Source: an uncultured Alphaproteobacteria bacterium (lineage in GTDB: Bacteria; Pseudomonadota; Alphaproteobacteria; Methylaequorales; Methylaequoraceae). From it: a DNA stretch of 52,347 nt. The first letter of the stretch is position 1. Every line of letters begins with the position of its first letter. The notes beneath the pieces were generated by a model. The model did no database searches. It was not told the DNA's origin and saw nothing but the letters and a program-made list of their open reading frames with translations. Position numbers and translations under genes: made by a program. Positions 1 through 52,347 of this stretch are shown one piece after another. The DNA is taken from the NCBI GenBank assembly GCA_902522465.1, contig CABYVV010000002.1, positions 129,764 to 182,110 of the forward strand, written 5' to 3'.

Positions 1-196
1 TAGCATCCAGAGACGTTTAGAAAGTTCAGGAGAGACAGAAATTCCAACAAAAGTTGTAGGGGAACTCGTTATGGATGCCTTGAAAGAATTAGACAGAGTG
101 GCATACCTAAGATTTGCTTCTGTATATAAAGAATTTCAAGAAACAGATGATTTTAGAAAATTTATTGATAAAAACCTAAATTTAAAAAAAGAATAG
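1..196 (+). CDS. nrdR: Transcriptional repressor NrdR, C-terminal part (cut by window edge)
   Basis: This is an open frame from base 2 to the TAG at 194-196. It encodes the last 64 residues of a protein ending in an ATP-cone domain, with the NrdR-type run [12 protein letters not shown] near the end. NrdR is a zinc- and nucleotide-binding repressor of ribonucleotide reductase genes. The zinc finger and most of the protein lie upstream of the window. ribD starts 3 bp downstream, and nrdR-ribD adjacency is usual in alphaproteobacteria, where glyA often precedes nrdR. The start is not visible. Identification is firm from the conserved C-terminal motif plus context. Confidence 0.88.
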
Positions 197-199
197 GAA

Positions 200-1300
200 G
201 TGCATTTAGATTCAAAATACATCAAAATCACAAATTTTTTACAAAAGAAAGTCCATGGAACCTCATTTCCTAATCCCACAGTATTCGCTCTAATTGTTGA
301 ATCGGACAAGAAATTCTCATCGAATAGAATTGTGAGTTTTGGTTTCACCCAAAAAGGAGGTAGACCTCACGCTGAAGCAGTAGCAATTTCAAATGTAAAA
401 TTTTTAAAAAACAAAATATATACGCTTTATTCAACTTTAGAGCCTTGCTGTCATGAAGGAAGAGAGGAATCCTGTGTTGAAAAAATTATTAAATCTAACA
501 TACAAAGGATTATTTTTTCGTCAAAGGACCCAGACAAAAGAGTCAACGGTAAAGGGATAAAAAAACTAGAGAGAAGCGGTTTGAAGGTAAAATATAACAT
601 TTTTGCTGATGAGATTCAAAATCCATACAAAGGATATATTCTTAATAGAAAATTTAATAGACCTAAAGTTACTTTGAAAGTGGGATGCTCAATGGATAGT
701 AAAATTGCAGTTAAAAGAGGACAAAGAGATCAGATAACAAATAAAATAGTAAAAAAAATTGTTCATAATATAAGATCTGAAAATGATGCAATATTAGTTG
801 GTGGTAATACAATAAAGATTGATAATCCAGACTTGAACTGTCGAATACCTGGTTTAGAGAATTTATCACCATATAAAGTAATTTTATCTAAATCTCTCAA
901 TTTTGATTCTAATTCTAAAATATTTAAAAGTAAAAATAGAAATCTAAACATAATCTTTACTTTGGAATCAAATCTTAAAAAAATAAAGTCTTTAAAAAGT
1001 AAATGCTATAAAGTTGTAACCTTAAAGGAAGAGGATTTTAATTTATCGAACATACTAAGTAACTTGGCTAAATTTGGTATATGTAATCTTTTAGTGGAAG
1101 GTGGTAGTAAAATTTTTACATCTTTTCTAAATGAGGGTTTGGTAGATCAATTGATTATTTTTAGATCTAATTTTTTTATTGGTCCTCAGGGACAAGAAAT
1201 GTTTTCTGATAAATTAAAATTAAGACAAAATTTTTTTGTAATTACTAATGTGTTAAATGTCCAAAATAATATAATGGAAATTTTTGATAGAAAAAGATAA
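200..1300 (+). CDS. ribD: Riboflavin biosynthesis bifunctional deaminase/reductase RibD
   Basis: RibD deaminates the pyrimidine made from GTP and then reduces its ribosyl side chain, the second and third steps of riboflavin synthesis, in the cytosol. The 366-residue length is normal for the fused enzyme. The N-terminal deaminase domain (about 1-145) keeps the zinc set H57-A-E59, P82-C83 and C92 (EPCCHEGREESC at 81-92). The C-terminal reductase domain (about 150-366) has the family pattern LKVGCSMDSKIA and LVEGGSKIFTSF. The start is GTG at 200, only 3 bp after the nrdR stop, so translation is probably coupled. ribE follows 4 bp downstream. The N-terminal helix is short and diverged compared with E. 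coli RibD, but the catalytic residues are intact. Confidence 0.93.
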   Translation: MHLDSKYIKITNFLQKKVHGTSFPNPTVFALIVESDKKFSSNRIVSFGFTQKGGRPHAEAVAISNVKFLKNKIYTLYSTLEPCCHEGREESCVEKIIKSNIQRIIFSSKDPDKRVNGKGIKKLERSGLKVKYNIFADEIQNPYKGYILNRKFNRPKVTLKVGCSMDSKIAVKRGQRDQITNKIVKKIVHNIRSENDAILVGGNTIKIDNPDLNCRIPGLENLSPYKVILSKSLNFDSNSKIFKSKNRNLNIIFTLESNLKKIKSLKSKCYKVVTLKEEDFNLSNILSNLAKFGICNLLVEGGSKIFTSFLNEGLVDQLIIFRSNFFIGPQGQEMFSDKLKLRQNFFVITNVLNVQNNIMEIFDRKR

Positions 1301-1304
1301 ATCT

Positions 1305-1880
1305 ATGTTCACAGGAATTATAACAGAAGTTGGAATAATTAATTGTTTGGAACTTAATAAAAACTTGTTAGGAATAACTTCAAGTTTAAAAAAGTTAGAG
1401 CTTGGCGAATCTATTTCATGTTCAGGAACTTGTTTGACAGTCTCAAATGTTAAAAAAAATAAATTCTTTTGTAATTTATCACCAGAAACCATTGAAAAAA
1501 CAAATTTAAAAAAAAAGAAAAATGGAGATAAAATTAACTTAGAAAGATCATTAAAAGTTGGAGAAGTGCTAAGTGGTCATTTAGTTTTTGGGCATGTTGA
1601 TGGTCAAGCTGTTTTGGAGAAGATTTCTGTATCTAAAGAATCTTGGATTCTTAAATTTTCGCTCTCAAAAAATTTACATAGATATTTGGCTGAAAAATGT
1701 TCAATTTCAATTGATGGAATTTCTTTAACTGTTAACAAAGTTTATGGTAACTTTTTTGAGGTAAGTATAATTCCTTTTACTTGGAGAAATACAAATTTGA
1801 TTTTTGCAAAAGAGGGTGATTTTTTTAATATTGAAATTGATATGCTTGCTAGATATGTTTTTAAGGCTTTAAATAAATGA
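1305..1880 (+). CDS. ribE: Riboflavin synthase alpha chain
   Basis: This enzyme dismutates two 6,7-dimethyl-8-ribityllumazine molecules into riboflavin and the pyrimidine substrate that LumS/RibH reuses. I chose the ATG at 1305 because it gives the family's invariant start MFTGIITEVG. The open frame extends 7 codons upstream to a TTG at 1284, inside ribD, but that extension is not family-like. The 191 residues form two lumazine-binding barrel repeats, about 1-95 and 96-191. The first contains SCSGTCLTV and the second SISIDGISLTVNKV. The stop overlaps the ribB start (ATGA at 1877-1880), showing translational coupling inside the rib operon. Confidence 0.95.
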   Translation: MFTGIITEVGIINCLELNKNLLGITSSLKKLELGESISCSGTCLTVSNVKKNKFFCNLSPETIEKTNLKKKKNGDKINLERSLKVGEVLSGHLVFGHVDGQAVLEKISVSKESWILKFSLSKNLHRYLAEKCSISIDGISLTVNKVYGNFFEVSIIPFTWRNTNLIFAKEGDFFNIEIDMLARYVFKALNK

Positions 1881-2956
1881 AATCAAACTTATCACCGATT
1901 ACAGAAATAATCAAAGACCTTTCAGATGGTAAAATGGTTGTGATTGTTGATGATGAAAGACGAGAAAATGAGGGAGATCTTGTTTTTTGTGCATCAAGTG
2001 TTTCCCCTCAAAAAATAAATTTCATGGCTAAGTATGCTAGAGGTTTAATTTGCCTTGCCCTAGACAAAAAAAGATTTGAAGAATTAGATTTAAAACTCAT
2101 GACTGATAATAATCTAAGTAGGCATAGAACAGCTTTTACGGTATCGATTGAAGCTAAGAAAGGTGTGACAACTGGAATAAGTGCTAAAGATAGATCCCAA
2201 ACTGTAAAAGTCGCGGCGTCGTCAAGATCTAAATCTTCAGATTTAGTAAGTCCTGGACATATTTTTCCTCTGCTTGCAAAGGATGGTGGAGTTTTAGAAA
2301 GAGCAGGTCACACGGAAGCTGCAGTGGACCTTTCAAGGTTAGCTAATAAAGGTTCAAGACCTTATGGTGTTATTTGTGAAATTATGAACGATGATGGTTC
2401 AATGGCTCGTTTCGATGATTTAGTGAAATTTTGCAAAAGACATAAATTAAAAATGTCTTCAATCAAGGATTTGATTGAGTATAAGCTCAAAAAAGATAAA
2501 TTTGTTGAATGTGTTAAAAGCGATGAAATTCAATTGAATAGATTTGGAACTTTTAAAATGTTTGTTTATCGAAATTTAATTGATGGAACCGAACATCTAG
2601 CTCTTGTGAAAGGAAAAATACTAAAAAATAAAAATACATTAGTTAGGATGCATAGTCTAAATATAATTTCCGATTTATTTAGTCACGATAATAAAGATCT
2701 TTCCAAATCCATTGAATTGATTTCAAAAAATAATAGCGGCGTGCTAGTAATTATTAGAAATCCAGACAAAGAGATGAAAAAAAGAGAGTCTGAGAGAGTT
2801 AATAATAAAAGTAAAACTTTAAAAGAGTATGGAGTCGGTGCACAAATCTTAATTGATTTAGGTATTAAAAAAATTACATTAATTGCAAAATCATCTAAAA
2901 ATATAATAGGTATTGACGGTTTTGGATTAGAGATAAATGGTACAAAAAAAATCTAA
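1877..2956 (+). CDS. ribB: 3,4-dihydroxy-2-butanone-4-phosphate synthase with degenerate GTP cyclohydrolase II domain
   Basis: The N-terminal domain (about 5-205) is RibB, which makes the four-carbon riboflavin precursor from ribulose 5-phosphate. Its active-site runs DDERRENEGD (25-34), GHIFPL (127-132) and RAGHTEAAVDL (142-152) are intact. The C-terminal domain (about 215-359) resembles GTP cyclohydrolase II in fold order and keeps YGVGAQIL (318-325). It has lost the zinc cysteines: where RibA has HSxCxTGDxFxSxxCDC, this protein has HSLNIISDLFSHDNKD (259 onward). The later RG-E-GRGIG region is also gone. I infer that it supplies only the RibB activity. Comparable RibB proteins with inactive RibA-like tails are known in Proteobacteria. 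A separate RibA would be needed and is not in this window. The start overlaps the ribE stop; the end overlaps ribH by 20 bp. Confidence 0.9.
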   Translation: MKSNLSPITEIIKDLSDGKMVVIVDDERRENEGDLVFCASSVSPQKINFMAKYARGLICLALDKKRFEELDLKLMTDNNLSRHRTAFTVSIEAKKGVTTGISAKDRSQTVKVAASSRSKSSDLVSPGHIFPLLAKDGGVLERAGHTEAAVDLSRLANKGSRPYGVICEIMNDDGSMARFDDLVKFCKRHKLKMSSIKDLIEYKLKKDKFVECVKSDEIQLNRFGTFKMFVYRNLIDGTEHLALVKGKILKNKNTLVRMHSLNIISDLFSHDNKDLSKSIELISKNNSGVLVIIRNPDKEMKKRESERVNNKSKTLKEYGVGAQILIDLGIKKITLIAKSSKNIIGIDGFGLEINGTKKI

Positions 2957-3356
2957 AAAAGTTTTAATAATTTGTTCAGATTTCTATAAAGAGATTTCTG
3001 ATAATCTTCTTAAGGGTTCTGAGACTTATTTAAAAGAACAAAAAGTACCTTATGAAAAAAAAATAGTTTTAGGTTCTTTGGAGATACCAATTATTTTTAA
3101 TAAATTTTTAAATGATTATTCTGGTTTTATAGTTCTAGGTTGTATTATTAAAGGAGAAACTGATCATTACCAAATTGTTAAAAATATTTGTTATCAGAAT
3201 ATTTATTCATTAGCATATAAAAATTGTATACCTTTAGGTTCCGCAATTTTAACAGTAAACAATTATGAGCAAGCAAAGGAAAGATCTTTAACCGATAAAA
3301 AAAACTTGGGACAGAGAGCAGCGCTAGTTTGTTGTGACTTAATGAATAAGGTTTAA
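2937..3356 (+). CDS. ribH: 6,7-dimethyl-8-ribityllumazine synthase
   Basis: Lumazine synthase condenses the pyrimidine and the four-carbon unit from RibB. The 139 residues match the small icosahedral/pentameric family. Visible motifs are LGSLEIP (the substrate-binding G-S/F-E-P region) and GCIIKGETDHYQIV, with the conserved GET and the catalytic His after it. The ATG at 2937 lies 20 bp inside ribB, giving MVQKKSKKVLIICSDFY. This is the last riboflavin gene of the run. A gap of about 108 bp separates it from nusB. Confidence 0.93.
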   Translation: MVQKKSKKVLIICSDFYKEISDNLLKGSETYLKEQKVPYEKKIVLGSLEIPIIFNKFLNDYSGFIVLGCIIKGETDHYQIVKNICYQNIYSLAYKNCIPLGSAILTVNNYEQAKERSLTDKKNLGQRAALVCCDLMNKV

Positions 3357-3464
3357 AGAAAAATTAGTATGATTTATTAGATAAAAATTTTCAAGACTGA
3401 GTTATTGTTATTAATATTAATCTAAAAAAAAGAGCAACTTTAAAAATTTACTGGTATTTTTTTG
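3357..3464 (+). other. AT-rich spacer between ribH and nusB
   Basis: This spacer of about 108 bp has no credible reading frame. It contains the short AT-only palindrome ATTAATATTAAT and an A-run, but no GC-stabilised hairpin that I would call a terminator. It may hold a promoter for nusB-thiL; no pair of hexamers is good enough to name. Confidence 0.4.
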
Positions 3465-3926
3465 ATGAGTAAACAAGTTCTATCAAAATCTCTTTCAAGA
3501 TATCTTGTTGTACAAGCAACTTTCAACCAAAGTTTTGGGTTTGATAAAAATGAAATTGAAAAACAATTTACAAGAAATTGCGACCTTCAATTCCATGTGG
3601 ATCAGATAGTAGATACAAAAAAAAATAGATTCGATGAGGTTTTTTTTAAAAAGATTTTTAATAATGTGTTTGAAAAGGATGAGTATATCATATTATTAAT
3701 TAAGGAGAATTTAAAAAGTTCTTGGTCTTTAACAAGGCTTCCTAAGATACTTCAAGCAATACTTCGTGTTGCAATTTCTGAGATGATTACTTATCCTAAA
3801 ACTTCATTAGGTACTATAGTCACAGAATATATGAAATTAGCAGAATTTTTTAATATTGATAAAGAAAATCGTTTTATAAATGCAATCTTAGATAAAATAA
3901 ATACCAAATTAAAGTCAAATGGATAA
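3465..3926 (+). CDS. nusB: Transcription antitermination factor NusB
   Basis: NusB binds boxA RNA together with S10 (NusE) and supports rRNA antitermination. The protein has 153 residues if started at the ATG at 3465; a TTG codon lies directly before it. The N-terminal part (SRYLVVQATFNQSF) fits the first NusB helix. The C-terminal half is clearest: LPKILQAILRVAISEM, then VTEYMKLAEFFN and RFINAILDKI, the last helices of the NusB fold. It sits between ribH and thiL as in many alphaproteobacteria. The last 8 bp overlap thiL, so the two genes are coupled. Confidence 0.9.
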   Translation: MSKQVLSKSLSRYLVVQATFNQSFGFDKNEIEKQFTRNCDLQFHVDQIVDTKKNRFDEVFFKKIFNNVFEKDEYIILLIKENLKSSWSLTRLPKILQAILRVAISEMITYPKTSLGTIVTEYMKLAEFFNIDKENRFINAILDKINTKLKSNG

Positions 3927-4869
3927 AGAGCAACAAATTATAAGAAAATATTTTTATCCTTTGGCCAATAACGAGGAATCCTTAGAACTTAAAAATGACG
4001 CAGCTTTTTTAAAAAAAAATAAATTAGTGATTTCTTCAGATATGATGATAGAAGATCAACATTTTACTAAAGATAATGATCCAGAAATTTTAGCAAGAAA
4101 ACTCTTGAGAATTAATATTTCAGATCTCGCTGCAATGGGAGCAACCCCATATGGTTTTTTTTTGAATATAGCTCTTCCAAAAAAAGACGCTATGAATTGG
4201 ATTGGTCGTTTTTCAAAAGGTTTATGTAGTGATATGCAAAACTTTGAAATTAAATTATTTGGTGGCGACTTAAGTCAATCATCAAAAATCTTTTTAAGCA
4301 TGACGGTTTTAGGAAAAATAAAAAAACACTGTCATGATGTAAATTTTTCTAAAATCGATTCTGACATCTATGTAACTGGAAATATAGGCGATGCACCATT
4401 GGGTTTTAAATTTTCAAAGAATTTTTATTTTTCTAAAGCTTCTAAGAAAACAAAAAATAAATTGATAAACAAATTTCAAATACCTGAGCCTCGACTAAGT
4501 ATTGGTCTGAAACTTCTTAATAAAGTCGAATTCTGTACAGACATCTCTGATGGATTGTCAAGAGAATTGTCACAAGTATCAAACAATTCAAATATCCAAG
4601 CTAATATCTTTTTAGATTCAATTCCATTATCAACTGAAGTTAAAGAAATTTTAAAGCTTAACGATAGAAATAAAATTCTTGAAATAATCTTGAATGGGGG
4701 GGAGGATTATGAACTTTTATTTTCATCTAGTAGAGCCAATAGAAAAAAATTAAATAAAATTAAAAATATTTCAAAAATAGGATTTTTTTCTAAAGGCAAA
4801 GGTATTAATTATTATAATACTGATGGAAAAAAGATTGATTTTAAAAAAAGTGGTTTTAGCCACTTTTAA
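3919..4869 (+). CDS. thiL: Thiamine-monophosphate kinase
   Basis: ThiL phosphorylates thiamine monophosphate to the active cofactor thiamine diphosphate. The 316 residues carry the PurM/ThiL-fold motifs in order: KNDAAFL near the N-terminus, NISDLAAMGATP, FGGDLSQS (metal and nucleotide binding), TDISDGLSREL and NGGEDYELLF. The ATG at 3919 is inside the end of nusB. The last codons (KSGFSHF and stop) form part of a hairpin that looks like an intrinsic terminator, so the rib-nusB-thiL transcription unit probably ends here. Confidence 0.93.
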   Translation: MDKEQQIIRKYFYPLANNEESLELKNDAAFLKKNKLVISSDMMIEDQHFTKDNDPEILARKLLRINISDLAAMGATPYGFFLNIALPKKDAMNWIGRFSKGLCSDMQNFEIKLFGGDLSQSSKIFLSMTVLGKIKKHCHDVNFSKIDSDIYVTGNIGDAPLGFKFSKNFYFSKASKKTKNKLINKFQIPEPRLSIGLKLLNKVEFCTDISDGLSRELSQVSNNSNIQANIFLDSIPLSTEVKEILKLNDRNKILEIILNGGEDYELLFSSSRANRKKLNKIKNISKIGFFSKGKGINYYNTDGKKIDFKKSGFSHF

Positions 4870-4878
4870 TTAATTTTT
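4846..4878 (+). terminator. Intrinsic terminator overlapping the thiL stop codon
   Basis: AAAAGTGG (4846-4853) and CCACTTTT (4860-4867) form a perfect 8-bp stem with a 6-base loop. A T-rich tract follows (TTTTAATTAATTTTT). An A-run precedes the stem, so the hairpin could also work in the other direction. The stem includes the last six thiL codons and its TAA. It separates the rib-nusB-thiL unit from the hppA promoter at 4880. Confidence 0.6.
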
Positions 4879-4879
4879 A

Positions 4880-4907
4880 TTGATCATGATATCTAATGTG
4901 ATATAAG
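4880..4907 (+). promoter_or_regulatory. Predicted sigma70-type promoter of hppA
   Basis: TTGATC at 4880-4885 and TATAAG at 4902-4907 are separated by 16 bp. They resemble -35 and -10 hexamers (4/6 and 5/6 matches). Transcription would begin about 20 bp before the hppA ATG at 4934. The position directly after a terminator supports the call. Confidence 0.5.
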
Positions 4908-4933
4908 AGATTTTTTATGAGTAAATCTTAATT

Positions 4934-7033
4934 ATGTTTCTTGAATTTTCTATAGTCCTAATTTGTTCCTTACTTTCAATAGGTTTTGGTGCTTTTACTA
5001 CTAAAAAGATTTTAGAGGAACCTCAAGGTACCGATAGAATGAAAGAGATTGCATCAGCTATTCAAGAAGGGGCACAAGCCTACTTGAACAGACAATATAT
5101 TACAATCTCTTTGGTCGGTTTGTTAATTACTTTGCTTCTGTATTTCTTAATACATAATTCATACGTTGCCATTGGTTTTGTAATAGGTGCTTTTCTTTCT
5201 GGTCTTGCGGGTTATGTGGGAATGTTTGTATCTGTTAGAGCAAATGTAAGAACTACTCAAGCTGCGACTGAAAGTTTAGATAAAGCATTAGACATATCAT
5301 TTAAATCTGGAGCAATAACTGGATTTTTAGTAGTTGGTTTCGGATTGTTAGGTCTTGTTGGATACTACTGGTTTTTATTTCAAAAATTTGGTCAGTCTCA
5401 AGGAAGAGAAATTGTTGAGGCTATGATTGCCCTAAGTTTTGGTGCATCATTGATATCTATATTTGCTAGACTTGGAGGTGGTATTTTTACCAAAGGTGCA
5501 GATGTGGGTGCAGATTTGGTTGGAAAGATAGAAGCTGGCATCCCAGAAGATGATCCAAGAAACCCAGCAGTAATAGCGGATAATGTTGGAGATAACGTTG
5601 GTGATTGTGCTGGAATGGCTGCTGATCTTTTCGAAACCTACGCCGTGACAATTGTAGGTACAATGGTTTTAGGACTTATTCTTTTTGATTCTTCAGATCA
5701 ACAAATGTTTATGATGTATCCATTATTAATTGCAGGAGTCTGTATTTTGTCTTCGCTCGTTGGTGCATATTATGTCAAGCTAGGGGAAGGTTCCCAAAAT
5801 ATAATGGGTGCTTTATACAAAGGTCTCATTATTACTGCTTTAACTTCAATAGTTTTGATCTATTTTGTAACAGATTTTTTTATTGGTACAGACAAGTTAA
5901 TTATCAATAGTGACCTTTTTATTGAGTCATTCCTTGGAGTTGACCTTTTTTATTGTGCAATTATTGGTCTTTCAGTAACAGGATTAATTGTGTGGATTAC
6001 AGAATATTATACAAGCACTGAATTTAACCCAGTTAAATCTGTTGCAAGATCATCTCAATCTGGCCATGCAACTAATATTATTCAAGGACTTGCAGTATCA
6101 ATGCAATCAACTGCTCTCCCAACATTAGTTATTATCCTTGGTATTCTTTTGTCTTATAAATTTGCCGGGCTATACGGAATTTCGATAGCAGCGACAACCA
6201 TGTTAGCTTTAGCAGGAATGATAGTAGCTCTTGATGCTTATGGTCCAGTAACTGATAATGCAGGTGGAATAGCTGAGATGTCGAATTTACCTGAGAATGT
6301 AAGAAAAACTACCGATGCCCTTGATGCAGTTGGTAATACTACAAAAGCAGTTACAAAAGGTTATGCTATAGGATCAGCAGGCTTGGCTTCACTTGTTTTA
6401 TTTGGTGCTTACACACAAGATTTAAAATTTTATTTTCCGAATTTAGATATTAAGTTTTCATTGGATGACCCCTATGTAGTAGTTGGACTATTGATTGGCG
6501 GTATGTTACCATATTTGTTTGGATCAATGGGTATGACTGCTGTTGGTCGAACTGCTGAAAAAATTGTTAAAGAGGTTAGAAGACAGTTTGCTGAGAACAA
6601 AGGTATAATGACAGGTAAATCAAAACCAGAATATGGGAAAGCGGTTGATATTTTAACCAAGGGAGCCATCATAGAAATGATACTTCCATCAATGCTTCCT
6701 GTGCTAGCCCCGTTTATTACATATTACTTAATATTTATTATTGCTGGAGAGGCAGGACCGGCATTTACAACGTTAGGCGCAATGTTATTAGGCACAATAG
6801 TAACAGGATTATTTGTTGCAATTTCAATGACATCAGGTGGAGGTGCTTGGGATAATGCAAAAAAATATATCGAAGATGGAAATTTTGGAGGAAAGAATTC
6901 TGATGCTCACAAATCAGCTATAACTGGGGATACTGTTGGAGATCCTTATAAGGATACAGCTGGACCAGCAATAAATCCAATGATAAAAATTATTAACATT
7001 GTATCAATACTTCTTTTATCAATGTTATCATAA
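4934..7033 (+). CDS. hppA: K+-independent proton-translocating membrane pyrophosphatase
   Basis: HppA hydrolyses cytosolic pyrophosphate and pumps protons across the inner membrane. The 699 residues have about 16 hydrophobic segments, normal for the family. The PPi/Mg site is intact: [18 protein letters not shown], then [22 protein letters not shown], and near the C-terminus the second acidic site [15 protein letters not shown]. The subtype residues are K471 and T474 in [14 protein letters not shown]; family knowledge assigns this Lys-Thr pair to the K+-insensitive H+ pumps. The gene is monocistronic, with its own promoter upstream and a convergent bamE gene 7 bp downstream. The window also contains a PPi-dependent phosphofructokinase, so PPi appears to be a real energy currency here. 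Confidence 0.96.
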
Positions 7034-7040
7034 AAAAAAA

Positions 7041-7502
7041 TCAATCGTCAGCTTTCCCACTTCCTAAAATTGGACCACCTCTTCCCATTCCAGGAACACC
7101 AAAGTTCCCAAGAATTTGACTTAAAAGGCTTTGTTTAATTCCACCACTTTCTGTTTTCAAGGAAGACATTGCAACGTCAGTTGAGCTTGATTTATCATAA
7201 AAGAAAATATCTTTGAGTACGTCATCTTTATTAAACTTAAATTCTAAAATATATTGCTCTTTAACTTTAGATTTTAAAAATGCAATTTTTGTTTTAAGAG
7301 ATCCTACGTAGTAATATGAATTATCACCTAAACTTCCCTTGAAAGAGGGTTCACCTAAAATCTTTAAAATAGAGCCCTTATTATCTTTTCCAATTTCAAG
7401 TATTGAAACTGTATCAGCATCTGGTAGATTTCCGTTGACAATCTTCTTAGATGCACAAGAGGATAAAAATGATAGAATAATACTAAATAAAAAAATCTTC
7501 AT
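7041..7502 (-). CDS. bamE: Outer membrane protein assembly factor BamE (SmpA/OmlA) lipoprotein
   Basis: BamE is a small lipoprotein of the BAM complex, which inserts beta-barrels into the outer membrane. The 153-residue product starts with a lipoprotein signal peptide (MKIFLFSIILSFLSSC) with C16 as the lipidated residue. A SmpA/OmlA-like region follows (ILKILGEPSFKGSLGDNSYYYVGS). The C-terminal tail is glycine- and methionine-rich (GVPGMGRGGP). The start codon lies 2 bp from that of the divergent chaperone gene, so promoter and RBS must lie in the neighbour's coding sequence or be leaderless. The 3' end faces hppA across 7 bp. Confidence 0.85.
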   Translation of the reverse strand: MKIFLFSIILSFLSSCASKKIVNGNLPDADTVSILEIGKDNKGSILKILGEPSFKGSLGDNSYYYVGSLKTKIAFLKSKVKEQYILEFKFNKDDVLKDIFFYDKSSSTDVAMSSLKTESGGIKQSLLSQILGNFGVPGMGRGGPILGSGKADD

Positions 7503-7504
7503 AA

Positions 7505-8020
7505 ATGATATTCTTTAATAAAAAAAAAAATAAACTCAGAAAAATTTATAATAAAATTGTCCAACAATCAAAGAATTCTTTTTTTTTAATTTCAAAAGAA
7601 AGCCCAAGAGTTGAGCTGACTCTAGAGTTTTTTCAATTAAATTTAATTATTATTATTTGGTATATGAAAAATAATAATGTGCAAGATAAGTATATAATGT
7701 ACTTAGTCAAACAATTTATTTCAGATTTGGAAAACCTTTTTATTGAACTTGGTGGATCTGAAACCAGTTTAAGGAAAAAAATAAGACCAATAGTAGAAAA
7801 TTTTTATGGAAGATTATATTCTTATTCATCAACATTTGACCTTTTAGAAAAAGATAAAAAGAGCTTAAGTTTTAATAAAATAATAAAAAATAATTTTAAA
7901 TATAAAGTTAAAAGCAAACTTTTAGATATTTACATTAAAAATAATATTTTTTTTTTTGGAAAATTAAAAATTAATGATTTCTGGGATATGAACTTTGATT
8001 TTCTTAATGTTAAGAAATAA
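7505..8020 (+). CDS. Ubiquinol-cytochrome c chaperone family protein (CBP3/UQCC1-like)
   Basis: The product has 171 residues. The recognisable part is the CBP3-type core ELGGSETSLRKKIRPIVENFYGRLYSY, which matches the family pattern E-M-G-V-G-D-xx-V-x-K-K-x-K-x-M-xx-x-F-Y-G-R-xx-x-Y. CBP3/UQCC1 proteins help assemble the cytochrome bc1 complex. In alphaproteobacteria this gene is commonly beside bamE and upstream of the DUF177-plsX-fabH block, as here apart from the missing DUF177. The family's N-terminal part is weakly conserved here (about 1-75). The ATG at 7505 is used because no better start exists; it lies 2 bp from the bamE start. Confidence 0.75.
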   Translation: MIFFNKKKNKLRKIYNKIVQQSKNSFFLISKESPRVELTLEFFQLNLIIIIWYMKNNNVQDKYIMYLVKQFISDLENLFIELGGSETSLRKKIRPIVENFYGRLYSYSSTFDLLEKDKKSLSFNKIIKNNFKYKVKSKLLDIYIKNNIFFFGKLKINDFWDMNFDFLNVKK

Positions 8021-8092
8021 GTATTTAAAAAAAATATTGTTATTTGTTCTTTTTTTATGTACAAGTCTAGATTACTAAGATTAGGATTATAG

Positions 8093-8302
8093 ATGGCTGT
8101 ACCAAAACGAAAAACGACCCCATCCAGAAAAGGAAAAAGACGTTCACATCATTCTTTAAGAGGTGTTAATATGCTTGAATGTCCAAACTGTGGTGAACTT
8201 AAACTTGCTCATCACGTCTGTGGATCATGCGGATATTATAATAAAAAAGAGATAATTGATAAAACCGAGTCTGATGAAGAAGAAAAAGAGTTAGACACTT
8301 AA
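8093..8302 (+). CDS. rpmF: 50S ribosomal protein L32
   Basis: L32 is a small protein of the large ribosomal subunit. The 69 residues begin [20 protein letters not shown], typical of the family. A zinc ribbon follows with CPNC (35-38) and CGSC. The C-terminus is an acidic tail ([12 protein letters not shown]) longer than in most L32. The gene precedes plsX, an arrangement seen widely in bacteria. The YceD/DUF177 gene that normally stands upstream is absent. Confidence 0.95.
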
Positions 8303-8320
8303 AGAAAATTAGGATAAGCA

Positions 8321-9322
8321 TTGAAACAGATTGTATTGGCCATTGATGTTATGGGAGGTGATTTTGGTCCAGAAACCACATTGCAGGGTGTTTCAATGGC
8401 TTCAAAAATTTATCCCAATGTTAGATTTAAACTTTATGGTGATGAGTTTGTATCCCAAAAAGAAATAAATAAAAATGGTTTTGATAACTATGAATTTGTC
8501 CATACAACTGAAAGTATCAAATCAGATGATGAGCCAGTAAACGCTTTAAGAAAATTAAAAAAATCAAGTATGAGATTAGGAATTAATGAGGTCTCTGAAA
8601 AAAAAGCAGATGGTTTTGTTTCTGCTGGAAATACAGGAGCACTGATGGCCATTTCTAAATTTGTTTTAAAAACTTTAAGTGGAATCAATAGACCAGCAAT
8701 AGCTGGTTTGATGCCAACATTAAAAGGACAAACTGTAATACTTGATCTTGGTGCTAATGTTGATTGTTCAAATGATAACCTCGTTCAGTTCGCTTTGATG
8801 GGTGATGTTTTCTCTAAAGCTGTACTTGGAATAGAAAAGCCTCGAATTGGATTACTAAATGTTGGGTCGGAATTAATAAAAGGAAATAATGTTGTAAAGC
8901 AAACACACTCTGACTTAAAAAAAATTGAAAAGAAAATTAATTTTTTTGGATTCGTAGAAGGTAATGATATAAATAAAGGAGTTGTTGATGTTGTTGTAAC
9001 TGATGGATTTTCAGGAAATATAGCCTTAAAAACAGCAGAGGGTGTTGCAGAATTGATTTTTACATTTTTAAAAAATTCCTATAATAGTTCGCCAATATCT
9101 AAAGTTGGTTATTTGTTATCTAAACCAGCACTAAATAGATTTAAAACAAGGATAGATCCAAGAAAATATAACGGAGCAGTTCTATTAGGACTTAATGGTA
9201 TCGTTGTTAAAAGTCATGGAGGAACAGATGCCCTTGGATTTTGCAATGCAATTGGAGTAGCAGTTTCTCTTATAGAAAACTCCTACATTAATCAAATCGA
9301 AAAAAAACTAAAGTTAGACTAA
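8321..9322 (+). CDS. plsX: Phosphate acyltransferase PlsX
   Basis: PlsX makes acyl-phosphate from acyl-ACP, feeding phospholipid synthesis through PlsY. The 333 residues start with the diagnostic AIDVMGGDFGPE (7-18) and continue with FVSAGNTGALMA and VDVVVTDGFSGNIALKTAEG. The start is a TTG at 8321, with AGGA nine bases upstream; it gives the expected N-terminus MKQIVLAIDVMGG. fabH follows after 3 bp, so the two are almost certainly co-transcribed. Confidence 0.95.
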   Translation: MKQIVLAIDVMGGDFGPETTLQGVSMASKIYPNVRFKLYGDEFVSQKEINKNGFDNYEFVHTTESIKSDDEPVNALRKLKKSSMRLGINEVSEKKADGFVSAGNTGALMAISKFVLKTLSGINRPAIAGLMPTLKGQTVILDLGANVDCSNDNLVQFALMGDVFSKAVLGIEKPRIGLLNVGSELIKGNNVVKQTHSDLKKIEKKINFFGFVEGNDINKGVVDVVVTDGFSGNIALKTAEGVAELIFTFLKNSYNSSPISKVGYLLSKPALNRFKTRIDPRKYNGAVLLGLNGIVVKSHGGTDALGFCNAIGVAVSLIENSYINQIEKKLKLD

Positions 9323-9325
9323 CTT

Positions 9326-10285
9326 ATGCTCTTAAATTCTGAAATAATCGGTCATGGGCATTACCTTCCAACAAAAATACTTAAGAATTCTGACTTAGCT
9401 GATATTGTTGATACTTCTGACGAATGGATTTTCAGCAGAACAGGAATAAAGCAAAGACATATTGTTGAAAACAATGAGATGACATCCGACTTAGCAATCA
9501 AAGCATCGATGATGGCCTTTGATTCTTCGGACTTAAGAAGTAAAGATATTGATTGCGTGATAGTTGCTACCACAACTCCTGATGAAACTTTTCCATCTAC
9601 TGCTTCAAAAGTTCAGAATTTCTTAAAAATGGAAAACATTCCTGCATTTGATATACAAGCTGTATGTTCTGGATTTATATATTCCTTACAAGTTGCAGAC
9701 TCTCTTATTAAGTGCAAAAAGGCAAAAAAAGTTTTAGTTATTGGTGCTGAGACTTTATCAAAAATTGTTGACTGGAAGGATAGAAGAACTTGTGTTTTGT
9801 TTGGAGATGGAGCCGGGGCATTGATTTTGGGTCCAACAGAGAAAAGAAAAGGTGTTTTGTCAACTAAACTTTACTCCGATGGCTCATGGCATGATAGTCT
9901 GTTTAGTGATGGAGGTCCTTCAAAGAATCAACAAGTTGGTAAAATTAGAATGAATGGTAAAGACATTTTTAAACAAGCTGTTAACAAACTTTCTGAATCT
10001 ACACTGGCCGCACTCGATGAATGTAATTTAAACATTAATGACGTAAATTGGTTTATTCCACATCAAGCAAATCAAAGAATAATTTCTAGTACAGCCAAAA
10101 AAATAGGTATAAGTGAAGATAAAACAATTAGTACAGTAAAAAAACACGCTAATACATCTGCTGCTTCAATACCATTAGCTCTTTCCTGTTCAATTGAAAG
10201 TGGTATTATAAAAAAAAATGAAATTTTGGCATTATGTGCAATCGGCGGTGGTCTTACCTGGGGTAGTTGTATTTTGAAATTGTGA
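9326..10285 (+). CDS. fabH: Beta-ketoacyl-ACP synthase III (FabH)
   Basis: FabH starts fatty-acid chains by condensing acetyl-CoA with malonyl-ACP. The 319 residues carry the full KAS III triad: C114 in QAVCSGF, H246 in FIPHQANQR and N276 in HANTSAAS. The N-terminal DEWIFSRTGIKQRH motif is also present. It sits between plsX and ihfA in the usual lipid-synthesis cluster, with short gaps of 3 and 15 bp. Confidence 0.96.
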   Translation: MLLNSEIIGHGHYLPTKILKNSDLADIVDTSDEWIFSRTGIKQRHIVENNEMTSDLAIKASMMAFDSSDLRSKDIDCVIVATTTPDETFPSTASKVQNFLKMENIPAFDIQAVCSGFIYSLQVADSLIKCKKAKKVLVIGAETLSKIVDWKDRRTCVLFGDGAGALILGPTEKRKGVLSTKLYSDGSWHDSLFSDGGPSKNQQVGKIRMNGKDIFKQAVNKLSESTLAALDECNLNINDVNWFIPHQANQRIISSTAKKIGISEDKTISTVKKHANTSAASIPLALSCSIESGIIKKNEILALCAIGGGLTWGSCILKL

Positions 10286-10300
10286 AATATATAATGAATT

Positions 10301-10618
10301 ATGGGTAAGGATGTATTGACAAAAGCTAAGGTAGTAAATTATTTAAATGAGAATATCGGGTTATCAAAAAGAGAATGCCAATTTTTTTTTGAGTCTTTTA
10401 TTGAATTAATATACAACCAATTGAAATCCCATAACGATGTCAAAATCATAAATTTTGGAATTTTTAAAGTCAAAAATAAAAAACCAAGAATTGGTAGAAA
10501 TCCAAAGACAAAAGAAGAAGTTATGATTACAGAGAGAAATGTTGTGAAATTCAAACCTTCAAATTTTTTAATTAGTCTTATTAATTCCAACAAGGATGGA
10601 AGTGATGAAAACAAATGA
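10301..10618 (+). CDS. ihfA: Integration host factor alpha subunit (HU/IHF family)
   Basis: IHF is a heterodimer that bends DNA. The 105 residues match the HU/IHF fold: LTKAKVVNYLNENIGLSKRE at the N-terminus, FGIFKVKNKKPRIGRNPKTKEEV for the beta arm with the intercalating Pro region, and VVKFKPSN after it. Position between fabH and a MerR gene is the usual place of ihfA in alphaproteobacteria, so I prefer IHF alpha to HU. The end overlaps the next gene. Confidence 0.88.
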   Translation: MGKDVLTKAKVVNYLNENIGLSKRECQFFFESFIELIYNQLKSHNDVKIINFGIFKVKNKKPRIGRNPKTKEEVMITERNVVKFKPSNFLISLINSNKDGSDENK

Positions 10619-10910
10619 TGCACTCAGAAAAATTGGAGAAGTGTCAAAAGAATTAAAAATTCCTATACATGTCATAAGGTTCTGGGAACAAAAATTTCCC
10701 TCTTTAAATCCAATAAAAAAAAATAATGGGCAAAGATACTTCTCGATAGACCAATTATTAATATTAAAGGAGATTAAAAATTTATTATATAAAAGAAAAT
10801 ATACCATTAAAGGGGCTATAAACTTTTTAAAAGAAAATGATTCTTTTAAAAAAAATAAATTAATTCAAGAATTAGAGAATTTAATTAATGAAATTAAGTC
10901 CAAAATTTGA
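10605..10910 (+). CDS. MerR-family transcriptional regulator
   Basis: The product has a MerR-type winged helix: RKIGEVSKELKIPIHVIRFWEQKFPSLNP, then the wing region NGQRYFSIDQLLILKEIKNLL. A short helical tail follows instead of a ligand-binding domain. The length is about 101 residues. I chose the ATG at 10605 because AAGGA lies 9 bp upstream; an in-frame ATG at 10596 touches that same SD and is unlikely. The gene overlaps the end of ihfA by 14 bp. A MerR gene after ihfA is a conserved alphaproteobacterial pairing; the target is not known. Its stop is 1 bp before tRNA-Pro. Confidence 0.85.
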   Translation: MKTNDALRKIGEVSKELKIPIHVIRFWEQKFPSLNPIKKNNGQRYFSIDQLLILKEIKNLLYKRKYTIKGAINFLKENDSFKKNKLIQELENLINEIKSKI

Positions 10911-10911
10911 A

Positions 10912-10990
10912 CGGGGCGTAGCGCAGCCTGGTTTAGCGCGTCCGTCTGGGGGGCGGGAGGTCGCTGGTTCAAATCCAGTCGCCCCGACCA
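10912..10990 (+). tRNA. tRNA-Pro(GGG)
   Basis: A 7-bp acceptor stem (CGGGGCG at 10912-10918 with CGCCCCG at 10980-10986) is followed by discriminator A and an encoded CCA. The anticodon loop CTGGGGG gives anticodon GGG. The T-arm contains GGTTCAAATCC. The gene is embedded between merR (1 bp upstream) and cutA (4 bp downstream), so it is probably released from a polycistronic transcript. Confidence 0.95.
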
Positions 10991-10994
10991 TATT

Positions 10995-11309
10995 ATGATC
11001 GAAAAAATCAATATTTTCTACACCACTATCAGCGGCAATTCTGAATCCAAAAAAATGGCTAAAAAGATATTGTTAGTCAAAGGTATTATGTGTGTAAATA
11101 TAATAAAAAATGTTGAGAGTTTTTATAAAGAAGATAATAATATTGTATCCTCAGTTGAAGATATAATGATAATTAAGACTTTATTAAAAAAAGAAAAAGT
11201 AGAAGAAATTTTGAAAAATCATCATCCATACACCATTCCATTTATCACTCAAATAAAGACGGGTGAAACGAATAAAGATTACTTAGAATGGTCTAAAAAA
11301 AACGTATAA
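10995..11309 (+). CDS. cutA: CutA-family divalent ion tolerance protein
   Basis: This is a small trimeric ferredoxin-like fold protein linked to copper/divalent ion tolerance; its molecular role is still uncertain in the family. The 104 residues follow the CutA pattern: FYTTISGNSESKKMAKKIL, a CVNII segment, the region IMIIKTLLKKEKVEEILKNHHPYTIP and the final DYLEWSKKNV. Its ATG is only 4 bp after the CCA end of tRNA-Pro, so a processed mRNA would have almost no leader. Confidence 0.88.
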   Translation: MIEKINIFYTTISGNSESKKMAKKILLVKGIMCVNIIKNVESFYKEDNNIVSSVEDIMIIKTLLKKEKVEEILKNHHPYTIPFITQIKTGETNKDYLEWSKKNV

Positions 11310-11324
11310 AACTTTGTTTTGGTG

Positions 11325-11352
11325 TTGACAGTCTTTGATTATAAGTTATTTT
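11325..11352 (+). promoter_or_regulatory. Predicted promoter of rplM-rpsI
   Basis: A perfect -35 TTGACA (11325-11330) is followed after 16 bp by TATTTT (11347-11352). The extended string TTGACAGTC also occurs before rpsL with the same distance to its -10-like hexamer. Transcription would start near 11359, about 3 bp before the rplM ATG, so the mRNA may be leaderless. Confidence 0.55.
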
Positions 11353-11361
11353 GCATATGTT

Positions 11362-11823
11362 ATGTTAACCTATAGCTTAAAACAATCAGAAATTAGAAAA
11401 AAATGGTATCTTATTGATGCTTCTGGATTAGTATTAGGGAGATTGGCAGTAAAAATTGCTTCAATATTAAGAGGAAAACATAAAGCAATCTTTACACCGC
11501 ACTTAGACTGTGGGGATAATGTAGTAGTCATTAATGCTAAAAAAGTAATGCTGACAGGAAATAAAAGTAAGCAAAAAAAATATTACAAACATACTGGATA
11601 TCCAGGTGGTCTTAAAGAGTTATATTTCAAAAATATTATCAAAAGTGAAAATCCTGAGTTTGTTATTATTAAAGCAGTTGAGAGAATGATGTCATCCAAT
11701 GCATTATCCAAAAAACAACTATCAAATTTGAGAGTATTTAAAGCAGAAAAACACAACCTTGAAGCACAAAAACCTGAAATCATTGACTTTGGAACAATTA
11801 ATAGAAAAAATAGGGTAAATTAA
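11362..11823 (+). CDS. rplM: 50S ribosomal protein L13
   Basis: L13 is an early assembly protein of the large subunit. The frame is open from 11335, but the ATG at 11362 gives the family-like start [20 protein letters not shown]. The 153 residues include [21 protein letters not shown] and the HTGYPGGLK loop. The stop overlaps the rpsI start (TAATG), the usual L13-S9 pair. A predicted promoter lies just upstream. Confidence 0.95.
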
Positions 11824-12293
11824 TGTCCGAAAATGATATTGTAAAAAATTCATCTGAACCAGTCGTAGAGGACAATGAGCTCGATCTCAAACCAAAAATT
11901 GATAAACTTGGAAGAGCATATGCTACTGGCAGAAGAAAAACATCCGTATCTAGGGTGTGGATTAAATATGGAAATAAAAAAATTACAGTGAACGGTAAAG
12001 CTAGCGATAAATATTTTAAAAGGAAAATATATAATACAATTCTCGAAGAACCCTTATTTAAAACTGAAAATTTAGACAAGGTTGAAATTTTTTCGACAGT
12101 TTCAGGTGGTGGCTTATCCGGGCAAGCTGGAGCAGTTAGACATGGAATAAGCAGAGCTTTGGTAAATTTAGAACCCGACTTAAGAAAAAAATTAAAAAAA
12201 GCTGGGTTTCTAACAAGAGACGCGCGTAAAGTAGAGAGAAAGAAATTCGGGAGGCACAAAGCAAGAAGAAGTCCACAATTTTCTAAAAGATAA
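11823..12293 (+). CDS. rpsI: 30S ribosomal protein S9
   Basis: S9 is a small-subunit protein whose C-terminal tail reaches the P-site tRNA. The 156 residues include an N-terminal extension of about 30 residues, common in alphaproteobacteria. The core begins at [18 protein letters not shown]. The conserved [19 protein letters not shown] and the C-terminal [11 protein letters not shown] are present. It is coupled to rplM by a one-base overlap and followed by argC after 3 bp. Confidence 0.95.
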
Positions 12294-12296
12294 AAA

Positions 12297-13310
12297 ATGT
12301 CGCTTAATGTCTGTATTTTTGGTGTGTCTGGTTATACTGGATCCAAACTGCTCTATTTTCTAGATCGACACAAAAATGTTAATATAAATGGAGTATTCGG
12401 CGAGTCTACCTTAGGGCAAAAACTAGGACAAATTAATAAAAATTTGACTAAATACTCCCAACTAAAAATTATTGATTTTAATGATTTTAATTTTGATAAC
12501 ACAGATCTAATATTTTCCTGTTTACCTCACGGAAAATTTCAAAGTGAGATTGTAAAAGTTATTAATCCAAAAATTCCAATTATCGATTTATCAGGAGACT
12601 TTAGATTAGAATCAGTTGATGAATACGAAAAATTTTATGAATGTAAACATAAAACAGCAGATTTAAAAAAGAATTATACATATGGTTTATCGGAAATATA
12701 TAGAGATAAAATAAAAAAATCAAAATTCGTATCAAATCCAGGTTGTTATCCAACATCGATTCTAATTCCATTGATACCTCTTTTAAGAGAAAAGAAATTT
12801 CAAATCAAAGATGTTATAGTAGATTCAAAATCAGGTATAAGTGGGGCTGGAAAAAAACTTAAGATAGAAAACCTTTTTGCTGAAATAAGTGAAAATTTTT
12901 TTTCATATGGTGTTAATAAACATAGACACTATCCAGAAATAAAACAGGAAATAGATAAATTTAATGATGATACATCAATAACTTTTATTCCGCATGTTAT
13001 TCCAATAATATCTGGTATGCAATCAACTATATACTTTAATAAAAATCAGGAAAAAGAAGAATATGAAAATGTACTATCGTCTTTTTATAAAGATGAGATG
13101 TTTATCAAAATTTACAAAGATTCAAATATGCCTTGTATCAAAGATGTAAAAGGAACAAATAACGTCGCAATTAAGGTTTTTAATGATTACTCAAAAAAAA
13201 AAATTGTCATAGTAAGCTGTATTGATAATTTAATTAAAGGTGCATCGGGCCAGGCCGTTCAGAATATGAACATTATGCATGGTTTTAATGAAATTGAGTC
13301 ATTGGTATGA
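12297..13310 (+). CDS. argC: N-acetyl-gamma-glutamyl-phosphate reductase
   Basis: ArgC reduces N-acetylglutamyl phosphate to the semialdehyde in arginine synthesis. The 337 residues have the N-terminal nucleotide-binding motif GVSGYTGSKLL (9-19), the active-site Cys C150 in SNPGCYPTS, and the C-terminal VKGASGQAVQNMN-like motif (IKGASGQAVQNMN). It follows rpsI, as in many alphaproteobacteria, and its stop overlaps the next gene (ATGA at 13307). Confidence 0.95.
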   Translation: MSLNVCIFGVSGYTGSKLLYFLDRHKNVNINGVFGESTLGQKLGQINKNLTKYSQLKIIDFNDFNFDNTDLIFSCLPHGKFQSEIVKVINPKIPIIDLSGDFRLESVDEYEKFYECKHKTADLKKNYTYGLSEIYRDKIKKSKFVSNPGCYPTSILIPLIPLLREKKFQIKDVIVDSKSGISGAGKKLKIENLFAEISENFFSYGVNKHRHYPEIKQEIDKFNDDTSITFIPHVIPIISGMQSTIYFNKNQEKEEYENVLSSFYKDEMFIKIYKDSNMPCIKDVKGTNNVAIKVFNDYSKKKIVIVSCIDNLIKGASGQAVQNMNIMHGFNEIESLV

Positions 13311-13849
13311 TCGATAAATTCATAAAATTTAAAGATAAGTTTCCAAAAGTTAAGAATACAGTTTTTGTTGCTGAAGGTGTTGTAATAGTAGGAGATGTTG
13401 AAATTGATGATAACTCAAATATTTGGTTTAATTCAGTAATAAGAGCAGACGTAAATTTTGTAAAAATCGGGAAGAAATGTAACATTCAAGATGGTACAGT
13501 TATTCATGTATCATCTTACGGTTTTTCCGCTAACGGCAAAAAAGGTAATCCAACAATTATTTCAGACAATGTTACGATTGGTCATAATGCAACTATTCAT
13601 GCTTGTGAAATTGGATCTAACTCATTAATAGGCATGGGGTCAGTGATTTTGGACAAAGCAATTATAGAAGATTTTGGTTTTGTTGCTGCTGGTGCTTTAA
13701 TTCCCCCTGGCGCAATCATAAAAAGTAGAGAATTGTGGGCGGGCAATCCAGGAAAGTTTATTAGAAAAATTTCAGACACTGAGGAAAAACTTTTAAAAAA
13801 CACACCCGAAGTTTATTATAATCTAAGTAAGGAATTTTTAAAAAAATAG
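13307..13849 (+). CDS. Gamma-class carbonic anhydrase family protein
   Basis: The 180 residues form a left-handed beta-helix of hexapeptide repeats (for example VVIVGDVEIDDNSNIWFNSV). The metal ligands of gamma carbonic anhydrases are present: H67 (TVIHVSS), H93 (IGHNA) and H98 (IHAC). It resembles the YrdA/PaaY subgroup. Family members are zinc enzymes or related acyltransferase-like proteins, so the reaction is not proven by sequence. The start overlaps the argC stop by 4 bp. This is the last gene of the rplM-rpsI-argC run. Confidence 0.88.
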   Translation: MIDKFIKFKDKFPKVKNTVFVAEGVVIVGDVEIDDNSNIWFNSVIRADVNFVKIGKKCNIQDGTVIHVSSYGFSANGKKGNPTIISDNVTIGHNATIHACEIGSNSLIGMGSVILDKAIIEDFGFVAAGALIPPGAIIKSRELWAGNPGKFIRKISDTEEKLLKNTPEVYYNLSKEFLKK

Positions 13850-13871
13850 TTTCGAATTTTCAATTTTAATC

Positions 13872-13877
13872 TATAAT
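13872..13877 (+). promoter_or_regulatory. Predicted -10 element upstream of the OmpA-like lipoprotein gene
   Basis: A perfect TATAAT at 13872-13877 stands in the 49-bp spacer after the carbonic anhydrase gene, 21 bp before the next ATG. A -35 is weak: TTTCGA at 13850-13855 is the best candidate, at 16 bp spacing. Confidence 0.4.
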
Positions 13878-13898
13878 TCAAAGTTAGAAAGTTAATTA

Positions 13899-14639
13899 AT
13901 GTTTAAAAAAAAAAAATTATTATATACAATACTTCTTTTATTTTTAGTTCACGGATGTATATCTGTTTCCGATATGATCGGAGATGACAATGTTGAAACA
14001 ATTGAACCTCAGGATGAAATTGGTCAGCTTCTCTCGGATATACAAGACGAACAATTAGAAATGACTGATGATCAAGTAGCAGATCCAGTGCCAGAAAAAC
14101 TCGAAACTTCAGATCAAAAACTTGATCCAGTTCCAACAGAAAAATACGATAGTGTTCTACTGGAAGATAAGGAAGAGCAGGTCCAAAATGAGAATGAAAA
14201 TGTTGAAATGCCTCCGAGCAAACAAAATGACTTTCAATCTTTTGAAAATACAATTTCAAAGTTGACTATAAACGACAAAATACAATATAGAGTTGCCACA
14301 ATAAACTTTTATAGCGGTTCAAGTTTAGTTGATAACGTGGGATTAAAAAAAATAAGAAAGATTGCAAATATTGCAAAAGAAAGAAATGCTAAGATAAAGA
14401 TTGTTGGTCATGCAAGCAAAAGAACGCGCGATATGCCCTTAGCCAAACATAAATTAGTAAACTTTAATATATCTGATAAAAGAGCACAATCTGTCGCAAA
14501 CATTTTTATCAAGAAATATAGTTTTCCAAGTTATAACTTAATTACAGAGGCAGTTTCTGATACCAAACCATTGTTTAAGGAAAACATGCCAGCAGGCACA
14601 AAAGCAAATCAAAGAACAGAAATTTTTTTGATATATTAA
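13899..14639 (+). CDS. OmpA-family peptidoglycan-binding lipoprotein with acidic linker
   Basis: A lipoprotein signal peptide (MFKKKKLLYTILLLFLVHGC, lipidated C20) is followed by a low-complexity linker rich in Asp, Glu and Pro (about 28-120). The C-terminal domain (about 130-246) has OmpA/MotB-like features: TINFYSGSSLVD, KIKIVGHASKRTRD, SDKRAQSVANIFIKK and the closing NQRTEIFLIY. It is likely outer-membrane anchored and peptidoglycan bound, giving envelope stability. The exact subfamily is unclear; it is not a clean Pal. It is followed by hom after 3 bp. Confidence 0.8.
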   Translation: MFKKKKLLYTILLLFLVHGCISVSDMIGDDNVETIEPQDEIGQLLSDIQDEQLEMTDDQVADPVPEKLETSDQKLDPVPTEKYDSVLLEDKEEQVQNENENVEMPPSKQNDFQSFENTISKLTINDKIQYRVATINFYSGSSLVDNVGLKKIRKIANIAKERNAKIKIVGHASKRTRDMPLAKHKLVNFNISDKRAQSVANIFIKKYSFPSYNLITEAVSDTKPLFKENMPAGTKANQRTEIFLIY

Positions 14640-14642
14640 GTT

Positions 14643-15926
14643 GTGTCATCTGTAAATGTCAAGATAGCTATCGCAGGTATTGGAACAGTTGGAGGTGGTC
14701 TTCTTGAACTAATAAGAAAATATAAAAGTAGTGACATAAAAATTAATGTTACTGCTGTAGCAAGTAGAAGAAAACAAAAATTTCATGGACAGTTTCTTAA
14801 AAACACGCTTTTTTTTAAAGATGCTAAAGAACTTTTGAGCTTTGATGACTATGATATTTTAGTTGAATTAATCGGAGGTGAGGGAGGTGTGGCTAAGAAG
14901 ATAGTTTTTGATGCTTTAAAAAAAAAAAAAAATGTTGTAACAGCTAATAAAGCTTTAGTTGCAAAATTTTGGAAAGAGTTAAAGTCGCTTGAATATAAAA
15001 ATAAATGTGTATTGAAATATGAAGCTGCAGTTGCTGGTGGAATACCAATTATCAAAGTAATTGAGGAATTTTTGCTATCAAATAAGATTAAAAGAATATA
15101 TGGAATTCTTAATGGAACATCTAATTATATCTTAAGCAAGATGTTATCCTCAAATAAAGAATTTAAATCAATTTTAATTGATGCACAGAAACTTGGTTAC
15201 GCTGAGTCCGACCCTACATTCGATATCGACGGCACAGATACTGCTCAAAAGTTGTCGATACTCTCGTCTTTAGCTTTTAGTTTTAATAACTCAGCAAATA
15301 GCATAAAAAACGAAGGTATTGACAAGATCAAATTAGTAGATCTTAAAATAGCTGAATCTTTAGGATATAAAATAAAGCTTCTAGGAATAACAGAAATTGA
15401 TAAAAAAAGAATTAAAAACTATGTTTATCCTTGCCTTTTATCTAAAGATTCTTTCGTTGCAGAAGTAGATGACGTCTATAATGGTATCGTAGTTGAATCT
15501 GATTATTGTAAAAAGAGTTTTTTTGTTGGTGAGGGTGCTGGTGCATATCCAACTGCAACATCTGTTTTAAGTGATATTGTTAACCTTTCAAAAGGTAAAG
15601 AGAATAATCTTAGTATTTATTCTCAATTAAAAAAATATGATAGTGTTACATTGGAAGATAGATATGGAAGTTTTTATCTAAGATTTACCACTGATGATAG
15701 ATCTGGTGTAATATCAGGTATAGCAGAACAATTTAAGAAATATAATATATCAATGAAATCTATGCTTCAAAAAGAACAAACTGGAAATTATACAAATAAT
15801 GCTACTATTGTTATTACTACACACAATTGTTTTGAGAGGGATATGATGAAGGCACTAAAACGAATAAATAATCTTAATTTTATAAGAGAAAAAACTGTTT
15901 ACATCAGGATTGAAAAATTTAAATGA
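14643..15926 (+). CDS. hom: Homoserine dehydrogenase
   Basis: It reduces aspartate semialdehyde to homoserine, leading to threonine and methionine. The 427 residues have an N-terminal NAD(P) motif (AIAGIGTVGGGLLE, 9-22), the catalytic region GILNGTSNYILSKM, and GYAESDPTFDIDGTDTAQKL. A C-terminal ACT domain (about 345-427, YLRFTTDDRSGVISGIAEQF) suggests threonine feedback. The start is a GTG at 14643 with a weak RBS. The 3' end overlaps the convergent PPi-PFK gene by 8 bp. Confidence 0.95.
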   Translation: MSSVNVKIAIAGIGTVGGGLLELIRKYKSSDIKINVTAVASRRKQKFHGQFLKNTLFFKDAKELLSFDDYDILVELIGGEGGVAKKIVFDALKKKKNVVTANKALVAKFWKELKSLEYKNKCVLKYEAAVAGGIPIIKVIEEFLLSNKIKRIYGILNGTSNYILSKMLSSNKEFKSILIDAQKLGYAESDPTFDIDGTDTAQKLSILSSLAFSFNNSANSIKNEGIDKIKLVDLKIAESLGYKIKLLGITEIDKKRIKNYVYPCLLSKDSFVAEVDDVYNGIVVESDYCKKSFFVGEGAGAYPTATSVLSDIVNLSKGKENNLSIYSQLKKYDSVTLEDRYGSFYLRFTTDDRSGVISGIAEQFKKYNISMKSMLQKEQTGNYTNNATIVITTHNCFERDMMKALKRINNLNFIREKTVYIRIEKFK

Positions 15927-17112
15927 TTGACTTTGTATCTGGGATGTTTTTTCCGATTAAGGGTAAACAGTAATTTGTGAACGTTTTGGTAACTCGAAAC
16001 TTTTCTTTATTATAAAAAGATGAATCCATATGCTTTGTTTTTCCAGCGATGTCTATCAAAGAGTTTTGAATATATTGAACTTTGTAACTTTTACTAAATA
16101 CTTTTCTTTCTTTTATGCCAACTGAAAATGAATCAGGATGCTTATAGGAATATTTGACTGAACGGAGTCCTATTTCAAATGCTTCTTTTTGATCAACTTC
16201 TGAGGCTGAACCTAAAAAACATCTTTGTGGATATCCAAGCGTATCAGCTCTAACTCTTAAAATTTTTAATTTTCTTTTAATCTGTTCAACCAGGTAATCT
16301 CCTAAAATACCAGAGCCTGATAATTGTATATTTCCATGATCATCAAATTCATTCTGTTTTTTTATTTTTTCTGTAAATAATTTATTGCTTTTATCTTTAA
16401 TACCCTCCGACACAGCAACTATACATCTTCCATATTTAGAAAAAGTTTCCTTGATGCTATTTAGGAATTCATCTAAACTAATAGGACATTCAGGAATAAA
16501 AATTCTATGCGGCCCATCACTGTCATTTTTTTTTAATAAAGAAGACGCAGCTGTAAGAAATCCAGCATGTCTTCCCATGACTATACCAACGTATACTCCC
16601 GGAAGCGACTTGACATCATAATTTATTCCAGAAAATAGTTGGGCAACGTATTTTGCTGCCGAGCCGAAACCAGGTGTGTGATCATTTAAAACCAAGTCAT
16701 TATCAATGGTTTTGGGAACATGAATACATTGAAGCCCATAACTTTTTGATTTAGCGAAATTTGAAATTATTTTAAGACTATCCGAGGAATCATTACCCCC
16801 AATATAATAAAATTTTTTAATATGTTTAACCTGAAGTCTCTTGAAGATCTCTATGCAGTAGTTTTGATCTGGTTTATCCCTCGTTGAACCCAATGCTGCA
16901 CCTGGAGTATTTTGTATAATTTTTAGATCCGAATTAGAGATTTTATTTAAGCCAAGAAATCTATTGTTTATAATACCATTTACACCGTTGAGAGAACCAA
17001 AGATTTTTGACCCCATTTTTTTTTCATTAATTATTATTCCTGCAAGTGACTGGTTTATAACATTTGTAGGGCCACCGCCTTGCGCAATTAATATATTATT
17101 ATTAGTCTTCAT
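15919..17112 (-). CDS. pfp: Pyrophosphate-dependent 6-phosphofructokinase
   Basis: It interconverts fructose 6-phosphate and fructose 1,6-bisphosphate using PPi/Pi. The 397 residues have QGGGPTNVINQSL (11-23), YIGGNDSSDS (103-112), VPKTIDND (132-139) and VMGRHAG (178-184). In the PFK family, an ATP enzyme has Gly in the GGDG and PGTIDND positions. Here Asp108 (GGND) and Lys134 (PKTIDND) mark the PPi-dependent type. The reaction is reversible, so it may serve both glycolysis and gluconeogenesis. It lies opposite to hom and recJ, where many alphaproteobacteria carry glpX. Its start is 23 bp from the divergent recJ. Confidence 0.9.
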   Translation of the reverse strand: MKTNNNILIAQGGGPTNVINQSLAGIIINEKKMGSKIFGSLNGVNGIINNRFLGLNKISNSDLKIIQNTPGAALGSTRDKPDQNYCIEIFKRLQVKHIKKFYYIGGNDSSDSLKIISNFAKSKSYGLQCIHVPKTIDNDLVLNDHTPGFGSAAKYVAQLFSGINYDVKSLPGVYVGIVMGRHAGFLTAASSLLKKNDSDGPHRIFIPECPISLDEFLNSIKETFSKYGRCIVAVSEGIKDKSNKLFTEKIKKQNEFDDHGNIQLSGSGILGDYLVEQIKRKLKILRVRADTLGYPQRCFLGSASEVDQKEAFEIGLRSVKYSYKHPDSFSVGIKERKVFSKSYKVQYIQNSLIDIAGKTKHMDSSFYNKEKFRVTKTFTNYCLPLIGKNIPDTKSII

Positions 17113-17135
17113 TTATTTATGGTAAATTAAAAAAT

Positions 17136-18908
17136 ATGAAAATTCCTTCTAATGTAATTCAAGAAGATTTAAAAAACAATTATGAAAAAAATTACACCTC
17201 TATAAAGGGAATACTCTGGTATAGCAAAAAAATAAATATGTCAGAGGTTGAGGAGATTAAAAATAAATTTAATTTAGATTTTAGCATTGCAAAACTTGCA
17301 GTATCTAGAGGTATAACTGTAAAAACTTTTAATGATTTTATTGAGCCGAAAATTAAAAATTTAATGCCTGATCCTATGGTCTTAGATGATATGGAGAAGG
17401 CAACAATCAAAATAATTGAATTTATAAATAAAAAAAAAAAAATAGGAATCTTAGGTGACTATGATGTTGATGGTTCTTGTTCTATTGCGCTTTTATATAA
17501 CTATTTAAATGATATTGGTAGCAGATGTGAATATTATGTTCCTGACAGGTTAGAGGAAGGCTATGGCCCAAATATAAAAGCTTTAAGAGAACTTAAACAA
17601 AAAAACTGTGAATTAATTTTAACGCTTGATTGTGGAACAACTTCATTTGAACCAATTAATCAAATTTGTAAAGAAGGGGCAGATGTAATTGTTGTTGATC
17701 ATCATATTGAATCAGGTCCTGCGCCGAATGCATTTGCAATCATAAATCCCAAAAAAAAGACTGATAACTCTCTTTTACAAAATCTTTGTGCTACAGGTGT
17801 AGTTTTTTTTTTAATCGTTGCGATAAATAGAAAATTAAAAAGTCAAAATTATTTTAGTTCTTTTTCAAGTCCAAATTTGATGAAGTATTTGGATCTTGTC
17901 GCACTTGCTACAATTTGTGATTTGGTAAAGCTTGATCAAATTAATAGAGCATTTGTTAAGCAAGGTATAAAAATTCTTAATAATACAAGTAATATCGGTT
18001 TAGGTTGTTTAATTGAAGATTCCGCAATTAATCAGAAGATCAATGAGTATCATTTGGGTTTTGTTCTAGGTCCTAGAATTAATGCTGGAGGTAGAGTAGG
18101 TGATTCAAAAATTGGAGCTAACTTATTAGTATGCAATGATAAAAATACTTCTTATGTTTTATCGCAAAAATTGTGTGAGCTTAATAATTTAAGAAAAAGT
18201 ATCGAAAAAAAAGTTGAAAAAGAAGCTTTATTTAAAGTTGATGAAAGTGACGAAAATATAATTTGTGTTCATCAAGAGGATTGGCATCCAGGTGTAATTG
18301 GTATAGTTGCAGCAAAATTAACTGAGAAGTTTAAAAAACCTTCTATTGTAATATCAGAGAAAAGTGAAATATGTACTGCTTCTTGTCGTTCTGTAAAGAG
18401 TTTTAATGTTGGAGAATTTATAACAGATAGTATTAGGTCTGGAAAAATAATTTCTGGTGGAGGTCATAAGATGGCAGGTGGATTTAGCATTGAAAGATCA
18501 AAAATTGAGGAATTTAAAAAAACTTTAAAAAATAAATATTTTAAAAATTATGAAGATATTTCAAAAAGCTTTGAGTTTGAATTGAATATATCCTCTATTA
18601 ATTTTAAATTGTTTCAACTAATTGAACAATTTGCACCATTTGGTATCGGTAATCCTAAACCAAGATTTCTATTAAAGGGTTGTTCAATTACATATCCAAA
18701 ATTAGTTGGTGAAAAACATTATTCCTTTTTTTTAGAAGATTCAATTGGGAATAACATTAAAGCAATTTGCTTCAATTCTTTAGGAACGGACATAGGAAAC
18801 ACCATAGAAACTAAATCAATTGTCAAGGGTGTGATCGTAACTTTGACAATGAACGATTGGAATGGGGACAGAAATATTGAAGTATTTGTTGAGGATGTTA
18901 TTTGTTAA
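17136..18908 (+). CDS. recJ: Single-stranded-DNA-specific exonuclease RecJ
   Basis: RecJ is a 5'-3' ssDNA exonuclease used in recombination and mismatch repair. The 590 residues contain the DHH-family motifs: GILGDYDVDGSCS (about 104-116), LDCGTTS, VVDHHIE (DHH motif) and the DHHA1 signature ISGGGHKMAGGF (about 445-456). A C-terminal OB-like region follows (APFGIGNPKPRFLLKG). The gene is divergent from pfp (23-bp gap). Its last 4 bp overlap a minus-strand gene. Confidence 0.95.
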   Translation: MKIPSNVIQEDLKNNYEKNYTSIKGILWYSKKINMSEVEEIKNKFNLDFSIAKLAVSRGITVKTFNDFIEPKIKNLMPDPMVLDDMEKATIKIIEFINKKKKIGILGDYDVDGSCSIALLYNYLNDIGSRCEYYVPDRLEEGYGPNIKALRELKQKNCELILTLDCGTTSFEPINQICKEGADVIVVDHHIESGPAPNAFAIINPKKKTDNSLLQNLCATGVVFFLIVAINRKLKSQNYFSSFSSPNLMKYLDLVALATICDLVKLDQINRAFVKQGIKILNNTSNIGLGCLIEDSAINQKINEYHLGFVLGPRINAGGRVGDSKIGANLLVCNDKNTSYVLSQKLCELNNLRKSIEKKVEKEALFKVDESDENIICVHQEDWHPGVIGIVAAKLTEKFKKPSIVISEKSEICTASCRSVKSFNVGEFITDSIRSGKIISGGGHKMAGGFSIERSKIEEFKKTLKNKYFKNYEDISKSFEFELNISSINFKLFQLIEQFAPFGIGNPKPRFLLKGCSITYPKLVGEKHYSFFLEDSIGNNIKAICFNSLGTDIGNTIETKSIVKGVIVTLTMNDWNGDRNIEVFVEDVIC

Positions 18909-19252
18909 TCTACAATCCTCATTTGAGTGTAGTATATTCTACAATCTTTACCATCTGTTGATATCAAACAATCAAGATATTCTGAAAGACGTGCGTTTGA
19001 ACATCCTGCCTCTTTGTATAGAGGAATTCCTTTGAAATTCTTTTCAAAGCTATTTTTAAATTTTTCCAATTCAGATGATTTGATATTAGGTTTGTCTTCG
19101 AATCGAATTTTAATTTTATTGATAGCTGTCTCGTAGGGAAATATTATCTCGTATCCCCTCAAGTTGCAGAGGTGATTATTAGCTTCTTTACCTTGACTTA
19201 GAAAAGGCAACAGCAAAATAGCAAATAAGGCGAATCTAGTAAGAAAAGTCAT
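18905..19252 (-). CDS. Small exported protein of unknown function
   Basis: I do not recognise the family. The 115-residue product starts with a signal peptide (MTFLTRFALFAILLLPFLSQGKEA). The mature part is about 92 residues with four cysteines (in HLCNLRG, EAGCSN, LDCLI and KDCRI), which could form two disulfides in the periplasm. The gene begins 71 bp upstream of tRNA-Glu on the other strand and its end overlaps recJ by 4 bp. A clear signal peptide, an uninterrupted frame and compact placement support a real gene. Confidence 0.6.
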   Translation of the reverse strand: MTFLTRFALFAILLLPFLSQGKEANNHLCNLRGYEIIFPYETAINKIKIRFEDKPNIKSSELEKFKNSFEKNFKGIPLYKEAGCSNARLSEYLDCLISTDGKDCRIYYTQMRIVD

Positions 19253-19281
19253 AATAAAATAATTTACATATAAATTAAAAA

Positions 19282-19297
19282 GACTATATATATAGTC
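19282..19297. repeat. 16-bp perfect palindrome in the divergent spacer
   Basis: GACTATATATATAGTC is fully palindromic. It lies between the start of the minus-strand exported-protein gene (19252) and tRNA-Glu (19324). Overlapping TATATA units could be -10 elements in both directions, or it could be a regulator site. No other copy was noticed in the window. Confidence 0.5.
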
Positions 19298-19323
19298 ATA
19301 TATTTTTTTTGCAAGTTTTAATT

Positions 19324-19399
19324 GTCCCCTTCGTCTAGTGGTTCAGGACACCGCCCTTTCACGGCGGCAACACGGGTTCGAATCCCGTAGGGGACGCCA
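19324..19399 (+). tRNA. tRNA-Glu(UUC)
   Basis: The acceptor stem GTCCCCT (19324-19330) pairs with AGGGGAC (19389-19395). It is followed by discriminator G and an encoded CCA (19397-19399). The anticodon stem-loop CCGCC-CTTTCAC-GGCGG reads TTC. The T-arm GGGTTCGAATCCC is standard. The spacer to the convergent tonB end holds only a weak AT-only hairpin (TTAATT-TAA-AATTAA). Confidence 0.96.
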
Positions 19400-19420
19400 T
19401 CCATTTAATTTAAAATTAAG

Positions 19421-20143
19421 TTAATCTGTTATAAGAAATTTGACTGGTATATTTACCGTATCATCAATAAATTTATTTCCTATCTTGGCAGGCGTAAATT
19501 TCCATTTTTTTAGTGTCTCAAGGCTGGCATTATCAAGTACTTTAAAACCACTTGACTCTAATACTTTTATTTCTGAAACATTGCCCTCTCTGTCAATTTC
19601 AGCTTGAATTATTACTCTGCCTTCCCAGCCTTTTTTTCTGGCGATTAAAGGATAAGTTGGATGAGGGTTTTTAGCAGAACCAATTTTATAAGTAGCGTTT
19701 GATGCAAAAGTACTTTTGGTGTTCTGATTTTCTGAAAATTCTTTAATTGTATAATTTAATGACTTTTTAGTATTATCTGAACTCTTAAAGGGTTTGTTTT
19801 CTAAAAAAGAATTATCAAAATTCTTTTTTTCAATATTATTTGAAGTTAAGTTTGTTTTTAAAACCTTATATAATTCATTTTCATCTTTTTTTTTTTCTAC
19901 TGAAGAAACTAAACTGTTCTGTTCATTGGTTTTATCTTTTACATTTTTAGTTTTTTTAATGGTTTTCTGAACATTTGTTCTTTTCATATCAATATTTTTA
20001 TTTTCACTCGATGGTAAGATAATAATTTCGGCCATTGAGGTTTCACTTTTCTTAAATTCCTTTCTGTCTATTAAGAAAAGTGAAATTGCAAGGGTATGAA
20101 TTCCAAATGAAATGATTAAACTTTTTAAAAAAGTAGTTTTCAT
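19421..20143 (-). CDS. tonB: TonB-family energy transducer
   Basis: TonB couples the inner-membrane proton gradient to outer-membrane receptors. The 240 residues have an N-terminal membrane anchor (about 7-26, KSLIISFGIHTLAISLFLID). A long Lys/Asn/Ser-rich periplasmic linker follows, and the TonB C-terminal domain is at about 155-240 (PTYPLIARKKGWEGRVIIQ, VLESSGFKVLDNASLETLKKW). The linker is not the proline-rich X-P repeat of E. coli TonB. The start lies 1 bp after the btuB stop, so it appears to be co-transcribed with btuB and under the B12 riboswitch. No exbB/exbD genes are in the window. Confidence 0.9.
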   Translation of the reverse strand: MKTTFLKSLIISFGIHTLAISLFLIDRKEFKKSETSMAEIIILPSSENKNIDMKRTNVQKTIKKTKNVKDKTNEQNSLVSSVEKKKDENELYKVLKTNLTSNNIEKKNFDNSFLENKPFKSSDNTKKSLNYTIKEFSENQNTKSTFASNATYKIGSAKNPHPTYPLIARKKGWEGRVIIQAEIDREGNVSEIKVLESSGFKVLDNASLETLKKWKFTPAKIGNKFIDDTVNIPVKFLITD

Positions 20144-20144
20144 T

Positions 20145-22145
20145 TTAAAATTCCTTAGAAATTTTAAATAAGGTATTAAATCCTGGAAGTGGGTAGTAAC
20201 TTACTGTGTGATAAACTCCTGAACCTGAACCAACAGCGTAGTTATAATGTATTTTATCTTGCAAGTTATTTAGCGCCAAAGAAGCTTTATAACCTTTAAA
20301 GCTTCCTACAAATCCTAAATTTAAGGTATGATAACCTTTTTGTACAATTTGATAGTTTCTGAAATCATTAAGAGGCCTAGAACTTGACTGATAATAAAAA
20401 TTAAAATAAGTCGAAAGATTTTGTAATGGTGAATAATTAATTTGTAAAGAATCTACAAAAGCTGGAACTCCTGGAAGATCATTTTCGTTTCTGTCCCCAC
20501 CTCTAAATTTTGCTTGTGTAAGAGTAAATGCATTTTCTATATTAAGGTTTTCCATGAAAGAATATTTAAAGTTATTCTCGATACCATATCTCTCGGTTGG
20601 TGCTAAGTTTTTGTTATAAAAAGAATTGTCCGTTGTAGAAATTTCAGAACGTAATCTCATATAGTAAAGAGTTGTAGTGATATTAAAACTATCAAAACTG
20701 AGTTTATGACCGAACTCAAAATCATGAGATTTTTGAGGTCCTAGTTTAAAACTTGTACTGTTAGTAAATCCACTGCCTAGTCCAATTCTTTCATCTAAAT
20801 TAGGATATCTAAAACTTCTTCCAATTTTTGTAGAAAAAATGTTGTAATTGTTGAGTTTATATTCGTAACCAAGATGATACGCAAATTGTGGGTTTGAAAA
20901 ACTTTCTGGAGATTTATCTGTATAAGTTCCTCCGTAGTATGACCCTGGTGTTACACTGTTAGATGCTCTAAGCCAATTTCCATGATATCTAGCCCCAACA
21001 GAAAATTTGTTTTCTGAGTTTAACTTAACATTTGAATTAAAATAGATAGCTGCAGTTTTATCAGTCATTTTAAAATTTGTATAATAATGTGCTCCATCAG
21101 ACTGCATTCTGTCGGAATAATAGTTAGCATAAATTAAATCTAGTCCAATAATATTGTCTAGGTCAATTTTATTGATCTTGTACTTAAAGAGATATCTTGG
21201 AGAAATCTGGTAATTATATATTTCTGTATCTGAAAACTCTCCCATATTAGCTTGGCTTTTATCAAAACTATAGCTACCGTCTATGACAACTTCATGATTA
21301 TTAATTGGAGAGTAGTTAAGCCCATAGAAAGTTTTATACCCATTTCTTTGGTTGAACTGAGTGGGTGTGCCGGTGCCTCTTGGATCACTCCTAAGTGTAA
21401 CCACACTCCTTGTTCCAGGCAATTCAAGATATTGATTATGTGCTAACACATTTAAATGATATGAGAGGTTTTCATTTGCTCCTTTAAATTCAATACTACC
21501 GTTTCTCTGACTAAGAGCATTATTTCTTCTAAAGCCATCGGTAGAAATAAAATTTGTATTTCCAGTAACTGAATATATGCCTGCTGTTTTTGTACCTGAT
21601 AATGCACCTTCGTATTTACCAAATGATCCAGTTGCGAATTTGGCAAATAAAGAGTCTTTTTGATTAGGAAGGATATCAGTAATGATATTTACAGTTCCTG
21701 CAGACGAGTTATTTCCATAAAGAACGGAATTGTTGCCTTTAGTAATTTCTATTTTCTGAATACTGTCAATCGGAATAATTGATAAATCAACCAAACTCAT
21801 ATCACCCATTGTGAGTTTTTGGCCATTTATTAGAATTGCTGTATTGTCCCTTGCTGTGTCCGCAAAACCTCTGATATCAATTCTCGACCCCACACCAAAC
21901 CCAGTACCATAAATATCAAATTGTTTTTTTACACCAGGATATTTTGTTATCAAATCAACAATTGATTCACTTGTTGAATTTTGAATATCACTTTTAGTTA
22001 TTGTATATGTTTCAGCACCATAGATTCCATCAACTTGTAGTTTAGAAGATTGTACAATAATCTCATCTTCTATCGTTTGAGCTTTTATTTCTTGATTAAT
22101 ACTGGCAATTAATATTACAAAAGTTAAAAAAAGAGATTTCCACAT
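20145..22145 (-). CDS. btuB: TonB-dependent vitamin B12 (cobalamin) outer membrane receptor BtuB
   Basis: The product is 666 residues from the ATG at 22145, which has an AAGGA RBS and gives a good signal peptide (MWKSLFLTFVILIASINQEIKA). The frame extends 28 codons further upstream, but this lies in the riboswitch leader and is not credible. The mature N-terminus (QTIEDEIIVQSS) has a TonB-box-like EDEIIV segment. A plug domain follows (DIRGFADTARDNTAILINGQ, YGNNSSAGTVNIIT). The remainder is a beta-barrel ending in a terminal Phe. Specificity for cobalamin is inferred from the cobalamin riboswitch just upstream. tonB follows 1 bp downstream. Confidence 0.9.
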   Translation of the reverse strand: MWKSLFLTFVILIASINQEIKAQTIEDEIIVQSSKLQVDGIYGAETYTITKSDIQNSTSESIVDLITKYPGVKKQFDIYGTGFGVGSRIDIRGFADTARDNTAILINGQKLTMGDMSLVDLSIIPIDSIQKIEITKGNNSVLYGNNSSAGTVNIITDILPNQKDSLFAKFATGSFGKYEGALSGTKTAGIYSVTGNTNFISTDGFRRNNALSQRNGSIEFKGANENLSYHLNVLAHNQYLELPGTRSVVTLRSDPRGTGTPTQFNQRNGYKTFYGLNYSPINNHEVVIDGSYSFDKSQANMGEFSDTEIYNYQISPRYLFKYKINKIDLDNIIGLDLIYANYYSDRMQSDGAHYYTNFKMTDKTAAIYFNSNVKLNSENKFSVGARYHGNWLRASNSVTPGSYYGGTYTDKSPESFSNPQFAYHLGYEYKLNNYNIFSTKIGRSFRYPNLDERIGLGSGFTNSTSFKLGPQKSHDFEFGHKLSFDSFNITTTLYYMRLRSEISTTDNSFYNKNLAPTERYGIENNFKYSFMENLNIENAFTLTQAKFRGGDRNENDLPGVPAFVDSLQINYSPLQNLSTYFNFYYQSSSRPLNDFRNYQIVQKGYHTLNLGFVGSFKGYKASLALNNLQDKIHYNYAVGSGSGVYHTVSYYPLPGFNTLFKISKEF

Positions 22146-22281
22146 ATTTTTTCCTTTCTCAGATTTGTATCTGAAAACAATTAAAATAAGTGAGATAGTT
22201 GAGTCCCACCATGGTTGACACGTCACCACGATGGATTTTCCATATCAGAAGACCTACCCGCAGTCTGATTGAATGACGCTA
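22146..22281 (-). promoter_or_regulatory. Expression platform and leader between the B12 aptamer and btuB
   Basis: This 136-nt leader links the aptamer to the btuB start. On the minus strand it holds two small hairpins. One is TCAGA/TCTGA (22245-22268), whose loop is rich in G and could be the kissing-loop partner or a switch helix. The other is ATGGA/TCCAT (22231-22243). No T-run typical of an intrinsic terminator is seen, so control is more likely at translation. The RBS AAGGA is near 22155. Confidence 0.5.
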
Positions 22282-22428
22282 ACTTAGCAGGTTTCCTGAC
22301 TCATTGCTTTTGGTTTTGTCGCCTTCCCAATTATATCAGTGGCACATTGACAAAACACACAATTTACAGTAGCGGGGGCTGTACTAGACTTTAACTAGTT
22401 TCCCTTTTAACCCTTGCAGGCACTAAGT
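22282..22428 (-). promoter_or_regulatory. Cobalamin (adenosylcobalamin-type) riboswitch
   Basis: On the minus strand the order of conserved elements is complete. First is AAGGGTTAAAAGGGAA, then CCCCCGCTACTGT, GCCACTG, GGGAAGGCG and finally the B12 box AGTCAGGAAACCTGC (22287-22301). P1 closes as ACTTAG (22423-22428) with CTAAGT (22282-22287). These match the known cobalamin riboswitch consensus. It lies 5' of btuB-tonB and should turn down expression when B12 is plentiful. The opposite strand holds the msrA start 62 bp beyond. Confidence 0.95.
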
Positions 22429-22437
22429 ATATTTATC

Positions 22438-22465
22438 ATATTATTTTTATTAGAATTAAAGTCAA
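22438..22465 (-). promoter_or_regulatory. Predicted promoter of the riboswitch-btuB-tonB unit
   Basis: On the minus strand TTGACT (22465-22460) and TAATAT (22443-22438) are 16 bp apart. An alternative -10, TATGAT, lies at 22440-22435 with 19-bp spacing. Either would start transcription at about 22430, next to the 5' end of the aptamer P1 helix. Confidence 0.5.
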
Positions 22466-22489
22466 TTTAATTGTAAAACAAGAGTAGTA

Positions 22490-23035
22490 ATGAGCATATT
22501 TGATAAAGACCTTACAATAAATGAACCTAGTCATCTCTCTGAGATATTTTTTGGTATGGGTTGTTTTTGGGGAGCTGAAAGAAAATTTTGGCAGTTAGAT
22601 GGTTTGTATACAACGGCTGTCGGATACGCTGGAGGTCATACTAAAGATCCAAATTATGAAACTGTTTGCAATGGCGATACAGGTCATGCAGAAGTTGTAA
22701 AAGTCATTTATGATCAACAAATAGTTAGTATAAAACAATTGCTAAAAATTTTTTGGGAGTCTCACGATCCTACTCAATTAAATAGACAAGGAAATGATAT
22801 CGGTAGTCAATATAGATCAATTATTTTATCAAATAATAGTAAAGAAATTGAACTTCTACAGGATTCAAAAAAGAAATTTCAAATTGAACTAGATAAACTG
22901 TCATATGGACCAATTAAAACCGAAATAGTAATTCTTGATAAATTTTATTTAGCTGAAGATTATCATCAAAAGTATTTACATAAAAACCCAAACGGATATT
23001 GCGGTTTAAAAGGAACTGGTGCTTATTACCCCTAA
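22490..23035 (+). CDS. msrA: Peptide methionine sulfoxide reductase MsrA
   Basis: MsrA repairs oxidised methionine (S-form). The 181 residues have the active site GMGCFWGAE with C25, then YAGGHTKDPNYETVCNGDTGHAEVV, and FWESHDPTQLNRQGNDIGSQYRS. The end (NPNGYCGLKGTGAYYP) has a possible resolving Cys. The start ATG at 22490 is 25 bp from the minus-strand promoter of btuB. Its stop overlaps the convergent CPBP gene by 4 bp. Confidence 0.96.
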   Translation: MSIFDKDLTINEPSHLSEIFFGMGCFWGAERKFWQLDGLYTTAVGYAGGHTKDPNYETVCNGDTGHAEVVKVIYDQQIVSIKQLLKIFWESHDPTQLNRQGNDIGSQYRSIILSNNSKEIELLQDSKKKFQIELDKLSYGPIKTEIVILDKFYLAEDYHQKYLHKNPNGYCGLKGTGAYYP

Positions 23036-23634
23036 TAAAAGTATCTTCCCAAACCTAATGTAAAAATAACTTGTCCTCCGAGTGAATGCACCAAAACACA
23101 TGTTAAAAACGATTCTTTTAAGTACAAGTAAGAAAAAATTGGCGAAGCAATTGCTGTTAGCAAAATCGCATGAGGATTATTAAAAACAATGTGGGCAAAA
23201 GAAAAAAAAAATAAATTTAAAAGTGTGATTAATAATAAATTACCACTGAAAAGTTTCTTATATCTTTGATAAAAGTAAACTCTGTAAACAATTTCTTGTG
23301 GAATCACTGAAAAGAAAGGATAGATAAACATGACTATAATCCACAACAGAAAATTATTTTTTGGAAAACTAAAAAGAAGAGTTGGATCATAATATAAAAC
23401 ATATAAATAACCAAAAATAAGAAACACCAAAAAACAAATAAAAGAGATTCTCCAATTAATTTTTTTAGTTAATGCTTTTGATTTAAAACTTTTATCTTTT
23501 CTTAGCTTTAGAAACGTAAATATAAAGACAAGATACAATAAAGTGAAAATTAATATTTTAGACTGAAAAATTAGAATGAATAATGGTAAAAATAAATAAA
23601 TAAAAAATAATTCAAATTTTAAGGAACTAGCCAT
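23032..23634 (-). CDS. CPBP-family intramembrane metalloprotease (CAAX-like)
   Basis: The 200-residue product has about six hydrophobic segments. The family motifs are visible: E114 and R118 in IPQEIVYRVYFY (the usual EExxxR has Gln first here), H148 in FFFSFAHIVF, and H183 in LVHSLGG. CPBP proteins are membrane metalloproteases of mostly unknown substrate, related to CAAX prenyl protease 2. The gene overlaps the preceding PNPOx-like gene by 16 bp, so the two are probably translated together. Confidence 0.75.
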   Translation of the reverse strand: MASSLKFELFFIYLFLPLFILIFQSKILIFTLLYLVFIFTFLKLRKDKSFKSKALTKKINWRISFICFLVFLIFGYLYVLYYDPTLLFSFPKNNFLLWIIVMFIYPFFSVIPQEIVYRVYFYQRYKKLFSGNLLLITLLNLFFFSFAHIVFNNPHAILLTAIASPIFSYLYLKESFLTCVLVHSLGGQVIFTLGLGRYFY

Positions 23635-24236
23635 TTTGATTCAATGCTGAGATTAGAATTATCTCTATTTATTTTAAACAAAGCTCTCCGATGTCCTTGA
23701 CTTGCTAAAAACAACCACTCTATTTCATCTATAAAAATTCTTATAACTGTAAAATTTTCGAAACCTTTATTGGCTTCTTCAGAGGAAGGTGCTTCTGATT
23801 CAAATTTATTTGGAAAACCAGAGGTTGGATTATTAGAAACTTGTCCAGGAGGGTTGGATGTAAGATAACATCTCTTAGACCAATTCGAAAGTTTGTCCCA
23901 CGATTCTTTTTTAGATTTTTCTAAATTTGTTGTACCTCGAATTCTAAGTTGAATTTTTTTTTGATCATCATATAAAACCAAACATGTAAAGTTATTATTT
24001 TTTAAATGTTCAACTTTTTCAGATCTATTATCAGTATGAATGCCAATAGTTAAATCTTCCTGCGAGAAACTTCTTAATACGACCGTTCTTGCATCAGGTT
24101 TGTTATGTAAATCTACAGTATTAAGAACAAGATTATGGAAATTAGATTTTCTTTTTTTTACACCTTGAAATAAAAGAGAAAAAATCTCTTTTCTTGTTTC
24201 TTCGAGTGAATTATAAAATTTTGGTATCTCTTTCAT
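23619..24236 (-). CDS. PNPOx-like FMN-binding protein (not classical PdxH)
   Basis: The 205-residue protein belongs to the pyridoxamine 5'-phosphate oxidase-like split-barrel flavoproteins. The pattern is PDARTVVLRSFSQEDLTIGIHTDNRSEKV, then KIQLRIRGTT, NWSKRCYLTSNPPGQ and ENFTVIRIFIDEIEWLFLASQGHRRALF. This resembles the COG5135 group rather than PdxH itself, since the PdxH C-terminal substrate motif (RLSPQ) is missing. The substrate is unknown. Gene order on the minus strand is rlmB, this gene, CPBP protease, each overlapping the next, suggesting one operon. Confidence 0.75.
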   Translation of the reverse strand: MKEIPKFYNSLEETRKEIFSLLFQGVKKRKSNFHNLVLNTVDLHNKPDARTVVLRSFSQEDLTIGIHTDNRSEKVEHLKNNNFTCLVLYDDQKKIQLRIRGTTNLEKSKKESWDKLSNWSKRCYLTSNPPGQVSNNPTSGFPNKFESEAPSSEEANKGFENFTVIRIFIDEIEWLFLASQGHRRALFKINRDNSNLSIESKWLVP

Positions 24237-24952
24237 TTTTTAAGACATTCATATAATGCTATAGAAACGCAATTAGAAACATTTAAACTTTCAATTCTTT
24301 TGTCCTCTACTTTTAAGTTAATTTTGGTTTTGAAATCGCAGTTCTTCATAATTAATGGTCTAATTCCCTTGCCTTCAGATCCAAATATCAAAACCTTTTT
24401 TAGATCTTTTGGTACCTCGGATATATTACTCTTAGCATTCATATCAAATCCCACAATCCAATAACCCATTTTTTTCAATTTTTCAACTGTTCTGTTTAGG
24501 TTAATAACTTCAATAAAGTTTATTTTTTCAAATGCTCCACTTGCAGATTTAATTAAAAAGGGATTTATGTTGAAAGAGTTATCTTTATTTGAAATTATTG
24601 TTTTTATTCCAAATAAATAGGATGTTCTTAAAATAGATCCAACATTTTGTGAATCATTTAAGGAATCGAGTATTAAAATGTTTTTTTCATTTTTATCAAT
24701 TTCCTCTAAACTTATTTGTTTTAAACTTTTACATTTCAATAAAACACCTTGATGAACATTATTTTTAATTTCAGAATCTATTTCTTTTCTTGAAACAATA
24801 TAAAGTTTACTTATTCCTCTATTTTCAATTACAAATTTATTTTTTTCAAAAAACTCTTTTGTACATTTTAAGGAAATTATAATCCTTTTTGAGTTTTCAA
24901 TTGCAGATAGTGCTGCATGTTGTCCCATTATTGTGTCTATTTGATTATCCAT
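24233..24952 (-). CDS. rlmB: 23S rRNA (guanosine-2'-O-)-methyltransferase RlmB / SpoU-family
   Basis: RlmB methylates a 23S rRNA guanosine ribose, in the TrmH/SpoU superfamily with a trefoil knot. The 239 residues show an N-terminal RNA-binding part and the knot motifs ILDSLNDSQNVGSILRTSYLFG, VLIFGSEGKGIRP and RIESLNVSNCVSIALYE. The subfamily (RlmB rather than TrmH) is inferred from length and from the position before tRNA-Tyr in alphaproteobacteria. It ends in a 4-bp overlap with the PNPOx-like gene. Confidence 0.85.
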   Translation of the reverse strand: MDNQIDTIMGQHAALSAIENSKRIIISLKCTKEFFEKNKFVIENRGISKLYIVSRKEIDSEIKNNVHQGVLLKCKSLKQISLEEIDKNEKNILILDSLNDSQNVGSILRTSYLFGIKTIISNKDNSFNINPFLIKSASGAFEKINFIEVINLNRTVEKLKKMGYWIVGFDMNAKSNISEVPKDLKKVLIFGSEGKGIRPLIMKNCDFKTKINLKVEDKRIESLNVSNCVSIALYECLKK

Positions 24953-24981
24953 TTATTTATAATAAATTTAAATTTTTTTCC

Positions 24982-25011
24982 TTTACAATTCATAGGCTTT
25001 AAAAGTATACA
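24982..25011 (+). promoter_or_regulatory. Predicted promoter of tRNA-Tyr
   Basis: TTTACA (24982-24987, 5/6) and TATACA (25006-25011, 4/6) are 18 bp apart. They lie in the 69-bp gap between the divergent rlmB start and the tRNA, with a start about 4 bp before the mature 5' end. Confidence 0.4.
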
Positions 25012-25021
25012 TTCATCTTAT

Positions 25022-25107
25022 GGAGGGATGGTAGAGTGGTCAAATACATCAGACTGTAAATCTGACGGCGTAAGCCTACGTAGGTTCAAATCCTACTCCC
25101 TCCACCA
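25022..25107 (+). tRNA. tRNA-Tyr(GUA)
   Basis: The acceptor GGAGGGA (25022-25028) pairs with TCCCTCC (25097-25103). Discriminator A and an encoded CCA follow. The anticodon arm CAGACTGTAAATCTG gives GTA. There is a long class II variable arm (acggcgtaagcctac), as expected for bacterial tRNA-Tyr. The convergent arsC gene ends 5 bp downstream. Confidence 0.96.
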
Positions 25108-25112
25108 TTTTC

Positions 25113-25433
25113 CTAGATGTATTCCAGTACCCTGTCTGGAGGTCTACATACTACATAATTTTTACCATCAAAAAAAATCGGCCTTTGAAGATCCTTTTGA
25201 TTTTCAAATATAAATTTTATTAAATCTTTTTTATCAAAATCTTTCTCAGTCTTATTTCTTAAAATATCAAATTTATTTCCCAAAAAATTTTGGACCAAAT
25301 GCTTAACCTCATCAATAGATAAAGGATCTTTCATATATTCCCTAATTATAAAATCTGTTTTTTTGCTTTCTAAAATTTGAACACAAGCTCTAGATTTAGA
25401 GCAATTTTTATTGTGTAATATCGTAAATGTCAT
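25113..25433 (-). CDS. arsC: ArsC-family arsenate reductase (glutaredoxin type)
   Basis: ArsC reduces arsenate to arsenite with glutaredoxin/glutathione. The 106 residues have HNKNCSKSRA with the catalytic C11, and the end region QRPIFFDGKNYVVCRPPDRVLEYI with the conserved Arg and RPP. The length is a little short of E. coli ArsC (about 140) but suits the compact ArsC subfamily. Some relatives (YffB/Spx group) are not arsenate reductases, so function is by homology only. No other ars gene is nearby. Confidence 0.78.
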   Translation of the reverse strand: MTFTILHNKNCSKSRACVQILESKKTDFIIREYMKDPLSIDEVKHLVQNFLGNKFDILRNKTEKDFDKKDLIKFIFENQKDLQRPIFFDGKNYVVCRPPDRVLEYI

Positions 25434-25493
25434 TAATAGTTGTATTTATTTTCAGTTTATCACATTATGTTGAGGATTTTTTATTTTTTTGTC

Positions 25494-25567
25494 GCGGGTG
25501 TAGCTTAGTGGTAAAGCCCCAGCCTTCCAAGCTGGTTACGAGGGTTCGATTCCCTTCACCCGCTCCA
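25494..25567 (+). tRNA. tRNA-Gly(UCC)
   Basis: The acceptor GCGGGTG (25494-25500) pairs with CACCCGC (25557-25563). Discriminator T and an encoded CCA follow. The anticodon loop CTTCCAA gives TCC, and the T-arm contains GGGTTCGATTCCC. It is separated from tRNA-Trp by only 4 bp, so they are co-transcribed. Confidence 0.96.
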
Positions 25568-25571
25568 TTGA

Positions 25572-25647
25572 AGGGGTGTAGCTCAGTTGGTAGAGCGACG
25601 GTCTCCAAAACCGTAGGTCGTGAGTTCGAGTCTCTCCGCCCCTGCCA
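25572..25647 (+). tRNA. tRNA-Trp(CCA)
   Basis: The acceptor AGGGGTG (25572-25578) pairs with CGCCCCT (25637-25643), including one G-U. Discriminator G and an encoded CCA follow. The anticodon loop CTCCAAA gives CCA. In alphaproteobacteria tRNA-Trp usually precedes secE directly; here a minus-strand sirtuin gene lies between, ending 4 bp after this tRNA. Confidence 0.95.
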
Positions 25648-25651
25648 AAAA

Positions 25652-26365
25652 TTAGGACAAACTTTCAACAAATTTCGGAATTGTTTTACTAGCCGGACCA
25701 ATAAAAACCTCATCAAAAAGATATGATTTATTAGTTTTCTCAATGTTAAATTCATACATTTTAACTTTTCTGTCAGTTTGCATTATAAAATCAATAAACC
25801 CTGCGGCAGGATAAACATTGTTTGATGTTCCAATGGATATAAAAATGTCTGTCATTTCAAGATATTTATAAATTTTGTCTAAAAATTTTGGTTGTTCACC
25901 AAACCATACAACATCGACTCTAACATTTCCAACATTTCCACAGTTAGGACATTTGTATTTTGAAGATAAATTAAAATCAAATTTTAGCCTTATTTTACAA
26001 AACATGCAAAAAGCAAAATCTAATGTTCCATGCATATGTAAAATCTTTTTTGAACCTGCTTTTTCATGAAGGTTGTCTATATTCTGGGTAACAAGTAGAA
26101 ACTCGCCAGAACATTTATTTTCAAAACTAGCTAAAGATTTGTGACCATGATTTGGAATGATCTTAGGACATTCAAGGATCTTCTTTCTTTCATTGTAAAA
26201 CTTATTTACATAATCTGGATTTTTTTTAAATCCCTCTACTGTACAGACTTCTTCAATTTTATAATTATCCCATAACCCATCTTTTTCTCTAAAAGTATTT
26301 ATTCCGCTTTCTTTTGAAATACCTGCACCGGTGAGTATAAAAATGTTTTTATTAAGTATATCCAT
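25652..26365 (-). CDS. cobB: Sirtuin NAD-dependent protein deacylase (Sir2/CobB family)
   Basis: Sirtuins remove acyl groups from lysines using NAD. The 237 residues have GAGISKESGINTFR (13-26), TQNIDNLHEKAG (93-104), the catalytic His in MHG (H112), and zinc cysteines C120, C123, C139 and C142. A Y57-x-x-R60 pair in FYNER matches the class III deacylases (CobB/SIRT5), which prefer succinyl or malonyl lysine; that specificity is inferred. The gene is convergent with tRNA-Trp and divergent from secE (69-bp gap). Confidence 0.92.
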   Translation of the reverse strand: MDILNKNIFILTGAGISKESGINTFREKDGLWDNYKIEEVCTVEGFKKNPDYVNKFYNERKKILECPKIIPNHGHKSLASFENKCSGEFLLVTQNIDNLHEKAGSKKILHMHGTLDFAFCMFCKIRLKFDFNLSSKYKCPNCGNVGNVRVDVVWFGEQPKFLDKIYKYLEMTDIFISIGTSNNVYPAAGFIDFIMQTDRKVKMYEFNIEKTNKSYLFDEVFIGPASKTIPKFVESLS

Positions 26366-26434
26366 TGTTTTTTTTTTGCTATTTGATTTTCTTGTTGATT
26401 ATGTTAACAATACGAAAAAATCTATACAATAATT

Positions 26435-26620
26435 ATGATGCAAAAGATTATTACTTTATACAAAGAAGTAAAGCAGGAGGCTATGAAAATAACGTGGCCG
26501 GCCAAACCTGAAGTTATAACTACTACTATAATGGTATTTATTTTTGTTTTTATTTCGTCAATTTTTTTTCTTCTTGTAGATAAGCTAATATCATTCGTTG
26601 TAGAATTCATTTTGTTTTAA
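26435..26620 (+). CDS. secE: Preprotein translocase subunit SecE
   Basis: SecE is the small essential subunit of the SecYEG channel. The 61-residue single-span form has the conserved cytosolic amphipathic segment YKEVKQEAMKITWPAKPEV and a membrane segment of about 20 residues (TTTIMVFIFVFISSIFFLLV). Two adjacent ATGs (26435 and 26438) can start it. No Shine-Dalgarno is seen. It begins the secE-nusG-rplKA unit. Confidence 0.93.
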   Translation: MMQKIITLYKEVKQEAMKITWPAKPEVITTTIMVFIFVFISSIFFLLVDKLISFVVEFILF

Positions 26621-26626
26621 CAGATT

Positions 26627-27157
26627 ATGTCAAATTGGTACATTTTACAGGTTTATTCGGGTAACGAAAAAAAAATTGAAAAAGAACTTCTTGCTCAAGT
26701 AGAAAAGAAAGGACTTAAGAATAATATAGAAAAAATTTTGATTCCTTCAGAAGAAGTTATTGAAATGAAAAAAGGAAAAAAAGTAAGTTCAGAAAGAAAA
26801 TTCTTTCCTGGATATATGCTTATACAAATGATTATGGATGATGAAATTTGGCATATAGTTAGAAGGTTACCTAAAGTTTATGGTTTTTTAGGTGGGAAGA
26901 AAGGTGAACCGATACCTGTTTCGCAAAAAGAGATTGACTCAATACTTAATCAGATGAAAGATGGTTTAGAAAAACCTAAGCCTTCTGTAAGTTTTGAAAT
27001 TGGTGAGCAAGTAAGAGTTTCTGATGGACCATTCTCATCTTTTAATGGAATGGTAGAGGAGGTTGACGAAGAAAAAGCAAGATTAAAAGTCAGTGTCTCA
27101 ATTTTTGGAAGATCAACGCCAGTGAATCTAGAATATTCACAGGTTGAAAAGATTTAA
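26627..27157 (+). CDS. nusG: Transcription termination/antitermination factor NusG
   Basis: NusG binds RNA polymerase and either Rho or S10. The 176 residues have an NGN domain (WYILQVYSGNEKKIEKEL, KKVSSERKFFPGYMLIQM, VYGFLGGKKGEPIPVS) and a C-terminal KOW domain (EIGEQVRVSDGPFSSFNGMV). It lies 6 bp after secE and 16 bp before rplK, as in most bacteria. Confidence 0.96.
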   Translation: MSNWYILQVYSGNEKKIEKELLAQVEKKGLKNNIEKILIPSEEVIEMKKGKKVSSERKFFPGYMLIQMIMDDEIWHIVRRLPKVYGFLGGKKGEPIPVSQKEIDSILNQMKDGLEKPKPSVSFEIGEQVRVSDGPFSSFNGMVEEVDEEKARLKVSVSIFGRSTPVNLEYSQVEKI

Positions 27158-27173
27158 TTTTAGGAGGTTGTAA

Positions 27174-27599
27174 ATGGCTAAGAAAATAGATGGTTACATA
27201 AAGTTGCAAATCCCAGCGGGTCAAGCAAATCCATCTCCACCTGTAGGACCTGCATTAGGTCAAAAAGGAGTAAACATTATGGAATTTTGTAAAGCATTCA
27301 ATGCTTCTACCCAAAAACTAGAGCAAGGAATGCCTATTCCGGTGATAATAACGGTATTTCAAGATAAAAGTTTTGTTTTTGAAACTAAATCTCCGCCAGT
27401 TTCTTTTTACATAAAAAAAGCCTTAAAGTTAAAAAAAGCTTCTCAAACACCAGGAAAAGAAGTTATTGCATCTATTTCAAAAAGCGATATAAAAAAAATT
27501 GCTGAAGATAAAATGAATGATTTAAATACAAATAATATTGAATCTGCCCAAAAGATGGTTGCTGGTACAGCTAGATCTATGGGGATAAAGGTTGAGTAA
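27174..27599 (+). CDS. rplK: 50S ribosomal protein L11
   Basis: L11 forms the GTPase-associated centre with the L10/L12 stalk. The 141 residues include the proline-rich N-terminal [17 protein letters not shown] and the C-terminal RNA-binding domain ending in [13 protein letters not shown] strong SD (AGGAGG, 27162-27167) lies 6 bp from the ATG. The stop overlaps the rplA start by one base. Confidence 0.97.
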
Positions 27600-28288
27600 T
27601 GAAGATAACAAAAAAATTTAAGGAAATTTCTAAAGATTTTGAAAAGACAACTATCCACAAACTTGATGAAGCCATATCTTTATCACAAAAATATTCATCA
27701 AAAAAATTTGACGAATCACTAGATGTTTCTATTGTTTTAGGAATTGATGCCAAAAAATCCGATCAACAAATTAGAGGTGTAATTAGTTTACCTAAGATGC
27801 CACAAAAAAAGGTAAAAATAGCTGTATTTGCTGAAGGTGATGACATAAAAAAAGCAAAAGATGCTGGTGCGGATGTTGTAGGTGGCGATGAACTAATTGA
27901 GGCTGTGAAGAAGGGACCGTTAAATTTCGACAAATGCATCTCTACACCAAAAATGATGATTAAAGTAAGTGCGTTAGGTCAAATTTTAGGTCCAAAAGGT
28001 TTAATGCCTAATCCAAAGCTTGGAACTGTTACAAATGAATTTACAGATGTAATAAAAAAAATTAAAGCAGGACAAATTGAATTCAAAACTGATAAAGCTG
28101 GCATCATTCACACTTCTGTTGGAAAAATTAGTTTCTCAAATGATGAATTAAAAAAAAATATAACTTTTTTACTTGATGAAATTAAAAAAAAAAAACCAGA
28201 AACTTCAAAAGGAATATTTATAAAAAAATTTTTTATTAACTCAACTATGGGTCCGGGGTTGCAAGTTGATCCAACAAGTGTTATGTAA
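27599..28288 (+). CDS. rplA: 50S ribosomal protein L1
   Basis: L1 forms the mobile stalk beside the E-site and in many bacteria represses its own operon. The 229 residues show the core pattern YDAKKSDQQIRG-like start (LGIDAKKSDQQIRGVISLP), then LGPKGLMPNPKLGTV and FINSTMGPGLQVD. It is coupled to rplK. A 107-nt leader with an L10-type RNA follows. Confidence 0.97.
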   Translation: MKITKKFKEISKDFEKTTIHKLDEAISLSQKYSSKKFDESLDVSIVLGIDAKKSDQQIRGVISLPKMPQKKVKIAVFAEGDDIKKAKDAGADVVGGDELIEAVKKGPLNFDKCISTPKMMIKVSALGQILGPKGLMPNPKLGTVTNEFTDVIKKIKAGQIEFKTDKAGIIHTSVGKISFSNDELKKNITFLLDEIKKKKPETSKGIFIKKFFINSTMGPGLQVDPTSVM

Positions 28289-28303
28289 TCATTAATATTT
28301 ATT

Positions 28304-28379
28304 CTGTCCAAGACTCCAGGGTGCTGCCAAGCATTAAAATTCCTGGATAGATGGGTAAAGTCTTTTTTTACTCAGACAG
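28304..28379 (+). promoter_or_regulatory. L10 leader: predicted L10(L12)4-binding RNA upstream of rplJ
   Basis: The spacer between rplA and rplJ holds a folded leader. CTGTC (28304-28308) pairs with GACAG (28375-28379) and encloses an inner helix TCCAGG (28315-28320) with CCTGGA (28342-28347). Between them is GTGCTGCCAAGC. The sequence after the first arm, CCAAGACTCC, resembles known rplJ leaders that bind L10-L12 and shut off translation of rplJL. A spacer of about 16 nt connects to the rplJ start. Confidence 0.65.
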
Positions 28380-28395
28380 TATTATAGGGGTATTT

Positions 28396-28911
28396 GTGCA
28401 AAGAGCTCAAAAACAAGAATTTGTAAAAGAATTTAATTCTGACCTGAAATCATCCGAATTTCTTCTGGTTGCGGATTACAAAGGTTTGAACGTTTCGGAA
28501 ATTTCTTCTCTTAGAAATGAAGTTAAAAATAATTCTGATTCTAATTTTAAAGTAGCAAAGAATACATTAGTTAAACGAGCTATTAAAGATACCAATTTCA
28601 AAAATCTAGAAAAACTTTTTGTTGGTCCGACTTCAGTGGCTTATTCAAATGATCCAGTAAGCACGTCAAAGGTCCTAGTGAAATTTGCCAAAGAGAACGA
28701 AAACTTTAAAATTCTTGGTGGTGCAATGGGTGACAAAGAGTTATCAATTGAAGACATCAAAAATCTTGCAACTTTACCTTCATTGGACGAAATTAGAGCA
28801 AAAATTGTTGGTTTGCTTGTAGCTAATCAAACGAAATTTGTCTCTATTCTTTCAACCAATCAATCTAACATTGTTAGAGTTATAAAAAATAAATTTGAAA
28901 ATCAAAATTAA
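28396..28911 (+). CDS. rplJ: 50S ribosomal protein L10
   Basis: L10 anchors the L12 dimers of the stalk. The frame is open from 28351, but I choose the GTG at 28396: it has an SD (AGGGG) 5 bp upstream and gives the family start VQRAQKQEFVKEF. This yields 171 residues, normal for L10, with DYKGLNVSEISSLR and KVAKNTLVKRAI. The extra 15 codons upstream lie inside the L10 leader RNA. Confidence 0.95.
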   Translation: MQRAQKQEFVKEFNSDLKSSEFLLVADYKGLNVSEISSLRNEVKNNSDSNFKVAKNTLVKRAIKDTNFKNLEKLFVGPTSVAYSNDPVSTSKVLVKFAKENENFKILGGAMGDKELSIEDIKNLATLPSLDEIRAKIVGLLVANQTKFVSILSTNQSNIVRVIKNKFENQN

Positions 28912-28921
28912 GGAGTAAAAT

Positions 28922-29299
28922 ATGGCTGATATTCAAAAAATTGCTGATGATTTATCTACACTTACTGTATTAGAGGCTTCAGAACTTACAAAGATTCTTG
29001 AAGAAAAATGGGGAGTTTCCGCCGCTGCACCAGTGGCCGTTGCAGCACCTGTTGGAGGAGCGCCTGCTGAAGCAGCTGGAGAAGAGAAGACTGAATTTGA
29101 AATTCATCTAGCTTCTGCAGGTGATAAAAAGATTAATGTAATTAAAGAAGTAAGAACGATAACTGGCTTAGGGCTTAAAGAAGCCAAGGACTTAGTAGAG
29201 GGAGCCCCTGGTAAACTTAAAGATGGTGTAAATAAGGAAGATGCTGAAAAGTTCAAGAAACAGCTTGAAGAAGCTGGGGCAACTGTAGAACTTAAGTAG
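28922..29299 (+). CDS. rplL: 50S ribosomal protein L7/L12
   Basis: L7/L12 recruits translation factors to the ribosome. The 125 residues have an N-terminal dimer domain, an Ala/Pro-rich hinge ([19 protein letters not shown]) and a C-terminal domain with [20 protein letters not shown] and [17 protein letters not shown] is 6 bp upstream. Confidence 0.97.
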
Positions 29300-29305
29300 C
29301 ATCGA

Positions 29306-32300
29306 ATGAAAAAATCATTTACAGACAAACATAATATAAGAAAAAGTTTTGGCAAAATTCCAGATTTGGTTCAAATGCCGAATTTACTAGAAATTCAAAA
29401 AAATTCTTATGAACTTTTCTTACAAAAAGACGTTAAGCCTGAAAACAGAGAAGACATAGGACTTCAAGCTGTATTCAATAAAGTTTTTCCAATAACTGAT
29501 TTTTCAGGTGTCGCTGAGTTAAGGTTCGTCAAATACGAATTAGAAGAACCAAAATATGATGTGGATGAATGTATACAAAGAGGAGGAACATTCGGATCTC
29601 TTTTAAAAGTTACATTAAACTTGATAATAAGAGAAGTTGACGAAGAAACAGGTGTATCATCTGTCAAAGATATAAAAGAACAAGAAGTTTACCTTGGTGA
29701 CATGCCATTAATGACTTCACGTGGTACATTTGTGTTTAATGGAACTACAAGAGTAGTTGTTTCTCAAATGCATAGATCACCTGGAGTCTTCTTTGATCAT
29801 GACAAAGGTAAAAGTCACTCCACCGGTAAATTTTTGTTTGCATCAAGATTGATACCATACAACGGTTCTTGGATAGACTTTGAGTTTGATCCTAAAGATC
29901 TAATGTATGTAAGGATTGATAAGAGAAGAAAAATATTAGCATCATCTCTTTTATTAGCACTTGATAATGAGAAATCCCGAGAATACAGAGAAAATTGCGA
30001 AAAGAATGATAAAGAAGTCGATTTTACTAAAATCAATGGAATGAACCATGAAGAATTATTTTCTTTTTTTTATAGATCTAAAGTTATTTCAAGAAAAAAT
30101 AACGGTTGGGAAACTGATTTTGTAAAAGAAGAATTTGTTGGACTGAAACTCGAGCATGATCTTATCGACTCAATTAACGGGAAAACATACGCTAAATCTG
30201 GAGAGAAGTTTAATATTGCTATTCAAAAAAAATTGGAAGAAGATTCAGTCAAAAAGTTGTATATTGACAATGAAACTATTCAAGGACAGTATTTAGCTAA
30301 AGATATATTCGATACAAAAACTGGAATAATTTTTTTTGAAGCTGGTGACGAAATTGATGATAATATTTTAAATCACTTAAAAGAAAAAAACATAGACAAG
30401 ATAGAAATATTAAATATCAATCCAAATCAACAAGGTTCATACATTCGTGACACTTTTTTCGCAGACAAGAATAAGAATAGAAATGATGCGATAACCGAAA
30501 TATACAAAATCCTAAGACCTGGAGAACCACCGACAGTCGAAGCTGCTGACAAGCTATTTAGAAGTCTATTTTTTGATAGAGAAAGATATGATTTATCACC
30601 TGTTGGAAGATTAAAAATAAATACGAGATTGAACCTCGATACAGACCTAAACATGAGAGTCCTCCAAAATAATGATATCATCCAAATTGTTCGTTATCTT
30701 GCTGGACTTAAAGATGGTTTTGGTCATATTGACGACATTGATCACCTTGGTAACAGAAGAGTTAGATCTGTGGGAGAATTATTGGAAAATCAATACACGC
30801 TTGGTGTTATAAGAATGGAAAGAGCTATTAAAGAAAGAATGACAAATGCTCCTGATATTGAAACTGTTATGCCTAATGATCTTGTTAACCCAAAACCGGC
30901 TTCAGCTGCTATTAGAGAGTTTTTTGGTCAAAGCCAACTCTCACAATTTATGGATCAAACCAATCCTTTATCTGAAATAACCCATAAAAGAAGACTATCT
31001 GCATTGGGGCCAGGAGGTCTTTCACGCGAGCGAGCGGGTTTTGAAGTAAGAGATGTTCATCCGTCTCATTATGGTAGAATCTGTCCAATAGAAACTCCTG
31101 AAGGTCCTAATATTGGATTAATTAATTCACTTGCAACATATTCCAAAGTTAATAACTATGGTTTCATAGAAACACCATATAGAAAAGTTGAAAACTCCAA
31201 AGTTACTGAAAAAATTGTTTACCTATCTGCTATGGACGAAGAAAAATATGCTATTGCTCAAGCAAATGAACCACTAAAGGCTAATGGATCTTTTGAAAGA
31301 ACGCTCATCTCCTGCAGAAAAAGTGGTGATTTTCTAATGTTGGACCCTAAAGACGTTGATTTTATTGATGTGTCTCCAAAACAGTTAGTATCTGTTGCTG
31401 CCGCACTAATCCCATTTCTAGAAAACGATGATGCCAACAGGGCTTTGATGGGTTCCAATATGATGAGACAAGCAGTTCCACTTCTAAAAAGTCAATCACC
31501 TTTCGTTGGAACAGGTATGGAGTCGGTGGTAGCTAGAGATTCTGGAGTAGTTGTAGTTGCTAAGAGATCAGGATACGTTAATCAGGTGGATTCATCAAGA
31601 ATTGTTATAAGTGCTATCCAAAAAAGTAATTTAGATACTGGTGTTGACATATATAGATTGAGTAAATTTCAGAGATCTAATCAAGACACTTGTATAAATC
31701 AAACCCCTTTAGTTAGAGAAGGTGACTTTGTAGAAAAAGGAGATATTATAGCTGATGGTCCAGCCTCTAAAATAGGTGAACTTGCTCTAGGTAAAAATGT
31801 TACCGTTGCTTTCATGCCATGGAATGGTTACAACTATGAAGATTCAATCTTAATATCTGAAAAGTTAGTAGTTGATGATGTGTTTACGTCTATTCATATT
31901 CAGGAATTTGAAGTTCTGGCTAGAGACACTAAGCTCGGTCAAGAGGAAATCACGAGAGATATTCCAAATATTGCGGAAGAGTCGCTTATAAATTTAGATG
32001 AAGCAGGAATAGTTCATATCGGTGCTAAAGTTAACCCAGGAGATATTCTTGTTGGCAAGGTCACTCCAAAAGGTGAATCGCCAATGACTCCAGAAGAAAA
32101 ATTATTAAGAGCAATATTCGGAGAAAAAGCAGCTGACGTAAAAGATACCTCCCTTAGACTACCCCCAGGTGTTTCCGGAACAGTTGTCGAAGTAAGAGTT
32201 TTTTCAAGAAGAGGAATTGATAAAGATGAGAGATCATTGTCAAATGAAAGAATGCAAATAGAGCAATTACACATGGATATGGAGGACGAAAGATTTATTC

Positions 32301-33481
32301 TTGAATCTAGTTATGAAAAAAATCTAAAAATTCTTCTTATTAACTCTGAATACGACAGTGGTTTAGAAATTAAACCAAAATCTAGTAAAATCACAAAAGA
32401 GTTTCTTGATCAAATAAACCTCGCAAAATTAAAAAAAGTAAAAGTAAAATCCGATTCAACAATGAAAAAAATTGAATTGTTAAATGAAGCATTTGATCAG
32501 AGTTTAGCGGTTTTAAATAAAACCTTTCAATCTAAAGTTGACAAGGTCCAATCTGGTGACGAACTACTTCCTGGGGTAATGAAGTTGGTTAAAGTATTTG
32601 TTGCCGTAAAAAGACAATTAGCACCAGGAGACAAAATGGCAGGTAGACATGGTAATAAAGGGGTTATTTCAAGAATTATACCTGTCGAGGACATGCCTTA
32701 CATGGAGGATGGCACACCAGTTGATATTGTATTAAATCCACTTGGAGTTCCATCAAGAATGAATGTTGGACAAATATTAGAGACTCATTTAGGGGCAGCT
32801 TCAGTTGATCTTGGAAAAAAATTCAATGAATTTGCTTTAAATGCCAAAAACGATAAATCCAATGTTGAAAAAATAAGAAAATTATTCAAAACTGTATACG
32901 GTGAATCAATTTATAAAAATAGAATTTCTGAATTAAAGGATGAAGAATTAATAAAACGAGCTCTTCAATTAAAAGATGGCGTTCCATTTGCTACCCCAGT
33001 GTTTGATGGTGCAAAGGAGATAGATATAAATGATTTTTTTGATATAGCCTCGAGTAGTACAAGTGGTCAAAAGAACTTAATTGATGGAAGAACCGGAAAC
33101 CAATTTGACAGACCTATTACCGTTGGACAAATTTACATGCTAAAATTAAATCATCTTGTAGATGACAAAATACATGCTAGGTCGATTGGTCCATATAGTT
33201 TAGTTACCCAACAACCATTGGGAGGTAAAGCTCAGTTTGGGGGTCAGAGATTCGGAGAGATGGAGGTTTGGGCACTCGAAGCTTACGGTGCTTCTTACAC
33301 CTTGCAAGAGATGTTAACTGTTAAATCTGATGATGTTTCAGGAAGAACAAAAGCATATGAAACAATTGTTAGGGGTGATGACAACATTGAGTCAGGAATA
33401 CCAGAATCTTTCAATGTATTAATTATGGAATTGAAATCTCTTGGATTAAACGTAGAACTTTTAGAAAGAAATGTAAATTAA
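29306..33481 (+). CDS. rpoB: DNA-directed RNA polymerase subunit beta
   Basis: The beta subunit forms half of the active-site cleft. The 1391 residues are near the usual alphaproteobacterial length. The rifampicin pocket is wild type in pattern ([17 protein letters not shown], then [13 protein letters not shown]), with the Asp, His and Ser of the E. coli sensitive enzyme kept. Near the end are [13 protein letters not shown] and [20 protein letters not shown]. It lies 6 bp after rplL and 8 bp before rpoC. Confidence 0.98.
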
Positions 33482-33489
33482 GGAAAATT

Positions 33490-36400
33490 ATGAACGAATT
33501 AATTAAATTAATTGAAAAACCAAGTTTAGTAAACTTTGATCATTTAAAAATTTCAATTGCTAGTCCTGATGAGATAGTCTCATGGTCTCATGGAGAAATA
33601 AAAAAACCAGAAACCATCAACTATAGAACTTTTAAACCTGAAAGAAGCGGATTATTTTGTGCAAGAATTTTTGGACCAATCAAAGATTATGAATGCGTAT
33701 GTGGAAAATATAAGAGAATGAAATTCAAAGGAATAATTTGTGAAAAATGTGGAGTTGAAGTTACGCTAACAAAAGTTCGTAGGGAAAGAATGGGCCATAT
33801 TCCACTTGCTGCACCAGTTGCTCATATTTGGTTTTTAAAGTCCCTTCCAAGTAGGATTGGACTTTTACTAGACTTAGCTCTTAAAGATCTAGAAAAAGTT
33901 TTATATTTTGAGAGTTTTATAGTAACAGAGCCTGGCATGGTAAAATCCCTAAAAAAGTATCAAATTCTTTCAGATGATGAGAATTCTCAATTAATTGATG
34001 AGTTCGGAGAAAGTTTTCAAAGTATGATAGGTGCCGAGGCGATACAAAAACTCTTATCTGAAATTGATTTAGAACAGGAGCAAAAAATAGTCAGAGAAGA
34101 ACTCGCTACAACTTCCTCAGAGACAAAGAAAAAAAAACTAGTAAAAAGGTTAAAATTAATTGAAGCCTTCATTAGTTCAAAGTTAAAACCAGAATGGATG
34201 ATACTGAATGTCATTCCGGTTATTCCACCTGAACTCAGACCATTGGTTCCACTTGATGGAGGGAGATTTGCAACTTCTGATTTAAACGATCTATATAGAA
34301 GAGTTATTAATAGGAATAACAGACTACAGAGACTTTTAACTCTTAAAGCTCCAGACATCATTGTTCGGAATGAAAAAAGAATGCTTCAAGAGGCTTGTGA
34401 TGCTCTCTTTGATAATGGAAGAAGGGGAAGAGTTATTACAGGTACAAACAAAAGACCATTAAAATCGTTGTCTGATATGCTTAAAGGAAAACAAGGAAGA
34501 TTTAGACAAAATTTACTTGGAAAACGTGTTGATTATTCAGGAAGGTCAGTAATTGTTGTTGGTCCTGAATTAAAATTACATCAATGTGGTATACCGAAAA
34601 AAATGGCTATAGAACTTTTCAAACCATTTATTTATTCAAAATTAGAAAAATATAATTTAGCAACAACAGTAAAGGCTGCAAAAAAAATGGTTGAGAAGGA
34701 AAGACCTGAAGTTTGGGATATACTTGCGGAGGTAATAAGAGAACATCCTGTTTTATTGAATAGGGCACCAACTCTTCATAGATTAGGAATTCAAGCTTTT
34801 GAGCCTATCCTAATTGAAGGTAAGGCTATACAACTTCATCCATTGGTCTGCACAGCATTTAATGCTGATTTTGATGGTGATCAAATGGCAGTTCATGTTC
34901 CACTTTCACTAGAATCTCAACTCGAGGCCAGAGTTTTAATGATGTCAACTAATAATATTCTATCTCCAGCAAATGGAAAACCAATAATTGTTCCATCACA
35001 AGATATGATTCTAGGACTTTATTATTTAAGTTTAACCAGTCCAGGTGGATTAGGTGAGGGGATGATTTTTTCGTCTATTGAGGAGTTACTTGTAGCTATT
35101 GATCAAAGAAATGTTTCTCTTCACTCAATGATTAAATGTAGGTTTAAGACTGTTAATGAGAATTTTGAATCGATAACAACTACAGTATCTACTACGCCTG
35201 GAAGAATGTTATTAAGTGAAGTTCTTCCGAGACACCCAAAAGTAAGTTTTGATATAATAAATAAAGTTCTAACAAAAAAAGAGATAAGCAACGCCATTGA
35301 CCTAGTCTACAGACACTGTGGACAGAAAAAAACAGTCATATTTGCTGATAAATTAATGGAAATAGGTTTTAGAGAAGCATGTAAAGCTGGAATATCGTTT
35401 GGTAAAGATGACCTCTTAATTCCTGAAACCAAATCAACCTTGCTAGATGATACGGAGAAAAAGGTTAAATCTTACGAAAAACAATATTCAGAAGGTTTGA
35501 TTACAAAAGGTGAAAAATATAACAAGGTTGTTGATGCATGGGCTAAATGCTCGGATTCAGTTGCAGACGAAATGATGAAAATCTTGGTGCCAAAAGAAAC
35601 TGAAAAAGTTGAAAATTTTAATTCAGTTTATATGATGGCAGATTCTGGTGCAAGAGGTTCAGCAGCGCAATTAAAACAATTATCAGGAATGAGAGGTTTA
35701 ATGGCAAAACCCTCAGGAGAAATTATAGAGACACCAATAGTATCAAATTTTAAGGAAGGTTTAACAGTCTTAGAATATTTCAATTCTAGCCACGGAGCTA
35801 GGAAAGGTCTAGCTGATACTGCTCTAAAAACTGCAAATTCTGGATACTTAACTAGGAGATTAGTTGATGTTGCTCAAGATTCGATTATCACGATTCCAGA
35901 CTGTTTTACATCACAATATATTACCTTAAATGAATTAGTAGAAGGGGGAGAAGTTGTCGAACCATTATCTGAAAGGGTATTAGGAAGAACATTAGCCGAG
36001 GATTTAGTTGATAAAACCAACAATAAGGTAATCGCAAAAGTTGGAGATATTGTATCCGAAGAACACTTGCCATTAATAGACAAAGTTGGGTTTGAACAAA
36101 TTAAAGTTAGATCAGTTCTCAGTTGTGAGGCTGAGTTTGGAGTTTGCGCTAAATGTTATGGAAGAGATTTAGCTCGAGGCACCCTAGTTAATGTTGGAGA
36201 GGCAGTTGGAGTTATTGCTGCACAATCAATTGGAGAGCCAGGAACACAGTTGACTATGAGGACTTTCCATATCGGTGGAGCAGCACAAAAGGGTACAGAG
36301 ATATCAAATATCGAATCTAAAGTTAATGGTACGGCTAAATTTTTGAATTTAAAATCAGCAACCGACAGCTCAGGAAATACAATTAACATGTCTAGAAATG

Positions 36401-37641
36401 CTTCACTTTTATTACTTGACGATACAATGAAAGAAAGAGCAAAACATAGACTACCGTTTGGGTGCAAAATAAATGTCTTGAATGAATCTAAGGTTAAGAA
36501 TGGTGATATAATAGCAGAATGGGATCCTTTTACTCTTCCAATTATTGCTCAAATCAGCGGCACAGTAAAGTTTAGAGATCTGGAAGAAGGGATAACCACA
36601 AGAGAAATAGTTGACGAGTCAACAGGTCTTTCAAGTAATATTGTAACAGACTGGAAACAACAAGCAAAAAATCAAGAACTAGTTCCTAGGATCGAAATCC
36701 ATGATAAAAAATCAAACGGGAATGTTTTGGTTTTAGAGAACGGAAGCACCGCAAGTTATCAACTTACCGTTGACTCAATTATAAGTGCAACCAATGATCA
36801 AAACATAAAACAGGGTGATATTATTGCGAGAGTTCCAAAAGAATCCAGTAAAACAAAAGACATAACTGGTGGACTTCCAAGAGTTGCTGAACTTTTTGAA
36901 GCTCGAAAGCCAAAAGATCATGCAATAATTGCAGAAGTCTCAGGTAAAATTGAATTTGGTAAAGATTATAAAATGAAAAGAAAAATTTCTATAGTTCCGG
37001 ATGATAAAAAGTTAACTTCGGTTGAGTACGTCATTTCAAAATCTAAACACTTAACAGTTCAGGAAGGGGATTATGTAGAGGTTGGTGATATTCTTGTAGA
37101 TGGGAACTCTGTGCCTCATGATATTTTAAGAGTTAAGGGGGTAGAAGCACTAGCAACATATCTCACTAAAGAGGTGCAGGATGTATACAGACTACAGGGA
37201 GTAAAAATAAATGACAAACATATTGAGGTGATTGTGAGACAGATGATGCAAAAAGTAGAGGTAACTGATCCTGGCGAAACTACTCTCCTTGCTGGAGAAC
37301 AAATAAGCAGGAAAGAATTCAATGAACAAAATATTAAAGCAGAGAAAGAAAAAAGAAAACCAGCATCAGGACATCAGATTCTTCTTGGAATTACAAAAGC
37401 TTCACTCCAAACTGACAGCTTTGTTTCAGCAGCTTCTTTTCAGGAAACGACAAGGGTACTTACTGAAGCATCCGTTTCTGGAAAAGTTGATAGTTTGATG
37501 GGATTAAAGGAAAATGTGATTGTGGGCAGGTTGGTACCTTGTGGAACTGGATCTTTTATGTCTCAAGTAAAAGTTGAGGCAAATAAAAAAGATAAAGAGC
37601 TTCTAAGTAAAGCAACTGAAAATAATGGTCAATCTTCATAA
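33490..37641 (+). CDS. rpoC: DNA-directed RNA polymerase subunit beta'
   Basis: The beta' subunit carries the catalytic magnesium site NADFDGDQM (458-466, D460, D462, D464). The 1383 residues also show the N-terminal zinc ribbon (CVCGKY and CEKCG), the second zinc site ([15 protein letters not shown]) and the trigger-loop region ending in [18 protein letters not shown]. No large lineage-specific insertion is apparent. An SD (AAGGA) precedes the ATG. Confidence 0.98.
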
Positions 37642-37657
37642 TTTTTTTTTTCTAATG

Positions 37658-37685
37658 TTGACAGTCAATTAAGATGTGTTAATTT
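37658..37685 (+). promoter_or_regulatory. Predicted promoter of the str operon (rpsL)
   Basis: TTGACA (37658-37663) and TAATTT (37680-37685) are 16 bp apart. The -35 extends as TTGACAGTC, identical to the one before rplM, with the same spacing to the -10-like hexamer. It sits in the 110-bp gap between rpoC and rpsL. Confidence 0.5.
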
Positions 37686-37703
37686 TCAACGAATAATTGG
37701 TAG

Positions 37704-37717
37704 TGGTTTAAAAACCA
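37704..37717 (+). other. Small hairpin in the rpsL 5' leader
   Basis: TGGTT (37704-37708) and AACCA (37713-37717) form a short stem with a 4-base loop within the rpsL leader. It could be a regulatory structure or chance; no known ribosomal-protein-binding motif is evident. Confidence 0.3.
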
Positions 37718-37751
37718 AACACAATTTCAATTTTTTATTTTAAGGGAAATA

Positions 37752-38605
<854 letters not shown>

Positions 38606-38608
38606 GTC

Positions 38609-40690
38609 ATGTCAAGAAAAACCGATTTAAATAATTATAGAAATATTGGAATAATGGCTCACATTGATGCCGGCAAAACAACAACAACAGAAAGAGTTCT
38701 TTACTACACAGGAGTTTCTCATAAAATTGGTGAGGTACATGATGGCGCCGCCACGATGGATTGGATGGAGCAGGAACAAGAGAGAGGAATTACAATTACC
38801 TCCGCAGCCACTACTTGTTTCTGGAATGATAAGAGAATCAACATAATTGATACGCCTGGCCATGTCGACTTTACCATCGAAGTAGAGAGATCTCTTAGAG
38901 TCTTAGATGGCAGCGTTTGCGTTTTTGATTCAGTTGCAGGTGTTGAACCTCAATCAGAAACTGTTTGGAGGCAGGCAGACAAATATGGCGTGCCTAGAAT
39001 GTGCTTTGTCAATAAAATGGACAGAATTGGGGCTAATTTTTATAGATGTGTTGAAATGATAAAAGACAGATTAGGCGCCAAGCCATTAGTTCTTCAGCTT
39101 CCTCTAGGATCAGAATCAGAATTTAAAGGTGTTATAGACTTAATTAGAATGAAAGCAATTGTTTGGCAAGATGAAAAACTGGGAGCTAAGTTTACTGATG
39201 AAGAAATTCCACAAAACTTAATTGACGAATCAAATAAATACAGGGAAAGTTTGATTGAAACAGTTGTGGAAATGGACGACGAAATAATGGAAAAATACCT
39301 AGATGGCACTACACCCAGTGAAGATCAAATCAAATCACTTATTAGAAAAGGAACAATAGGTAGTAATTTCGTTCCTGTTTTATGTGGCAGCGCATTTAAA
39401 AATAAAGGTGTCCAACCTATGCTTGATGCTGTTGTTGATTTTCTTCCGTCTCCTTTAGATGTTCCTGCAATCAAAGGTGTTAAGTACCAAAAAGAAGATG
39501 AAGCCATAAGCAGGAAGAGTTCTGATGATGAACCTTTTTCTGCTTTAGCTTTTAAAATCATGAACGATCCTTTTGTTGGATCATTGACATTCATGAGAGT
39601 TTATTCTGGACAGATTGAGGCTGGAAGTTCAGTTTTAAACTCTGTAAAAGATAAAAAAGAAAGGTTTGGTAGGATGTTACAAATGCACTCTAATTCGCGT
39701 GAAGATATTAAAGTAGCGCGTGCAGGTGACATAATAGCTGTTGCTGGCCTTAAAGACACCACGACTGGAGACACTTTATGTGACCCAGATAATGCAGTTA
39801 TCTTAGAAAGGATGGAATTTCCTGATCCTGTTATTGAGGTTGCGGTTGAACCGAAAACTAAAGCTGATCAAGAAAAAATGGGAGTTGCGCTGCAAAGACT
39901 TGCCGCAGAAGATCCTTCTTTTAAAGTAAGTGTCGATCACGAATCTGGTCAGACGGTAATGAAAGGAATGGGAGAACTTCACCTTGAAATATTAGTTGAT
40001 AGGATGTTAAGAGAATTTAAAGTAGATGCCACTGTTGGTGCTCCTCAAGTTGCCTACAGAGAAACTATTACGCAACAAACGTCCGTTGATTACACTCACA
40101 AAAAGCAATCTGGGGGAGCTGGACAATTTGCGAAAGTTGTTATGGAATTTCAACCATTACAAAAAGGTGAAGGGTTTATATTCGAAAGTAAGATTGTTGG
40201 TGGAAGAGTTCCTAAAGAATATATACCAGGTGTGGAAAAAGGTTTAAAAGCCTCTATAGAATCTGGTTTTTTAGCTGGATTTCCGGTCATAGATCTTAAA
40301 TGTACATTAATCGATGGAGCATTTCATGATGTAGATTCCAGTGTAATGGCCTTTGAAATTGCAGCAAGAGCTGCTTTTAGAGAGGCTATGCCAAAAGCAA
40401 ATGCAGTGCTTTTAGAACCCATGATGAAAATTGAAGTTGTTACCCCCGAAGAATACATGGGAGATATTATCGGCGACTTAAATTCAAGAAGAGGACAAGT
40501 TTCAGGCATGGAACAAAGGGGAGTAAACCATGTTGTAAATGGTATGGTTCCACTGGCCAACATGTTTGGTTATGTTAACAATCTTCGTTCTATGAGCCAG
40601 GGTAGAGCGAGTTACACAATGACTTTTGATCATTATGAACAAGTCCCTCATAATGTAGCAGAAGAAGTTAAAGAGAAAGTTTCTGGTTAA
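38609..40690 (+). CDS. fusA: Translation elongation factor G
   Basis: EF-G catalyses ribosomal translocation. The 693 residues have the G1 loop [20 protein letters not shown]3 DTPGHVDFT and G4 NKMDRIGA, and later domain IV with the [18 protein letters not shown] region. The position between rpsG and tuf is canonical. The RBS is weak, so translation may be coupled to rpsG. Confidence 0.98.
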
Positions 40691-40711
40691 TATTTAATAA
40701 GGAGTAGATAA

Positions 40712-41902
40712 ATGGCTAAAGAAAAATTTGATAGAAGTAAACCACACTGTAACATTGGTACTATAGGTCACGTTGACCATGGTAAGACAACACTTACTGC
40801 AGCAATCACTAAAGTTTTGGCAGAAACAGGAGGAGCTACTGCGATGGATTATGCCCAAATCGATAAAGCTCCAGAAGAAAAAGAAAGAGGAATTACAATA
40901 TCAACTGCTCACGTTGAATATCAAACTGAAAAAAGACATTACGCCCACGTTGATTGTCCAGGTCACGCCGATTATGTTAAAAATATGATTACGGGTGCTG
41001 CTCAAATGGATGGAGCAATACTTGTTGTATCAGCAGCGGATGGTCCAATGCCTCAAACAAAAGAGCATATTCTTCTTGCTAGGCAAGTTGGTGTTCCTTC
41101 AATTGTCGTTTTTATGAATAAAGTAGACCAAGTAGACGATCCAGAATTACTAGACTTAGTAGAGATGGAAGTTAGAGAACTTCTCTCTAAATATGAATTT
41201 GATGGAGATAACATTCCAATTGTTAAAGGCTCAGCTCTTGCTGCAATCGAAGATTCAAATGAAGAAACTGGAAAAAAAGCTATACTCGAGTTGATGACAA
41301 AAGTTGACGAACACATACCTCAACCTGCTCGCCCACTTGACCAAGATTTCTTAATGCCAATCGAGGACGTATTTTCAATTTCAGGAAGAGGCACAGTTGT
41401 TACTGGTAGAGTTGAAAGAGGAGTTGTAAATGTTAATGATGAAATTGAAATAACTGGAATAAAAGAAACACAGAAAACAGTTTGTACTGGTGTTGAAATG
41501 TTTAGAAAGCTTCTTGATAGAGGAGAAGCTGGAGACAATGTCGGTGTTCTTCTTAGGGGTACCAAAAGGGAGGAAGTTGAAAGAGGACAAGTTCTTGCTA
41601 AACCAGGTTCAATCAAACCTCACAAAAAATTTAAAGCGGAAGCCTATGTCCTTAATAAAGATGAAGGCGGTAGACATACCCCTTTCTTCAAAAATTACAG
41701 ACCTCAGTTTTATTTCAGAACTACGGATGTAACAGGAACCATTGAACTTCCATCTGGAACTGAAATGGTAATGCCTGGCGATAATGTCTCCGTTACTGTA
41801 GAGTTACTAACACCCATTGCTATGGACAAAGGTCTCAAATTTGCAATTAGAGAGGGCGGAAGAACTGTTGGAGCTGGAGTGGTTGCTGAAATAATAGAAT
41901 AG
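40712..41902 (+). CDS. tuf: Translation elongation factor Tu
   Basis: EF-Tu delivers aminoacyl-tRNA to the ribosome. The 396 residues have [16 protein letters not shown] (G1), [12 protein letters not shown] (G3) and NKVDQVDD (G4). A strong SD (AAGGAG) precedes the ATG. Many alphaproteobacteria have a second tuf near tRNA-Gly/Trp-secE; none is seen there, so this may be the sole copy. Confidence 0.98.
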
Positions 41903-41922
41903 TACAAGAATGGAATTTAAAA

Positions 41923-42231
41923 ATGGCTAACCAAAACATCCGCATCAGACTAAAGGCTTTTGATCATAGAGTATTAGATCAAACTACTCTAGAAATAGTT
42001 AATACAGCTAAAAGAACAGGAGCGAATGTTAAAGGTCCTATTCCTCTTCCAACACTAATAGAAAAATTCACAATACTCAAATCGCCTCATGTAGATAAAA
42101 AATCGAGAGATCAACTTGAATTGAGGACGCATAAACGAATGATGGATATCACAGAATGGACGCCTCAAACAGTTGACGCATTACAGAAATTAGAATTGGC
42201 TGCTGGTGTAGACATTGAGATAAAATTATAG
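41923..42231 (+). CDS. rpsJ: 30S ribosomal protein S10 (NusE)
   Basis: S10 is a 30S protein and also the NusE partner of NusB. The 102 residues include [44 protein letters not shown] and VDIEIKL. It is the first gene of the S10 operon and is 20 bp after tuf, so it may be read from the str promoter. Confidence 0.97.
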
Positions 42232-42240
42232 GAAATTATG

Positions 42241-43146
42241 ATGAGAATAGGTTTGCTTGCAGAAAAAATAGGGATGACTCGGTTTTACGATAAAGAAATG
42301 GTTAATCATTCAGTGACTATTCTGAAAGTGCAAAATTGCAAAATTATCTCAAAAAAAAATAAGGAAAAACATGGTTACAATTCTATTACCCTTTCTTACG
42401 GAATCACAAAAAAAAATCCAAATAAAGCATTTCAAGGATTTCTAAAAAAAAATAATCTTAAAGTTTACATAAAATCTCAAGAGTTCAGAGTAGACGAATC
42501 AGAAACTTTTCAAATTGGAAAAGATATAAATGCAAATAATTTTATGGTTGGACAGTTCGTTGATGTTTCCTCGAATTCAATTGGGAAAGGTTTTGCAGGA
42601 GGTATGAAAAGACATAACTTTGCCGGTAATAGGGCCACTCACGGAGTATCAATATCACACAGATCTCATGGTTCAACTGGACAATGTCAGGATCCTGGCA
42701 AGGTGTTTAAAGGTAAGAAAATGGCTGGAAGACTTGGAAATAAAAAAGTTACTGTTCAAAATTTAAAGGTATTGAATATTGATTTAGAGAATAATTTATT
42801 AGTCTTAAAAGGTGCAGTTCCTGGTCACAAAGGTTCATTGATAAGAGTAATAGATTCAGTAAAAAAGAATCAGGAGATTAAAATTAGTGATTCTGAAGAA
42901 GGTAAAAATACTCAGGAAAATATGAGCACACAAAATACAAAAGACTTACCATTAACTCAATCGGAAACTAACCATAATCCAAAAAGCGAAGAGAAAAAAG
43001 ATATTGCTGAAAAAAATAATAATGAGACTGAAGCTATTCAGAAAGCCAATGATATTCAAGCAAAAGATGAAAAACCAACGCAATCAGTTAGATCAGAGGA
43101 AAATGAAAAAAAAAATGAACAACAATTAAATAAAGATGATAATTAG
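42241..43146 (+). CDS. rplC: 50S ribosomal protein L3 with long charged C-terminal tail
   Basis: L3 organises the peptidyl-transferase region. Two ATGs are adjacent (42238, 42241); I choose the second for its 7-bp SD spacing. The core (about 1-209) has RIGLLAEKIGMTRFY, the loop GGMKRHNFAGNRATHGVSISH and GRLGNKKVTVQNLKV. Family L3 usually ends near 205-215 residues. Here about 92 more residues follow, rich in Lys, Glu, Asn, Gln, Ser and Asp with few hydrophobics, which looks disordered. Its role is unknown; it may contact rRNA or neighbours. The next gene starts 21 bp after the stop. Confidence 0.94.
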   Translation: MRIGLLAEKIGMTRFYDKEMVNHSVTILKVQNCKIISKKNKEKHGYNSITLSYGITKKNPNKAFQGFLKKNNLKVYIKSQEFRVDESETFQIGKDINANNFMVGQFVDVSSNSIGKGFAGGMKRHNFAGNRATHGVSISHRSHGSTGQCQDPGKVFKGKKMAGRLGNKKVTVQNLKVLNIDLENNLLVLKGAVPGHKGSLIRVIDSVKKNQEIKISDSEEGKNTQENMSTQNTKDLPLTQSETNHNPKSEEKKDIAEKNNNETEAIQKANDIQAKDEKPTQSVRSEENEKKNEQQLNKDDN

Positions 43147-43167
43147 GAAGAGATTAAGAGCAAAGTG

Positions 43168-43791
43168 ATGAAAGAAAAAATAAATAATTTAGACAATAAA
43201 ATTTTGAAAGAGATTACACTCGACAAATCTATTTTTGGAGTTGAAGTCAAAGAAGATATAATAAACAGAATGGTTAGATATCAATTAGCAAAAAAAAGAT
43301 CAGGAAATCATAAAACAAAAGGAATATCTGAAATCTCTGGTACTACAAAAAAACCTTTTAAACAAAAAGGTACGGGAAGTGCAAGACAAGGTAGTAAAAG
43401 GTCTCCTCAGATGAGAGGAGGGGCAGTGATTTTTGGACCTCAGGTGAGATCACATGAACATAAATTACCAAAAAAAATAAAAAAACTCGCTCTAAAAATG
43501 GTTTTGTCAAAAAAACTTAAAGACGGAAAACTTAAAATTCTCAATGAACTCAAAATATCAAAACCAAAAACCAGCTTATTCAGAAACAAGCTATCAGGCT
43601 TAAAAATAGAATCTGCTCTTTTTATTGATAACGCAGAACTAGATCAGAATTTTTTTTTAGCTTCTAAAAATGTTCCAAAAATTGATGTGCTACCACTTAT
43701 GGGTTTGAACGTATACGATATACTAAAAAGAGACTACCTAATCTTGTCTGAGAGTGCGGCAGTAAGTATCCAAGAAAGGTTAAGCAGATGA
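43168..43791 (+). CDS. rplD: 50S ribosomal protein L4
   Basis: L4 lines the exit tunnel and represses S10 operons in several bacteria. A GTG at 43165 directly precedes the ATG at 43168, which I prefer. The 207 residues have KKPFKQKGTGSARQGSKRSPQMRGGAVIFGPQ, the tunnel-loop signature. The last bases overlap rplW (ATGA). Confidence 0.95.
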   Translation: MKEKINNLDNKILKEITLDKSIFGVEVKEDIINRMVRYQLAKKRSGNHKTKGISEISGTTKKPFKQKGTGSARQGSKRSPQMRGGAVIFGPQVRSHEHKLPKKIKKLALKMVLSKKLKDGKLKILNELKISKPKTSLFRNKLSGLKIESALFIDNAELDQNFFLASKNVPKIDVLPLMGLNVYDILKRDYLILSESAAVSIQERLSR

Positions 43792-44093
43792 AGAAAATTT
43801 CTATGGAAAAGACTTATGAAATCATAAGAAATCCGCTAATATCTGAGAAATCAACATTTATTTCTCAATTTAATTATTACGTTTTCAAGGTTTCTCCAAA
43901 GTCTAATAAACCAGAGATAAAACAAGCAATTGAAAAATTATTTAACGTAAAAGTTTTATCTGTTAATACGTTAAATCAAAATGGAAAAGTTAAGAAATTT
44001 AGGAATGTTAAAGGCAGAAGACCAGATTTTAAGAAGGCTTTTATTAAATTGGCCGAGGGCAATACAATCGATACAACAATAGAGGTGAAGTAA
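43788..44093 (+). CDS. rplW: 50S ribosomal protein L23
   Basis: L23 sits at the exit tunnel and binds trigger factor and SRP. The 101 residues have IIRNPLISEKSTFISQFN, YVFKVSPKSNKPEIKQAIEKLFNVKV and GRRPDFKKAFIKL. The start overlaps the rplD stop. rplB follows without a gap. Confidence 0.96.
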   Translation: MKKISMEKTYEIIRNPLISEKSTFISQFNYYVFKVSPKSNKPEIKQAIEKLFNVKVLSVNTLNQNGKVKKFRNVKGRRPDFKKAFIKLAEGNTIDTTIEVK

Positions 44094-44918
44094 ATGGGGT
44101 TAAAGCAATATAAACCAAATACATCCGCACAAAGAGGGCTAGTTCTTACTGATAAAAGTGAACTTCACAAGGGTAAACCATTTAAGAAACTTACTAAAGG
44201 TTTATCAAAAAATGGTGGTAGAAATAATTTTGGGCATCTCACCTCAAGACGACAAGGGGGCGGCCACAAAAGAAAATATAGAATCATCGATTTTAAGAGA
44301 AAAATTATTAACGAAAATGCAACTGTAGAAAGAATAGAATATGATCCCAATAGAACTGCTAATATTGCTTTGATAAAATATGAGAAAGGCGAATATTCAT
44401 ATATCATCGCACCGCAAAAACTAAAAATTGGTGATAAAATTATTTCCTCTGATAAAGCTGATATAAAAGTTGGAAATTGTATGCAGCTAAAAAATATTCC
44501 CACTGATACTTTAATTCACAATATTGAAATGAAACCAGGAAAAGGTGGTCAATTAAATAGATCAGCCGGAACATACAGCCAACTTATTGGAAAAGACTCT
44601 GAATATGCTCAGATTAAATTATCTTCTGGTGAAATAAGGATGGTAAGAATTGAATGCAAAGCAACTATTGGAATGGTATCTAATCCAGACAACAAGAACA
44701 TAAAACTTGGAAAAGCTGGAAGGAAAAGATGGATGGGTATTAGACCTGTTGTTAGGGGTGTTGCAATGAATCCTGTAGATCACCCTCATGGTGGAGGTGA
44801 AGGAAGAACATCTGGAGGAAGAAACCCAGTTTCTAGGAAAGGTTTCTCAGCTAAGGGAAAGAAAACAAGGAGAAACAAGAGAACCGATAAATATATTTTA
44901 AAAAGAGGTAAGAAATAA
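44094..44918 (+). CDS. rplB: 50S ribosomal protein L2
   Basis: L2 is needed for peptidyl-transferase activity and subunit joining. The 274 residues have [31 protein letters not shown] and the C-terminal signature [20 protein letters not shown] with the conserved His. The stop overlaps the rpsS start (TAATG). Confidence 0.98.
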
Positions 44919-45190
44919 TGTCAAGATCAGTTTGGAAAGGACCATTTGTTGATATGTATTTACTAAAGAAAGCAGAAGTCGTAAAAAGTTCTGGTAGAAA
45001 CGATGTTATAAAAACGTGGTCACGAAGATCGACTATTCTTCCAGAGTTTGTAGGTTTAACATTTGGAGTTCACAACGGTAAGAAACATATACCAGTAACA
45101 GTAAGCGAAAACATGGTTGGACATAAATTCGGAGAGTTTTCTCCTACGAGAACTTACAAAGGGCATAATGCAGACAAAAAAACATCTTAA
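44918..45190 (+). CDS. rpsS: 30S ribosomal protein S19
   Basis: S19 lies in the 30S head next to S13. The 90 residues begin [20 protein letters not shown] and include the conserved [23 protein letters not shown] and [16 protein letters not shown]. One-base overlap with rplB. Confidence 0.97.
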
Positions 45191-45208
45191 TTTGAATTGG
45201 ATAAAAAT

Positions 45209-45703
45209 ATGGTAGATAAAGCTGAGAAAGAAAATATATTGACTGTTAAGGCAATTGGAAAGTCTTTAAAGTCTAGTCCTAGAAAAACCAATCTAGCATT
45301 AGGACTGATAAGGGGACAAACAGTCGACAAAGCTGTAAATAATTTAGAATTCTCTAGAAAGAGAATCTCAAACGAGATATTGAAAATTTTGAAGTCGGCA
45401 ATTTCAAACGCTGAAAATAATCACCAATTAGACATCGATAAGCTCTATGTAAAAGAGGCCAGTGTTGGTAAATCAATGGTTTTGAAAAGGTTTAGACCAA
45501 GAGCTAGAGGAAGAGCAGGAAAAATTCTAAAAACTTTTTCAAGAGTCAGAATTTTAGTTGAGGAAAAACAAGAACAAGTAAAAGACTTAAAAAAGCCAGA
45601 GACAAAACCTTTAGAAGAAAAAAAAGAATTATCAAAAAATAATCAGAAAAATTTAGAAAAAAAAGAAACAATTAAGAAAGAAGAAAATGGGACAAAAAAC
45701 TAA
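45209..45703 (+). CDS. rplV: 50S ribosomal protein L22 with charged C-terminal extension
   Basis: L22 reaches the tunnel constriction. A TTG at 45197 is in frame, but the ATG at 45209 is used (164 residues). The core shows [18 protein letters not shown] and the beta-hairpin [21 protein letters not shown]. After about residue 120 a tail of about 45 Lys/Glu-rich residues follows. The family usually ends near 110-126, so this tail is extra. The last 17 bp overlap rpsC. Confidence 0.94.
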
Positions 45704-46379
45704 TCCAATAGGGTTAAGGTTGGGGATAATTAGATCTTGGGAGTCTAGATGGTTTTCAGAAAAGGGATATTCTGACCTGTTACAAGAAGATATTAATCTT
45801 AGAAAATTTCTCCAAAAAAGATTAAGTTCTGCTGGAATTTCAAGAATAGAAATAGAACGACCTGCGAAGTTAGCTAATATTATCTTATATACTTCAAGGC
45901 CTGGTGTCATAATTGGAAAAAAAGGTTCAGATATAGAGAAATTAAAAAAAGAAGTTAGTAAATTAGTCAGTGGTGAGGTCAGCATTAACATAGTGGAAAT
46001 AAAAAAACCAGAACTCGATTCTCAATTGGTTGCTGACAATATAGCTCAACAATTGGAAAAAAGGGTTGCATTTAGAAGAGCTATGAAGAGAGCAGTACAA
46101 TCAGCGATGAGACTTGGAGCCCAAGGTATTAGGGTTAATTGTAGTGGAAGATTAGGTGGGGCAGAAATAGCTAGAACAGAATGGTATAGAGAAGGCAGAG
46201 TTCCACTTCATACTTTGAGAGCAGAAGTTGATTATGGTGTTGCCAGGGCGAACACAACCTATGGAATTTGTGGAGTAAAGGTCTGGATATTCAAGGGTGA
46301 GAAATTTGAAACAGACAACACGTCAGTGGAAACTGATAACAAAATAACAAATGAAGATTTAAAGAAAGTAGATAAATAA
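45687..46379 (+). CDS. rpsC: 30S ribosomal protein S3
   Basis: S3 forms the mRNA entry site. The 230 residues have [20 protein letters not shown], the KH domain with [15 protein letters not shown], and [21 protein letters not shown] charged tail follows. It starts inside rplV (17-bp overlap), whose tail codons also encode the rpsC RBS. Confidence 0.97.
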
Positions 46380-46380
46380 G

Positions 46381-46794
46381 ATGTTACAACCAAAGAAACC
46401 AAAATATCGAAAACAGTTTAAGGGAAGAATGCATGGAGTATCAAAAGGTGGAAACTTCCTGAATTTTGGGGCTTTCGGACTGAAGGCTATTTCACCAGCA
46501 AGAATTACTTCTCGTCAAATAGAGTCGGCAAGAAGATGCATTTCCAGACATTTAAAAAGATCAGGAAGAGTCTGGATTAGGATTTTTCCTGATGTTCCAG
46601 TTTCAAAAAAGCCTGCTGAAGTTAGGCAGGGAAAAGGAAAAGGAGCTGTAGAGTTTTGGGCTGCGAAAGTTAGACCAGGTAAAATACTATTCGAGATAGA
46701 CGGTGTTCCTCGAAACTTAGCAGCTGAAGCGTTTGAATTAGCATCTGCAAAGTTGCCCAATAAAACGAAATTTGTGACAAGGTTAGGTGCTTGA
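46381..46794 (+). CDS. rplP: 50S ribosomal protein L16
   Basis: L16 is needed for the A-site region of the 50S. The 137 residues begin [19 protein letters not shown] and include the conserved [20 protein letters not shown] and [20 protein letters not shown]. The TGA stop overlaps the rpmC ATG. Confidence 0.97.
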
Positions 46795-46997
46795 TGGAGA
46801 AATTTTCAGAACTTTTAAAATTAGATTCCAATCAACTCAAGGATAAAATTAATACCTTGAGAAAGGAATCTCTTAACTTGAGGTTTCAGAAAAGCTCTGG
46901 ACAACTTGAAAAAACCGCTAGAATTTCATCGGTGAGGAAACAAATAGCGAGGATAAAAACAGCACTAAGTGATATTGAAAAAAGGAAAACTAAATAG
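46794..46997 (+). CDS. rpmC: 50S ribosomal protein L29
   Basis: L29 lies at the tunnel exit beside L23. The frame opens at a TTG at 46791, but the ATG at 46794 (TGATG overlap with rplP) is chosen. The 67 residues fit the two-helix family: [27 protein letters not shown] and [10 protein letters not shown]. Confidence 0.94.
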
Positions 46998-46999
46998 AC

Positions 47000-47227
47000 A
47001 TGCCAAAACGTATTTTAAAGGGAATAGTAGTATCGGATAAAGCCGATAAAACAATTACTGTAAAAGTGAATAGAAAAGTTATGCATCCAGTATATAAAAA
47101 ATATATTAATAGATCTAAAAAGTATTCAGTTCATGATGAATCGAATAAATTTAAAATTGGTCAATTGGTTTCAATTCAAGAAAATAAGCCCATATCAAAA
47201 ACAAAAAAATGGATAGTTATAGGATAA
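47000..47227 (+). CDS. rpsQ: 30S ribosomal protein S17
   Basis: S17 is a primary 16S rRNA-binding protein of the 30S. The 75 residues have [18 protein letters not shown] and [19 protein letters not shown], the OB-fold signature. It starts 2 bp after rpmC. Confidence 0.95.
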
Positions 47228-47235
47228 GGTAAATT

Positions 47236-47604
47236 ATGATTCAGATGCAATCAACATTATTAGTAGCCGACAACTCAGGTGCAAAAAAAATACAATGTAT
47301 AAAGGTTCTGGGCGGTTCAAAAAGAAGGTTTGCCTCAGTGGGAGATGTAATAGTGATTACAGTTAAAGATGCAATACCTCGTGGTAAAGTTAAAAAAGGT
47401 GAAATTCATAAAGCTGTTATTGTTAGAACGGCTAAAGACGTCTTTAGATCAGATGGTTCTTCAATAAGGTTTGATAGAAATGCGGCAGTCTTAATCAATA
47501 ATAATGGCGAACCTCTTGGTACTCGGATATTTGGACCAGTAACAAGGGAATTGAGAGCAAAAAAATATATGAAAATAATTTCACTTGCACCGGAGGTTTT
47601 ATAA
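47236..47604 (+). CDS. rplN: 50S ribosomal protein L14
   Basis: L14 forms an intersubunit bridge. The 122 residues begin [20 protein letters not shown] and include [20 protein letters not shown] and FGPVTRELR. rplX starts at the next base. Confidence 0.98.
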
Positions 47605-47928
47605 ATGGCATCAAAAATAAAAAAAGGTGACAACGTTTTTATTCTATCTGGAAAAGATAAAGGAAAAACTGGAAAGGTTTTAAAAATTATTAGAAAACAG
47701 AATGTTGCAGATAAAGCAATAGTTGAGGGTGCTAATATTGTAAAAAAACACACTAAACAATCGGCTACGCAAAAAGGAGGCATTGAAAGTATTGAAATGC
47801 CCTTATTTATATCAAAGTTATCATTATTGGATCCAAAAACTTCAAAACCATCAAGGGTTGGTTTTAAATTTCTTAAAGATGGTAAAAAAATTAGATTTGC
47901 AAAAAAATCTGGAGAAACTTTAAATTAG
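47605..47928 (+). CDS. rplX: 50S ribosomal protein L24
   Basis: L24 starts 50S assembly. The 107 residues contain a KOW motif (KIKKGDNVFILSGKDKGKTG) and the conserved VEGANIVKKHTK. It begins directly after rplN. Confidence 0.96.
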   Translation: MASKIKKGDNVFILSGKDKGKTGKVLKIIRKQNVADKAIVEGANIVKKHTKQSATQKGGIESIEMPLFISKLSLLDPKTSKPSRVGFKFLKDGKKIRFAKKSGETLN

Positions 47929-47934
47929 AAACAA

Positions 47935-48474
47935 ATGGCACGATTATCAGATAAATATAAAAATACAATAAGACAGCAACTTAAAGAAAAATTTGGTTTA
48001 AAAAATATCTTTGAGGTACCGAAACTTGAAAAGATTGTTGTTAATATCGGGGTGGGTGATGCTGTATCAGATTCTAAAATTATTAACAATGCAATTAACG
48101 ACCTCACACAAATTACTGGACAAAAACCTGTTGTTACTAAGGCTAAAAAATCTATAGCCGGATTTAAGTTGAGAAAAGGTCTAAGCATAGGTTGTAAAGT
48201 CACACTTAGAAAAAAAAGAATGTATGAGTTTTTAGATAGGTTGGTATTTATTGCTCTACCTAGAGTAAGAGATTTTAAAGGCCTTTCAAAAAAGTCTTTT
48301 GACGGATCAGGAAATTATTCTATAGGAATCAAAGAACAAATAATTTTCCCTGAAATCAACTACGATAAAATAGATAAAGTGAGGGGAATGGATATCTCGT
48401 TAACTACATCTACTAATAACCAGGAACATGCCTATGAACTTTTAAAATGTTTCAATTTACCATTTAAAGATTAA
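47935..48474 (+). CDS. rplE: 50S ribosomal protein L5
   Basis: L5 binds 5S rRNA and contacts S13. The 179 residues have [36 protein letters not shown] and [18 protein letters not shown], all family signatures. Confidence 0.97.
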
Positions 48475-48483
48475 GGAGTTTTT

Positions 48484-48789
48484 ATGTCAAAATTAAGTAT
48501 CATTGAAAGAAATAAAAAAAGAGAGAGAATGTATAACAAATATAAGTCAAAAAGAAACAAACTTTTGAAGTTAGCTAATAATAAAAAATTAAGTCCAGAT
48601 GAACAATTTAAAGCTAGGTTGCAGCTAGCTAAGATACCTAGAAATGCCTCAAAAGTTCGTATAAGAAACAGATGTACACTTACTGGTAGGTCTCGAGGTG
48701 TTTATAGAAAATTTAAGTTATCAAGAATAGCCTTCAGGGAATTGGCTGCTATTGGCCAAATTCCTGGAATAACAAAATCAAGTTGGTAA
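48484..48789 (+). CDS. rpsN: 30S ribosomal protein S14 (zinc-free type)
   Basis: S14 lies in the 30S head. The 101-residue form lacks the CxxC pairs of the short zinc type and ends in [18 protein letters not shown] and [11 protein letters not shown]-like [16 protein letters not shown]. An SD (AAGGAG) is present. Confidence 0.97.
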
Positions 48790-48811
48790 AGAAAAGAAAG
48801 GAAAGAAAAAT

Positions 48812-49210
48812 ATGAGTTTGTCAGATCCACTCGGTGATATGCTAACAAGAATAAGAAATGGACAACTTAGGAAGAAAGATACTGTTCTTATGCCTGCATC
48901 TAGATTTAGAGGAAATGTTTTAGACGTCCTTCACAGAGAGGGCTTCATTAGAGGATTTAAAAAGATAGCATTAGAAAATCATAAAAATAATTTTCAAATT
49001 GAATTGAAGTATGTAGACGGAGAACCAGTTATAAAAGATATTTCTAGAGTTTCAACACCTGGTAGAAGAGTCTATTCAAAGATTGGTGATTTACAAAGAA
49101 ATTTTGATGGCCTTGGAATATCAATTCTTTCTACATCTAAAGGGGTTTTATCAGATAGTGAAGCAAGAGATGAAAATGTTGGTGGAGAAATTTTATGCAA
49201 GGTTTTTTAG
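48812..49210 (+). CDS. rpsH: 30S ribosomal protein S8
   Basis: S8 binds helix 21 of 16S rRNA and represses spc genes in E. coli. The 132 residues have DPLGDMLTRIRNGQLRKKD and GLGISILSTSKGVLSDSEAR, with a C-terminal GGEILCKVF. Confidence 0.97.
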   Translation: MSLSDPLGDMLTRIRNGQLRKKDTVLMPASRFRGNVLDVLHREGFIRGFKKIALENHKNNFQIELKYVDGEPVIKDISRVSTPGRRVYSKIGDLQRNFDGLGISILSTSKGVLSDSEARDENVGGEILCKVF

Positions 49211-49219
49211 GAGATCATA

Positions 49220-49753
49220 ATGTCTAGAAGTGGAAGAATTCCAATTAACATTCCTGATAATACAGATGTGAGGATTGAAAATGAGGTTTTTTTTGCAAAA
49301 GGTAAACTTGGTGAACTTTCCTTTAATTTTAAATCAAATGCCAAAGTGGAAATAAAAGACAATACAATAATTGTTAAAAAATCAAGTGATTCTATTTCTC
49401 ATCAAAAAATGTGGGGAACAGTAAGATCGAGAATTAGTAATATTGTTGATGGAGTTTCAATTGGATTTACAAAAGAGCTGGAGTTGAATGGAGTTGGCTA
49501 CAAAGCAGCACAAAAAGGAAAAACTCTTGAACTTTTACTTGGTTATTCTCATCCTATAAATTTTGATATACCGGAAGACTTGAAAATTGAAGTGCCAAAG
49601 CCAACTCAAATTAAAATCAGTGGTATAGACAAACAAAAAGTTGGACAAGTGGCAGCAAATATTCGATCCTTTAGGAAGCCAGAACCATATAAAGGTAAGG
49701 GCATTAAGTACAAAGAAGAGATTATTAAAAGAAAAGAAGGTAAGAAAAAATGA
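49220..49753 (+). CDS. rplF: 50S ribosomal protein L6
   Basis: L6 lies near the factor-binding site. The 177 residues have two repeated alpha/beta folds with LELNGVGYKAAQKGKTLELLLG and the C-terminal PEPYKGKGIKYKEEII. The end overlaps rplR by 4 bp. Confidence 0.97.
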   Translation: MSRSGRIPINIPDNTDVRIENEVFFAKGKLGELSFNFKSNAKVEIKDNTIIVKKSSDSISHQKMWGTVRSRISNIVDGVSIGFTKELELNGVGYKAAQKGKTLELLLGYSHPINFDIPEDLKIEVPKPTQIKISGIDKQKVGQVAANIRSFRKPEPYKGKGIKYKEEIIKRKEGKKK

Positions 49754-50103
49754 TTAATAAAAGAAATGCTAACAAAAAAAGAGGCAATAGAATTAGGAAT
49801 AAAATTAAAAAGTCTAATAACCTTAGGTTATGTGCATTTAGGTCATCGAAACACATTTACGTTCAAGTTATCGATGATGCAAACCAAAAAACAATACTTT
49901 CAGTTTCATCTAACAATAAACTCTTTAAAGAGCAGAAAGTTAAACCAAAAGAAATTGCTTTTAAAGTTGGAGAGAAACTAGGAGATTTAATAAATGAAAA
50001 TAAAATAAAAAATAATTTTACATTTGATCGAGGTGGTTATTTATATCACGGAAGGATAAAAGAATTAGCAATGGGAATAAGATCGAAAGGTATTAAATTT
50101 TAG
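49750..50103 (+). CDS. rplR: 50S ribosomal protein L18
   Basis: L18 binds 5S rRNA. The 117 residues have [28 protein letters not shown] and [24 protein letters not shown]. The start overlaps rplF. Confidence 0.96.
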
Positions 50104-50113
50104 GAAAAATAAT

Positions 50114-50989
50114 ATGAGCGAAGATAAAAAAATAGAAAAAACAATGATTGATAACTCAAAAGTATCCGAAAAAGAGCTTTCTTCTCAGCCAGAAAAAAAA
50201 GCAACTCCAAAGAATGATCCTGATACCTCAACAGAAAAGGCCAAAGAGAATTTGATTGTTAAATCTTCGGAAAAGGAAACTCTTGAAAAGGAACAAAATG
50301 ATAAAAAAACAGAGTCAAAAAATATTGAGAAAAATCAGATCAAGTCAAAAACATTAATAGGGCAAACTAAAAATGAAGGTTCAAAATCAAAAAAAAATAA
50401 CGAATCTGAAAAAAAGACAAATGGATTAAAGCAAAATCAAAATGATGGAGGAGTAAAAAATTCAGACCAAAATGAATTTATTGAAAAGTTAGTAAGTATT
50501 AACCGGGTAGCTAAAGTTGTTAAAGGAGGACGACGTTTTAGTTTTGCAGCATTAGTTGTAGTTGGAGATGGAAATGGTATGGTTGGTCATGGAAAGGGAA
50601 AAGCTAAAGAAGTTCCTGAGGCTATAAAAAAAGCAACTGACGAAGCGAAAAGTAAAATGATTAGGGTTCCGTTAAGACAGGGAAGGACATTACATCATGA
50701 TATTAAGGGCAAGTTTGACTCAGGTAATGTTTATCTTAGAACCGCACCTTCAGGTACAGGTGTTATAGCTGGGGGACCAATGAGAGCGGTATTTGAAGCT
50801 CTAGGAATTCAAGATATTGTGGCAAAATCAGTTGGAACATCCAACCCTCATAATATGGTAAGAGCGACATTCGAAGCATTAAAATCTGCGTCTTCTCCAA
50901 AAATTATAGCGATGAGAAGAGGTTTAAAAATAAACGATATTACGAAAAGAAGAAAAAATAATACGGGAATTGAAAATGCCAAAAATTAA
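50114..50989 (+). CDS. rpsE: 30S ribosomal protein S5 with about 120-residue charged N-terminal extension
   Basis: S5 is part of the mRNA entry and decoding fidelity centre. The core begins at about residue 121: [21 protein letters not shown], then [20 protein letters not shown] and [16 protein letters not shown]. Standard S5 is about 165-200 residues; this one has 291. The extra 120 residues are almost only Lys, Glu, Asn, Ser, Asp, Gln and Thr. The ATG at 50114 has an SD (AGGA). Between residue 48 and the core there is no in-frame ATG, GTG or TTG, so most of the extension must be translated. rpmD starts 14 bp before the stop. Confidence 0.94.
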
Positions 50990-51155
50990 AATTACGCAAA
51001 TTAAAAGTCCAATTGGTAGAAATAATAAACAAAGAAAGATATTAATTAGTTTGGGTTTAAATAAAATTAATAGAGAGAAAATAATTGAAAACAATCCTGC
51101 AATTCAAGGCATGGTAAATAAGGTCAAACATTTAGTAAGAACTGAACAGGTGTAA
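50976..51155 (+). CDS. rpmD: 50S ribosomal protein L30
   Basis: L30 is a small 50S protein. A TTG at 50970 precedes the ATG at 50976, which gives [20 protein letters not shown]. The 59 residues match the family, with [29 protein letters not shown]. It overlaps the rpsE end by 14 bp. Confidence 0.93.
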
Positions 51156-51156
51156 A

Positions 51157-51801
51157 ATGAAACTTAATGAAATAAGAATACAAAATTCAGAAAAAAAAAG
51201 AAAGCGTGTTGGTAGAGGTATAGGTTCAGGTAAAGGAAAGACTGCAGGCAGAGGTATGAAAGGTCAAAAATCTAGGACAGGAGTTTCAATTAATGGATTT
51301 GAAGGAGGCCAAATGCCTCTTCATATGAGAATGCCAAAACATGGTTTTAATTCAAGGAAAAAAATAAAAAAAGCAGTTCTAAAAACAGATCTAATTAATA
51401 CACTTATTGAAAAAAAAATAATTAAAGAAAACTCAAAAATAAGCGTTGCTGAAATTACTAAACTCTCAAACTCAAAAAAGAATATTCACATTAAATTTCT
51501 AATGGGTAAGAAATTAAACGCAGCTGTAAAAGTTCAATGTCATTTTGCATCTCATTCTGTAAAAAAAGAATTTGACCGTGTTGGAGGTTCTGTTGAAATA
51601 GTCAAATATGAGAAACCCAGAAGTAAAATAAGTGACAAAAAACCTATTGAAAAAGACGGAGAAGTTAAAGAAACCAAAAATATTTCAAAAAATAAGGAAA
51701 AGATGAAAAAAGAAACAAAGAAGCCATCAAGTGTGAAAAAAAAAATGACACCTCAGGCTCAGGCTAAGAAACCCTCAAAACCTAAAAAAATAAAAAGTTA
51801 A
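51157..51801 (+). CDS. rplO: 50S ribosomal protein L15 with basic C-terminal tail
   Basis: L15 is a late 50S assembly protein. The 214 residues have the conserved [20 protein letters not shown] and [17 protein letters not shown], then the C-terminal core [24 protein letters not shown], ending near 152. About 62 extra Lys-rich residues follow (for example [20 protein letters not shown]). secY starts 3 bp downstream. Confidence 0.95.
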
Positions 51802-51804
51802 AAA

Positions 51805-52347
51805 ATGGCATCGGTATCAGAACAACTTGCATCTAGAATAAATTTTGGTTCAATTGCTAAAGCGGAAGACTTAAAAAAAAGAATTATTTTCACTTTACTT
51901 GCTTTGATTGTATATAGAATTGGATCTTACATTCCAATACCTGGCATTGATCCTGTTGCTCTCGAAAAAGTTTTTGAAAGAAATGTTGGCGGAATACTGG
52001 GTATGTTTGATATGTTTGCTGGTGGTGCTCTAGGAAGAATGACGGTTTTTGCATTGAACATAATGCCTTACATCTCTGCAAGTATAATAATGCAACTCTT
52101 GACTGTAATTTCACCTCAGTTAGAACAGCTTAAAAAAGAGGGTGAATTAGGGCGTAAAAAAATTAATCAGTACGCGAGGTATGGAACAGTTTTTCTTGCC
52201 ACAGTTCAAGGATACGGCGTGGCTGTCGGTGTAGAAAACATGTCTAACAGTCAAGGTCTTCAAGCAGTAATGGATCCAGGAATGTTTTTCAGATTTGTTA
52301 CAGTAATTACATTAGTATCTGGAACTCTTTTTTTAGTTTGGTTAGGA
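51805..52347 (+). CDS. secY: Preprotein translocase subunit SecY, N-terminal part (cut by window edge)
   Basis: SecY is the channel of the Sec translocon. The frame from the ATG at 51805 is open to the end of the window (181 residues). It shows [19 protein letters not shown], the first membrane segment, YIPIPGIDP, the plug region and [20 protein letters not shown], all SecY signatures. It follows rplO by 3 bp, the usual spc operon order. The rest lies beyond the window. Confidence 0.96.

Follow-up and report, generated by a model that had tools for sequence, protein, structure and literature searches.

A kissing pair between loops L5 and L13 is a standard feature of cobalamin riboswitches (PMC10653944). 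According to the same source, the riboswitch of Priestia megaterium metE pairs C-C-G of L5 with C-G-G of L13, and competition between P13, an antiterminator and a terminator was shown for it: the ligand represses, the 3' side of P13 itself takes part in the antiterminator and the terminator was tested by mutation (PMC10653944). The E. coli btuB riboswitch also has the kissing loop and regulates a TonB-dependent B12 receptor, acting through a hairpin at the ribosome-binding site (RBS); both it and env8 are described there as translational (PMC10653944). Here, we report the analysis of a leader in a window of 52,347 nucleotides, this being the whole stretch of DNA that was analysed; its host is a marine alphaproteobacterium. 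Like P. megaterium metE, the locus combines an L5–L13 complementarity and P13 with a candidate antiterminator and a competing hairpin, and its ligand would repress. Nevertheless, there are clear differences. The candidate antiterminator (Pc) uses the 3' strand of OUT, a helix enclosing both P13 and another hairpin, and the terminator counterpart (Pd) is only terminator-like by sequence. In contrast to E. coli btuB, no hairpin was found that would cover the RBS and be coupled to the bound fold. Among the matches listed in a literature search covering titles and abstract openings, neither this locus nor receptor exchange at a riboswitch was found described.

The initial annotation had named a complete B12 riboswitch with a P1 helix, ACTTAG/CTAAGT, before a receptor–tonB pair, and both identifications hold. 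The check that it had proposed, an Infernal search of the minus strand with the Rfam cobalamin models, gave a full-length match to RF00174 (Cobalamin riboswitch; cmscan) at 22442-22269, with a score of 106.9 bits (gathering score, 31.5 bits) and an E-value of 7.1e-26; it spans model positions 1-189 of 189 and is the sole such match in the host genome. The complete cobalamin riboswitch 5' of the receptor–tonB pair is therefore confirmed. It was compared in an alignment of 19 sequences, comprising this one and 18 family members, i.e. the family leaders that have a complete platform before a receptor. In P1, 99.1% of the cells pair and five of the six pairs have changed on both sides. The Rfam structure line, in agreement with the literature, identifies the loop CCCCCG as L5, and GCCACUG is taken as the B12 box. 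In these features and in its full-length aptamer the locus resembles RF00174, and the riboswitch itself is, as judged from its sequence, of an ordinary, known type with predicted ligand binding. It differs in that the Rfam match stops at 22269, 5' of P13, whereas the platform of P13, OUT, Pb, Pc and Pd is also described here (Table 1). A second aptamer 3' of the first was considered and rejected: a permissive-threshold Rfam search of 22130-22300 returned chance-level matches (the best being preQ1-II, 18.4 bits versus 47) and the end of the cobalamin aptamer. Inspection by eye gave no conserved platform complement for kissing with the P4 loop (UUAAAGU), and the leader had no match in a phage collection that would point to phage origin.

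Table 1. Features of the riboswitch locus and its surroundings (window positions; minus-strand elements are read from high to low).
Feature	Position	Strand	Basis or remark
Probable promoter, TTGACT (22465-22460), 16-nt spacer, TAATAT (22443-22438)	22438..22465	-	Pattern and family leaders
Cobalamin riboswitch aptamer (RF00174)	22269..22442	-	Covariance-model match
P1 5' strand, ACUUAG (22428-22423)	22423..22428	-	Compensatory changes
L5 loop CCCCCG, core CCCG (22376-22373)	22373..22378	-	Rfam structure line and alignment
GCCACUG, taken as B12 box	22337..22343	-	Rfam alignment
P1 3' strand, CUAAGU (22287-22282)	22282..22287	-	Compensatory changes
Helix OUT, GCGUCAUU (22279-22272) with GGUGACGU (22227-22220), enclosing P13 and hairpin Pb	22220..22279	-	Alignment
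P13 hairpin, AUCAGA/UCUGAU, L13 CGGG (22260-22257)	22244..22269	-	Alignment; hairpin of the initial annotation
Hairpin Pb, AUGGA/UCCAU	22231..22243	-	91.6% of cells paired
Helix Pc, candidate antiterminator, AUCGUGGU (22232-22225) with ACCAUGGU (22215-22208)	22208..22232	-	Alignment
Hairpin Pd, terminator-like, GGUGGGA (22210-22204) with UCUCACU (22195-22189), tail UAUUUUAAUU	22179..22210	-	Hairpin scan, folding
Hairpin Pe, UUUUCAGAU/AUCUGAGAAA, adjoining the Shine-Dalgarno sequence	22155..22177	-	Folding; found with this receptor allele type
Shine-Dalgarno-like AAAGGAA, before ATG 22145	22151..22157	-	Sequence
TonB-dependent receptor, BtuB-like, 666 aa	20145..22145	-	ORF and profile searches
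TonB family protein, 240 aa	19421..20143	-	ORF and profile searches
tRNA-Glu (ttc)	19324..19399	+	Right border of exchanged receptor–tonB cassette in G009; identity resumes there in G004

The promoter that had been placed next to P1 is likely present, with a predicted transcript start at about 22431, just 5' of the helix, but its exact -10 element is not settled. The bare pattern is not significant (two in the region versus 3.6 expected from shuffles). A raw scan of the family leaders, uncorrected by shuffles, puts the best-scoring site at this position in 12 of 23, and seven of these 12 (G008, G014, G019, G021, G025, G026 and G031) have TTGACA-16-TAATAT or TTGACA-16-TATCAT. Another upstream match scores at least as high in this genome (G000) and in six of the nine other genomes coded as the same genus; in G000 it is TTTACA-17-TCTAAT at 22477-22449, scoring 10 versus 9 of 12.

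The hairpin at 22245-22268, to which RBS control had been ascribed, is real and conserved, but the proposed role does not fit it: as judged from the alignment, it is P13 (22269-22244), a hairpin of the sensor rather than a lid on the RBS, which carries L13 CGGG, complementary to L5 CCCG, and ends about 85 bases 5' of the Shine-Dalgarno sequence. Three of the six P13 pairs show compensatory change in the 19 sequences. L13 CGGG occurs in 23 of 23 family leaders and the CCCG/CGGG combination in all 19 aligned, so that this invariant contact offers no covariation within the family. Beyond the family, 80 loci of other Alphaproteobacteria were collected, of which 59 were used, no anchor having been found in the other 21. 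As a raw count in these GC-rich leaders, CGGG lies within the first 60 platform bases in 46 of the 47 rows with L5 CCCG, and both rows with CUCG have CGAG; ten further rows gave another 4-mer, often by wrong extraction, and one of these matched.

Five of the eight OUT pairs are invariant in the aligned family and three vary on one side, while OUT covaries in part of the other Alphaproteobacteria. A motif-anchored test there found the partner of a row's own 6-mer in 24 of 39 rows, versus 25% (336/1328) for the 6-mers of other rows. Since no partner stands at the required spacing in 15 of the 39 rows, and the 5' motif is missing from 20 of the 59 loci, OUT is, on these sequence counts, common in Alphaproteobacteria but not general. 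Plain detection of an enclosing 6-bp helix in the same loci was uninformative (53 of 59 versus 41.6 expected from shuffles). Pc, an 8-bp helix, shares three nucleotides with OUT and three with Pd, and their positions show that it could not coexist in full with either. In Pc, 97.4% of the cells are paired, 15 cells in two pairs have changed on both sides (6.7 cells in shuffles) and the covariation score is 0.325 versus 0.166, although the number of pairs changed on both sides (2 versus 2.4) and of further pair types (6 versus 6.4) does not exceed shuffles; the changes fall mostly between two sequence groups, so that the events may be few. All 19 leaders carry P1, P13, L13 CGGG, OUT, Pc and a hairpin resembling Pd, and few of the cells are unpaired. 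For the bound-type structure, 98.0% of the cells pair, whereas slid controls reach 49.4% at most; changes on both sides affect 22 of its cells (4.6 in shuffles). Covariation in the alignment thus supports P1, P13 and Pc.

Neither Pc nor Pd appeared in the initial annotation, which had stated that the platform has no U-run terminator. This is correct in that the Pd tail holds no run of five U (the longest is four), and incomplete in that 22210-22179 holds a terminator-like hairpin followed by a U-rich tail (one found versus 0.4 expected from shuffles). Pd has seven pairs and -6.5 kcal/mol; its stability is modest, with a z of -1.2 in G000 and a mean of -2.1 over the 19 sequences. The first eight tail bases hold two to six U (mean about four), the tail is not U-rich in several relatives and only G016 has a textbook U run. 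An intrinsic terminator has been defined as a stem-loop directly before at least five consecutive U (PMC9600662). Pd has the hairpin and lacks the run, and owing to this we call it terminator-like rather than an intrinsic terminator.

In folding models, which leave aside the ligand, tertiary contacts and co-transcriptional order, folds with OUT or Pc forced differ by a mean of 0.0 kcal/mol over the 19 sequences (range -2.7 to +5.0; G000 -1.2), and this near equality fits what a switch requires. Mean Pd pairing is 0.85 with OUT forced and 0.14 with Pc forced (G000, 0.69 and 0.00), a drop that is partly built in because Pc and Pd share bases. Pd pairing is low despite forced OUT in G004 (0.27) and G024 (0.42) and is retained with Pc forced in G031 (0.97), G008 (0.59) and G015 (0.49), and P13 departs from its usual form in two of the four OUT-forced folds inspected (G002 and G008). 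We infer that cobalamin binding would lock L5 to L13 and stabilise P13 and OUT; OUT formation would block Pc and free the 5' arm of Pd, which could then form. RNA polymerase would then halt short of the receptor gene, with Pd acting by itself as a weak terminator or aided by Rho or pausing. With the ligand absent, Pc would form and Pd would not. The riboswitch, P1 and the likely promoter make B12 control of the receptor–tonB pair probable, as had been supposed, and the models suggest that the operon is turned off at sufficient B12, most likely by transcription attenuation. Our confidence in attenuation is only moderate because this leader has a weak U tract and many relatives have a poor one.

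The same weak or missing U tract speaks for translational output as in E. coli btuB, in which the bound fold would mask the RBS or start codon and Rho might then terminate the untranslated message. Gram-negative cobalamin riboswitches were earlier predicted to act on translation, and almost all such taxa are stated to carry further cobalamin riboswitches that gave no indication of acting on transcription, which counts against attenuation (PMC12121620). Hairpin Pe adjoins the Shine-Dalgarno sequence here, but it tracks the receptor allele type and its sequence is not common across the family, and no conserved platform complement to the RBS was noticed by eye. A riboswitch covering the RBS should make the start region less accessible when bound, whereas in the thermodynamic model the bound-like state leaves it slightly more exposed (mean of 19 sequences, 0.38 versus 0.29 unpaired in the Pc fold; G000, 0.31 versus 0.29; reversed in G031 only), a predicted shift in the wrong direction for translational repression. 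As the bound-like fold pairs Pd and the hairpin at 22245-22268 is P13, the earlier proposal of probable translational control, perhaps through that hairpin, is not retained, and we consider translational output in general rather unlikely. Start-codon sequestration by the 3' arm of Pd and its tail, seen in the minimum-energy fold of this sequence, was rejected; only six leaders, of the G000 type, show it in full, and it would make the ligand an activator.

The RNA might be a decayed or non-switching relic that resembles the family, since the Rfam alignment contains several non-standard pairs within the aptamer and leader stability is moderate (z -1.8; four of 100 shuffles equally stable). Selection on the fold is nevertheless indicated by compensatory changes in P1, P13 and Pc and by the full-length matches that 22 of 31 family relatives gave, and we regard a relic as highly improbable. 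The receptor, for its part, might import another substrate, with B12 sensed for an indirect reason. Its annotated name, btuB, is a reasonable guess as BtuB-like only: of the solved structures, BtuB matches it best (E 1e-9, over the plug region only), yet its score with the BtuB equivalog model TIGR01779 is 62.6 bits, where the cut-off is 599.7, and one haem/transferrin receptor model gives 71.4 bits. A BtuC-type permease (FecCD) was found neither here nor in 28 of the other 31 genomes of the family, which are mostly incomplete assemblies, so that the uptake route is incomplete on paper. On the other side, all 20 family genomes with leader sequence have the riboswitch 5' of the receptor (19 complete; the G028 leader ends at a contig end with its 3' part present, and G010 and G019, with the receptor at a contig end, fall outside the 20). 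In three of the 32 family genomes the riboswitch lies 5' of cobW-cobN instead, and no receptor homologue was found in these three; in 31 of the 32, no alternative methionine synthase was detected. A non-B12 substrate is therefore improbable in our estimate. The host genome has two B12-binding matches, in frames of MetH and mutase size, and neither MetE nor CobN was found in it (87% complete); owing to this, the organism plausibly needs imported B12.

Genome comparison shows that the receptor–tonB cassette has been exchanged between genera in some relatives. In the clearest case, the crossovers lie inside the riboswitch and at the tRNA-Glu gene; by this comparison, the receptor and tonB genes were replaced together with the Pc–Pd part of the platform, and the promoter and aptamer stayed. 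In this case recombination has cut a riboswitch between sensor and actuator, and the switch architecture is kept.

A concrete, testable Pc/OUT/Pd switch model is put forward in place of the mechanism proposed earlier. A single riboswitch stands before B12 synthesis (cobW-cobN) or probable B12 uptake (receptor–tonB), which suggests a make-or-take split within the family, and the 29 of 32 genomes in which no BtuC-type permease was found raise the question of how B12 crosses the inner membrane. Tentatively, and at a little under an even chance, we propose that the riboswitch and tRNA-Glu act as two homology anchors for exchange of the receptor with its own TonB, the riboswitch being a plug-compatible regulatory socket in which the receptor is swappable with regulation kept. 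Because the L5/L13 and OUT contact surface hardly varies, an incoming cassette with its own Pc–Pd half would come under B12 control at once. If this holds, receptors may be swapped for phage escape or for a changed corrinoid preference.

The minus strand ahead of the receptor gene carries a full-length match to the Cobalamin riboswitch model RF00174 (106.9 bits, E 7.1e-26), the sole aptamer of this type found in the source genome, G000 (1.33 Mb, 35 contigs, 86.8% complete). The complete B12 riboswitch proposed in the initial annotation is thus confirmed and, as a riboswitch, is ordinary. Its closing helix, P1, is likewise borne out, with compensatory changes in five of six pairs among 19 sequences. 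The adjoining promoter TTGACT/TAATAT fared less clearly: the pattern alone is not significant, but a promoter-like site at the same place has the top score in 12 of 23 family leaders, seven reading TTGACA-16-TAATAT or -TATCAT (scan without shuffle control). An alternative promoter in G000, TTTACA-17-TCTAAT, stands one match above TTGACT/TAATAT. The hairpin to which translational control had tentatively been attributed is real and corresponds to P13, whose loop L13 reads CGGG in all 23 family leaders and is complementary to CCCG in loop L5; according to PMC10653944, L5–L13 kissing is established for the class. Among other Alphaproteobacteria, CGGG is present in 46 of 47 rows with L5 CCCG, and both rows with CUCG carry CGAG; ten further rows gave a different 4-mer, matching in one.

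Features of the riboswitch locus, in window positions
Feature	Position	Strand	Description
Leader	22465-22145	minus	contains full-length Cobalamin riboswitch aptamer
Aptamer	22442-22269	minus	RF00174 match
P1	22428-22423 with 22287-22282		aptamer closing helix
P13	22269-22244		hairpin with loop L13
OUT	22279-22272 with 22227-22220	minus	helix enclosing P13 and hairpin Pb
Pc	22232-22225 with 22215-22208	minus	helix, candidate antiterminator
Pd	22210-22189	minus	terminator-like hairpin, U-rich tail in G000
Predicted hairpin	22177-22155		between Pd and start codon
Cassette	19324-22300		receptor and tonB genes
tRNA-Glu gene	19324-19399		just beyond tonB
Right flank	17136-19252		contains recJ-like gene
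115-aa gene	18905-19252		signal-like start, by our reading

Between P1 and the receptor gene, the family conserves the order OUT, Pc, Pd. Pc overlaps OUT by three bases on one side and Pd by three on the other; because of these shared bases it excludes both, whereas OUT and Pd are compatible. OUT hardly varies within the family and covaries in other Alphaproteobacteria (GUCACC/GGUGAC, GUCGCC/GGCGAC, AUCGCC/GGCGAU), where 24 of the 39 rows that carry the 5' motif also have the partner of their own 6-mer, compared with 25% when foreign 6-mers are tried; of 80 loci, 21 could not be used. For Pc, which varies as GUGGU/ACCAU, GAGGU/ACCUC and others, 15 cells are changed on both sides versus 6.7 in shuffles, while neither the pairs changed on both sides (two) nor the further pair types (six) exceed shuffles; most of the changes distinguish two sequence groups from each other. 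Many receptor leaders are also predicted to have a further hairpin, unrelated in sequence, separating Pd from the start codon.

On average, computed energies are the same for the OUT and Pc folds (mean difference 0.0 kcal/mol, −2.7 to +5.0, n = 19). In folding models, Pd pairing is 0.85 with OUT forced and 0.14 with Pc forced, a contrast partly built in by the bases that Pc and Pd share; G004, G008, G015, G024 and G031 fit this dependence less well. The start region is 0.38 unpaired with OUT forced versus 0.29 with Pc forced; translational repression would require a shift in the other direction, and the translational control originally proposed is not upheld. With moderate confidence, we revise the mechanism towards transcription attenuation: cobalamin would close L5–L13, P13 and OUT; with OUT closed, Pc would be unable to form; Pd would then form, and transcription would presumably halt before the receptor. 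The Pd tail, UAUUUUAAUU, lacks the five consecutive U required of a terminator in PMC9600662, and U counts in its first eight bases range from 2 to 6 across 19 leaders, only G016 having a textbook U run; Pd may therefore be a weak terminator, be Rho-dependent or act otherwise.

The source organism probably belongs to a marine HIMB59-type group, since one relative is named 'alpha proteobacterium MED-G10 HIMB59-MED-G10'; the rest are mostly 'uncultured Alphaproteobacteria'. The gene behind the riboswitch encodes a TonB-dependent receptor with a Plug domain and a beta-barrel domain, and a TonB-family protein gene begins one base past it. Among solved structures BtuB is the best match (E 1e-9, plug region), but NCBI BtuB models score far under cut-off, so that by sequence the receptor is 'BtuB-like' at most. 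B12-binding domains were found in all 32 family genomes searched, in G000 within an 883-aa and a 712-aa frame, which by size we read as MetH and a mutase; 31 of the 32 yielded no B12-independent methionine synthase. The receptor occurs in 22 genomes, and the riboswitch precedes it in all 20 with leader sequence: 19 complete, plus G028, whose contig retains the platform and the aptamer's 3' part before it ends (G010 and G019 have the receptor at the end of a contig). CobN is present in three genomes, G020, G023 and G027, each with the same riboswitch type upstream of cobW-cobN (L062, L068 and L064; CobW TIGR02475, 467 and 461 bits in G020 and G023, the two tested) and with no receptor homologue at E 1e-10, a make-or-take split of B12. 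CobS occurs in 17 of 32 genomes, G000 not among them. Most family genomes are incomplete, which makes single absences weak. A FecCD-type (BtuC) permease was found only in the three genomes with cobN and not in the other 29, though 22 have the receptor.

Comparison of genes indicates that the receptor-tonB cassette (also L045, L044, L039, L069 and L067) is exchanged between genera, the receptor tree being at odds with flanking genes. G002 and G009 bear the window's genus code; their receptors are 92–93% identical to that of G025, from another genus (first 470 residues), and only 42–44% identical to the G000-type receptor of their own; tonB is 80–82% identical to that of G025, and adjacent msrA only 57–58%. 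Holding ten same-genus rows together was rejected for the receptor tree (p-AU 5e-46), as was holding G002, G009 and G025 together for the flank tree (p-AU 1e-59), values that are nominal because both groups were named after the identities were seen. Among these ten, G008 carries the same genus code, yet its flank groups with another genus.

The right flank of G000 also looks replaced: its recJ-like gene, so called by our own reading, and 115-aa gene are ~60% and ~70% identical to those of the same genus, against 85–96% and ~90% among six same-genus genomes (G004–G007, G009, G011). The 115-aa protein has no Pfam or NCBIfam match; its gene adjoins 14 of 22 other loci compared.

Identity profiles (60-base windows) cross in windows that begin 150–210 bases from where the aptamer starts, for G002 and G009 at the aptamer end and P13. 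Upstream both resemble their own genus, downstream G025. The Pc–Pd half of the platform moves with the receptor (95–97% identity to G025), whereas the aptamer does not (79–85%). In G009 the left crossover sits within the riboswitch, in the stretch separating the aptamer from Pc, and on the right its profile reverts at the tRNA-Glu gene. In G004, whose third receptor type has no known donor, identity to the genus falls away and recovers at these two positions, and also dips within the aptamer. Two other cases of sharing, between G026 and the G000 type and between G014 and G031, are less sharp, the latter switching on the left within the receptor gene. From where the profiles cross, we infer that conserved RNA sequences may act as crossover anchors; that phage or corrinoid choice drives the exchange is speculation. 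What interests us most at this locus is the receptor cassette exchange with one crossover falling within the riboswitch.
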